DNA of 40,667 bases from an uncultured Bacilli bacterium. Its GTDB lineage: Bacteria > Bacillota_I > Bacilli_A > RF39 > UBA660. The notes beneath the pieces are model-generated. The model saw nothing but the letters and a program-made list of their open reading frames with translations, was not told the origin of the DNA and did not search any database. Shown one piece after another: positions 1 through 40,667 of the stretch; positions within the stretch are counted from its first letter, which is position 1, and each line of letters begins with the position of its first letter. The position numbers and the translations under genes are program-made. The DNA lies in the NCBI GenBank assembly GCA_944368805.1, contig CALVXC010000004.1, positions 1 through 40,667 of the forward strand, read 5' to 3'.

Positions 1-76
1 GTTTCCCTAATACTTCGCAGATACCGACGCGTATAGTGGACTTTCACCACCTAGTTATATGCCATGCACGGCACAC
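1..76 (-). mobile_element. 5' end of a bacterial group II intron (partial)
   Basis: Read on the minus strand from 76 leftward, the sequence begins GTGTGCC and continues through GGTGGTGAAAGTCCAC, the conserved start of bacterial group II intron domain I. The intron runs off the left edge, so no reverse transcriptase ORF is visible. The 5' boundary at 76/77 follows directly on the eight-T run of a Rho-independent terminator. Insertion just behind terminators is the known habit of class C (IIC) introns, which supports the subclass call. Only 76 nt are visible, so subclass and activity are inferred. Confidence 0.75.
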
Positions 77-103
77 AAAAAAAAGAATACTTTAAAAGTA
101 TTC
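77..103 (-). terminator. Rho-independent terminator of tRNA-Met
   Basis: Inverted repeat gaatacttt (85-93) / aaagtattc (95-103). On the minus strand it is followed by eight T (77-84). It lies about 40 nt behind the tRNA 3' end. The group II intron starts at the base after the T run. A second inverted repeat, attagc (113-118) / gctaat (125-130), lies between the tRNA and this terminator. Confidence 0.8.
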
Positions 104-140
104 CCATAATAAATTAGCTAGAGTGCTAATAATAGTTAAA

Positions 141-217
141 TGGTAGCGACGGAGGGGATCGAACCCCCGACCTTCCGGGTATGAACCGGACGCTCTAGCC
201 AGCTGAGCTACATCGCC
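141..217 (-). tRNA. tRNA-Met (anticodon CAT), elongator type
   Basis: A 77-nt cloverleaf on the minus strand with an encoded CCA end. The acceptor stem is GGCGATG paired with CGTCGCT, the D-arm contains AGCTCAGCTGGCTAGAGC, the anticodon loop is TTCATAC, and the T-arm contains GGTTCGATCCC. The anticodon stem lacks the three G-C pairs and the acceptor stem lacks the 1-72 mismatch typical of initiator tRNA. Its similarity to the B. subtilis elongator Met tRNA argues against initiator Met and against the lysidine-modified tRNA-Ile2. Confidence 0.95.
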
Positions 218-339
218 ATAAAAGTAAACAATGTAATTGTAACATATTTACTTATATTTGACAATAGTTTTTTATAAAATTTTATATTCAAATTTTTATT
301 TGAAATTTGGTTTAATAAAAAATTGAAATAAGTCTGATT

Positions 340-825
340 ATAGTATAATATATATTGTTTCTTTGCCGAAGATGATATAAGTATAGTTGATGTCTACAAC
401 GAGGGCATTTTAAAATAACCTTCTTCTACTTATTAGGATTTTTAGAAAAAATAAAGAACAAACTTTATATCAAATTGTTTTTGCTTACCAGTATTATCAT
501 AAAAATAATCTTTAGAACAAACACAACAATGACATTTAACATCGATAGTGATAGATTTAACATTACGACGTTTAATAGATTTGATATTGTTATCTTTGAT
601 AAGCTGTTTGTGGTCTTTATGTTCAATCTTAACAAAAGCTTCCATAATAGTGGATTCATCAACATTAAATAAACGATATTTAACATCTTCAGGTTTATCA
701 TCAAGATGATCAAGATGATTAATTTCATCAATTTTGATAAATATAGCAAGAAAATTAATAAATTTTCCAATAAATTTATTAATTCTATTTAAAAAAATAA
801 TAATAAGTGATATAATTTTAGGCAT
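340..825 (-). pseudogene. Decayed transposase, N-terminal fragment
   Basis: An open frame on the minus strand from ATG at 825 (tgagg ribosome-binding site) to 442 encodes 127 aa ending in a cysteine-rich segment (CHCCVCSKDYFYDNTGK) that resembles the zinc ribbon near the N-terminus of some clostridial insertion-sequence transposases. Past the stop, another frame at about 412-340 reads KCPRCRHQLYLYH, which looks like the second zinc ribbon of the same family. This implies at least one frameshift. No catalytic DDE region is visible. The family assignment is from remembered motifs and is tentative. The stretch 220-340 holds nothing recognisable. Confidence 0.4.
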
Positions 826-883
826 GACAAATACCTCATTTCTGTGATTATTTGGTTATTGTCATTATAAAAGTATTTGTCAT
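824..883. repeat. 11-bp inverted repeat beside the transposase remnant
   Basis: atgacaaatac (824-834) and gtatttgtcat (873-883) are perfect inverted copies separated by 38 nt, and the right arm is followed by seven T. The left arm overlaps the start codon of the transposase fragment. It could be a terminal inverted repeat, a hairpin controlling transposase expression, or a weak terminator. The sequence alone does not decide. Confidence 0.5.
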
Positions 884-1034
884 TTTTTTGATAGATAAAA
901 ATAAAATTTTTATATAAAAATCACCTCTAAAAAAGGAAAAAGAAAAATATATAGAAAACATTGATAAATAAAGGAAAAACAAGTAGTAGTGCATGAAACT
1001 ATTCACACTACCCAAAAAGAAATGAGGAGATAAA

Positions 1035-1601
1035 ATGAAAACAAAAATTATGTACTATGTGCATGGAACTACGACAGATAACGCAGAAAAGTTATGTAGT
1101 GGATGGAAAGAAGCATTGTTAAATGAACTAGGAAAAGAACAAGCATTAAACTTAGGAAATGTAATTAGAAATAAAAAAATAAAATTTGATGTTTTATTTA
1201 CTTCAGATTTAAAAAGAGCAGTTGAGTCTGCCAATATAGCTTTTCCTGAATATGAGAAGATAACTGATTCTAGACTTAGAGAATGTAATTATGGCGATCT
1301 GGATGGCAAACATAAAAGCTTGGTAGTATATGAAGAACATGTTGATACTCCATTTCCAAACGGAGAAAGTCTAAAAAATGTTGAAAAAAGAATGAGAGAT
1401 TTTATTGAATTTGTTAAGAAAAATTATGCAGGAAAGACAATTGGAGTAATAGCACATCGCGCTCCACAACTAGCATTAGAAGTTATTACTAAAAGAATGA
1501 GTTGGGAAGAAGCAAATAAAAATGATTGGCGAAAAACTGGAGATTGGCAACCTGGTTGGGAATATATTATAGAAGATGATAATGATCAGTCTTTAAGTTA
1601 G
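1035..1601 (+). CDS. Histidine phosphatase family protein (phosphoglycerate-mutase-like)
   Basis: 188 aa, preceded by a good ribosome-binding site (gaggag, 7 nt upstream). The fold is recognisable from the N-terminal HG motif (YVHGTTTDN, residue about 10), the FTSDLKRAVESA segment (about 56-67), the acidic RECNYGDLDG segment, PFPNGES, and the C-terminal GVIAHRAPQLAL motif with the second catalytic His. The usual N-terminal R-H-G is V-H-G here, so the phosphate-binding Arg is missing while the His is kept. I recall a bacterial subfamily with VHGTT, so this may be a subfamily trait rather than decay. The substrate is unknown. The gene stands alone between spacers. Confidence 0.8.
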   Translation: MKTKIMYYVHGTTTDNAEKLCSGWKEALLNELGKEQALNLGNVIRNKKIKFDVLFTSDLKRAVESANIAFPEYEKITDSRLRECNYGDLDGKHKSLVVYEEHVDTPFPNGESLKNVEKRMRDFIEFVKKNYAGKTIGVIAHRAPQLALEVITKRMSWEEANKNDWRKTGDWQPGWEYIIEDDNDQSLS

Positions 1602-1894
1602 ATTAAAATTCTTGACAAAATTGTTGGTTAAGAAGTTTTTGAAATTACATAATATACAGTAACAGTTTGAGAAATAATTGAAAAAATTTACTCTCCTTGA
1701 ACTTAAGATTAGTTTTAAATAAGATTTTATTATAGTAAGAAAATTTAAATATAAAATTCAATCTAATTGTTCATAAAAGGTAAATTAGCGAAACAATTTA
1801 TTTTAAAATAATTATCATAAAAAGTTTAAAAATTTATTAATGATAATATTGAAGTTATTTAAAACTTAGATTATAATAATTAAAGGAGGTAAAC

Positions 1895-2596
1895 ATGGCT
1901 TATATTGAATTTAATAAAATATCTAAAATTTATCATATGGGCGAAACCGAAATTAAAGCTTTAAATAAAACATCGTTTACTATTGAAAAAGGTGAATTAG
2001 TTTGCATTTTAGGCCCTAGTGGAGCAGGTAAAACAACCGCTTTAAACATTTTAGGTGGGATGGACACACCTACTAGTGGAACACTTATAGTCGATAAAAA
2101 AGAAATTACCAAATTAAATAATAAACAATTAATTACGTATCGTAGGCATGACATTGGTTTTGTTTTTCAATTTTATAATCTAATTCAAAATTTAACTGCT
2201 TTAGAAAATGTCGAATTAGCTGTTCAACTATGCAAAAATCATTTAAATCCTAAACAAGTTTTAAAACAAGTTGGTTTACAAAATAGAACCAATAATTTTC
2301 CCGCTCAACTTTCTGGTGGTGAGCAACAAAGAGTTGCTATTGCAAGAGCAATTGCTAAAAATCCAAAATTACTATTATGTGATGAACCAACTGGCGCTTT
2401 AGATTATAAAACCGGGAAACAAATTTTAAAATTATTAGAAGACACAGCCAGAAAAGAACATATGACAGTAATCATTATTACCCACAATAGTGCCATCGCA
2501 CCAATGGCTGATAAAATCATTAAATTTAAAAATGGACAAGTAGAAGATATTATTATAAATAAAAAACCAACACCAGTCGAAGATATTGAGTGGTAA
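1895..2596 (+). CDS. ABC transporter ATP-binding protein (MacB/LolD/FtsE type)
   Basis: 233 aa, with a strong ribosome-binding site (aaaggagg). It energises the permease encoded immediately downstream. Visible motifs are Walker [10 protein letters not shown] (about 40-48), the Q-loop in VFQFYNL, signature LSGGEQQR, Walker [13 protein letters not shown] and the H-loop ITHNSA. Length and the TGALD ending fit the MacB/LolD subfamily, which pairs with FtsX-type permeases for peptide, lipoprotein or antibiotic export. The permease start lies a few bases past the stop, so the two are translationally linked. No two-component system lies nearby that would suggest bacitracin-type resistance. The substrate is unknown. 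Confidence 0.93.
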
Positions 2597-2598
2597 TT

Positions 2599-5046
2599 AT
2601 GAAAAATAAATTAAGACTCAGTAATTTTAGAGACGTTAAAACAACTTATAAACGTTTTTTATCACTTTTATGTATGTCACTATTAGGAGTAGGATTTTTT
2701 GTAGGAATTAAAATTGCTTCTCCTGATATGCTTACCACCATTGATAATTATTTAGACGATAGGAACGTTTATGATTTAAAAATTACTTCTACTTTAGGTT
2801 TTAATAATGAAAATATAGAGGCAATCAAAAAATTAGATAATGTTAAAGATGTTGAACTAATTCATAGCCTTGATCAAATTGCTGTATTAAACAATGAAGA
2901 ATATGCTATAAAATTTATTGAAACAAATGAAAAAATAAATCAAATAACTATTACTGAAGGTAAAATGCCTTCTAAAAAAAATGAAATAGTTGTTGAAAAA
3001 GGACTTTTAACTGACCAAAAATTAAAAATAGGTGATACCTTAACAATGAAAGATGAAATGCAATACAAAATTGTTGGTGTTGTTGAAAGCCCAATATATT
3101 TCTCTTATTACCGTGATACTACTACCATTGGTAACGGTAAAATAAACTATTACGCATACGCTATAGAAGATTTTTTTAACGAAACATCCACACAAGAAAT
3201 ATATCTTACAGTTACAGATGCTAAAAATTTAACTACTAGTAGTGATTCTTATCTACAATTAGTCGAAGAAGTAGAAGAACAAATTGATGATATTAAAGAA
3301 GAACAACAAGAAAATCGTTATCAAGAAATTTATGAGTTATATTTAAATCAAACAATAACTGAAAACACAAATAATGAAATTACACCTGTAAAATGGTATA
3401 TTCAAACAAGAGAAAATAATTCAGCTTATAATGATTTTATTAACGCTACTGAAAATCTAAAAAAAATAGGGAATGTTTTCCCATTAGTTTTTTACATCAT
3501 TGCTATTTTAATTAGTTTAATTACAATGCGACGAATGGTTGAAGACGACCGTAATGATATTGGAACACTAAAATCATTAGGATTTAATAACTATTCAATT
3601 ATAAACAAATATTTAACATATGCCATGAGCGCAACAATATTAGGCGGTCTTATTGGTATTACTATTGGTTCAACAGCTTTACCAATGATTATTTGGAATA
3701 TCTATAAAATCATGTTTACTCTTCCTGAATTACATTTACAATTTGATTTATATTATATTTCATTAGGACTTATTATTACAATTTTATGTATTGGTCTTTC
3801 AACTATTTATGCTGTTTTCAACGTCCTAAAAGAATCACCAGCTAATTTAATGCGACCTAAAGCTCCTAAAAGTGGTAAACGTGTTTTATTAGAACGTATT
3901 AACTTTATTTGGCGTCATCTAAATTTTTCTAACAAAATAACTATTCGTAATATTTTTCGTTATAAATCAAGGGTTTTAGCCAATATTTTAGGAACAGCTG
4001 GTTGTACTGCTTTAATTTTAGCCGGTTTCGGGCTAAAAGATTCCATTCAAGATATATCAAAAAATCAGTTTAATAATGTTTTTCTTTATGATGCAACGAT
4101 ATCATTTACTGACACTGATAATGTAGACAAACTTAAAACCGCTTTATTAAATCGTGATGATGTATCAAATGTTATTAAAGTAAGAATAGATTCATTTACC
4201 ATTTCTAAAGATAATAAAGAATATGCAACTAATGTTATTATTCAAGGTGATGAAAGTTTTAAAGAAATGATTCATTTAAATGATAGTGAAACTAATCAAC
4301 CAATTACCTTAAAAAACGATGAAATTGTTCTTAGTGAAAAAATAACCAAACTTCTTGATATTAAAGTAGGGGAAGAAATAACAATTAAAAAAGATAACCA
4401 AGAATATCACCTAAAAGTTCAGGCAATAGCTGAAAACTATATTGATCATTATGCTTATATGAATAAAAATACATATGAAAAATATTTTGAAACATATTTA
4501 GATAACTCATTATTATTAACTAATAATAACCTTAATAATCAAGAAGAAAAAGAATTAAATACTTTTATTACAGATCAAAGTCAAGGAGCAATAATTACAA
4601 CCAGTACAGATATTATTAATAATGTCGATGATATGATGTCATTTCTAGATTCCGTTGTATTCATTTTAATTGTTTCATCAGCTTGTTTAGCTTTTGTTGT
4701 TCTTTACAATTTAGCTAATATTAATATTATTGAACGAAAAAGAGAAATTGCCACTTTAAAAGTATTAGGTTTTTATCCTAAAGAAGTAGATAATTATATT
4801 ATCAAAGAATCCGTTTTATTAAATATAGTTGGTATTGCTTTGGGATTAATTATCGGTCTATATTTATGCTTTTATATTATTTCTACTTGTGAGACTGATA
4901 ATATGATGTTTACAAGACATATAAATCTTACTAGTTATCTTATATCAACAGCCATTACTTTGTTATTTGTTATAATCGTTAACATTTTCACACATGCTAA
5001 TTTAAAAAAAATTAATATGATTGAATCATTAAAAAATGTTGAATAA
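2599..5046 (+). CDS. FtsX-like ABC transporter permease
   Basis: 815 aa from ATG 2599; an in-frame GTG at 2590 is possible but would overlap the ATPase stop. An N-terminal membrane helix (about residues 20-40) is followed by a large extracytoplasmic region. Then come the first FtsX core of three helices (about 290-420), a linker with a cytosolic loop, a further helix near 460, a second extracytoplasmic domain, and a C-terminal three-helix FtsX core (about 690-815). This duplicated layout is typical of long Gram-positive MacB-type permeases. It forms an exporter with the ATPase just upstream. A terminator follows directly at 5045-5073, so this is a two-gene operon. The cargo is unknown. Confidence 0.9.
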   Translation: MKNKLRLSNFRDVKTTYKRFLSLLCMSLLGVGFFVGIKIASPDMLTTIDNYLDDRNVYDLKITSTLGFNNENIEAIKKLDNVKDVELIHSLDQIAVLNNEEYAIKFIETNEKINQITITEGKMPSKKNEIVVEKGLLTDQKLKIGDTLTMKDEMQYKIVGVVESPIYFSYYRDTTTIGNGKINYYAYAIEDFFNETSTQEIYLTVTDAKNLTTSSDSYLQLVEEVEEQIDDIKEEQQENRYQEIYELYLNQTITENTNNEITPVKWYIQTRENNSAYNDFINATENLKKIGNVFPLVFYIIAILISLITMRRMVEDDRNDIGTLKSLGFNNYSIINKYLTYAMSATILGGLIGITIGSTALPMIIWNIYKIMFTLPELHLQFDLYYISLGLIITILCIGLSTIYAVFNVLKESPANLMRPKAPKSGKRVLLERINFIWRHLNFSNKITIRNIFRYKSRVLANILGTAGCTALILAGFGLKDSIQDISKNQFNNVFLYDATISFTDTDNVDKLKTALLNRDDVSNVIKVRIDSFTISKDNKEYATNVIIQGDESFKEMIHLNDSETNQPITLKNDEIVLSEKITKLLDIKVGEEITIKKDNQEYHLKVQAIAENYIDHYAYMNKNTYEKYFETYLDNSLLLTNNNLNNQEEKELNTFITDQSQGAIITTSTDIINNVDDMMSFLDSVVFILIVSSACLAFVVLYNLANINIIERKREIATLKVLGFYPKEVDNYIIKESVLLNIVGIALGLIIGLYLCFYIISTCETDNMMFTRHINLTSYLISTAITLLFVIIVNIFTHANLKKINMIESLKNVE

Positions 5047-5073
5047 GAAGATTAAGCCATCTTCTTGTTTTTT
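5045..5073 (+). terminator. Terminator of the ABC exporter operon
   Basis: Perfect 8-bp stem aagaagat (5045-5052) / atcttctt (5059-5066), then gttttttt. The stem begins within the stop codon of the permease gene. Confidence 0.85.
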
Positions 5074-5313
5074 ATATAAATATTTATTAGTTTTAAACTT
5101 TTATATAAAAATTATTAAGAAGAAAAAATAATAATTAAAAATTATGGATTATTGTATAATTTCGTAGTCGATAAAAGAATCGTACTTTAATATTTTCTTC
5201 AGAAAGTATTTTAGATATTACTTATAATTTAGTTAATATTAAATTAAAATAATTTAAAAAAAGTATAACTTACATCTTTTTATTTATAATAATATATAGA
5301 AAGGAAGAAAGTT

Positions 5314-5751
5314 ATGAAAACAGAAAACGAATTATTACTTTATATTTACCAAGATTGTCAAATGGCAATTTCTAATTTAACTACTCTTATCAATTCAATA
5401 AATGATAAAGATAATAAGATTAAAAAAGATGTTGAAAAACATCTAAAAGGTTATGAAAAATATTTAAAAGAAAGTGAGAAACTATTAAAAAAGCATGATG
5501 TAAAACCAAAAGATAAAGGTCTTATGGCTAGTATGGGTTCGTTTATTGGAATAAAAAAAGAAATTTCTAAAGATAATAGTGATGCAAGAATTGCTGATAT
5601 GCTTATAAAAGGTTTAACTATGGGAACTATTGATATTAATAAGAAAATTGACAACTTTAAAGATGAAACAGCTAAAAATGTCTTAAATTTAGCTACAGAT
5701 TTATTAAAATTTCAAGAAGATAGCATTGAAGAGTTGAAAAGATATTTATAA
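5314..5751 (+). CDS. Predicted all-helical cytosolic protein, possibly ferritin-like/DUF2383-like bundle
   Basis: 145 aa, ribosome-binding site aaaggaag. It is Lys/Asp/Glu-rich, with no signal peptide or membrane segment. Heptad-like patterns at about 5-45, 40-65, 85-115 and 115-145 suggest a four-helix bundle, interrupted by a small Gly/Met-rich loop (GLMASMGSFIGIK, about 68-80). I recall similar proteins of unknown function in Erysipelotrichales-type Bacilli. The ferritin-like comparison rests on the bundle shape only; no clear di-iron E-x-x-H motif is visible. It stands alone with its own terminator. The upstream spacer 5074-5313 contains a TATAAT-like box near 5156 and nothing else recognised. 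Confidence 0.6.
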   Translation: MKTENELLLYIYQDCQMAISNLTTLINSINDKDNKIKKDVEKHLKGYEKYLKESEKLLKKHDVKPKDKGLMASMGSFIGIKKEISKDNSDARIADMLIKGLTMGTIDINKKIDNFKDETAKNVLNLATDLLKFQEDSIEELKRYL

Positions 5752-5784
5752 AAAGACTTAAAACATTATAATATAAGTCTTTTT
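5750..5784. terminator. Bidirectional terminator between convergent genes
   Basis: aaaaagactta (5750-5760) and taagtcttttt (5774-5784) form a perfect 11-bp stem ending in T runs on both strands. It serves the helical protein gene on the plus strand and the glycosyltransferase on the minus strand, whose stop codon it covers. Confidence 0.85.
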
Positions 5785-6847
5785 ATAAATTATTTAATTC
5801 TTCTTTATAACGATATTTAATTATAGATTTATTTGGTCTATTTTTATGTTTTAATAAATAATTTATTTTAGCGTCAAATTCATTTTTATCTTTAATATAT
5901 ATTCCTAAATTATTCTTTTCTAAGTAATGAGCATTTTCACTTTCCTGTCCGATAATAGGAGAAATTACTACCATAAATCTTTTCGTTTTTATACATTCAC
6001 TAGTTATTAGACCACCAGATTTTCCAATAACTAAATCGCTTAAAAATATTAATTCATTCATTTTATCCGTAAAACCTAAAACAATACCTTTTTTATTATA
6101 TTTATCTACTATTTTAGTTACTTTATTTTTTAATCTTTTATTTTTTCCAGCAACAAAAATAAATTGAAAATTGTAATTTAACGATAATAATTTTTTTAAA
6201 TAATATAGATTTTTCACTATCCCCATACCACCACAAACATACAAGATAGTTTTTTTATTTTGTGATAAATTATATTTTTTAAGTAAACTATGACGGCTTA
6301 GTTTTTGATTAAATTTTGTTGATACGGGAATAGAAGAAACACATATATGATTGTTTTTTATTCCAAGTTTTAAACACTCTTTTTTTAATTCATTAGTAGC
6401 TACAAAGTATTTGTCAATTTTATTTAATGGTTTTACAACATAATTATTAACATGATAATCAGTTAATAAAAAACAAATTTTATAATTTAAATGATATTTC
6501 TTTTTTAAATAAACTAAAGCAGCTTCCGACATAAAATGGGTAGCAATAACAATATCAGGATTAATCCTAATAATTTTTTTTGCTACTTTTTTATTACCAT
6601 AAAAGCGCTTTACTAAACGATAAGAACGATAAGTTGCATTATAATATATCATTTTATAAAGAAAAGGTAAATATGTAACCATGATTGTACTTATTTTTAT
6701 AATAATGTTTTCTAAAAAAGGGTGGGCGTATTTTGATAAATTTAAATAAGTAACATCAAAATCAGAATTAATCATTTGACCTAAATTAGAAGCAGCTTTT
6801 ACATGTCCCATACCGTAAGATGCATATGTTATTAAAACTTTTTTCAA
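5783..6847 (-). CDS. MGDG-synthase/UgtP-type glycosyltransferase (GT28)
   Basis: 354 aa. Likely transfers a sugar from a UDP-sugar to diacylglycerol on the inner membrane face, giving glycolipids that can anchor lipoteichoic acid. The N-terminus (LITYASYGMGHVKAASNL) is the Gly-rich acceptor-side loop of the monogalactosyldiacylglycerol synthase domain (to about residue 165). The C-terminal half has the GT-B nucleotide-sugar site with LYVCGGMGIVKN (about 205), GFTDKMNELIFLSDLVIGKSGGLITSEC (about 260-285) and PIIGQESENAHYLEKNNLG. Length is slightly short of UgtP (about 380 aa). It has its own terminator and lies divergent from holA, so it appears monocistronic. Sugar and processivity cannot be read from sequence. 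Confidence 0.85.
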   Translation of the reverse strand: MKKVLITYASYGMGHVKAASNLGQMINSDFDVTYLNLSKYAHPFLENIIIKISTIMVTYLPFLYKMIYYNATYRSYRLVKRFYGNKKVAKKIIRINPDIVIATHFMSEAALVYLKKKYHLNYKICFLLTDYHVNNYVVKPLNKIDKYFVATNELKKECLKLGIKNNHICVSSIPVSTKFNQKLSRHSLLKKYNLSQNKKTILYVCGGMGIVKNLYYLKKLLSLNYNFQFIFVAGKNKRLKNKVTKIVDKYNKKGIVLGFTDKMNELIFLSDLVIGKSGGLITSECIKTKRFMVVISPIIGQESENAHYLEKNNLGIYIKDKNEFDAKINYLLKHKNRPNKSIIKYRYKEELNNL

Positions 6848-6880
6848 AAATTATCACCTAAAATATTATACGAAAATAAA

Positions 6881-6909
6881 TTGCCTTTTAAAACAAATTA
6901 AGCTATAAT
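6881..6909 (+). promoter_or_regulatory. Sigma-A-type promoter of holA
   Basis: TTGCCT (6881-6886), 17-bp spacer, TATAAT (6904-6909). The predicted start of transcription falls about 10 nt before the holA start codon, right at its GGTGAT ribosome-binding site, so the leader is extremely short. Confidence 0.7.
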
Positions 6910-6924
6910 TAAATTGGTGATATA

Positions 6925-7839
6925 ATGATTTATTTACTTTATGGAACGGAAAAATATTTAATTGATTTAGAAATAAATAAAATTATTAAACAACATAAAA
7001 TTGATGAGATTAATATTATAAAATATGATCTAGATATTGATTTTTTTAAAGAAGTTATTGATGATTGTCAAACTATATCATTATTTAGTAATAAAAAATT
7101 AATTATCGTTGATAATCCTTTTACGGAATTAAGTAAAGAAGACGAAAATTTGTTAGGAAATTATATAAATAGTCCTAATTTAGATACCATTTTAATTTTG
7201 CGCTGTTCTAAATTAGATGAACGTAAAAAAATAATTAAATTACTAATGAAAAAAGTTACAGTTAAAGAATTTAACAATACTAATTTAATTGAAAAAGTTA
7301 AAAATATGTTTGATGATTTTGATATTAAAAATGATACAATTAATCTTTTAATTGAAAGAGTAGGTAGTGATTTAAATTTATTACATAATGAAATTGAAAA
7401 AATTAAAATTTATAAAGATAATGATAAAAATATAACTAAAGAAGATATTATTTCACTAACTCATAAGAATATTGATTTAGATGTTTTTAAATTAATTGAT
7501 AATATTGTAAATCATGATAAAGAAAAAAGTTTAGAATTATATAATGAATTATTAAAAAATGGTAGTGAACCAATTGCAATTATTGTTATGTTAGCTAATC
7601 AATTTCGAATAATGTATCAAGCTAAAGAATTAATTAAAAAAGGTTATACCGAAAAAGATATAGCTTCAACTATTAATATTCACCCATATCGAGTTAAATT
7701 AGCGCTTCAAAATAGTCGTTCATATAATTCAAAAGTATTACTTAAATATTTGTCTGATTTAGCTCAATTAGATATTGATATTAAAAGTGGTAATATTGAT
7801 AAAAATTTAGGTTTGGAATTGTTTATTTTAAATACTTAA
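6925..7839 (+). CDS. holA: DNA polymerase III subunit delta
   Basis: 304 aa. Delta opens the sliding clamp as part of the clamp-loader complex at the replication fork. The N-terminus (MIYLLYGTEKYLIDLEINKI) matches the delta-family start, followed by the SLFSNKKLIIVDNP strand region and the C-terminal collar domain with LDVFKLIDNIVNHDKEKSLELYNELLKNGSEPIAIIVMLANQFR, a hallmark of bacterial HolA. Length is a little below the usual 330-340 aa. Monocistronic, convergent with rarA, with a short leader and its own promoter. Confidence 0.92.
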   Translation: MIYLLYGTEKYLIDLEINKIIKQHKIDEINIIKYDLDIDFFKEVIDDCQTISLFSNKKLIIVDNPFTELSKEDENLLGNYINSPNLDTILILRCSKLDERKKIIKLLMKKVTVKEFNNTNLIEKVKNMFDDFDIKNDTINLLIERVGSDLNLLHNEIEKIKIYKDNDKNITKEDIISLTHKNIDLDVFKLIDNIVNHDKEKSLELYNELLKNGSEPIAIIVMLANQFRIMYQAKELIKKGYTEKDIASTINIHPYRVKLALQNSRSYNSKVLLKYLSDLAQLDIDIKSGNIDKNLGLELFILNT

Positions 7840-7860
7840 AAAAAACAAGAAAATTTCTTG
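7838..7860 (-). terminator. Terminator between holA and rarA
   Basis: caagaaa (7846-7852) / tttcttg (7854-7860). On the minus strand the stem is followed by eight T, a strong terminator for rarA. On the plus strand a later T run (7866-7873) may give weaker termination for holA. Confidence 0.75.
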
Positions 7861-7861
7861 C

Positions 7862-9073
7862 CTAATTTTTTTTATTTAAATTATCGTTTATTTTTTTTAA
7901 TGTTTCTTCATATTTACTTGTTGTTTTAGGTATATAGTAAACTTTATCAATCAATTTATCGGGTAAATATTGTTGTTTAACATATGCATTAGGATAATCA
8001 TGTGGGTATTTATAAAATGGTGATGTAGTTTTGATATGATTAGGAACATTACCAACATTTCCACTTCTAATATCATTTAAAGCTTTATCGATAGCCAAAT
8101 AAGCTGAATTAGATTTAGGACAAAGCGCTAATTCGATAACTAAATTAGCCAAAGGAATTCTTGCTTCTTTTAAACCTAAACGTTCACAAGCATTAATACA
8201 AGCATCAACTTTAACTCCCATATTAGGATTAGCAAGTCCAATATCTTCATAAGCAATTACGGTCATTCTTCTAAAAATACTATCTAAGTCACCAGCTTCT
8301 AATAGACGAGCTAAATAATGAATAGCTGCATTAACATCACTACCACGAATTGATTTTTGAAAAGCACTTAAAACATCATAATAACCGTCTTCATTTTTAT
8401 CATGGAAAAAATTAGGTTTATTATTTATGTTTTGTATAACTTCTAAAGTAATATTATAATCACTTGTTGAATAGTAAGCAATTTCTAATAAATTATAAGC
8501 AAAACGTAAATCACCACCAGCTAGTGAAGTAATATATTTTAAACAATCATTATTGATTTTAATATTAGCTAAATAATCAGTTTTAATTGCTTTTTTTAAG
8601 GCTTTTAAAATATCATCGTCAGTTAATTCATGAAGTTCAAATAATTGCATCCTACTTCTAATAGCAGGATTAATTGAATGATATGGATTAGCTGAAGTTA
8701 AACCGATTAATGTTATTAAACCATTTTCTAAATAAGGTAGTAGTAAATCTTGTTTATCTTTGTTAAGACGATGTATTTCGTCCATAATAACTACTAAACC
8801 CTTATACATTTTAGCTTCTTCAACCACAATATCAAAATCTTTTTTATTATTAATAACTGCATTTAACATACGATATTTTAAATTTAATTCTGATACAAGC
8901 GCTGATGCGATAGAAGTTTTACCAATTCCTGGTTTACCATATAAAATCATGGAAAACAGTTTTTTATTTTTTACTAAATTATAAATAATTTTACCTTTAC
9001 CAACTAAATGTTCTTGACCATAAACTTCACTAATTTTTTTAGGACGCAATTTCATAGCTAAAGGTTCATTCAT
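7862..9073 (-). CDS. rarA: Replication-associated recombination protein A (AAA+ ATPase)
   Basis: 403 aa from ATG at 9073, chosen because aaaggtgat lies 5 nt upstream and MNEPLAMKLRP is the family start; a longer frame to 9127 lacks such support. RarA/MgsA acts at stalled forks with SSB and the clamp loader. Visible are the LRPKKISEVYGQEHLVG N-terminal motif, Walker A GKPGIGKTS (about 45), Walker B VVIMDEIHRLN (about 97), the arginine-finger region NPAIRSRMQLFEL, and the C-terminal tetramerisation domain (GSDVNAAIHYLARLLEAGDLD, IAYEDIGLANP). Length is normal. Monocistronic. Confidence 0.95.
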   Translation of the reverse strand: MNEPLAMKLRPKKISEVYGQEHLVGKGKIIYNLVKNKKLFSMILYGKPGIGKTSIASALVSELNLKYRMLNAVINNKKDFDIVVEEAKMYKGLVVIMDEIHRLNKDKQDLLLPYLENGLITLIGLTSANPYHSINPAIRSRMQLFELHELTDDDILKALKKAIKTDYLANIKINNDCLKYITSLAGGDLRFAYNLLEIAYYSTSDYNITLEVIQNINNKPNFFHDKNEDGYYDVLSAFQKSIRGSDVNAAIHYLARLLEAGDLDSIFRRMTVIAYEDIGLANPNMGVKVDACINACERLGLKEARIPLANLVIELALCPKSNSAYLAIDKALNDIRSGNVGNVPNHIKTTSPFYKYPHDYPNAYVKQQYLPDKLIDKVYYIPKTTSKYEETLKKINDNLNKKN

Positions 9074-9228
9074 TTTTATCACCTTTTTTATTATAACAAA
9101 TTTATTACGAATTTTAAATATTTTCAATTTCTTCTAATATAAAATAACCGTTAAACAACTATACTTTTGATTTACATTAACCACTTTTAAAAAAAAACTT
9201 TTTTTTGTATAATAAAATAGGTGGTTAT

Positions 9229-10110
9229 ATGGACAAAACAAAAGAAAAAATTGATGAATTTTGTAAATATTTATTAATTGATAAAAAATATAGTAACAAT
9301 ACTATAACTTCATATCATACAGATTTAATGAAATATTATGAATTTAATAAAAATAAAAATATAAATAATATAACCAAAAAAGACATCAAAGATTATATTA
9401 GTTATCTAAAAAAACAAAACTTAAACGATAAAAGTATCTCGCGTAATATTTCATCAATCAGAGCTTTTTATAAATTTTTATTAGTCGAAAAATATATAAC
9501 TAATAATCCCATGTTAGATATTAGTCTACCTAAAGTAAAAAAAAGCCTACCTGATACTTTGAGTATTGAAGAAGTTGACAAACTTTTAGACATTAAACTT
9601 AATAATCATTACGATTACCGAAACAAAGCCATCTTAGAGCTTATGTATGCAACCGGAATAAGAGCTAGTGAAGTTGTTAATCTAAAAGTAAATGATATCG
9701 ATTTAGATATGGCTTTATTAAGAACAATAGGTAAAGGCAATAAAGAAAGAATTGTACCATTAGGTGATTATGCTTGCAAATTTTTAAAAGAATATATCTT
9801 TAATTATCGGGCATATTTATTAAAAAAAGAACAAACTGATTATTTATTCTTAAATAATCATGGTAAAAAATTAACTAGACAAGGACTATTTAAAATTATT
9901 AAAAAAATTGGACAAGAAAAAGATTTAACTTTCTCACCTCATACATTAAGACATTCATTTGCTAGTCACTTATTACAAAATGGTGCTGATTTAATAAGTA
10001 TTCAACAAATGTTAGGTCATAGCGATGTTTCAACAACTCAAATCTATACTCATATATCAAATGAACAACTTAAAAAAAATTATCAAGATTTCCACCCCCA
10101 TGGGAAATAA
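9229..10110 (+). CDS. xerD: Tyrosine recombinase XerD/XerC type
   Basis: 293 aa from ATG 9229, chosen for its aggtgg ribosome-binding site; a frame open from 9205 lacks one. A -10 box TATAAT at 9208-9213 sits very close to the start. Xer recombinases resolve chromosome dimers at dif. The N-terminal SAM-like domain (about 1-90) is followed by the catalytic domain with ATGIRASEVVNL (first Arg), GKGNKERIVPL (Lys), HTLRHSFASHLLQNGADL (His-x-x-Arg), LGHSDVSTTQIYTH (His and nucleophile Tyr). The family C-terminus HPHGK is present. deoB follows 12 nt later, the xerD-deoB order seen in other Firmicutes. XerC is the alternative. Confidence 0.9.
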   Translation: MDKTKEKIDEFCKYLLIDKKYSNNTITSYHTDLMKYYEFNKNKNINNITKKDIKDYISYLKKQNLNDKSISRNISSIRAFYKFLLVEKYITNNPMLDISLPKVKKSLPDTLSIEEVDKLLDIKLNNHYDYRNKAILELMYATGIRASEVVNLKVNDIDLDMALLRTIGKGNKERIVPLGDYACKFLKEYIFNYRAYLLKKEQTDYLFLNNHGKKLTRQGLFKIIKKIGQEKDLTFSPHTLRHSFASHLLQNGADLISIQQMLGHSDVSTTQIYTHISNEQLKKNYQDFHPHGK

Positions 10111-10122
10111 GGAGGAATTACT

Positions 10123-11283
10123 ATGTATTTTAAACGTGTATTTATAATTGTTTTAGATTCTTTAGGAGTAGGGGAAGCTAGTGATGCTCACCTTTTTAAT
10201 GATGTAGGTAGTAATACTTTAAAACGGATTTTAGATAATACTAACTTTTCTTTTCCTAATTTAGAAAAAATGGGATTTATTTCATTAGTTACTAATGAAA
10301 CAGTTAAACCTATAAGCTATTATACTAAAGCTTTACCACATAGTAACGGTAAAGATACTTTAACAGGACATTTAGAAATGATGGGAATTGATACGAAAAT
10401 TCCATTTAAAACATTTACTAAAAACGGTTTCCCTAAAGAATTAATAAACGAACTAGAAAAAAGAACTAATCGTCATATTATTGGTAATTGTAGCGAAAGT
10501 GGTACAGCTATTATCGAAAGATTAGGTGAAGAGCACATGAAAACTGGTGACTTGATTGTTTATACATCAGCCGATTCTGTTTTACAAATTGCTGCTCATG
10601 AAGATATAATTCCTGTTAAAGAATTATATAATATTTGTCAAATAGCTCGTGAATTGACTTTACAAGACAAATGGAAAGTAGGAAGAGTAATCGCTAGACC
10701 ATTTATTGGAACACCCGGTAACTTTATAAGAACAGCTAATCGTCATGATTATGCTTTAAATCCTGCTTCTAAAACTGTATTAGATTATTTAAAAGACGCT
10801 GATTATGACGTTATTTCTATTGGAAAAATAGCTGATATATTTAATAATTGTGGAATTACTGAAAGTAAAAAAACGAAAGATAATACCGACGGTATTAAAA
10901 AAATAATTGAACAAACCAAAAGAGATTTTACCGGTTTATGCTTTGCTAATTTAAATGATTTTGATTCTAAATATGGTCACCGTCGCAATATTGAAGGATA
11001 CGGTTTAGCTATTAAAGAATTTGATAACTCTTTAGAAGAAATCATTAATAATGTAGGTGAAGATTTACTAATTATAACAGCTGACCATGGTAATGATCCT
11101 GGATATAAAGGAACAGATCACACTAGAGAAAATACACCTGTTTTAATTTATTCCGAACAATTTAAAGAACCAAAAAGATTAGAAAATTTAAAAACGTTTG
11201 CTGATATAGGCGCTAGTGTAGCAGATAATTTTAACGTAGAAAAACCTAAAATTGGAACAAGTTTTTTAAGGAAATTAAAATGA
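10123..11283 (+). CDS. deoB: Phosphopentomutase
   Basis: 386 aa, ribosome-binding site aaggagg. Interconverts (deoxy)ribose 1-phosphate and 5-phosphate in nucleoside salvage. Alkaline-phosphatase-superfamily metal sites are visible: VLDSLGVGEASDA (N-terminal Asp and the DxxGxGxxxDA motif), KDTLTGHLEMMG with the Thr that becomes phosphorylated, and the C-terminal ITADHGNDPGYKGTDHTRENTPVLIY metal-binding block. Length is normal (about 390). It is likely co-transcribed with xerD upstream and overlaps the next gene by ATGA. Adenosine deaminase (add) elsewhere in the window works in the same salvage route. Confidence 0.97.
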   Translation: MYFKRVFIIVLDSLGVGEASDAHLFNDVGSNTLKRILDNTNFSFPNLEKMGFISLVTNETVKPISYYTKALPHSNGKDTLTGHLEMMGIDTKIPFKTFTKNGFPKELINELEKRTNRHIIGNCSESGTAIIERLGEEHMKTGDLIVYTSADSVLQIAAHEDIIPVKELYNICQIARELTLQDKWKVGRVIARPFIGTPGNFIRTANRHDYALNPASKTVLDYLKDADYDVISIGKIADIFNNCGITESKKTKDNTDGIKKIIEQTKRDFTGLCFANLNDFDSKYGHRRNIEGYGLAIKEFDNSLEEIINNVGEDLLIITADHGNDPGYKGTDHTRENTPVLIYSEQFKEPKRLENLKTFADIGASVADNFNVEKPKIGTSFLRKLK

Positions 11284-11999
11284 TATTAAATAAAAAAAAT
11301 TGGAATGAAAATGATTATAAAAAATTTATAAATTATTTACATAATAATAGTGATCAAAAATATAAAGAATTTCACGCCAAAATCGTAGCTAATGAAAAAA
11401 GTAATATTTTAGGAATTAAAACACCACAATTAAAGAAAATAGCGCTTGAAATTAGTAAAGGGAATTTTCAAGAATTTATTAAATTAAATAATCATAAATA
11501 TTATGAAGAAATAATTATTCATGGTTTAATTATTAGTTATTTAAAAGATGATTTTAATAAAGTTATAAATTATTTTGATCAATTTTTAATCTACATTGAT
11601 AATTGGGCTATATGTGATGTTGTTTGTAGTAACATGAAAATATTTAAAAAAAATCAAGAAAATGGTTTTACTAAAATTAACGAGTATTTAAATAGTCAAA
11701 ATAATTGGTATAAAAGAGTAGGGATAGTATTATTAAATGCACATTATATTAATGATGATTATATAGATAAAATATTAACTATTTGTCAAAAAATAAACAG
11801 TAGTGATTATTATGTTTTGATGGCTAACGCTTGGTTAATTTCAACTTGTTACATAAAATATCCTTTAAAAACTGAAAACTTACTAAAAACTAAAACATTA
11901 GATAAATTTACCCAAAATAAAGCTATATCTAAAATAAGAGATTCTTATCGTGTCAATAAAATCAATAAAGACAACTTACTTAAATACAAGATTAAGTAA
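11280..11999 (+). CDS. DNA alkylation repair protein, AlkD-like
   Basis: 239 aa. The start codon overlaps the deoB stop as ATGA, so translation is coupled. AlkD-type glycosylases use stacked HEAT-like repeats to remove bulky or cationic alkylated bases. The whole protein is helical. The family segments GIKTPQLKKIALEI (about 47-60), YYEEIIIHGLIISYLK (about 80), FLIYIDNWAICDVVCSNMK (about 105-123, with the DNWAxCD signature) and SQNNWYKRVGIVLL are present. Length is close to known AlkD (about 235). Closed by the terminator at its 3' end. Confidence 0.88.
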   Translation: MILNKKNWNENDYKKFINYLHNNSDQKYKEFHAKIVANEKSNILGIKTPQLKKIALEISKGNFQEFIKLNNHKYYEEIIIHGLIISYLKDDFNKVINYFDQFLIYIDNWAICDVVCSNMKIFKKNQENGFTKINEYLNSQNNWYKRVGIVLLNAHYINDDYIDKILTICQKINSSDYYVLMANAWLISTCYIKYPLKTENLLKTKTLDKFTQNKAISKIRDSYRVNKINKDNLLKYKIK

Positions 12000-12006
12000 G
12001 TTTTTT
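11973..12006 (+). terminator. Terminator of the xerD-deoB-alkD operon
   Basis: aacttacttaa (11973-11983) / ttaagtaagtt (11992-12002), followed by T6. The stem starts inside the last codons of the AlkD-like gene. Its right arm is repeated at 12965-12975 as part of the downstream direct repeat. Confidence 0.85.
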
Positions 12007-12138
12007 ATTAAATTTACATATATTTAATTAGGTGATTAAATGAACAGTTTGACTTATAGTTTTTTATTAACTTTTTTAGCAGGAATTTCAACTCTAATAG
12101 GAACTATAATAATCTTTATAATAAAAAAGAAAACTACC
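11992..12138 (+). repeat. Direct repeat copy 1 (147 bp): terminator arm, zupT leader and first codons
   Basis: Nearly identical to 12965-13112. The differences seen are one base in the T run and one A/T substitution (ggaatttcaac against ggattttcaac). The repeat contains the right arm of the alkD terminator, the spacer, the GGTGAT ribosome-binding site and the first 33 codons of the ZIP gene. The two copies flank the type III toxin-antitoxin locus. Confidence 0.9.
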
Positions 12139-12165
12139 AAGATAACTTATATTATTAATTGGTAG
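12040..12165 (+). pseudogene. Truncated duplicate of the ZIP transporter 5' end
   Basis: The frame starts exactly as the zupT-like gene at 13014 (MNSLTYSFLLTFLAG), keeps 33 codons, then reads KITYIINW and stops. It has the same ribosome-binding site as the intact start, so a 41-aa membrane peptide could be made, but it lacks every metal-binding helix. It is a product of the 147-bp duplication. Confidence 0.8.
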
Positions 12166-12166
12166 T
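12133..12166 (-). terminator. Terminator of the toxin transcript
   Basis: actaccaa (12133-12140) / ttggtagt (12159-12166). On the minus strand the stem is followed by TTTCTTTTTT. It sits 21 nt past the toxin stop codon and overlaps the edge of direct repeat copy 1. Confidence 0.65.
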
Positions 12167-12186
12167 ATATTTAGTTTTTATAAATT

Positions 12187-12657
12187 TTATTTTAATTCTT
12201 CAAGCATTTGATTTTTAATTTTATCAATATCTGTAAAAAACAAGTTAATACCCTTAGATTTTAATTTTAATAAATATTCAAAATTTTGTAGTATTTCGTC
12301 TTTTAAAGATTCAACAACTTTAGCAGGTTTACCATTATCAAGCAAATGTACGTGATCTATATATTTTTCTAAAGTAGGAAAAGTATTTTGTAACAAGATA
12401 ACTGAATCTTTACCCAAAATTTTTCTAATAAGTATTGTATCACAACGACCGTATCTTTTCATTTTATTATCTACAATTTTTCTATATTTTTCAACTTTGC
12501 TACTTAGCGGAATAAACCACAATATATCTTTATCTTTTATAGTGAAATATGTTGGTCGTTTTTTTCCGCGTTCGTGATTTGTCATTAAATTATCATCATT
12601 TACTACATCAAAATATTCATCTTTTATATGATATAAATAACCAGTTTGAATTTTCAT
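12187..12657 (-). CDS. Type III toxin-antitoxin toxin, CptN/ToxN/AbiQ-like endoribonuclease
   Basis: 156 aa from ATG 12657 (TGGAG 9 nt upstream). ToxN-superfamily toxins are RNases that cleave their own repeat RNA and are held inactive by it; many block phage infection. The sequence GYLYHIKDEYFD at the N-terminus, RPTYFTIKDKDILWFIPLSSKVEKY (about 34-58) and the helical C-terminus ending FFTDIDKIKNQMLEEL match the CptIN-type toxins I remember. The strongest support is context. On the same strand, upstream, lie a consensus promoter, two structured tandem repeats and an intrinsic terminator, the canonical type III layout. The exact subfamily (CptIN against TenpIN/ToxIN) is less certain than the type. 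Confidence 0.87.
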   Translation of the reverse strand: MKIQTGYLYHIKDEYFDVVNDDNLMTNHERGKKRPTYFTIKDKDILWFIPLSSKVEKYRKIVDNKMKRYGRCDTILIRKILGKDSVILLQNTFPTLEKYIDHVHLLDNGKPAKVVESLKDEILQNFEYLLKLKSKGINLFFTDIDKIKNQMLEELK

Positions 12658-12692
12658 AGACTATCAACTCCAATAAATAGTATACCATATAT

Positions 12693-12726
12693 AAAAAGAA
12701 AACTCTATCACATGGATAAAGTTTTC
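12693..12726 (-). terminator. Attenuating terminator between antitoxin RNA and toxin gene
   Basis: gaaaactctatc (12698-12709) and gataaagttttc (12715-12726) pair with one G-U, and the minus strand continues with five T. In type III systems such a terminator lets antitoxin RNA exceed toxin mRNA. It sits 36 nt before the toxin start. Confidence 0.85.
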
Positions 12727-12731
12727 AAAAC

Positions 12732-12828
12732 ATTTTCGTTCGGGATAATTTATTACTCGCACCACCCGAGAGCGAGAAACATTGTCGTCCGGAATAATTT
12801 ATTACTCGCGCCATCCGGGAGCGAGAAC
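12732..12828 (-). ncRNA. Type III antitoxin RNA: two tandem pseudoknot repeats
   Basis: Two tandem units of 48 nt (12781-12828) and 49 nt (12732-12780), read on the minus strand, plus short GTTTTG-like and GAAAAT borders. Each unit can form an H-type pseudoknot. Stem 1 is CTCGC/GCGAG in both. Stem 2 is CCGGA/TCCGG in the first unit and TCGGG/CCCGA in the second, which are two compensatory base-pair changes. Unit boundaries read AAT|GTT, a plausible toxin cleavage site. Two full repeats is a low but known copy number. Confidence 0.88.
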
Positions 12829-12864
12829 ATTTTCATATTACTGCATTTCTTTAAAAGCAATAAT

Positions 12865-12893
12865 AATATACTATATTTTATGCTAAAAGTCAA
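12865..12893 (-). promoter_or_regulatory. Promoter of the type III toxin-antitoxin locus
   Basis: On the minus strand TTGACT (12893-12888), a 17-bp spacer and TATATT (12870-12865). The predicted transcription start near 12858 lies about 30 nt before the first antitoxin repeat. Confidence 0.8.
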
Positions 12894-12964
12894 TACTTTT
12901 ACATAAAATTGCAAATTATATTTGCCTTAATATTATATGAAACTAATTATTATTTAAACATACA

Positions 12965-13112
12965 TTAAGTAAGTTTTTTTATTAAATTTACATATATTTA
13001 ATTAGGTGATTAAATGAACAGTTTGACTTATAGTTTTTTATTAACTTTTTTAGCAGGATTTTCAACTCTAATAGGAACTATAATAATCTTTATAATAAAA
13101 AAGAAAACTACT
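12965..13112 (+). repeat. Direct repeat copy 2 (zupT 5' end, in the functional position)
   Basis: Partner of 11992-12138. Here the repeat leads without a break into the rest of the ZIP gene, so this is the copy that carries the real start. The sequence between 12906 and 12964 holds a short gcaaat/atttgc inverted repeat and nothing else recognised. Confidence 0.9.
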
Positions 13113-13480
13113 AAAGTAATAGCTGGATCTTTAAGTTTTGCAGCAGGAGTAATGATAACTGTTTCTTTAACCGATTTAATTCCTGAATCATTTATGTTAG
13201 TTAGTAATAAATTTTTAAACTTTCCAGCTATTTTAATATGTTTGATCTTCTTTGTAATTGGTATTATATTATCAATGTTAATTGATTACTTTTTTCCAAA
13301 TGATGTAAATAATTTATCTAAATCAAATAAAAAATTGTTTAGAGTAGGAATTATTTCTATGTTAGCAATTATTTTACATAATATACCAGAAGGAATTGCT
13401 ACATTTATGACTTCTAATAATAATTTGGAACTAGGAACAACTTTAACAATAGCTATCGCATTGCATAATATACCAGAAGG
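13014..13480 (+). pseudogene. zupT: ZIP-family metal transporter, 5' part (split by the inserted element)
   Basis: The first 155 codons of a ZIP divalent-metal (zinc/iron) importer in the cytoplasmic membrane. Helix I (about 7-29), helix II with AAGVMITVSLTDLIPES, a third helix, a loop, then helix IV with ILHNIPEGIATF and helix V beginning ALHNIPEG, the paired metal-binding motifs. At HNIPEG the frame runs into foreign DNA (CYQNAM, stop at 13500-13502). The missing remainder lies in the same frame at 27050-27352. Rejoined at the shared CCAGAAGG, the product would be 253 aa, the usual ZupT length. As it stands the gene should be inactive unless the element excises. Confidence 0.92.
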
Positions 13481-13502
13481 TTGTTATCAAAATGCAATGT
13501 AA
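13472..13502 (+). other. Left attachment junction (attL) of the element
   Basis: Core ACCAGAAGG at 13472-13480, shared with 27049-27057, followed by the left arm TTGTTATCAAAATGCAATGT (13481-13500). The arm is an imperfect inverted copy of the right arm at 27027-27048, as expected for the two half-sites of a serine-integrase attP. Confidence 0.82.
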
Positions 13503-13650
13503 GATAAAGTATTGAAAAATAAAGAAATAAATATTATCTTGTTACTTAAATATGGATGAAAAATCTGTATTTTTTTATTATAAATAAAGGATTAATATTT
13601 ATTTTGTAATTTAAATTAATTATATGTCAAATAGAAAAGGGAATTAATAG

Positions 13651-14084
13651 ATGACAAATAATAATTTTACAAAAAGTACCATAAAAGTTGGTGCTTTTTA
13701 GTGATATTGGAGTACCAGAAAAATCATTTCAAAGATTAAAATAAGAAGAAATTATTAAAGATTACAAATTAGAATTTTTTTTCTGAGACAGATAAAAATG
13801 CAATAAAATCATTTTGTGCTATTCATAATGTAAGCGAAAAATTGAATTTAGGAAGTATTACAGATATTGAAAGGCTTAATTTACCATATTGTGATATATG
13901 GATAGGTGGTTTTCCATGTCAAGATATAAGTTGTGCTGGTAGAATGAAAGTATTGATTTTAAAAATTCTACTAGCTCTAGTTTAGGATGGGAAATGATAA
14001 GACTTTTAAAAGAAGTATTAGATAAAGGTGCCAATATGGCAAGAAGTTATGCGTCAAACAAAATGAAATTAGTTAAAGAAAAAT
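13651..14084 (+). pseudogene. Decayed DNA (cytosine-5) methyltransferase
   Basis: Reading across frames gives VGAFFSDIGVPEKSFQRLK, then EFFSETDKNAIKSFCAIHN, then DIWIGGFPCQDISCAG and SSLGWEMIRLLKEV. These correspond to motif I, the following acidic strand, motif IV with the catalytic Pro-Cys-Gln, and the helix before motif VI of Dcm-type enzymes. Stops and frameshifts break the frame several times. The target-recognition and C-terminal parts are absent, so it cannot be functional. Similar methyltransferases are common cargo of Firmicutes elements. The surrounding spacer 13503-13650 and 14085-14175 holds nothing else recognised. Confidence 0.75.
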
Positions 14085-14175
14085 AGGTTTAAGATTGTAA
14101 AGATTTTAAAAGCATAATAATATTAGATAATTAACAGTAAAGTTCCTAAATATGCTACATTTTTTAAAAAATATA

Positions 14176-14203
14176 TTGACAACATGAAAAAAAATGATAA
14201 AAT
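14176..14203 (+). promoter_or_regulatory. Likely promoter of the island operon
   Basis: TTGACA (14176-14181), 16-bp spacer, TAAAAT (14198-14203). It is the best sigma-A match upstream of the operon and would give a leader of about 150 nt before the leader ORF. A tiny open frame with a TTG start after an AGGAG (14232 onward, about 22 codons) lies inside this leader; I cannot say whether it is translated. Confidence 0.6.
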
Positions 14204-14356
14204 ATATTTTAATCAATTAATAGGAGACTTTTGATAATAAAAGACAGATGGAAATTATTTTTAGATAATGAAATTTATGTAATTGATTATTTTAATTAGT
14301 ATAAATATTAAAGTAATTAATTACTAAAAAAAAGTAGATAATTTTTGGAGGATGGT

Positions 14357-14470
14357 ATGAATAATTATATTATTAAATTAAAACAAATATTACAAATATT
14401 TTTGAATTACTTTGATTATTCATTAAAAAGTGAATTAGTATTCCCAAGATCATACGAGTGTGTCAATTAG
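14357..14470 (+). CDS. 37-aa leader peptide upstream of the island operon
   Basis: ATG at 14357 is preceded by ggaggatgg, a strong ribosome-binding site, and the frame stops at 14468-14470. The product begins MNNYIIKLKQILQIF and ends FPRSYECVN. I recognise no family. The last codons and the stop lie on the left arm and loop of an intrinsic terminator just before the GHMP kinase gene. Ribosome position should therefore decide whether the hairpin forms, the layout of translation-coupled attenuators. An alternative is a small peptide that is itself a precursor modified by the downstream enzymes; the single Cys near the C-terminus is compatible with this but no evidence requires it. Confidence 0.6.
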   Translation: MNNYIIKLKQILQIFLNYFDYSLKSELVFPRSYECVN

Positions 14471-14500
14471 AGCTTTTATTATCTTTTGACACACTTTTTT
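14458..14500 (+). terminator. Attenuator terminator before the GHMP kinase gene
   Basis: gtgtgtcaa (14458-14466) / ttgacacac (14486-14494), then T6 (14495-14500). The loop of 19 nt contains the stop codon of the leader ORF. The ribosome-binding site of the next gene (aaagga) follows 4 nt later, so unless read through, this hairpin blocks the operon. Confidence 0.8.
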
Positions 14501-14514
14501 AGAAAGGAAAAATA

Positions 14515-16224
14515 GTGAGAAAAATGAAAGAAGAAAAATTTCCAATTATTAAGGCTGGTTTTATATTTAATAAATTTAATAAATCAATTAAGCTTCCAGC
14601 AATATTAAGCAAAAAAGAAATTCAAATTGAATATCCATGTCGACTTGATGCAATGGCAATTAATCCAGCTGCAGTTTGTTATAATGATAGTATGATATTT
14701 ACGCCTGGTGAGGTTGTAGTTTCTTTAAAAAAATTTATAAAAGTAAAAATAACTGTAAATAGTGATAAAGGTGGGATATTAAATATTTCAGAAAATACAA
14801 AGAGAAAGGTTTTAGTAAAACATGCTTATTTGCTAATGTGTGATGCTTTAAATATTAATCCATCACTTAATATAGATGTAGATGATAATGAAATACCAAA
14901 ACATTGTGGCTTTGGCTCAAGTAGTTCAACTATATCAGCAGTTGCAGCTGCAATTAATGAGTTATACTCTTGCCCTATTAGGGATAGGGATTTAATTAAA
15001 TATTTAGCATCAAATCATGGCGAAGAAATTTCAGATAATGATAATGATAATTTAAAAGTAGTCCAATGTATTGGTGGAGGCGCAACAAATGGTTTAACCG
15101 AGGAAGGTATAATTATTATTGCTGGAAAATCTACAGCCATTGCAAAAATGAAATATGAGTCGGATGTATTAATTGCATTTCCAAACGATTTTGTACAAAA
15201 GGATGCAAAAGTTTTGATGGAATTAGAAGAAGAAAACTTATGGAAATTCAAAAAAACAGGCGATGAATATGCTGATAAAATTGCTTATAATTTATTACAT
15301 ACGGCATTACCAGGTATAGCTAATGGAAGTATAAAAGAATTGGCTGACGTTGTCTTTGATTATAGATTTAACATGGGAAGTAATGAAAATTGTTCTTTTG
15401 TTTATGATAGATTAATGCAAATAAGTGATAAAATAAGAAAACTTTATGAAGAAGGAAATTGTGAATTTTTGGCACTTTCTTCTGTTGGACCAGCATTTTT
15501 TACAATTGTTAAAGATGAAAATCAAAAGAAAGTATGTAAAGAACTAATGGAACAGTTAAATTTAAAAGTATTAGAATCATCAATTTGTAATACAAAGTAT
15601 ATTGTGAATTATTCAGAAGAATTTAATTGCTTTTGGGAAAAAGAGGAAACAGGGAAATCATTTAGAAGTCGCCCACCTTCAAAATATATAATTAATGAAA
15701 TCGATCAGTTAAACGTTAAAGATAATAAATGTATTGATATTGGCTGCGGTGGTGGTAGATATTCAAAATATTTAAAGGACAAGGGTGCAAATGTTTTATC
15801 GCTAGATAAATACCCTGAAATGTTTGATCATACAAGTAATATAAATTTTATTCAAGGTTTAATGACAGAAATCCCTGTTATGGATAATTCATATTATTTT
15901 GCATTATCAATTGGTGTCATTCATAATTCAGTTACTGAAGATGAATATGTGAATTCATTCAAAGAAATATATAGGATTCTTAAAAATGGTGGATATGCTT
16001 TGGTATCTACATTTACAAATGATGTTATTAGTAGTGATTTAATTAAAACAGGTAAAAATACATATGAAATTATTGATCGACAACCAATGGTATTATTTAG
16101 TAAAGAAAAAATAAATGAAATTTTATCAGGTATAGGTTTTAAATTGATTAAAATAGTTGATGAACATATAACTGATGTTGGAAGTGGAGAAAGATATGTT
16201 TATTCAATCCTTATTCAAAAATAA
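14515..16224 (+). CDS. GHMP-family small-molecule kinase fused to a SAM-dependent methyltransferase
   Basis: 569 aa, starting at GTG 14515 (aaagga 6 nt upstream; ATG at 14524 is the alternative). The N-terminal part (about 35-365) is a GHMP kinase: substrate-side EYPCRLDAMAINP, ATP-binding P-x3-GFGSSSST (about 128-139), and C-terminal SSVGPAFF (about 322-329). The C-terminal part (about 380-569) is a class I methyltransferase with motif I CIDIGCGGG (406-414), acidic motif LSLDKYPEM and FALSIGVIHNS. PduX L-threonine kinase and beta-RFAP synthase belong to the same superfamily, but I cannot tell which substrate applies. First structural gene of the operon; it overlaps the next by 29 nt. The fusion suggests successive phosphorylation and methylation of one intermediate. 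Confidence 0.82.
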   Translation: MRKMKEEKFPIIKAGFIFNKFNKSIKLPAILSKKEIQIEYPCRLDAMAINPAAVCYNDSMIFTPGEVVVSLKKFIKVKITVNSDKGGILNISENTKRKVLVKHAYLLMCDALNINPSLNIDVDDNEIPKHCGFGSSSSTISAVAAAINELYSCPIRDRDLIKYLASNHGEEISDNDNDNLKVVQCIGGGATNGLTEEGIIIIAGKSTAIAKMKYESDVLIAFPNDFVQKDAKVLMELEEENLWKFKKTGDEYADKIAYNLLHTALPGIANGSIKELADVVFDYRFNMGSNENCSFVYDRLMQISDKIRKLYEEGNCEFLALSSVGPAFFTIVKDENQKKVCKELMEQLNLKVLESSICNTKYIVNYSEEFNCFWEKEETGKSFRSRPPSKYIINEIDQLNVKDNKCIDIGCGGGRYSKYLKDKGANVLSLDKYPEMFDHTSNINFIQGLMTEIPVMDNSYYFALSIGVIHNSVTEDEYVNSFKEIYRILKNGGYALVSTFTNDVISSDLIKTGKNTYEIIDRQPMVLFSKEKINEILSGIGFKLIKIVDEHITDVGSGERYVYSILIQK

Positions 16225-17254
16225 AAATTATATTGTCTCTAAAAGAAATTATTTGAGTGATTACGCCATGATAGAATCAAATAAGATTGATATGACATTG
16301 TCTGGAAGGTATCTTAATAATTATGGAAATTTAAAAATTAATATAAAAAACTTTGATAAATATCCTTCACAAAAAGAAATAAGAGAACTAGAAAATCAAG
16401 TCAAGAAAGATTTAAACATTGATAGAGAAATATTATTTGGTGCGGGTGCTAATGGAATTTTACAAAATCTGGTAAAGATATTTTTCTTAAAAAAAGGTAA
16501 TCTTGTAACACCATTTTATACATTTAATCAAGTTGAATTTGCTGTTACTTCCTTTGGTAGCGAAACATACAGGGTCTATACTAATAACTATAAAATTGAT
16601 TTTTCAAAATTAAAAAAATCGATTAACAAAAAAACAAGAATGATATATATATGTAATCCAAACAATCCAACTGGAATATATGAAAAATGTGAAGATATAT
16701 TGCACTTTGTAAATGATGTGAATATTCCAGTAATAGTTGATGAATCAGGTATTGAGTTTACGGGCAAAAAAAGTTTGTTAAATTATTCTAATCTTCCAAA
16801 AAATTTATTTGTTGTAAAATCATTTTCTAAAGCGTATGGTCTTGCAAATTTTAGATTAGGCTACCTTGTGTGTGATAAAGAATTTAAACATAAATATATA
16901 GAAAATATTACAATCAATGAATTTTCTGGCTTGTCATGTATTATAGCTACTGAATTATTAAAAAAATATAAAGAAAATATATATCAAAATATATTGGAAA
17001 TAAAAAAAGAAAAAAAATTAATGATTGATGAATTAAATAAAATAGGTATCGAATGTATTTTAAGTCAATCAAATATTATAATGACAAAATCACATTTTAA
17101 TGTAAATTTTTTAGAATTATTACAGAAAAACGGAGTGTCTGTTGTCCCTGTATATGATGAAACTAATAATCTTCATATTAGGATTGCTATACAAGATGCA
17201 AAAACAAATAAAAAATTTATAAATGTTATAAAAAGAATAATGAATTGCAAATAA
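16196..17254 (+). CDS. PLP-dependent class I/II aminotransferase-fold enzyme (HisC/CobD-like)
   Basis: 352 aa from ATG 16196, chosen for gtggagaaag just upstream; an in-frame ATG at 16175 lacks one. Fold type I PLP enzyme: FGAGANGILQNLV (cofactor phosphate), CNPNNPTG (about 153-160), VDESGIEF (Asp for the pyridine nitrogen) and SFSKAYGLANFRLGY with the Schiff-base Lys near 212. Closest in feel to histidinol-phosphate aminotransferase and to threonine-phosphate decarboxylase CobD. Next to a GHMP kinase this recalls the PduX-CobD pair that makes aminopropanol phosphate, but no other cobalamin gene is present. Transamination or decarboxylation are both possible. It overlaps the preceding gene and lies 10 nt before the next. 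Confidence 0.87.
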   Translation: MFIQSLFKNKNYIVSKRNYLSDYAMIESNKIDMTLSGRYLNNYGNLKINIKNFDKYPSQKEIRELENQVKKDLNIDREILFGAGANGILQNLVKIFFLKKGNLVTPFYTFNQVEFAVTSFGSETYRVYTNNYKIDFSKLKKSINKKTRMIYICNPNNPTGIYEKCEDILHFVNDVNIPVIVDESGIEFTGKKSLLNYSNLPKNLFVVKSFSKAYGLANFRLGYLVCDKEFKHKYIENITINEFSGLSCIIATELLKKYKENIYQNILEIKKEKKLMIDELNKIGIECILSQSNIIMTKSHFNVNFLELLQKNGVSVVPVYDETNNLHIRIAIQDAKTNKKFINVIKRIMNCK

Positions 17255-17264
17255 GGAGGAAAAT

Positions 17265-18422
17265 ATGAAAATCTCATTAGCGACAAATTTTGATAATAAT
17301 CTTATAGATAAGATTAAAAAATACCCAGTTTATGAAGTTTATGGAAAATTGAAACATGATTATATTGGTGGTGGTAGACCAGACAATACATTATCTAATG
17401 TTGATAAAGAAAAGTTTGAAAACCATGTAAAAAAAATTAGAGAAGCTGGTATAAGATTTAACTATTTGTTAAATGGTAGTTGTTTAGCAAATGTTGAACA
17501 AGACCCTAATTGGCAATACCGATTTAAGGAATTTTTAATATATTTGAAAAACGTTGGAGTTAATGCTTTAACTATTACAAACCCTTATATTTTGATGTTT
17601 GTAAAAAAATATTTTAAAGATGATTTTAAAGTTAGAATTTCTACTTTTGCTTGTATTGATTCATATACTAAAGCAAAGTATTGGGAAGATTTAGGAGCAG
17701 ATTATTTATGCGTTGATTTTGTAAAAATTAATAGAGATTTTAAAACTTTAAAGTATATAGTTAAAAATTTGAAAAAATCACAAATAGAAATATTAGTAAC
17801 AAATAGTTGCTTGAAAAATTGCCCTATGATATATACACATACTAATGGATTATCTCATGCATCAAATCAAGATAAAAATGGAAAACTATATGAAGATTGG
17901 AGTTTGTTATATTGTCAGGAAAGGGAATTAGAAAATATTGAAGAATATATCAAATCTCCCTGGGTAAGACCAGAAGATATAAAATATTATGAAGATATAG
18001 GAATTGAACATTTTAAAATTACTGAAAGAGGATTTCCAACTGACGAATTAGTAAAAAGAGTAAAAGCATATGTTGATAGAAAATATGATGGAAATTTACT
18101 CGACTTAATACAAGGTCATGGTGTTGTGGCAAGCAAAAACCTAAATCTCGAGAAAAGACAGTTAAGTAATCGAAAAGAAATATATAAGGAAATAAAGAGG
18201 GTTAGAGGATTAGGGAGAACAAGAGACTGTGAAAGACATATTTATATTGATAATAATAAATTAGATAATTTTATAAAATTCTTTGTTGATAATAAATGTA
18301 CAGGAAATTGTAATTCGTGTGGATATTGTAACATGATAGCTCAAAAAGTAATTTATAAAAATGAAGAAGTATGCAGTTATTTACAAGAGTTATATAACAA
18401 ATATGATAATTTAAAAATGTAA
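17265..18422 (+). CDS. U32-family iron-sulfur protein (UbiU/TrhP/RlhA-like)
   Basis: 385 aa, with ribosome-binding site aaggagg. U32 proteins were named peptidases, but characterised members (UbiU/UbiV, RlhA, TrhP) are Fe-S proteins in hydroxylation of quinones or RNA. A TIM-barrel-like N-terminal part contains FNYLLNGSCLAN and RISTFACIDSYTKAKYWEDLGADYLCVDF. Cysteines that could hold a cluster lie in NSCLKNCPMIYTH (about 184-196), LYCQE (about 217) and near the C-terminus in CTGNCNSCGYC (about 346). There is no signal peptide. Placed after the PLP enzyme in a tight operon, it may hydroxylate or otherwise modify the pathway intermediate; that is inference. Confidence 0.82.
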   Translation: MKISLATNFDNNLIDKIKKYPVYEVYGKLKHDYIGGGRPDNTLSNVDKEKFENHVKKIREAGIRFNYLLNGSCLANVEQDPNWQYRFKEFLIYLKNVGVNALTITNPYILMFVKKYFKDDFKVRISTFACIDSYTKAKYWEDLGADYLCVDFVKINRDFKTLKYIVKNLKKSQIEILVTNSCLKNCPMIYTHTNGLSHASNQDKNGKLYEDWSLLYCQERELENIEEYIKSPWVRPEDIKYYEDIGIEHFKITERGFPTDELVKRVKAYVDRKYDGNLLDLIQGHGVVASKNLNLEKRQLSNRKEIYKEIKRVRGLGRTRDCERHIYIDNNKLDNFIKFFVDNKCTGNCNSCGYCNMIAQKVIYKNEEVCSYLQELYNKYDNLKM

Positions 18423-18485
18423 TTGTACGAAAAAGATACTTATTATAATTGTAATAGCAAATCCAAAAATAAGGCTGGTGAAAAA

Positions 18486-19643
18486 ATGAAAAAAATTTGT
18501 TTTGTTATTGGAAATAATTATTCAAACATATACGAAAGTTGTATGGAGTTTTTAAGCAGAAATTATCTAAATGATATGCTACTTTTAGATTTCGATAAAA
18601 CTTTAGAAAGAATACATTATAAAAGTAAAGTCAATATTGATTATAATAAATGGTATAATATTTTAAGTGAAAAAGAAAAATCTTTGTTATTTGAAAAAGT
18701 ATTAGAAGAAAGATTAAAAAGTAATGATGAAATAGATAATATTATAATTACTGGCTCATTAAATTATGATGAAATAATAAGAATTATTGAAAGGAATAAT
18801 ATACAAACTTTTAATATTATACTTGTTGATATTTCTAAAGAGTTATCATATCGAAATTATACTTATGATTTAAAAAGAAAAATATCTTATGAAGAGTTTG
18901 ATAAAATATTTGATATGAATAAAAGAAATGTTGAAAATTTAAAAACATTATTATATAAAAACAATTATTCATTTCCAACACATTATAGGAAAAATAACAA
19001 TGATAATTTGAATGATTACATATCTCGCTTTTTTGAAATGGAAACCCTAAATAGAACTGAGGAAATTTATAAATGGCCAATTATACCTAAATATAAAATA
19101 TTAGAGCATGACAAATATGGGCTTAGACCAGTACATATGATTTTGGGTAAACCAAAATTCCACTCAGGATTAGATATTACAACCGAAACAAATACAGAAG
19201 TAAAAGCTTCTATTTCCGGAGTTGTAACTTATGCTGGATATGACGAAAGAATTTTTACTGGTGAATCTAAATGGGATCAAAGATATGGAAATATGATAGA
19301 GATATTAGACAACTATGGAAGAAAACAGATATATGCTCATTTAAGAAGCATTTTAGTAAAAAAAGGTGAAATTATAAATGGAGGAGATTTAATTGGGTTA
19401 ACAGGATGTTCTGGTGGTGCAAGAGTGCCTCATTTACATTTTGAAATAAGAAAATATAATACAGAACATTCTGGAGAGAATAATACAATTAATCCATTGA
19501 TATTACTTCCACATCACAATTTTACTGAAGAAAGATTTACTGAAAAACCATATGATGAAGTTTGGGAGATGATGAGCCAAAACTCTTTTGGGGTAACAGA
19601 TAATGACATACCTTATGCAAAATGTAAAAAATATATAAGGTAG
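18486..19643 (+). CDS. Kinase-like domain fused to an M23/LytM metallopeptidase domain, no signal peptide
   Basis: 385 aa from ATG 18486 (ggtgaaaa upstream); a TTG at 18423 would only add a poor extension. The N-terminal half (about 1-180) looks like a small-molecule kinase of the P-loop class: hydrophobic first strand KICFVIGN, NIIITGSLN, NIILVDISKELSYRN and a Lys/Arg-rich lid. The Walker A GKS/T is absent (GNNYSNIYES). The C-terminal half (about 220-350) is an M23 domain with HSGLD (226-230), YAHL and HLHF (316-318), all zinc ligands kept. M23 enzymes normally act outside the cell on peptidoglycan; here no secretion signal is visible. Together with its place in the operon this suggests an intracellular, non-cell-wall role. 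Confidence 0.72.
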   Translation: MKKICFVIGNNYSNIYESCMEFLSRNYLNDMLLLDFDKTLERIHYKSKVNIDYNKWYNILSEKEKSLLFEKVLEERLKSNDEIDNIIITGSLNYDEIIRIIERNNIQTFNIILVDISKELSYRNYTYDLKRKISYEEFDKIFDMNKRNVENLKTLLYKNNYSFPTHYRKNNNDNLNDYISRFFEMETLNRTEEIYKWPIIPKYKILEHDKYGLRPVHMILGKPKFHSGLDITTETNTEVKASISGVVTYAGYDERIFTGESKWDQRYGNMIEILDNYGRKQIYAHLRSILVKKGEIINGGDLIGLTGCSGGARVPHLHFEIRKYNTEHSGENNTINPLILLPHHNFTEERFTEKPYDEVWEMMSQNSFGVTDNDIPYAKCKKYIR

Positions 19644-19764
19644 ATTTTATATAAAAATTTTTATCATAGTTACATGTATTGTAAATAGAAATAAAAGAAT
19701 GTGAGGTTAGTCTGAAAACAATTTAGTTTTCATTATTATGTGTGCCTTGAATGGAGTGAAAGGA

Positions 19765-20307
19765 ATGATTGTTAATATGAAAAAGATTATATTTTTAGAA
19801 GGATTACCTGGTGTGGGTAAAACAACTTTAATAAATGAAATAAGAAAGAAGAAACTTTCAAATATTTATATAGTGGATGAGATAATAAACGAAAACATTT
19901 TAAATAATATTAAGGTCAATGAACAAGAATTTTTATTAAATGATTTTATGAAAGTAAATAAATATAATGATGGAATAATTATCATAGATAGAGGCCCTAT
20001 AAGCACTCTTTCATATAGTGAGACTAAAAAGATAATGGATATTAATTTTGATTTAAGTAATTCTATAAATGAATTTCAAAAGTATATAAATATTTACAAA
20101 GATAGTAAAATAGTTTATTTGACAAACAAAGGAAAATCTTATTCGATTACAGTATCTAATACTAATAGTCCATATGGGACTATAGAAAATCAAAAATTAT
20201 TAGAAGAAATAAGCATATATAATTCAAAAAAATATTGTGAAAATACAATTGTTTTAGAATATTTTAAAAACGATATGGAGGCAGTTATAAATGAAATTAT
20301 TAATTAA
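19765..20307 (+). CDS. P-loop kinase, dTMP-kinase/AAA_33-like
   Basis: 180 aa if started at ATG 19765 (ggagtg about 9 nt upstream); ATG 19777 (MKKIIFLEG) is equally reasonable. Walker A GLPGVGKTT lies at the N-terminus and Walker B-like IIIIDRGPISTLSYSE near residue 80. A later SNTNSPYGTIENQKLLEEIS segment and a helical C-terminus fit nucleotide/nucleoside or antibiotic-type kinases. Unlike the kinase-like half of the preceding gene, the P-loop here is intact. It overlaps the glycosyltransferase start by 17 nt. The preceding gap of about 120 nt holds no terminator. The substrate is unknown. Confidence 0.75.
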   Translation: MIVNMKKIIFLEGLPGVGKTTLINEIRKKKLSNIYIVDEIINENILNNIKVNEQEFLLNDFMKVNKYNDGIIIIDRGPISTLSYSETKKIMDINFDLSNSINEFQKYINIYKDSKIVYLTNKGKSYSITVSNTNSPYGTIENQKLLEEISIYNSKKYCENTIVLEYFKNDMEAVINEIIN

Positions 20308-21550
20308 TTTATGTGCACAAGATGGAATCGTCAGTCATAATTCTGGTGTTGGCACAATGGTTAAAAGATACATTTATGTATTTACTAAATTATTAGAAGA
20401 AAAAAATATTGACTATAAAATTAATTTATTTACTCCTGAATATAATGTTGATGGTTTTGGTTATTCTAAGGAAACAAAAGAACATAATATTAATTTAAAA
20501 AATGTAGAAATATATGAATTATCAAATGGTACAAATGGAAAAAAGTTTTTTGGCTCAAAAGATAATTGGGAAATATTATCTAAAAATGTGGCAAATGTAA
20601 TTAATAATATTAATTTTAAAGAATATGATTATGTTCTTACTTTATTAAATGATACCCCTTTTGGAGGCGTTTTATCTTTTTCTCATAATAATGATAATCA
20701 TATAAAAGTGTGGATTCCTCATTCAACTGCCAAAATTCATATGGATAAAGAATTATGTACAAATGAAGAAGAAAAAACAAAAAGAATTAATTGGGAAAAT
20801 AATGCAACAAAGTTTATTAATGAAAATGATAATGCTTATATGGGGGTGGTAGGTGAATATATTAAAAATCATTTAATTAATGAATATAGTTTAAATAAAG
20901 AAAAAATTATTTCAATATTTAATGGTGAAATATTATCCATTCCTACTATATATGAAGAAAATTCTGAATGCAAGAATTTATATAACCAATTAGATAAAAG
21001 CAAAGATATATTATTATCTTTTGGCAGACCTGAAAAGTATAAAAATTTAGATGGTGCAATTAAGTTGTCTGAAAAATTAAATGTTCCATCAATAATTATT
21101 ACACAAGAATATTTTAAAGGTATGCCTTATGTTGATGAATTAAAAGTACTTTCCAAAAAAACTAATACTAATTTGTTTATAGATGTTCCATTTAATTTTC
21201 CACAATATATAATAAAACATTATCCAAAAAAAATTATATTACTTATTCCATCTAAAAAGGAAATAGCTGGTTTAGTAATAAATGAGATTAGAAAGATGAA
21301 TAAAAATAACATATTACTTGTAGCAAACAATATAGATGGTCTCAATGAACAAATAGAAGATACAAAAGATGGAATTCTTGTAAATATGGATAACTTAGAG
21401 GAATCAGCATTAAAAATAAAGGAATACTTTAATAGTAAAGATATTATCAGAATCAATAATAATTCACTTGTAACACTAAAAAATAAATATGATTTTGAAA
21501 AGATATGTAATAAATTTCTGAAAGAATTAATAGGTGATATGTATGAATAA
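20291..21550 (+). CDS. GT-B glycosyltransferase (GT4-like)
   Basis: 419 aa; ATG 20291 follows ggaggcag and overlaps the kinase gene end. The N-terminus LLINLCAQDGIVSHNSGVGTMVKRY is the Gly-containing acceptor loop of GT-B enzymes. The C-terminal domain has LLSFGRPEKYKNLDGAIKLSEKL (about 238-260), a typical GT4 donor-domain entry, and DGILVNMDNLEESALKIKEYF near the end. The usual E-x7-E is not clear: IPSKKEIAGLVINEIRKM occupies that position, with E at two places. Cytosolic, no membrane helix, which suits glycosylation of a soluble metabolite. It overlaps the next gene by 8 nt. Confidence 0.8.
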   Translation: MKLLINLCAQDGIVSHNSGVGTMVKRYIYVFTKLLEEKNIDYKINLFTPEYNVDGFGYSKETKEHNINLKNVEIYELSNGTNGKKFFGSKDNWEILSKNVANVINNINFKEYDYVLTLLNDTPFGGVLSFSHNNDNHIKVWIPHSTAKIHMDKELCTNEEEKTKRINWENNATKFINENDNAYMGVVGEYIKNHLINEYSLNKEKIISIFNGEILSIPTIYEENSECKNLYNQLDKSKDILLSFGRPEKYKNLDGAIKLSEKLNVPSIIITQEYFKGMPYVDELKVLSKKTNTNLFIDVPFNFPQYIIKHYPKKIILLIPSKKEIAGLVINEIRKMNKNNILLVANNIDGLNEQIEDTKDGILVNMDNLEESALKIKEYFNSKDIIRINNNSLVTLKNKYDFEKICNKFLKELIGDMYE

Positions 21551-22901
21551 ATTACTGCCTAAGATAGATAAATTAACACCTATTACTATTGATTCAAAAA
21601 CATTCTTTAATAGTCCTTTAAATAAAGATTTTCAGCTTTTGTCTTTTAAGGATAAATTGCAAGTATTGAATGATATTGTAAGGCAATCTATGATATATAC
21701 TGAAAATGTAAATCCATTAAATGATATTGATACATTAATTGGAGATGATTATACAGCAGCATTAGTAAGTATGAATTATTTAAAGGAATTAAATGTTGGT
21801 AGAAATTATAAAATCGTCTTTGCAAAAGGTACATCTTTTGATAATAATATTAGAGTAGTTTTATTTGTTGATGATGATAATAATAATACCTATCTATTTG
21901 ATGCAACGCCTAAAGTTCGTTATAAAGCTGGATATGTAGAATCAAATCAAGATATATATGAAGATTACATTATTATTGATGGAGAACTTGAAAAAATTTT
22001 TTTAAGATTAAGAGGTATTGATTTTCTATTAAATAGAAGTATATCTAATGATGATATAAATGAATATATTAGTTTTTTAAATTATGCACTTAAATACGAA
22101 GTATTAAGACCTTATATAAATAAACTGTATGATAAGATAAAAAGAACTTTGGGAGTTAGTACATTAAAATATGATTCAATGTTTAATAAAAATTGTAATT
22201 ATGATATAATAAAAATGTTAAAACAAGTTAAAATATGGAGTCAGGAATTAAAAGATTTAATCTCTAGCAATAAAGATTATAAAAGACAACTAGAATTAGC
22301 ACAAAATATAACTTACTTGCAAGATATTATTTCTGGTAAAAGTGCACCAATTTGCAATTTAGGCACTTATTATTCTATGTCTGAATTAACGCCAAGATTA
22401 TTTTTAGAAAATAATTTAACTCTTGTCATGATAAAACCTTCTGCATATATATTTAATTTTGAAAATGAAGTAAAGATGAGATTTTTGGAAGGAAAATATG
22501 ATGAGGTCGGAGAGTATTTTGGAAGTTTAGGAGAAAAAAATGACTTAGGGCTAATACCTATGAAATTATTTCATCCGCATGGATATAAATATGTTCGTGA
22601 AATGACAGGACCTACCGAAATATTTTTAGTAAATCGTTCAGCTGAAGAAGTTGGTATAATAAAAAAGAAATTAAGACAAGAATTTAAACAGAGAGTAAAA
22701 ACTAATGAAGTAATGTGGTTTGATAAAAAAACAATTCAATGGAATCCAATATGTTTAAATTTTGCACATTCATCTGATGATCCATGTGAAGCTTGTATGG
22801 GATATACTATGCTTTATCCAGAATATCAGGTAATGACAAGATTTATGTATCCCAATCCATTAATAATAGAGGAGGAAAAAAATGGAAGAATACGAATATA
22901 G
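21543..22901 (+). CDS. Two-part protein with a nucleoside-diphosphate-kinase-like C-terminal domain
   Basis: 452 aa from ATG 21543 (aggtgat 5 nt upstream); GTG 21534 is possible. Residues about 290-430 resemble NDK: LVMIKPSAY (family LVMIKPD), REMTGPTEIFLVN (family SGPVVAMV) and LNFAHSSDDPCEA (family NxIHGSDSxESA), with the catalytic His kept near 409 and the P-loop-like Lys near 298. The usual RGD/Arg residues are not obvious. The N-terminal part (about 35-150: GDDYTAALVSMNYLKELNVG, TYLFDATPKVRYKAGYV) has a transglutaminase-like look without the Cys; I do not recognise it with confidence. The stop overlaps the CYTH start by 20 nt. The NDK call is by eye from three motifs. Confidence 0.6.
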   Translation: MNKLLPKIDKLTPITIDSKTFFNSPLNKDFQLLSFKDKLQVLNDIVRQSMIYTENVNPLNDIDTLIGDDYTAALVSMNYLKELNVGRNYKIVFAKGTSFDNNIRVVLFVDDDNNNTYLFDATPKVRYKAGYVESNQDIYEDYIIIDGELEKIFLRLRGIDFLLNRSISNDDINEYISFLNYALKYEVLRPYINKLYDKIKRTLGVSTLKYDSMFNKNCNYDIIKMLKQVKIWSQELKDLISSNKDYKRQLELAQNITYLQDIISGKSAPICNLGTYYSMSELTPRLFLENNLTLVMIKPSAYIFNFENEVKMRFLEGKYDEVGEYFGSLGEKNDLGLIPMKLFHPHGYKYVREMTGPTEIFLVNRSAEEVGIIKKKLRQEFKQRVKTNEVMWFDKKTIQWNPICLNFAHSSDDPCEACMGYTMLYPEYQVMTRFMYPNPLIIEEEKNGRIRI

Positions 22902-23358
22902 TTTTAAGGTATCTAATTTAAAGCCTTATATTGAATATTGTGAAAACAATAATTATGAAAAAATAAGTGAAGTAACACAAAATAGAGTTGTTTATGAAAA
23001 TAAACATTCTGAACATATTATTGCAAGGATTACTACAAAGATAACAAATGATAAAAGAAATACTGTTTTTGATTGTAAAAATGTTAATAAAAAAGATCGA
23101 GATTTAAAAATATCTAGTGAATCAGTTCCAATGGAAGTTACAGAAAATAATGAAAAAAGTATTTATTCAATGTTAGAAGTTTTAGACTTTTATGAAGCAG
23201 CTAAAAATTATAGAACTAGATATGTATATAAGAAAAATGATGTAACTTTTGAAATAGATGATTATACAAAACCTAAAATGCAAGTAATTGGAATTGAAGG
23301 GAAAAAAAATAAAGTAGACAAAGTATATAATGAATTAAAAGAATTAATAGGTGAATAA
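22882..23358 (+). CDS. CYTH-domain protein (CyaB/ThTPase-like)
   Basis: 158 aa with a strong ggaggaaa site. CYTH proteins bind triphosphates and divalent metal in a beta tunnel; members hydrolyse triphosphate or make cAMP. The N-terminal EYEYSFKV approximates the ExExK signature. Alternating Lys/Arg strands (IIARITTKI, RNTVFDCKNVNKKDR, RTRYVYKKNDVTFEIDDY) and the FEIDDYTKPKMQVIGIEG ending are typical. In this operon a triphosphate-handling enzyme next to an NDK-like domain, a nucleotide-type kinase and a phosphatase points to nucleotide-like intermediates. The exact reaction is unknown. Confidence 0.8.
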   Translation: MEEYEYSFKVSNLKPYIEYCENNNYEKISEVTQNRVVYENKHSEHIIARITTKITNDKRNTVFDCKNVNKKDRDLKISSESVPMEVTENNEKSIYSMLEVLDFYEAAKNYRTRYVYKKNDVTFEIDDYTKPKMQVIGIEGKKNKVDKVYNELKELIGE

Positions 23359-23365
23359 TTTATAA

Positions 23366-23923
23366 ATGAAAATTGGTATTGATATTGATGATACTATAAC
23401 TAATACATGCGAATTTATGGAAGATTATATTTCTAGTTTCTTTAATATAAAAAAAGATTATTTAAAAAAGAATAATATTTATTATTTTAATTTACCTTTA
23501 GAATTTAAAGATAGAGAAAAAGATTTTTATCTATCTATATTTGAAAAACAAATATTAAATATTCCTATAAAAGAAAATGCAAAAAATATAATTAATAAAT
23601 TAAAAGAAGAGGGTAATAAAATAATCATAATTACTGCAAGAGAAAAAGATACATATATTGATCCCGTATTATCTACGAAAAGGCAACTTGAATCTTATGG
23701 AATAAGTTATGATAAAATATTATGTACAAAAGATAAAAGAAAAGCATGTATAGATGAAAAAATTGATATTTTTATTGATGATTCAATAAGAAATATTAAC
23801 AGTGTTAAAAATATAGTAAAACAAGTTTATTTATTTACAAACCCTTATAATAAAAAGATTTGTGTACCATTTGAAAGAGTTGATGATTGGATCCAAATTT
23901 ACAAATTGCTAAAAGAAAAATAG
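23366..23923 (+). CDS. HAD-superfamily 5'-nucleotidase-like phosphatase (NT5C type)
   Basis: 185 aa; ATG 23366 lies 7 nt after the CYTH stop with no clear ribosome-binding site, so reinitiation is likely. HAD motifs: I DIDDTITNT (nucleophile Asp near 6), II IIITAREKD (about 91), III Lys in the CTKDKRK region, and IV IFIDDSIRNI (about 138-147). The helical cap between motifs I and II is small, as in NT5C/YqfW-type nucleotidases. It probably removes a phosphate from a sugar or nucleotide intermediate late in the pathway, the counterpart of the kinases upstream. Confidence 0.83.
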   Translation: MKIGIDIDDTITNTCEFMEDYISSFFNIKKDYLKKNNIYYFNLPLEFKDREKDFYLSIFEKQILNIPIKENAKNIINKLKEEGNKIIIITAREKDTYIDPVLSTKRQLESYGISYDKILCTKDKRKACIDEKIDIFIDDSIRNINSVKNIVKQVYLFTNPYNKKICVPFERVDDWIQIYKLLKEK

Positions 23924-24202
23924 AACTGTTATAATAAATTACTAATACAAATAAAATCATTTAACTACAAAGAAATTAAAAACATTAGATGTAATTTATT
24001 TTAATCGTTTAAATTTAGGTCAATTTATAATCTTTTTAAAAAATTAGAAAATGCAGAATAAGAATATTTGCTTGAAACAATAAGATAACTAACTTTAAAA
24101 TTTTTGTTTAAAACAAATTAAACAAAAGAAAACAACAAAAAAACAAAAATTTTTCTGCGATTACGTGTGTGTTGAAGATTTACAAATACATGGTAGAAAG
24201 GG

Positions 24203-24715
24203 ATGGAATTTAATATGAAATTAAGTGATTTAGATTGTATAACAAAAAATGTTAATTTATCTGATTATCTAAAATTATATAAGTATGTTAAAGATAATAT
24301 GATTAATTCTAATTGGTTAGGCGATTTTACAAGAGAAGAAATAGAAGATTTGTTAAAAAAGAATGGGAAAATATGGCTTTATTATAATAATGATATTATA
24401 GTATGCTCTATGTTTATGCTTCCTTCTAGTAATAAATCATTAAATGAACATAATGTGTATCATAATGAAGATATAGTGGCATCTTTAGGACCTATTATGG
24501 TAAGCCCTGACTACATAGGAAACAAATTACAAATACAAATGATGCAAGAACTTGAAGAATATTGCAAAAAAAACAATTATAAATATATTTTTACTAAGGT
24601 GTCTAATGATAACAAGTATTCATTATCTAATATGCTTGAATTTGGATTTAAAATAATGGATGAGTATATAAATGAAAGAGGTAAAAATAGTACTCTTATT
24701 AAAGAAGTTGATTAA
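24203..24715 (+). CDS. GNAT-family N-acetyltransferase
   Basis: 170 aa at ATG 24203, or 166 aa at ATG 24215, which sits better behind agaaaggg. GNAT features: IWLYYNNDIIVCSMFMLP (strands 2-3), ASLGPIMVSPDYIGNKLQIQMMQELEEYC (strand 4 and the acetyl-CoA loop, with GNKLQ in place of RGxG), YIFTKVSNDNKYSLSNMLEFGFKI (strand 5 and the typical N-x-x-x-GF end). It is separated from the HAD gene by about 280 nt of spacer in which I see no gene or terminator. It may acetylate the product, for tailoring or self-protection. It is followed by the strong terminator that closes the operon. Confidence 0.8.
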   Translation: MEFNMKLSDLDCITKNVNLSDYLKLYKYVKDNMINSNWLGDFTREEIEDLLKKNGKIWLYYNNDIIVCSMFMLPSSNKSLNEHNVYHNEDIVASLGPIMVSPDYIGNKLQIQMMQELEEYCKKNNYKYIFTKVSNDNKYSLSNMLEFGFKIMDEYINERGKNSTLIKEVD

Positions 24716-24782
24716 TGAGATACGAATAAGTAGATTTGATAGATATAGTGAAATAAAATCAAAAAATCATCAATAATTATAG

Positions 24783-24810
24783 AAAAAAATAATCAGAAGA
24801 TTATTTTTTT
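24783..24810 (+). terminator. Terminator closing the island operon
   Basis: Perfect 12-bp stem aaaaaaataatc (24783-24794) / gattattttttt (24799-24810) with a 4-nt loop and a terminal T run. By symmetry it may work on both strands. Confidence 0.85.
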
Positions 24811-24829
24811 AATAAATTATCTATTGAAA

Positions 24830-25169
24830 ATTGTATTTTTTAGATAATTTAAAAATCGCTTCAGTAGAAATAAGAATTTTGCCAGTTTCATATGCGGAAT
24901 AATTAGATGAAAATATTTTTAGAAGATTATAAAAAGGATTAATAAGTGAAAATAAAATAAAAATATCAAGCATTAAGAAATTTCAAAATTCATCATTGAT
25001 AAAAGAAAATCAAGCTTATCTTCAAAGAAATTTAAATAATAGAAGTTATGGTAATTTATCAAAAGACTATTTAACATCAATATTATTAGCAATAACAACT
25101 TGTAATCAAAATAGAAATGGTTATCAAGTTATTTTAATTGGTAAGTTAGCATTTTCGATTGAATATTAA
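24830..25169 (+). pseudogene. Decayed ORF of unknown family
   Basis: One frame stays coding-like across this stretch apart from two in-frame TAA codons (one at 24930-24932). It reads IRILPVSYAE, stop, LDENIFRRL, stop, KGLISENKIKIS and later RSYGNLSKDYLTSILL, ending GKLAFSIEY at 25169. The last 78 codons are open. I recognise no family. It may be a remnant of an accessory gene of the element. The rest of 24716-25191 holds only the terminator. Confidence 0.35.
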
Positions 25170-25191
25170 TTTTTAAGAATACATATTTTTA

Positions 25192-25229
25192 ATTAGATAG
25201 TCTAAATAAAATTAGATAGTCTAAATAAA
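25192..25229 (+). promoter_or_regulatory. Two tandem 19-bp copies with an internal palindrome, operator candidate
   Basis: attagatagtctaaataaa occurs twice in direct tandem (25192-25210 and 25211-25229). Each copy contains the dyad TTAGA-TAG-TCTAA. It ends just before the aaaggggg ribosome-binding site of the 41-aa ORF that leads to the recombinase gene. A repressor or excision factor binding here would control the recombinase. No cognate regulator is visible in the element. Confidence 0.5.
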
Positions 25230-25243
25230 AAAGGGGGATTTTA

Positions 25244-25369
25244 ATGAATAAAGAAAAGGATTATAAGTTTAATATTTATTTTAAAGAAACTGGAGAACAA
25301 ATAGATAAATTAATAGTAGAATCCATCCTATGTTATTTAAAAAATAATATAGAGGGGCTGACAAATTAA
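25244..25369 (+). CDS. 41-aa small protein upstream of the serine recombinase
   Basis: ATG 25244 with a strong aaaggggg site; stop TAA 25367-25369. The product begins MNKEKDYKFNIYFKETGEQ and is an amphipathic, mixed-charge small protein. Short ORFs of this look often lie between regulatory genes and the large serine recombinase in Firmicutes elements. I do not know a function. It is 66 nt before the recombinase start and probably on the same transcript. Confidence 0.6.
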   Translation: MNKEKDYKFNIYFKETGEQIDKLIVESILCYLKNNIEGLTN

Positions 25370-25435
25370 TGCAATTATGGCATAATAAAAATGTAACAAG
25401 AAAATATTATATTTCCAATAGATTGGAGGTAAATT

Positions 25436-27040
25436 ATGTTTAATGGGGTAGGAAATATAATAAAAGTTTTTTATGTTGCAATTTATATAAGACTATCTAA
25501 AGAAGATGATAATTTAGGTGAAAGTGAGAGTATAGGAAATCAAAAGTTATTACTAACAAAGTATGTTGAAGAACAAGGCTATACATTAGTTGATATTTAT
25601 ATTGATGATGGTTATACAGGAACTAATTTTGATAGACCAGAATTTCAAAGAATGTTAAAAGATATTGAAAATGGTAAGGTTAATATGGTTATAACAAAAG
25701 ACTTATCGCGTCTTTCAAGAGATTATATTGGTACAGGTGAATATGTTGAAAAATGGTTTCCAGCACATGGTGTTAGGTATGTTGCATTAACTGATAATAT
25801 TGATACAATGATTGATTCAGCAAATAATGATATTGCACCTTTTAAGGCAATACTTAATGATATGTATGCAAAAGATTTATCAAAGAAAATAAGAACTGCA
25901 CTTCATACTATGCAATCTGCTGGGAAATGGGTCGGTGGCTGTGCACCATTTGGATATAAGGTTGATCCAGAAGATAAAAATCACTTGGTTATAAATGAAG
26001 ATGAACAGCCAATCGTTAAAAGAATATTTGATTTATTTTTAGTAGGTAAAAGAATCAATCAAATAAGAGATATATTCAACGAAGAAAAAGTACCAACATT
26101 TTCTGCTATGAGAAATAGGAATTTCAAAAGAAATGGGAATAATGGTGATATTTACGTTTTTTGGGGAAATAACACAATTAAAAAAATTTTACAAAATAGA
26201 TTATATACTGGAGATTTAATTCAAAATAAAAGAAGTAGATTAAGTTATAAATATCGTAAAATAGTTTATAATCCAAAAGAACAATGGATAATTGTAGAAA
26301 ATACTCATGAAGCAATAATTGATAAAGAATCTTTTGAAAAAGTCCAAAAAATGTTACCTTCTCAAAAAAAGCGAAATGATAAGAAATGTGAATATTTATT
26401 TGATGGACTTTTAAGATGCGCTGAATGTGGGCATAATATTAGTATTAGAGCAAGAGATAAACACGGAAAAGCATATACAGTATGTAACTTTTATAGAAGA
26501 TTTAAAAAAGAATATAGAACTTGCACTCCTCATGGTGGTAATTATGACAAATTAGAAAGCGGATTAATTAATGCTATTAAAAAAATTCTTATACAAGCAA
26601 ATATAACTGATGTAGTAAAAAAAGTTGCCAATGAATATGATGATAATTCCACCATAGAAGGAATTAAAAAGAATATAAATAAATTAGAAAAAGATATTGA
26701 GTTATTAAAAAATAGTTTAGATAGTACATACATTGATAAAGCTACTAAAAAAATTAGCGAAGAAATGTATAATAGAGTAGAGAAGAAAATAAATTGTGAT
26801 ATAGAAACAAAAGAAAAAAAACTTGCTGGAGCAAAGGAATATTTAAAAGAATTAGAAAGTAGTAAAACTGCTTCAAAAGATTTAAATAAAGTAGTAGAAG
26901 ATTTCTTATCATTAGAAAAACCAGATAGAAATTTAATGTTAAGATTAATTGAAAAAATAGATGTCCATGAAGATGGAAATGTAGACATACACTTCAACTT
27001 TAAAGAGTCGAATATTATTAAAGAAAGCTACATTACATAA
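25436..27040 (+). CDS. Large serine recombinase (TndX/TnpX-like integrase)
   Basis: 534 aa, ribosome-binding site ttggaggt. The N-terminal resolvase domain (about 10-150) has YIRLSKEDD with the nucleophile Ser near 21, ESESIGNQK and TKDLSRLSRDYIGTGEY. The recombinase domain (about 160-290) starts KWVGGCAPFGYKV. A zinc ribbon (LRCAECGH ... VCNF, about 330-355) and a coiled coil (about 400-480) follow, then a short C-terminal part with MLRLIEKIDVHEDG. The architecture is complete, so it is likely active. The 3' end overlaps the right attachment arm, which places the gene at the element edge as usual. It is the integrase that explains the zupT insertion. Confidence 0.95.
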   Translation: MFNGVGNIIKVFYVAIYIRLSKEDDNLGESESIGNQKLLLTKYVEEQGYTLVDIYIDDGYTGTNFDRPEFQRMLKDIENGKVNMVITKDLSRLSRDYIGTGEYVEKWFPAHGVRYVALTDNIDTMIDSANNDIAPFKAILNDMYAKDLSKKIRTALHTMQSAGKWVGGCAPFGYKVDPEDKNHLVINEDEQPIVKRIFDLFLVGKRINQIRDIFNEEKVPTFSAMRNRNFKRNGNNGDIYVFWGNNTIKKILQNRLYTGDLIQNKRSRLSYKYRKIVYNPKEQWIIVENTHEAIIDKESFEKVQKMLPSQKKRNDKKCEYLFDGLLRCAECGHNISIRARDKHGKAYTVCNFYRRFKKEYRTCTPHGGNYDKLESGLINAIKKILIQANITDVVKKVANEYDDNSTIEGIKKNINKLEKDIELLKNSLDSTYIDKATKKISEEMYNRVEKKINCDIETKEKKLAGAKEYLKELESSKTASKDLNKVVEDFLSLEKPDRNLMLRLIEKIDVHEDGNVDIHFNFKESNIIKESYIT

Positions 27041-27057
27041 TGATAGCAACCAGAAGG
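27027..27057 (+). other. Right attachment junction (attR) of the element
   Basis: Arm 27027-27048 (reverse complement begins TTGCTATCATTATGTAATG) followed by core ACCAGAAGG at 27049-27057. Aligned with the left arm TTGTTATCAAAATGCAATG, only a few positions differ. The arm includes the last codons of the recombinase gene. Confidence 0.82.
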
Positions 27058-27352
27058 AATATGTATAGCTGTACCTATATATTATGCAACTAAAAGTAGG
27101 GTAAAAGCCTTTAATTATACCTTGATTTCTGCTTTATCTGAACCATTCGGAGCAATATTAGCTTTCCTTTTCTTAACACCATTAGTAAATGATATAATGA
27201 TGGGATTATTATATTCAATTATTGCTGGGATAATGATTCATATATCGTTATATGAGCTATTACCAACAGCATTAAAATATAAAAAATATTTTTTAATAAC
27301 TATTTTCTTTATAATAGGTAGTTTAATCATGATAATAAATCATATTATTTAA
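27050..27352 (+). pseudogene. zupT: ZIP-family metal transporter, 3' part
   Basis: From CCA at 27050 the frame reads PEGICIAVPIYYAT, exactly the continuation of the HNIPEG motif interrupted at 13480. The remaining helices follow: LISALSEPFGAILAFLFL (with the conserved Ser-Glu-Pro of helix VI), IIAGIMIHISLYELLPTAL (helix VII) and a final helix to about 27350. It holds 100 codons and no internal stop, so decay since insertion is not evident. It has no start codon or ribosome-binding site of its own. Confidence 0.92.
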
Positions 27353-27362
27353 AAACTTAATT

Positions 27363-27392
27363 AAAAAGGAATGTACGAAAAGGTACATTCCT
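27363..27392 (-). terminator. Terminator of the small minus-strand genes
   Basis: Perfect 10-bp stem aggaatgtac (27367-27376) / gtacattcct (27383-27392). Only the minus strand carries a T run (complement of 27363-27367). It therefore ends transcription coming from 27939-27407 rather than the ZIP gene. Confidence 0.75.
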
Positions 27393-27406
27393 CTAAGGGG
27401 TAAATG

Positions 27407-27538
27407 TTATTTACAATCAAAATGTGAACTAGAATTTTGTGCATTGTAATTACTTTGTGTTAAATTACTTTGTTGTTCACTTTTATTATTATTTTGCTTA
27501 TTAGCTTTATTTGATTGCATTTTCTTATTCTTTTTCAT
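27407..27538 (-). CDS. 43-aa Asn/Gln/Ser/Lys-rich small protein
   Basis: ATG at 27538 with gggtgat 5 nt upstream; stop TAA 27407-27409, 15 nt before the terminator stem. The product starts MKKNKKMQSNKANKQ and ends SSHFDCK. It is very hydrophilic with no membrane segment. The composition recalls small spore proteins (gamma-type SASP or coat-associated peptides) and the window has other sporulation genes, but there is no sequence match I can claim. Confidence 0.55.
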   Translation of the reverse strand: MKKNKKMQSNKANKQNNNKSEQQSNLTQSNYNAQNSSSHFDCK

Positions 27539-27581
27539 TTTATCACCCAGTAATATTATTGACTAAAAACATTAAAATATT

Positions 27582-27698
27582 CTACATAGCATATATGTAA
27601 ATAATGTCAATTACAACAATTGAAAGAACAATTGCCCAAACAGCAATAATTAATAAAGCAATAATAGTTGAAGCTAAATCAGTATAATACTTTTTCAT
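27582..27698 (-). CDS. 38-aa single-pass membrane protein
   Basis: ATG at 27698 preceded by aaggagatgcc; stop TAG 27582-27584. The product is MKKYYTDLAST followed by a hydrophobic helix IIALLIIAVWAIVLSIVVIDII and a short tail. It shares the pattern K-x-YTD, S, IAAL, WA and L with the 40-aa product of 27817-27939, so the two look paralogous. No known family recognised. Candidates are a spore or cell-envelope micro-protein or, less likely, a type I toxin. Confidence 0.65.
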   Translation of the reverse strand: MKKYYTDLASTIIALLIIAVWAIVLSIVVIDIIYIYAM

Positions 27699-27816
27699 GG
27701 CATCTCCTTTTTAATTCTCGTGAAATAAGATTATAAATAGCATAATTACCAAATAATGGAAATTAAAAAAATTGTAATAATTTAAATAAAATTGTTTATT
27801 ATTATTATTTACTATA

Positions 27817-27939
27817 TTATAGAGAAATATTAATAATACATTCAGAAAAATAAACTAAAGTTGATGCCCAAATAATAACAGTTAAAGCAGCAATTGAGCG
27901 CGAATTGATATCAGTATATTGTTTTTTTAATTCTTCCAT
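27817..27939 (-). CDS. 40-aa single-pass membrane protein, paralogue of the 38-aa protein
   Basis: ATG at 27939 with a very strong gaggaggg site; stop TAA 27817-27819. The sequence begins MEELKKQYTDINSRSIAAL, then a hydrophobic helix TVIIWASTLVYFSECII. It lies 118 nt upstream of the 38-aa gene on the same strand, probably in one transcript ending at 27363. The spacer 27699-27816 holds nothing else recognised. Confidence 0.65.
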   Translation of the reverse strand: MEELKKQYTDINSRSIAALTVIIWASTLVYFSECIINISL

Positions 27940-28007
27940 TTTTTATCCCTCCTCATTTATATTAATTTTAAGAAGTTAACATAATATACATTATAGGAAA
28001 TTTGTTT

Positions 28008-28784
28008 TTATACTTTTCGTGATTGAATTTCAGCTATTTTATAGAAAACTTCTGAAGCATTGCTTTCGGTAATCTCAGTATAACCTAATTCTTTTAAAGC
28101 TTGAACTTTAATATGATTTAATTCTAAAGTACGACTCATTTTTTCTTCCATTCGATGTTCAATTTGGTTAACAAAACGTTTGTGTGATTCGATTATTTTA
28201 GCTTTAGATACATTATCACTATTATATAAAGTCATAGCTGAAAACATAATACTTTCGAAAGTAAATTGATCATCATCAGCATTAAAAACAAATTCTAAAG
28301 GTTTAGTAGAGCCAGTTGCTTTAGATACATAAGCCAAAATATATTTTAATTCTTTAGAACTATCTAATGATTGTAAAAAATGATATAAATACTTCATTGT
28401 ATAATATCCTTCATTATTATCATCATCTTCAAGTCTTTCTTTAACAATAGATATGATGTTAGAAAGCAATTCCTTTTTAGTATCGTTTAAGCCATTAAAA
28501 ATATTACCATTATTAACGCCTACCCTATCATCGTTTTCAAATAGGGCATCAATTCTAGACTCAACATCTAATATATAATCAGTATCTACTTTAATAGTAT
28601 CTAATTCATCAGCTGATTTTATACCTAATAAATTAAGTAGTAAAACTTTTTTATCTTTAGGCCATTTATTTAAATCATCCAAATCTAAATAATTATAAAT
28701 CATTTGTCTAGATACACCTAAAAATTTAGCTAATTTTACTTTTGAAATGCCAAGTTCATGTAATATTTCGTTTAATCTTTCCAT
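28008..28784 (-). CDS. XRE-family helix-turn-helix regulator with a long C-terminal domain
   Basis: 258 aa with agggtt/aggaggg-like ribosome-binding sequence upstream. The N-terminal HTH is HELGISKVKLAKFLGVSRQMIYNYL (about 10-35). The rest is helical and acidic, with no ligand or peptidase motif I know; the segment EEKMSRTLELNHIKVQALKELGYTEI near the C-terminus may dimerise. It is followed by no close partner. The promoter region carries three tandem 7-bp repeats, possibly its own operator. The target is unknown. Confidence 0.8.
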   Translation of the reverse strand: MERLNEILHELGISKVKLAKFLGVSRQMIYNYLDLDDLNKWPKDKKVLLLNLLGIKSADELDTIKVDTDYILDVESRIDALFENDDRVGVNNGNIFNGLNDTKKELLSNIISIVKERLEDDDNNEGYYTMKYLYHFLQSLDSSKELKYILAYVSKATGSTKPLEFVFNADDDQFTFESIMFSAMTLYNSDNVSKAKIIESHKRFVNQIEHRMEEKMSRTLELNHIKVQALKELGYTEITESNASEVFYKIAEIQSRKV

Positions 28785-28804
28785 CTTTTAACCCTCCTAT
28801 TATC

Positions 28805-28841
28805 ATTTTATCATGTTCCTGTCAAATGTCAAGTGTCAAGT
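28805..28841 (-). promoter_or_regulatory. Promoter and triple heptamer repeat upstream of the XRE gene
   Basis: On the plus strand gtcaaat-gtcaagt-gtcaagt (28821-28841). On the minus strand this gives three successive TTGAC elements with 7-bp spacing. The copy TTGACA, 16 nt, TAAAAT forms a plausible promoter. The phased repeats overlapping the -35 suggest autoregulation by the XRE protein, or are simply redundant -35 boxes. Confidence 0.5.
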
Positions 28842-28849
28842 GTTGGTAA

Positions 28850-30234
<1,385 letters not shown>

Positions 30235-30288
30235 CTATCAAGTTTATTATTATAAATAATCGTTTATTAAAAGTCAATAATTTCTAAA

Positions 30289-31392
30289 TTATAAATACCA
30301 TAATTTTTGATTATCTTTTCTAACTTCTGATATAATCCCACCACCTAAGCAAACATCATCTAAATAAAAGACACATGCTTGACCAGGAGTAACTGCTTTT
30401 AATCCTTGAGGATATCTTACTAAAATTTTATTATTTTTTAAATATTCTAATTCAACAGGATTATCATTTTGACGATAACGAAACTTTGCCATACATTTAG
30501 TAGGTTTTTCATTACTTAACCAATTAATATCTTCAATAATTGCGCTTGTAGAAAATAAATAAGGATTATCCTCGCCTTCACAAACATATAAAATATTGTT
30601 TTTTAAATCCTTACCGCAAACAAATAATCTTTTAGATGTTCCACCAACATTTAAACCTCGTCTTTGACCAATTGTATAATACATAAGGCCAATATGTTTA
30701 CCTAAATTTTCATTTGTATCAATATTAACAATATCTCCTTCTTGATTAGGTAAATAGTTTTCTAAAAATTTAGAAAAATTTCTTTCACCAATAAAACATA
30801 TGCCTGTTGAATCTTTTTTATTAGCCGTTATCAAACCATATTCTAAAGCTATCTTTCTCACCTTATCTTTAGTTAAATCACCAATTGGAAACAAAACATT
30901 TTGAAAATTATCTTTTGTTACTTGTGATAAAAAATAGGTTTGATCTTTATTCAAATCTTTAGCTTTTAAAAGTTGTCCATCTATAATTCTAGCATAATGA
31001 CCAGTAGCAATATAATCAGCGTTTAATTTTTTAGCTTCTTTAACAAATAAATCAAATTTAATATATTTATTACACATAACATCAGGATTAGGAGTTCGTC
31101 CTTTTTTTAGTTCATCTAAAAAATAAGTAAAAACATAATCCCAATATTCTTTTACAAAATCAATTCGATGTAAGGGAATATTTAACTTCTTACATACTTT
31201 TAAAGCATCATTATAATCTTGTTCTTGAGGACAAACAGTCTCATTTAAGGTAGGATTACCTAAAACATCTTGATTAACTAAAGCATCCCAATTGCGCATA
31301 AATAAGCCAATTACTTCATAACCTTGTTTTTGTAATAAAATAGCTGCAACACTACTATCTACCCCACCAGACATGCCTACTACTACTTTCAT
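30289..31392 (-). CDS. mnmA: tRNA-specific 2-thiouridylase
   Basis: 367 aa. Uses ATP and persulfide sulfur to thiolate U34 of tRNA-Lys/Glu/Gln. PP-loop GMSGGVDSSVAAILL at the N-terminus, GLFMRNWD, the first catalytic Cys in NPDVMCNKYIKF (about 107), ATGHYARI, DQTYFLSQV, the second Cys in STGICFIGERNF (about 204), and the C-terminal beta-barrel with MYYTIGQRRGLNVGG and VTPGQACVFY. Full length. A ggtgag ribosome-binding site precedes the start. It lies about 60 nt from purA on the same strand; no terminator between them was noted, so the two may be co-transcribed. Confidence 0.96.
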   Translation of the reverse strand: MKVVVGMSGGVDSSVAAILLQKQGYEVIGLFMRNWDALVNQDVLGNPTLNETVCPQEQDYNDALKVCKKLNIPLHRIDFVKEYWDYVFTYFLDELKKGRTPNPDVMCNKYIKFDLFVKEAKKLNADYIATGHYARIIDGQLLKAKDLNKDQTYFLSQVTKDNFQNVLFPIGDLTKDKVRKIALEYGLITANKKDSTGICFIGERNFSKFLENYLPNQEGDIVNIDTNENLGKHIGLMYYTIGQRRGLNVGGTSKRLFVCGKDLKNNILYVCEGEDNPYLFSTSAIIEDINWLSNEKPTKCMAKFRYRQNDNPVELEYLKNNKILVRYPQGLKAVTPGQACVFYLDDVCLGGGIISEVRKDNQKLWYL

Positions 31393-31469
31393 TAACTCAC
31401 CTACTTTTAAAATTTTCTCACCTCATATATTTTATCAAAATAGATAAAAAAAAACAAATATAATTGTTT

Positions 31470-32099
31470 TTAATTGATAATTGGTAAAATAGTTTTAATT
31501 AATATAGGTGTTATATAAACTTCAAATAAATTCATTAAAGTAATTACTATTAAACTTAAAATTAATATTAATAGATATTTATTGATAATTAATTTAAAAT
31601 TAATACTCTTTTTTTTCAAAACTGCTTCCCCTATTTTCAAAGATAAAGTAAGTGAATATAAAATCAAAACCGTATACATAATTAAATTAATAATATGATG
31701 TGGGAAAACATAAATAAAAGCGAGTAAAGTTCCTTTTAATTTAAAATTAATAATTATACTGGCAATAGAAAAACCGACCATAAAACATTTCATAAAGTAC
31801 ATAAAAATAGTAATTGGAATACCTATTACTGATATTCCTAATAACCAAGCAATAATAATGTATGAATAGTTACTTATACTAATATTTTTTAAAGCTTGCA
31901 TATAATCTAATTTACCACTATCAACATTATTAATAAAAGTTTCTAAATAATCTTTGATTAAACTTTTATCGGTTGCATTTAAAATCACTACAAAAATCGA
32001 TCCAACAATTAAAGCAATTAGTCCTAAAACAATTAAAAATAACAACATTTTTCGATTAATTTTTAGTCCGTTTACTAGTTTGTCCATTACTTTTTTCAT
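31470..32099 (-). CDS. spoIIM: Stage II sporulation protein M
   Basis: 209 aa, aggtgaatt site. SpoIIM is a polytopic membrane protein that, with SpoIID and SpoIIP, drives peptidoglycan remodelling during engulfment. An N-terminal cytosolic stretch is followed by a helix (about 18-40), a loop, then three to four more helices. The family segment WLLGISVIGIPITIFMYFMKCFMVGFSIASII (about 90-120) and the VFPHHIINLIMYTVLILYSLTLSLKIGE motif (about 131-158) are clear. Length is normal. Together with spoIVB this argues for a spore-forming host. Confidence 0.9.
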   Translation of the reverse strand: MKKVMDKLVNGLKINRKMLLFLIVLGLIALIVGSIFVVILNATDKSLIKDYLETFINNVDSGKLDYMQALKNISISNYSYIIIAWLLGISVIGIPITIFMYFMKCFMVGFSIASIIINFKLKGTLLAFIYVFPHHIINLIMYTVLILYSLTLSLKIGEAVLKKKSINFKLIINKYLLILILSLIVITLMNLFEVYITPILIKTILPIIN

Positions 32100-32186
32100 A
32101 ATTCACCTCTAATAAACTTTATTATATTTTTTGAAAATTATTCCTTTTTTAGAAAAAATATATTATAATTATAGTGAGGTGAGAAA

Positions 32187-32276
32187 ATGAACCCTAAAAT
32201 TCAAAAAGCTGTAACTTACGTTCTGCTTATAGCCCTTTTAGCGCTTATAGTATCTTCAGTTTTATACATGTTATAA
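32187..32276 (+). CDS. Prli42-like 29-aa membrane micro-protein
   Basis: ATG 32187 with gaggtgag site; stop TAA 32274-32276. A few polar residues (MNPKIQKAVTY) then one hydrophobic helix (VLLIALLALIVSSVLYML). This size and layout match Prli42, the stressosome-associated membrane micro-protein of Firmicutes, which starts with a short basic region and a single helix. Recognition is by pattern, since so short a sequence cannot prove homology. It has its own terminator. Confidence 0.6.
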   Translation: MNPKIQKAVTYVLLIALLALIVSSVLYML

Positions 32277-32290
32277 CATGTTTTTTTTAT
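32265..32290 (+). terminator. Terminator of the 29-aa gene
   Basis: acatgtta/taacatgt self-complementary stem overlapping the stop codon, followed by a run of eight T. Confidence 0.75.
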
Positions 32291-32318
32291 AATTATTTAT
32301 TTTACAAATTCAAATTGT

Positions 32319-32347
32319 TTGACATTGTTTTAAATTTATATTATACT
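32319..32347 (+). promoter_or_regulatory. Near-consensus promoter of the leader RNA and HEXXH operon
   Basis: TTGACA (32319-32324), 17-bp spacer, TATACT (32342-32347). Transcription should start near 32354, right before the structured leader. Confidence 0.8.
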
Positions 32348-32353
32348 AACAGT

Positions 32354-32447
32354 AGATTATAAATAAGTGAATTTAATTCGCTATTTAAAATCATGTTAAC
32401 TGCACATATTATAAAAAAATAGCGAAATTAGTTTTTGCTATTTTTTT
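32354..32447 (+). ncRNA. Structured leader RNA with two mutually exclusive hairpins
   Basis: The terminator form is aaaaaaatagc (32413-32423) / gctattttttt (32437-32447). The competing form is taattcgctattt (32374-32386) with aaatagcgaaatta (32417-32430), a 13-bp stem with one bulge, which uses the left arm of the terminator. The region starts just after a near-consensus promoter and ends 56 nt before the HEXXH gene. This is the layout of a transcription attenuator or riboswitch expression platform. Without readthrough it would yield an sRNA of about 95 nt. No known riboswitch class recognised. Confidence 0.6.
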
Positions 32448-32502
32448 AAGAAAAACATTATTTCAACATACTATTAATTTGAACATTCAATATGGAGGAA
32501 TT

Positions 32503-33399
32503 ATGGAAAAACAAATATTAAATAATTACTATAATATTGAACCATTAGTAGTAAATTCTGAATTAAATAAAATATCTAATCTACTTAAAAATATACCAAA
32601 TGTTAAAATAGATAGATTATTTAATAAAGATGAATTATTATATAAAGGTAAAATTGTCTTTATAAAAGAAGATCTTTGTTTAAATAAAATACCTTTTATA
32701 AAAAGTTCTATTATAAATGAGTGTAATATTCAAAATAAAATAAAAAATGGTGATTTAAATTCGTTTGTTAAACTAATTGATATTCATATCAAAAACACCC
32801 ATCCTTTTAACATACCAGTAATTTTTAATAATAATTTAGAAATAGAAAAGGGTTATTTTAATCCTATTTATATCGGCAATGAAAATAAAATAATTAAATT
32901 AGTATTTAGTGAATATGTTCTTACAAATAAATTATCGATATTAACTCCTTTAATATATGCTCATGAAATTATACATTCACAATTAGAATATAATAACAGT
33001 ATTAATAGGTATTTAAATTATGAACTATTACCAATTTTCTTTGATAAGTTAACAGCGGCTTATTTAGATCATTCCTATAAATTATTAAGAACTAACGAAT
33101 TACTTCGTTTAAAAATTTTACGTAAAGCTATAACTATATTACAAAAAGACAATTTATCTATATTGCATAAGATTAATGCTTCAATGGCAATTTCATCAGT
33201 TTTACAAGCTGAAAACTTGTTTGATAAATATTTATACGGAACCAATAATGATAAATGTAACATATTATCGATGATTCAAAAAGTATTTGATGGTAAAATT
33301 CAAGTAGAAGATTTACTTAATCAAACTGAAGTTTCTATTAAAAACAGTCAAAATTATCAATTAATTAAAAGAAAATATGATTATTATATTAAAATTTAA
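32503..33399 (+). CDS. Predicted zinc metallopeptidase-like protein (HEXXH)
   Basis: 298 aa from ATG 32503 (ggagga 7 nt upstream). No signal peptide or membrane helix. The only recognised feature is YAHEIIHSQLE, with the HEXXH pair at His154/Glu155/His158. A Glu in NYELLPIFFDKL 16 residues later could be the third zinc ligand, as in gluzincins. The N-terminal half is Asn/Ile/Lys-rich without known motifs. It opens a five-gene run whose other members are three tandem paralogues and a 128-aa protein, all spaced by overlap or under 25 nt. A cytosolic protease or a toxin-like effector are both possible; nothing in the sequence decides. Confidence 0.6.
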   Translation: MEKQILNNYYNIEPLVVNSELNKISNLLKNIPNVKIDRLFNKDELLYKGKIVFIKEDLCLNKIPFIKSSIINECNIQNKIKNGDLNSFVKLIDIHIKNTHPFNIPVIFNNNLEIEKGYFNPIYIGNENKIIKLVFSEYVLTNKLSILTPLIYAHEIIHSQLEYNNSINRYLNYELLPIFFDKLTAAYLDHSYKLLRTNELLRLKILRKAITILQKDNLSILHKINASMAISSVLQAENLFDKYLYGTNNDKCNILSMIQKVFDGKIQVEDLLNQTEVSIKNSQNYQLIKRKYDYYIKI

Positions 33400-33419
33400 A
33401 AATCGGGTGGTGAAAAATA

Positions 33420-33701
33420 ATGTATAGATTTAAATATTACTATAAAGACGGAACTACGAAAATAAGTAGTATAAATACAGATAGTCCTGAAGAACTTTAT
33501 AACGATTTTGATGGATTAATTGAATGGGAAGAATTAGATTCATTCGATTTAAATAAACCAACTGTTCATGAAGTTTTAGAAGTAGCTATGCGTGCCTATA
33601 AAGATTTCTTAAAAGATTTTTACCGAATTGAAATAATTAACGACGAAACGAATGAAGTCGTTGATTATATAGATGAAAGAGAGATGAAAAATAATGTATA
33701 G
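33420..33701 (+). CDS. Tandem paralogue 1 of 3, 93-aa acidic protein
   Basis: Begins MYRFKYYYKDGTTKISSINTD, with a gggtggtg ribosome-binding site. Small, acidic, soluble, with alternating strands followed by a helix (VHEVLEVAMRAYKDFLKDF) and a C-terminal strand. I know no family. Residues about 12-28 differ from the sister copies while the remainder is almost identical. The end overlaps the start of copy 2 by 8 nt (ATGTATAG). It lies 20 nt behind the HEXXH gene. Confidence 0.8.
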   Translation: MYRFKYYYKDGTTKISSINTDSPEELYNDFDGLIEWEELDSFDLNKPTVHEVLEVAMRAYKDFLKDFYRIEIINDETNEVVDYIDEREMKNNV

Positions 33702-33975
33702 ATTTAAATATTATTATAAAGACGGAACTACAGAAATAAGTAGTTTAAATATGGATGCTCCTGAAGAACTTTATGAAGATTTTGACGGATTAATTGAATG
33801 GGAAGAATTATATTCTTTCGATTTAAATAAACCAACTGTTCATGAGGTTTTAGAAGTAGCTATGCGTGCTTATAAAGATTTGTTAAAAGATTTTTACCGA
33901 ATTGAAATAATTAACGACGAAACAAATGAAGTCGTTGATTATATAGACGAAAGAGAGATGAAAAATAATGTATAG
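33694..33975 (+). CDS. Tandem paralogue 2 of 3, 93-aa acidic protein
   Basis: Exactly 274 nt downstream of copy 1. Differences lie mainly in the variable segment (TTEISSLNMDAPEELYED against TTKISSINTDSPEELYND), plus LYS for LDS and LLKD for FLKD. The overlap with copy 3 is again 8 nt. The gagag ribosome-binding site is part of the previous coding end (ERE), so each repeat unit carries its own translation start. Confidence 0.8.
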   Translation: MYRFKYYYKDGTTEISSLNMDAPEELYEDFDGLIEWEELYSFDLNKPTVHEVLEVAMRAYKDLLKDFYRIEIINDETNEVVDYIDEREMKNNV

Positions 33976-34243
33976 ATTTAAATATTATTATAAAGACGGA
34001 ACTACAGATTTTAGCGACGCTAAAACTAAAATTCCTGAAGAACTTTATAACGATTTTGATGGATTAATTGAATGGGAAGAATTAGATTCATTCGATTTAA
34101 ATAAACCAACTGTTCATGAAGTTTTAGAAGTAGCTATGCGTGCCTATAAAGATTTCTTAAAAGATTTTTACCGAATCGAAATAATTAACGACGAAACAAA
34201 TGAAGTCGTTGATTATATAGATGAAAGAGAGGTGAAAAAATGA
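33968..34243 (+). CDS. Tandem paralogue 3 of 3, 91-aa acidic protein
   Basis: Again 274 nt from the previous start. The variable segment is the most divergent (TTDFSDAKTKIPEELYND), while downstream of it the sequence returns to near identity with copy 1. The C-terminus is REVKK instead of REMKNNV. The stop overlaps the next gene as ATGA. The mosaic of an identical backbone and a changed patch suggests gene conversion or diversifying selection. Confidence 0.8.
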   Translation: MYRFKYYYKDGTTDFSDAKTKIPEELYNDFDGLIEWEELDSFDLNKPTVHEVLEVAMRAYKDFLKDFYRIEIINDETNEVVDYIDEREVKK

Positions 34244-34626
34244 GTAAAATTGGATGGTTTGGAAGCGATGAAGATGGTAATGTCGTTTCAAAAACAGAAA
34301 TCAGAGACGATGGTACTGTTCATAAATACGATTATACTAAACCTGATGATATTCAAGCTGGACACGGACATGTAAAATGGAACAATGTTAGTAGTTACTT
34401 AAATGATAATGAAAATCCCGACAAAAATATAAGAGATAAAAATGATTCAAGAAGCATAAACAGACGTTGGCGTGGTAACGGCTATGATTTAGGAATTTAT
34501 GATTTAGAAAGATTATCACTCTTACAATTAAAAACTTTAAAAGAAACTATCCAAAACGAATACATGCATTCTTTAGATGAAATAATGATTGCGAGTATAA
34601 ATATTAAAACCAAAAAACTTTTCTAA
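34240..34626 (+). CDS. 128-aa protein of unknown function closing the HEXXH operon
   Basis: ATG overlaps the stop of paralogue 3 (gaggtgaaaa upstream). The product starts MSKIGWFGSDEDGNVVSKTE, has a KYDYTKPDDIQAGHGHVKWNN segment (about 28-48), an Asn/Asp/Arg-rich middle (about 55-85), and a helical C-terminus. No known domain. The GHGH and basic middle might bind metal or nucleic acid, but that is only a composition remark. The tight coupling says it works with the three paralogues and the HEXXH protein. Confidence 0.7.
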   Translation: MSKIGWFGSDEDGNVVSKTEIRDDGTVHKYDYTKPDDIQAGHGHVKWNNVSSYLNDNENPDKNIRDKNDSRSINRRWRGNGYDLGIYDLERLSLLQLKTLKETIQNEYMHSLDEIMIASINIKTKKLF

Positions 34627-34650
34627 AATTTAATTATTTAAATTTCAAAT

Positions 34651-34685
34651 AAAAAAGTCTATATTTCTTCAATATAAACTTTTTT
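34651..34685. terminator. Bidirectional terminator between the 128-aa gene and alr
   Basis: aaaaaagt (34651-34658), an interrupted tatatt/aatata stem, and acttttttt-type right arm (34678-34685). Both strands end in T runs. The hairpin includes the last codons of alr. Confidence 0.65.
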
Positions 34686-35852
34686 ATTATTTTTAATATA
34701 AACACGTGGTAAAGATTTAGGAAGCATCGCTAATGTTTCATAAGTTGAATTACCAATATAATAACTAACCTCACGAATACTAATTCCATCACCCATAATT
34801 TTAACTATATCTGTTTGTTTAACTGTATCATCAATCAAAACACTTAACATATTCATACCAACTTCTCCAATAATTGGATATCTTTTTTTATTTATAACAA
34901 CACTTCTACCCGAATGTTTTCTACCTATTCCATCTGCATAACCAATTCCTACAGTAGCTACTATAATATCATTTAAAGCTCTAAAAGAAGTTCCATATCC
35001 AACATACTCACCTTTTTTAACTTTTTTAATTTGTAAAATTTCACTATAAAGTTCTAAAGATTGTATTAAATCAATATCATTATCAGTTGAAGTCTCACTA
35101 ATGTCATATTTTTTTATTAAATAATTAGCTTTTATTTGCCGTAATTTATCTAAAAAACTATTCGAATATTTAGGTGTCGTATTAAAACCATATAAAATAA
35201 TTCCTAATCTTATACCATTACAAAAAGGAATTTTAGGATGAGTAAGTAATGTTAAACTTCTTCCCATATGAACAATTGGTATTTTAGATAAATCAATTAG
35301 ACTAGTAATCTCTTTAAAATTATTTAACTGTTGATCCCAGTTCTTATCAGCAATTCCTGTAGTTGCAAAATGTGTAAAAATTCCTTCTAAAATAATCCGT
35401 TTATCATTTTCAATCAATGTTACAGCTTCTTTAACTAAATCTTTACAAGAAAAACCTAAACGATGCATTCCACTATCAATTTTTAAATGAATTTTAATTT
35501 TAGAAACAAAATTTAATTTTAATAAAGCTTTTAAATACTCTAAATTGGGAATAATAATAGTAACTTGATTACTTATAATATCATCAATATATTTTAAAGA
35601 AATCGGTTCTAAGCATAAGATAGGAATTTTTTTATCATAATAACGAATATCAATAGCTTCTTCTAAACAAGAAACAGCCAAATAATTAATTCCACTAGAA
35701 ATCATTTCCTTTACAACATACATACCATGTCCATAAGCATTACCTTTAACTACTCCAATATAATATTGATAATCATCATATTTTTTTAAAATTTTTTTAA
35801 CATTATTATTAATATGATCTAAATTAACTTCAACATACGTATTACGATACAT
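34659..35852 (-). CDS. alr: Alanine racemase
   Basis: 397 aa from ATG at 35852 (MYRNTYVEVNLDHI), chosen for the GGAG nearby; the frame extends to 35900 without a better site. Converts L- to D-alanine for peptidoglycan and, in some lineages, spore germination control. The PLP Lys lies in GVVKGNAYGHGM (about 37), with HLKIDSGMHRLGF, THFATTG, the catalytic Tyr in VGIGYADGIGR, and VGEVGMNMLSVLID. Length is normal (about 380-390). Monocistronic; divergent from spoIVB. Confidence 0.95.
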   Translation of the reverse strand: MYRNTYVEVNLDHINNNVKKILKKYDDYQYYIGVVKGNAYGHGMYVVKEMISSGINYLAVSCLEEAIDIRYYDKKIPILCLEPISLKYIDDIISNQVTIIIPNLEYLKALLKLNFVSKIKIHLKIDSGMHRLGFSCKDLVKEAVTLIENDKRIILEGIFTHFATTGIADKNWDQQLNNFKEITSLIDLSKIPIVHMGRSLTLLTHPKIPFCNGIRLGIILYGFNTTPKYSNSFLDKLRQIKANYLIKKYDISETSTDNDIDLIQSLELYSEILQIKKVKKGEYVGYGTSFRALNDIIVATVGIGYADGIGRKHSGRSVVINKKRYPIIGEVGMNMLSVLIDDTVKQTDIVKIMGDGISIREVSYYIGNSTYETLAMLPKSLPRVYIKNNKKVYIEEI

Positions 35853-35973
35853 AAAACCAACTCCACTATTATTATACCACGCATTTAATAAAGTTGGCAA
35901 AAATTAGAGACTATAAATGCCTAACTAATAAACATAATAATAATGTGACCTACCAAATAAAGGAGATGATTTA

Positions 35974-36966
35974 GTGTTTTTTAAAAAAACCAAAAAAACA
36001 TTAATGATCCTTCTTCTTCCATTATTTATTATGCCATTTCCTATTTTTGCTTATTCCGATTATATTATAGCTGGTGGTGAAAATATTGGTATCGAATTAA
36101 ATTCAAAAAACGTTATGGTTGTTGGTTTATACGAAGTTAATGGAAAAAACTCAGCTAGTGAAGCCGGAATTAAAGTTGGAGATATGATTACTAGTGTTAA
36201 TGGTAATAATGTTACTAGTATTGATGACATGGTCAAAGAAATCAGTAATAGCAATAAAGAAAGTGTATCTTTAAATATAACTCGTGATAATAAAAATCTA
36301 ACAATAAATTTACCTATTTATAAAGATGAAAATAACGTTTATAAAACAGGAATTTATGTAAAAGACAGTATTACTGGAATCGGAACTTTAAGTTTTATCG
36401 ATCCTAATACTAAATTATTTGGTGCTTTAGGTCATGAAATTATCGAAAAATCGACTGGTAAAATTTTAGAAATTAAAGATGGTAAAATTTTTGATTCAAC
36501 TGTTACTAGTGTCGATCGTAGTGAAAACGGTGTTCCCGGTGAAAAAAACGCTGAATTTAACTACGAAGAAGTAAATGGTGAAATTACCGAAAACACCATT
36601 AAAGGTATTTTTGGGACATATACTAAAGAAATAAAAAACACTAATCTTTATAAAGTTGCCAAAGAAAAAGAAGTAAAAACAGGTTCAGCTAAAATTTTAA
36701 CGGTGTTAGAAGGACAAGATGTTAAAGAATACGATATCAATATTACCAAAATAAAAACCGGTAATGACGAAATTAAAAACATTACTTTTGAAATTACCGA
36801 TCAAGAATTGTTAAATGTAGCTGGTGGTATAGTTCAAGGAATGAGCGGTTCACCAATTATTCAAGGTGAAAAAATAGTTGGTGCAGTAACACATGTTGTT
36901 GTTGATAATCCAATTAAAGGATATGGTATATTCATTACAAAAATGTTAGAAGAAGCCGAAAATTAA
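35974..36966 (+). CDS. spoIVB: SpoIVB-type PDZ serine peptidase (S55)
   Basis: 330 aa, starting at GTG 35974 with aaaggag 8 nt upstream. SpoIVB is secreted from the forespore into the intermembrane space and triggers sigma-K activation. An N-terminal membrane/signal segment (about 9-27) is followed by a PDZ domain (about 33-115, with SEAGIKVGDMITSVNG) and an S55 peptidase domain with FGALGHEI (His154), ITDQELL (Asp276) and VQGMSGSPIIQ (Ser291). The Asp-Ser spacing equals the 15 residues I recall for the B. subtilis pair. It is about 95 aa shorter than the B. subtilis protein, mainly in the N-terminal and linker parts. Confidence 0.93.
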   Translation: MFFKKTKKTLMILLLPLFIMPFPIFAYSDYIIAGGENIGIELNSKNVMVVGLYEVNGKNSASEAGIKVGDMITSVNGNNVTSIDDMVKEISNSNKESVSLNITRDNKNLTINLPIYKDENNVYKTGIYVKDSITGIGTLSFIDPNTKLFGALGHEIIEKSTGKILEIKDGKIFDSTVTSVDRSENGVPGEKNAEFNYEEVNGEITENTIKGIFGTYTKEIKNTNLYKVAKEKEVKTGSAKILTVLEGQDVKEYDINITKIKTGNDEIKNITFEITDQELLNVAGGIVQGMSGSPIIQGEKIVGAVTHVVVDNPIKGYGIFITKMLEEAEN

Positions 36967-36991
36967 GAGAGTTTTTACTCTCTTGCTTTTT
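36965..36991 (+). terminator. Terminator of spoIVB
   Basis: aagagagt (36965-36972) / actctctt (36977-36984), then gcttttt. It overlaps the stop codon. Confidence 0.85.
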
Positions 36992-37028
36992 AATTAAAAA
37001 AAATTTATAATATAATTGGTGATAAAAT

Positions 37029-38021
37029 ATGAACTTAAAAAAACTTCCTAAAGTTGAATTACATGTTCATTTAGATGGATCTTTAAAAATAGACACCATA
37101 AATGAATTAACTAATTACCAATATTCTAAAAAAGAACTAGAAGAACGATTAATTGCAAAACAAAATTGTCAAGATTTAAATATGTATTTAGAAAAATTTG
37201 AACTTCCCTTAAAACTTTTACAAACTAAAGAAAACTTAACCAGAGTTAGTTATGAATTATGTGAAGAATTAAAAAAAGAAAATGTTATATATGCTGAAAT
37301 TAGATTTGCCCCTCTACTTCATACTAAAAAATGTTTAGATTTAGAAGAAGTTGTTATAGCTGTTTTAAATGGATTGAATAAATCAACAATCAAAACAAAT
37401 TTAATTCTATGTCTTATGCGTGGAGCTAATAAAAAAGATAATTTAAAAACAATCGAATTAGCTAAAAAATATTTAAATAACGGAGTTGTTGGTATTGATT
37501 TAGCTGGAGCAGAAAGTTTATATAAAAACGAATTATATGAAGATTTATTTAGATATGCAAATGAATTAAAAATACCTTTTACTATTCACGCAGGAGAAGC
37601 AAGTAATGAAGAAAGCATAATTTCAGCTTTAAATATGGGCGCTAAAAGAATTGGACATGGTATTAAAGCTATTAACAATGAAGAATTAATTAAAAGATTA
37701 AAAAAAGATAAAATCGCTTTAGAAATCTGTCCTACAAGTAATATCAATACAAAAGCTATTGATAATATTAAAAATCATCCTATTTATGATTTATATAAAC
37801 AAGGCGTTTTAACAACTATTAATACTGATAATAAAACTGTATCAAATACTGATTTAATTAAAGAATATGAATTACTTTTAAATAATTTTCCTTTTAAAAT
37901 TAACGATATAATAAAAATGAATGAATATGCTATTGAATGTTCTTTTTTACCAGATAAAGAAAAAAACAAGTTACATTCTTTATATAAAAAAGAACTGGAA
38001 AAAATTAATATTATTAAATAA
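37029..38021 (+). CDS. add: Adenosine deaminase
   Basis: 330 aa. Hydrolyses adenosine and deoxyadenosine to inosine in purine salvage. Metal-binding HVH in PKVELHVHLDGSL at the N-terminus, LDLAGAE-like GIDLAGAES, the third His in FTIHAGEAS, the catalytic GHGIKA, ICPTSNINT, and TTINTDNKTVSNT carrying the metal Asp. The last motif reads T-D-N rather than T-D-D, which I remember from other Firmicutes enzymes. A TATAAT near 37011 and GGTGAT ribosome-binding site sit close to the start, giving a very short leader as at holA. Confidence 0.93.
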   Translation: MNLKKLPKVELHVHLDGSLKIDTINELTNYQYSKKELEERLIAKQNCQDLNMYLEKFELPLKLLQTKENLTRVSYELCEELKKENVIYAEIRFAPLLHTKKCLDLEEVVIAVLNGLNKSTIKTNLILCLMRGANKKDNLKTIELAKKYLNNGVVGIDLAGAESLYKNELYEDLFRYANELKIPFTIHAGEASNEESIISALNMGAKRIGHGIKAINNEELIKRLKKDKIALEICPTSNINTKAIDNIKNHPIYDLYKQGVLTTINTDNKTVSNTDLIKEYELLLNNFPFKINDIIKMNEYAIECSFLPDKEKNKLHSLYKKELEKINIIK

Positions 38022-38023
38022 AA

Positions 38024-38097
38024 AAAGACAATTTGATTTAAAATTTGTTTCTATGTTAAAAACAAATTTTATTTTCAATTAATTGTCTATTTTTTGT
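38024..38097. terminator. Long composite terminator between add and xseB
   Basis: An outer stem agacaatt / aattgtct followed by attttttg encloses an inner perfect inverted repeat aaaatttgttt / aaacaaatttt. The composite can end add on the plus strand; the left A run gives T run on the minus strand for the xse-nusB operon. Confidence 0.65.
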
Positions 38098-38107
38098 TTA
38101 AAAATAA

Positions 38108-38329
38108 TTAATCAACTATTTCAAAATCGGTTTTTTTATCATTTGAATCAACCATTTTAACAACTTTTTCTTCAATGTTTTTGAGTTTATCATCACATTC
38201 TTTAACTAATTTGACAGCTTCATAATATTTAGTGATTGAATCGTCCAAATCAATCTCACCATTTTCAAGTTCATCAACTATTTTTTCTAATTTTTGTATT
38301 TTTTTTTCAAATTTTTCATTTTTTTCCAT
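38108..38329 (-). CDS. xseB: Exodeoxyribonuclease VII small subunit
   Basis: 73 aa. Binds XseA to form the single-strand exonuclease VII. The family core is evident: FEKKIQKLEKIVDELENGEIDLDDSITKYYEAVKLVKEC, a helical hairpin of about 60 residues. The start overlaps the xseA end by 14 nt, and a tagagatgg-like site lies in xseA. Confidence 0.93.
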   Translation of the reverse strand: MEKNEKFEKKIQKLEKIVDELENGEIDLDDSITKYYEAVKLVKECDDKLKNIEEKVVKMVDSNDKKTDFEIVD

Positions 38330-39527
38330 CTCTTAACCTACTTTCTTGAACTGATGCTACTAATTCATGTTTAAAAGATTTTATTATAATAACATCATCC
38401 TTTTTTATTTTATTAAATTCAGTTATAACTTCGTTATTTTTATAAACTAAAGTATAACCTTTTTTTAATATATCTAAAGGATTAACTAATTGTAATTTAT
38501 CAATCAAATTAGCTAAACGTAATTTTTGCCTATCTAATTTATTATTAATATTATTAGTTAATTTTTCAGATAGATAATCTAATTGTTGTTTTTTATTAGC
38601 AAACATTATTAAAGGATTTTTTAAAATATAAGAATTCTTAATAGTTTCTAAATAAAGTTTGTTATAATTGATTTTTTTAAAAATTGCTTCTTTTAATCTA
38701 ATATTTAATTGATCAACAGTATTCATTATATTAGGTAGATTAGGTACAGCTAATTCAGCGGCTGCTGTTGGTGTTGGAGCTCTTAAATCAGCCACAAAAT
38801 CACTAATAGTAAAATCTATTTCATGTCCTACGGCACTGATAATAGGAATTTTTGATTCGAAAATAGTTCTAGCAACAATTTCTTCATTAAAAGGCCATAA
38901 ATCTTCAATCGAACCTCCACCTCTACCAACAATCAAAACATCTAAATCATAATTATTGGCTTGTTTTATTTTATTAGAAATATCGTTAGCTGCATTTTCT
39001 CCTTGAACTAAACTAGGAAATAAAATAATTTCAACTAGTGGATAACGTCTTTTAATAGTCGAAATAATATCTTTAATAGCTGCTCCTGTTTTAGCAGTCA
39101 CAATCCCTATTTTATTAGGATATTTAGGTATTGGTTTTTTATACTCTTCAGAAAATAAACCTTCATTAGCTAATTTTTCTTTTAACTTTTCAAAAGCTAA
39201 ATATAAATTACCAATTCCATCCTCTTGCATTTCATCGACATATATCTGATAATTACCAGTTGCTTCATAAATACTAATTCGACCTACAATTAATACTTTC
39301 GTTCCATCAATTGGATCAAAAGTTAAGTTTTTGGCATTATTACTAAACATAATAGCATTTATTTTGCTTTTTTCATCTTTTATTGAAAAATATAAGTGTC
39401 CACTTGTATGTTTTTTAAAATTAGAAATTTCTCCTTTAATAAAAACATTTTTTAAATTATCATCAGTATCAAATTTGTATTTTAAATATTTAGTAATCGC
39501 GCTTACTGTCAAATATTTATTTTCCAT
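38316..39527 (-). CDS. xseA: Exodeoxyribonuclease VII large subunit
   Basis: 403 aa. N-terminal OB-fold (about 1-100: YLTVSAITKYLKYKFDTDDNLKNVFIKGEISNF, SGHLYFSIKDE), then the catalytic domain with PKYPNKIGIVTAKTGAAIKDI, RRYPLVEIILFPSLVQGENAA, VLIVGRGGGSIEDLWPFNEE, SAVGHEIDFTISDFVADLRAPTPTAAAE, followed by a coiled coil and a short C-terminal GYTLV segment. Length is slightly below E. coli (456 aa) but usual for Firmicutes. It overlaps nusB by 11 nt; the nusB-xseA-xseB order is conserved in Firmicutes. Confidence 0.97.
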   Translation of the reverse strand: MENKYLTVSAITKYLKYKFDTDDNLKNVFIKGEISNFKKHTSGHLYFSIKDEKSKINAIMFSNNAKNLTFDPIDGTKVLIVGRISIYEATGNYQIYVDEMQEDGIGNLYLAFEKLKEKLANEGLFSEEYKKPIPKYPNKIGIVTAKTGAAIKDIISTIKRRYPLVEIILFPSLVQGENAANDISNKIKQANNYDLDVLIVGRGGGSIEDLWPFNEEIVARTIFESKIPIISAVGHEIDFTISDFVADLRAPTPTAAAELAVPNLPNIMNTVDQLNIRLKEAIFKKINYNKLYLETIKNSYILKNPLIMFANKKQQLDYLSEKLTNNINNKLDRQKLRLANLIDKLQLVNPLDILKKGYTLVYKNNEVITEFNKIKKDDVIIIKSFKHELVASVQESRLRDGKK

Positions 39528-39933
39528 TGTCCACCTTGTTTTTATATATTTTATCTAAAACACCATTAATCATTTTGGAAACATTATCATCGGAATATTT
39601 TTTTGATAATTCAATTGCTTCATTAATTGCTACTACATCAGGTGTATCTGTATAAATAAGTTCATAAATAGCAATTCTTAAAATGGCTTGATCTGTATTT
39701 CCTAATCGTTCTATTTTCCAATCTTTTAGATATTTGTTCGCTAAAAAATCAATCTCATTTTGGTAAGTAGTAACTCCATAAACAATATCTTTGACAAATT
39801 CATTATCAACTTCTAAATTATTTTTAATAATTTCATCTAGTTTATAATCAAGTTTGTTTTTGTTGAAAATGTTAACTTGATATAAAATGGTCATTATTTT
39901 TTCTCTAGCTTCTGACCTAGTTATTTTTTCCAT
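39517..39933 (-). CDS. nusB: Transcription antitermination factor NusB
   Basis: 138 aa from ATG at 39933 (MEKITRSEAREKIM), with gtggtg just upstream; two in-frame GTG codons before it are less likely. NusB with NusE/S10 binds boxA of rRNA leaders. Helical family features: REKIMTILYQVNIF, VKDIVYGVTTYQNEID, WKIERLGNTDQAILRIAIYELIYTDTPDVVAINEAIELSKKY and FINGVLDKI-like MINGVLDKIYK. First gene of the nusB-xseA-xseB operon. Confidence 0.95.
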   Translation of the reverse strand: MEKITRSEAREKIMTILYQVNIFNKNKLDYKLDEIIKNNLEVDNEFVKDIVYGVTTYQNEIDFLANKYLKDWKIERLGNTDQAILRIAIYELIYTDTPDVVAINEAIELSKKYSDDNVSKMINGVLDKIYKNKVDNGK

Positions 39934-40191
39934 TTTAATCACCACTATTATTGTAACATTTTTATTTAAAATAGTAAATTAATATAAAATATTCTTTAAA
40001 AATTTTGTTCGCAAATTAATAAAAAAAACAAACGTTTTTATATTTTTTATTTATTAATAGTATTTTTATAAAAAATATAAGATTGTTAGTTTTTTATTTT
40101 AAAAGTAATTATTGAGCTATCGCGTTTTTTTACTAAATAATATTAATGATTGAAAAGTTGTTATTAATTATTTTAAATTCAATTTTTATAA

Positions 40192-40587
40192 TTATTTTTC
40201 AATATCAAAATCTTCACCAGCACCACGATAAAGCATTACAATAGTCCATATTTGTAAATAAAGTAACATTACTAAAAGTAAAATCCAGCCTATAATTGGA
40301 ATTATTAAACACAAAATCCAAGTATATGGTGTTAGATATATTTCTTTACCTGGAACTTTAAGTTTGCAAGCTGTTAAACATAGTATTTGAATTAAAAAGA
40401 TATATAACATAATAAATGCTGGAAAAATAAAGCAAATTAAAGCAATAACCCAATAATACCATTTAGTATACCATGCATTTTTATCAAATACATCTAATAA
40501 TGCACCTAACACTAACGTACTAGCACCACTAGAAAAAATAAGTAATAACAACCATACCCACCAATTTTCTTGTTTTAATATTTTCAT
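40192..40587 (-). CDS. Predicted four-helix membrane protein, unknown function
   Basis: 131 aa from ATG at 40587 (gaggaaa 6 nt upstream); the frame runs to 40644 but lacks a site there. Hydrophobic helices at about 8-28 (VWLLLLIFSSGASTLVLGALL), 40-70 (two close helices) and 90-120 (ILCLIIPIIGWILLLVMLLYLQIW), with a short acidic C-terminus. Trp-rich at the N-terminus (ENWWVWLL). No family recognised. The spacer to nusB (39946-40191) is AT-rich and shows no clear gene or terminator. Confidence 0.6.
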   Translation of the reverse strand: MKILKQENWWVWLLLLIFSSGASTLVLGALLDVFDKNAWYTKWYYWVIALICFIFPAFIMLYIFLIQILCLTACKLKVPGKEIYLTPYTWILCLIIPIIGWILLLVMLLYLQIWTIVMLYRGAGEDFDIEK

Positions 40588-40667
40588 ATTTTCCTCTTTA
40601 GATAAAGTCAAGTATTTATTGATATTTTTTTTACATTTTTTCAATAATACTTCTTTTATCTACCTTT

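Follow-up and report, generated by a model that had tools for sequence, protein, structure and literature searches.

What kind of compound might be made by ten genes of very different families that sit together, all in one direction, inside a transporter gene of an uncultured Bacilli bacterium? The ten ORFs (14515-24715, all on the + strand of the window, that is, of the whole 40,667-nucleotide stretch of DNA analysed) are carried by a 13,577-bp serine-recombinase element (13473..27049, without strand) that splits a gene for a ZIP transporter. Joining the flanks brings back its reading frame as a 253-aa ORF, and the joined protein matches Pfam Zip with an E-value of 3e-30. The element is bounded by 9-bp direct repeats, ACCAGAAGG, at 13472-13480 and 27049-27057, its ends are in addition similar inverted sequences, and a large serine recombinase with Resolvase, Recombinase and Zn_ribbon_recom domains (25436..27040, +) occupies its right end. 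An initial annotation, made from the sequence alone, had called the operon mobile, and these boundaries bear the word out and sharpen it. The same-direction arrangement with many overlaps that it described is equally evident: overlaps of 17-50 nt link the gene pairs 1/2, 5/6, 6/7 and 7/8, and at most 10 nt lie between the members of the pairs 2/3, 3/4 and 8/9, with a spacing of 94 nt between genes 4 and 5, and with gene 10 lying 279 nt downstream of gene 9, apart from the other nine.

The co-occurrence of these genes as neighbours across genomes is real. Nine of the ten recur as a cluster in another genome (L032), at 36-63% identity, and eight further loci (L005-L012) share a core formed by the gene 1 fusion (a GHMP-fold domain joined to a methyltransferase), a HisC/CobD-like PLP enzyme, a U32 Fe-S protein and a P-loop kinase; the first three of these are found together at 10/10 loci. 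This recurrence rules out an accidental assembly, the alternative that the initial annotation had itself raised. The cluster is rare, and its distribution is patchy even from one member of a family to the next (2/195, 2/147 and 1/144). A viral origin was rejected, as scans of viral contigs and a comparison of gene 7 with phages gave no match, and so was carriage by plasmids, for which genes 1, 3 and 7 were without a match; the plasmid matches of gene 6 are distant Agrobacterium/Rhizobium glycosyltransferases in unrelated clusters.

The region preceding gene 1 has a layout common to three loci. In the window, a terminator-like hairpin followed by a T-run (14456..14500, +; -15.9 kcal/mol, z -5.7) stands just 5' of the gene 1 ribosome-binding site, and a 37-aa leader ORF with the Shine-Dalgarno sequence GGAGG (14357..14470, +) ends inside it. 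Equivalent leader ORFs and hairpins are present in L005 (2624-2719; z -4.5) and L007 (9854-9940; z -3.9). A scan of the element against Rfam gave no match. A leader-peptide/terminator attenuator of this layout would be expected to switch the operon.

Gene 1 (14515..16224, +), matching GHMP_N and class I methyltransferase families, had been read as a GHMP kinase-methyltransferase fusion; the GHMP fold and the methyltransferase stand, and the kinase label is doubtful. ForT is the PRPP-dependent C-nucleoside synthase of formycin, and it is the top Foldseek match of the GHMP domain (2e-13), with mevalonate kinase within a factor of two of that E-value. The NCBIfam profile of beta-RFAP synthase matches 9/9 gene 1 members over its full length (residues 67-361 in the window copy), albeit with scores below the curated cut-offs (33 bits where NF040726 requires 328, and 22 where TIGR00144 requires 113.5). 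Aligned with real beta-RFAP synthases by hhalign, the domain gives a Prob of 95 and an E of 3e-8 over 270 columns that include motif 1; homoserine kinases, compared as a ten-sequence profile, are almost as close (Prob 93, E 3e-7), and alignment to a single ForT homologue sequence covers 37 columns only. Like beta-RFAP synthase, gene 1 has the PxHxGxGS and SSxGP motifs, the latter invariant among its members, although the RGxTSG phosphate motif is altered and methanopterin genes are absent around the cluster. When residues contacting the substrates of ForT (PMC8183095, PMC9832568) are compared, the equivalents of Arg19, His99, Thr106, Thr138 and Ser142 prove invariant in kind across gene 1 members: Arg19 corresponds to the invariant Arg43 in motif 1 (PCRLDA versus PARLSF), and the pyrophosphate loop PxHxG[LF]GS, with an invariant His130, is present as IPKHCGFGSSSST. 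However, Arg135, essential for PRPP binding in ForT, is not retained, a Gly standing at its position, and Lys181, Arg97 and Lys98 are candidates for its replacement; the 5'-phosphate motif (ForT R135, T138, S139, S142) reads GGATNGLT, in a locally ambiguous alignment, with both Thr kept and the Arg absent. Membership of gene 1 in the ForT family is therefore unproven. As judged from these comparisons, the GHMP domain would appear at least as near to the PRPP-dependent C-riboside synthases ForT and beta-RFAP synthase as to kinases, and may be no kinase.

The partners of gene 1 fall into families that were largely read correctly in the initial annotation, family matches supporting its assignments for genes 2, 3, 5, 6, 9 and 10. 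Gene 2 (16175..17254, +) encodes an Aminotran_1_2 PLP enzyme with an invariant Lys219, which scores 162 bits with HisC and 123 with CobD. The U32-family protein of gene 3 (17265..18422, +; Pfam Peptidase_U32, E 7e-6) keeps C182, C186, C217, C345, C349, C352 and C355 invariant in eight sequences. U32 relatives of known function include enzymes that hydroxylate uridine in tRNA (PMC6599085) and others that, without O2, hydroxylate ubiquinone precursors (PMC6747719). With these O2-independent hydroxylases (TrhP, RlhA, UbiU/V) gene 3, itself a putative hydroxylase, shares the U32 domain and conserved cysteines; unlike them, it belongs to a separate subfamily with a C-terminal CX3CX2CX2C, and the one other match that the phylum sample contains has 27% identity. 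The U32 relatives at L020-L022 lie in a housekeeping-like context with PfkB/HAD genes. At L004/L023 a U32 gene adjoins, by eye, one for a helix-hairpin-helix-glycosylase-like protein; the lead towards DNA or RNA modification was set aside, the U32 protein there being a distant cousin.

Gene 4 (18423..19643, +) had been described as a kinase-like/M23 fusion. Its M23 metallopeptidase domain (Peptidase_M23) is supported, and the P-loop-kinase-like domain is degenerate in the window copy, with GNNYSNIYE in place of the Walker A sequence GPHxxGKTY. Gene 5 (19738..20307, +) encodes a thymidylate-kinase-like P-loop kinase with an intact Walker A (GLPGVGKT). The true starts of both genes probably lie further in, where their homologues begin, at ~18486 (~63 nt) and ~19777 (~39 nt), respectively. 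Gene 6 (20291..21550, +) specifies a GT-B glycosyltransferase (Glycos_transf_1). Gene 7 (21534..22901, +) joins an N-terminal domain that resembles the transglutaminase-like fold, in which the transglutaminase triad is present in L032 and lost in the window, to a putative NDK-like C-terminal domain recognised from motifs and a weak profile match. The IKP and NxxHxSD motifs of the NDK-like protein proposed earlier are there, within 122 columns aligned by hhalign to E. coli Ndk, but at a Prob of only 3% (E 0.014) and with no Pfam or NCBIfam match; a structure predicted from two sequences was too poor for use (mean pLDDT 51). The CYTH label of gene 8 (22882..23358, +) likewise reflects a weak match to cyaB (E 0.079). 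The homologue encoded at L005 (13214-13705) shares 48% identity with it and adjoins a second protein that matches cyaB with an E of 2e-12. Gene 9 (23366..23923, +), absent from L032, encodes an NT5C-like HAD phosphatase resembling 5'-nucleotidases (Pfam NT5C, E 8e-10). The GNAT acetyltransferase of gene 10 (24203..24715, +) has a homologue within the L032 cluster and is seen only there and in the window. It is thus an accessory, which leaves little support for the acetylation step once proposed.

A further clue comes from the relatives. At 8/8 of the loci L005-L012 the core is accompanied by a HAM1 NTP pyrophosphatase of divergent sequence, which the window element lacks. This protein keeps the catalytic SDSGL region and has lost the SHR base-recognition stretch of RdgB, which suggests an unusual base. 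GreA-like genes also neighbour cluster loci; their value as a sign of dedicated immunity or of an RNA-polymerase target is weakened by a related chromosomal paralogue elsewhere in G000 and other genomes.

Taken with gene 1, the NMP-kinase-like, NDK-like, NT5C-like and HAM1 proteins point to a nucleotide-like pathway, and we tentatively favour, at somewhat under even odds, a horizontally moving cluster for the synthesis of a modified, nucleotide-like and probably C-linked compound. The gene set, its conservation and mobility, the layout of the attenuator and the domain families are observed, whereas the reactions, the product and its use are inferred from them. In the order proposed, the starting point would be an aromatic or heteroaromatic acid, prepared or decorated independently of O2 by the PLP enzyme and the U32 protein. 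The GHMP-fold domain would then join this acid to the ribose 5-phosphate of PRPP, releasing PPi (and CO2) in the manner of ForT, and the fused methyltransferase would methylate the product. The NMP-kinase-like P-loop enzyme, which is gene 5 in the window and the gene 4 domain or a separate kinase in other loci, could raise the phosphorylation state of the product, as could the NDK-like protein in the window variant; the NT5C-like HAD (window variant) or HAM1 (other variant) could lower it, for maturation or self-protection. The glycosyltransferase, GNAT, CYTH and M23 proteins would serve tailoring or handling steps. The M23, glycosyltransferase and GNAT proteins are left unexplained by a nucleotide product, which speaks against it, as do the weak NDK and CYTH assignments, and no pathway for an aromatic-acid precursor was found in the element. 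The nucleotide-like, biosynthesis-like operon without recognised product of the initial annotation is thus supported by the co-occurrence and by HAM1 in eight relatives, its aminoglycoside-like option much less so.

The main competitor, which we consider unlikely, takes the GHMP domain for a true small-molecule kinase acting with the CobD-like enzyme by PduX/CobD logic: a hydroxylated amino acid would be phosphorylated and decarboxylated to an amino-alcohol phosphate, from which methylation, glycosylation and acetylation would lead to a product resembling an aminoglycoside, a phospholipid or a cofactor. Homoserine kinase is indeed the best local HMM match of the domain (E 4e-12), the fold and the glycine-rich phosphate loop PxxxGxGSS are shared with homoserine and mevalonate kinases, gene 2 matches CobD besides HisC, and, depending on the alignment, the invariant Glu170/171 could occupy the kinase Mg site. 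Yet kinase motif 1 lies outside the hhalign match and differs, motif 2 (PxGxGLGSS) is replaced by PKHCGFGS with its His, motif 3 reads SSVGP (SSxGP) instead of SGSGP (GSGP), and the HAM1, NDK-like and NT5C-like partners would be left unexplained.

The same nucleotide-handling partners could serve an anti-phage device without a secreted antibiotic, in which an intracellular modified NTP poisons phage polymerases in the manner of viperin, or a Kongming-like nucleotide acts as a signal. KomB is part of the Kongming anti-phage system, and the cluster HAM1, of the same superfamily, matches it (PDB 8zsg, E 4e-20); the mobile element without an exporter, the nucleotide kinases and the patchy distribution would also fit. 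We nonetheless regard this as improbable, given that neither the KomA deaminase nor the KomC effector was found among the neighbours of the eight loci or by PADLOC, that a killing effector is absent, that glycosyltransferase, M23 and GNAT proteins are unusual in defence, and that the viral contigs tested held no homologue. PADLOC yielded no convincing defence protein: the methyltransferase half of gene 1 matches mads_2 (E 3e-14), as methyltransferases do, and the other matches are weak P-loop ones. Least probable is a toxin-free pathway that serves the cell itself, building or attaching a modified nucleoside for its RNA or for a cofactor. The U32 activities on tRNA and ubiquinone precursors and the role of beta-RFAP synthase in methanopterin biosynthesis (PMC6787355) are in its favour, against which stand the rare, recombinase-element-borne distribution and a gene set with no RNA-binding domain.

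Among the known systems nearest to the cluster is formycin/pyrazofurin biosynthesis with its C-glycoside synthase ForT/PyfQ. The cluster shares with it a GHMP-fold enzyme as the probable PRPP coupling step, nucleotide-handling enzymes alongside and an expected nucleotide-type product. The two differ in that neither the ten genes nor the neighbours of the core include hydrazine-forming or PurC/PurH-like ring-building genes, for the pyrazole and the purine-type ring closure, in the missing Arg135, in the methyltransferase fused to gene 1, in the added U32, HisC/CobD-like, M23-kinase, glycosyltransferase and CYTH proteins, and in the host, a gut Bacillota rather than Streptomyces. To our knowledge, all described ForT-type C-nucleoside pathways are from actinobacteria. 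That group has been reviewed (PMC8724604), and, in agreement with the initial annotation, no pathway with the present gene set was found in the libraries searched, nor any paper on it in the open-access library covered. A fuller version, which we think unlikely as a whole, would have gut Bacillota carry a mobile C-nucleotide pathway not described before: a ForT-like synthase-methyltransferase fusion supplied by an O2-independent U32 oxygenase and a HisC-like enzyme, an analogue kept in the cell as a triphosphate that acts on polymerases, immunity through HAM1 or NT5C-like and possibly GreA-like proteins, and expression gated by leader-peptide attenuation.

The gene 1 fusion with its PLP and U32 partners offers a clear signature for genome mining. 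If the nucleotide reading is true, it would extend nucleotide-analogue chemistry, by an O2-independent route, to uncultured gut bacteria, and whether such bacteria turn these nucleotides on rivals or phages would become testable.

The ten open reading frames (genes 1 to 10) of the putative biosynthesis cluster lie on the + strand at 14515-24715 and form a real, conserved and mobile unit. Domain scans backed the families that the initial annotation had read from motifs for eight of them: a GHMP_N domain fused to a class I methyltransferase (gene 1), a HisC/CobD-like PLP enzyme (gene 2), a U32 protein (gene 3), M23 (gene 4, whose N-terminus is a P-loop kinase-like domain), a thymidylate-kinase-like P-loop protein (gene 5), a GT-B glycosyltransferase (gene 6), an NT5C-like HAD protein (gene 9) and a GNAT (gene 10). 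Domain scans gave no family match for gene 7; its C-terminus contains the NDK-like motifs MIKPSAY and NxxHxSD in the correct order, with a poor statistical score. The N-terminus of its counterpart in L032, the cluster of genome G684, shows a Cys-His-Asp pattern as in the transglutaminase-like fold (GNCQTAA, THAAVLVDD, DATP), of which the Cys and His are gone in the window. The CYTH-likeness of gene 8 is weak, and in locus L005 its 48% identical homologue adjoins a second protein matching class IV adenylate cyclase. GrpB, NUDIX, PgeF-like and Mur-ligase genes lie between HAM1 and CYTH in that locus (L005:9260-13156).

The proposed mobility was borne out by an element of 13,577 bp (13473-27049) that carries all ten genes, is bounded by ACCAGAAGG repeats and similar inverted ends, and encodes a large serine recombinase (25436-27040) at its right end; its excision in silico rejoins a 253-residue ZIP transporter (Pfam Zip, E 3e-30). 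By eye, the left end (13690-14050) resembles a decayed DNA cytosine methyltransferase.

Directly 5' of gene 1, at 14357-14500, lie a leader peptide and a terminator-like hairpin (z -5.7), which recur in L005 (z -4.5) and L007 (z -3.9) with different stem sequences. All three leaders have a ribosome-binding site and a stop codon at the hairpin 5' arm, and a ribosome held at this stop would cover the arm and allow transcription to read through. L032 does not have this layout.

A gene 1 search of genome contigs returned eight loci (L005-L012, 59-71% identity); the MAGs that carry them bear the labels Bacilli, Tenericutes, Clostridia or Clostridium, and one of them comes from water-deer cecum. All eight keep the PLP enzyme, the U32 protein, a divergent HAM1 protein and a P-loop kinase homologous to the gene 4 N-terminus (cut at the contig end in L010). 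The window, L005, L007 and L032 have M23 fused to this kinase; in L006 it stands apart from the kinase, and the other loci have no M23. L032, found by searching the family of genome G331, encodes on one strand GHMP-methyltransferase, PLP, U32, M23 fusion, GNAT, P-loop, glycosyltransferase and CYTH proteins, with the NDK-like gene adjoining on the opposite strand; together with the core in L005-L012, this set, which has all the window genes except the HAD (nine of ten), answers the initial annotation's call for a co-occurrence search. There are thus two variants, one with glycosyltransferase, NDK-like, TMK-like and GNAT genes (window, L032) and the other bearing HAM1. HAM1 is missing from both the window element and L032, and all that the window genome encodes is a distant housekeeping copy. 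Gene 1 occurs in one of 392 genomes sampled from the window's phylum (the window genome alone) and in 2/195, 2/147 and 1/144 genomes of the carriers' families, counting the carriers by which these families were picked.

As a rule, each complete cluster has a single intact P-loop kinase, with L008 as an exception. In the window and L032, where a separate gene 5 is present, the Walker A of the gene 4 kinase domain is broken (GNNYSNIYE and GPDGVGKYE), and in clusters lacking gene 5 the corresponding domain mostly reads G(P/H)HxxGKT; the L008 domain, GHRGCGKNY, goes against the rule. From this pattern, it looks as if one kinase was replaced by another at a conserved step.

Gene 1 could be a synthase resembling ForT, the PRPP-dependent C-nucleoside synthase of the formycin pathway, or a kinase. 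The top PDB match of its AlphaFold model (pLDDT 81) is ForT (E 2.1e-13), followed by mevalonate kinase (3.1e-13) and homoserine kinase (2e-12), and the modelled fold alone cannot decide between the two. The NCBIfam beta-RFAP synthase profile matches 9/9 gene 1 members, at best with E 7e-9, far under the family cut-off, and the homoserine kinase profile gives a local match with a better E. In hhalign comparisons, beta-RFAP synthases (L036-L040, retrieved with a family-like probe sequence and including a true ForT homologue, L039, phmmer E 1e-86 to 6YQQ) scored Prob 95.1, E 3e-8 over 270 columns, and nine homoserine kinases plus E. coli ThrB scored Prob 93.2, E 2.9e-7 over 201 columns with motif 1 outside; in global mode the two were about equal.

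The residues are more informative than these fold and profile comparisons. ForT contacts PRPP through Arg19, His99, Thr106, Arg135, Ser139 and Ser142, of which Arg19, Thr106 and Arg135 are required for binding, and Thr138 helps catalysis (PMC8183095, PMC9832568). At the aligned places the gene 1 family has invariant Arg43, His130, Ser137, Thr191 and Thr195, N/S/G at position 192 and a glycine for Arg135, within an alignment that is not unique around 165-195. The matching His98 of RFAP synthase is a predicted PRPP contact, and the second phosphate motif is absent from groups 2 and 3 of the RFAP synthase family (PMC6787355). Motif 3 of gene 1, SSVGP, resembles SSWGP of beta-RFAP synthases, unlike the kinase GSGP. 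On these residues, it is somewhat more likely that gene 1 works like ForT than like a kinase, which implies no family membership. On the Mesorhizobium plasmid MesoLjLa4 (L042:14986-22000), a true homologue of ForT (E 1e-86 against 6YQQ) is encoded near 8-oxo-dGTP diphosphatase, PurC-like and PurH genes, so that this rhizobial, mobilizable plasmid seems to carry a cluster of the formycin type.

The cluster HAM1 shares 28-30% identity with RdgB and keeps the catalytic SDSGL region; the ISHRGQAL stretch, whose SHR serves base recognition in RdgB, is absent from every copy aligned. Among the PDB relatives of this HAM1 is KomB, part of an anti-phage system, and one genome has a second, 98% identical copy close to a contig end (L056:178-831, G333:C41). 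GreA-like proteins whose tip, GDxWHDNFxF, is invariant adjoin the cluster at L005:2071-2592, L007:9294-9830, L008:13409-13891 and L011:7674-8225, and a relative is found elsewhere in the window genome (G000:C53). In the gene 3 U32 protein seven cysteines are invariant, and they fall into two groups; characterised U32 relatives act as hydroxylases, on uridine in tRNA, with a link to prephenate (PMC6599085), or on ubiquinone precursors in the absence of O2 (PMC6747719). Clostridia have a distinct U32 subfamily (L020-L022), whose genes neighbour those for a PfkB-like kinase and a HAD phosphatase and are followed by another, shorter ORF that is U32-like. At L023:3741-10180, by eye, a further U32 gene adjoins an ORF resembling helix-hairpin-helix glycosylases and a fusion of a guanylate-kinase-like domain with a methyltransferase, and a P-loop/deaminase protein is encoded nearby.

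No described counterpart of the ten-gene cluster was found in the sources searched. Its product is likely nucleotide-like, and the chances are about even that it is a C-nucleotide formed via a ForT-like step.
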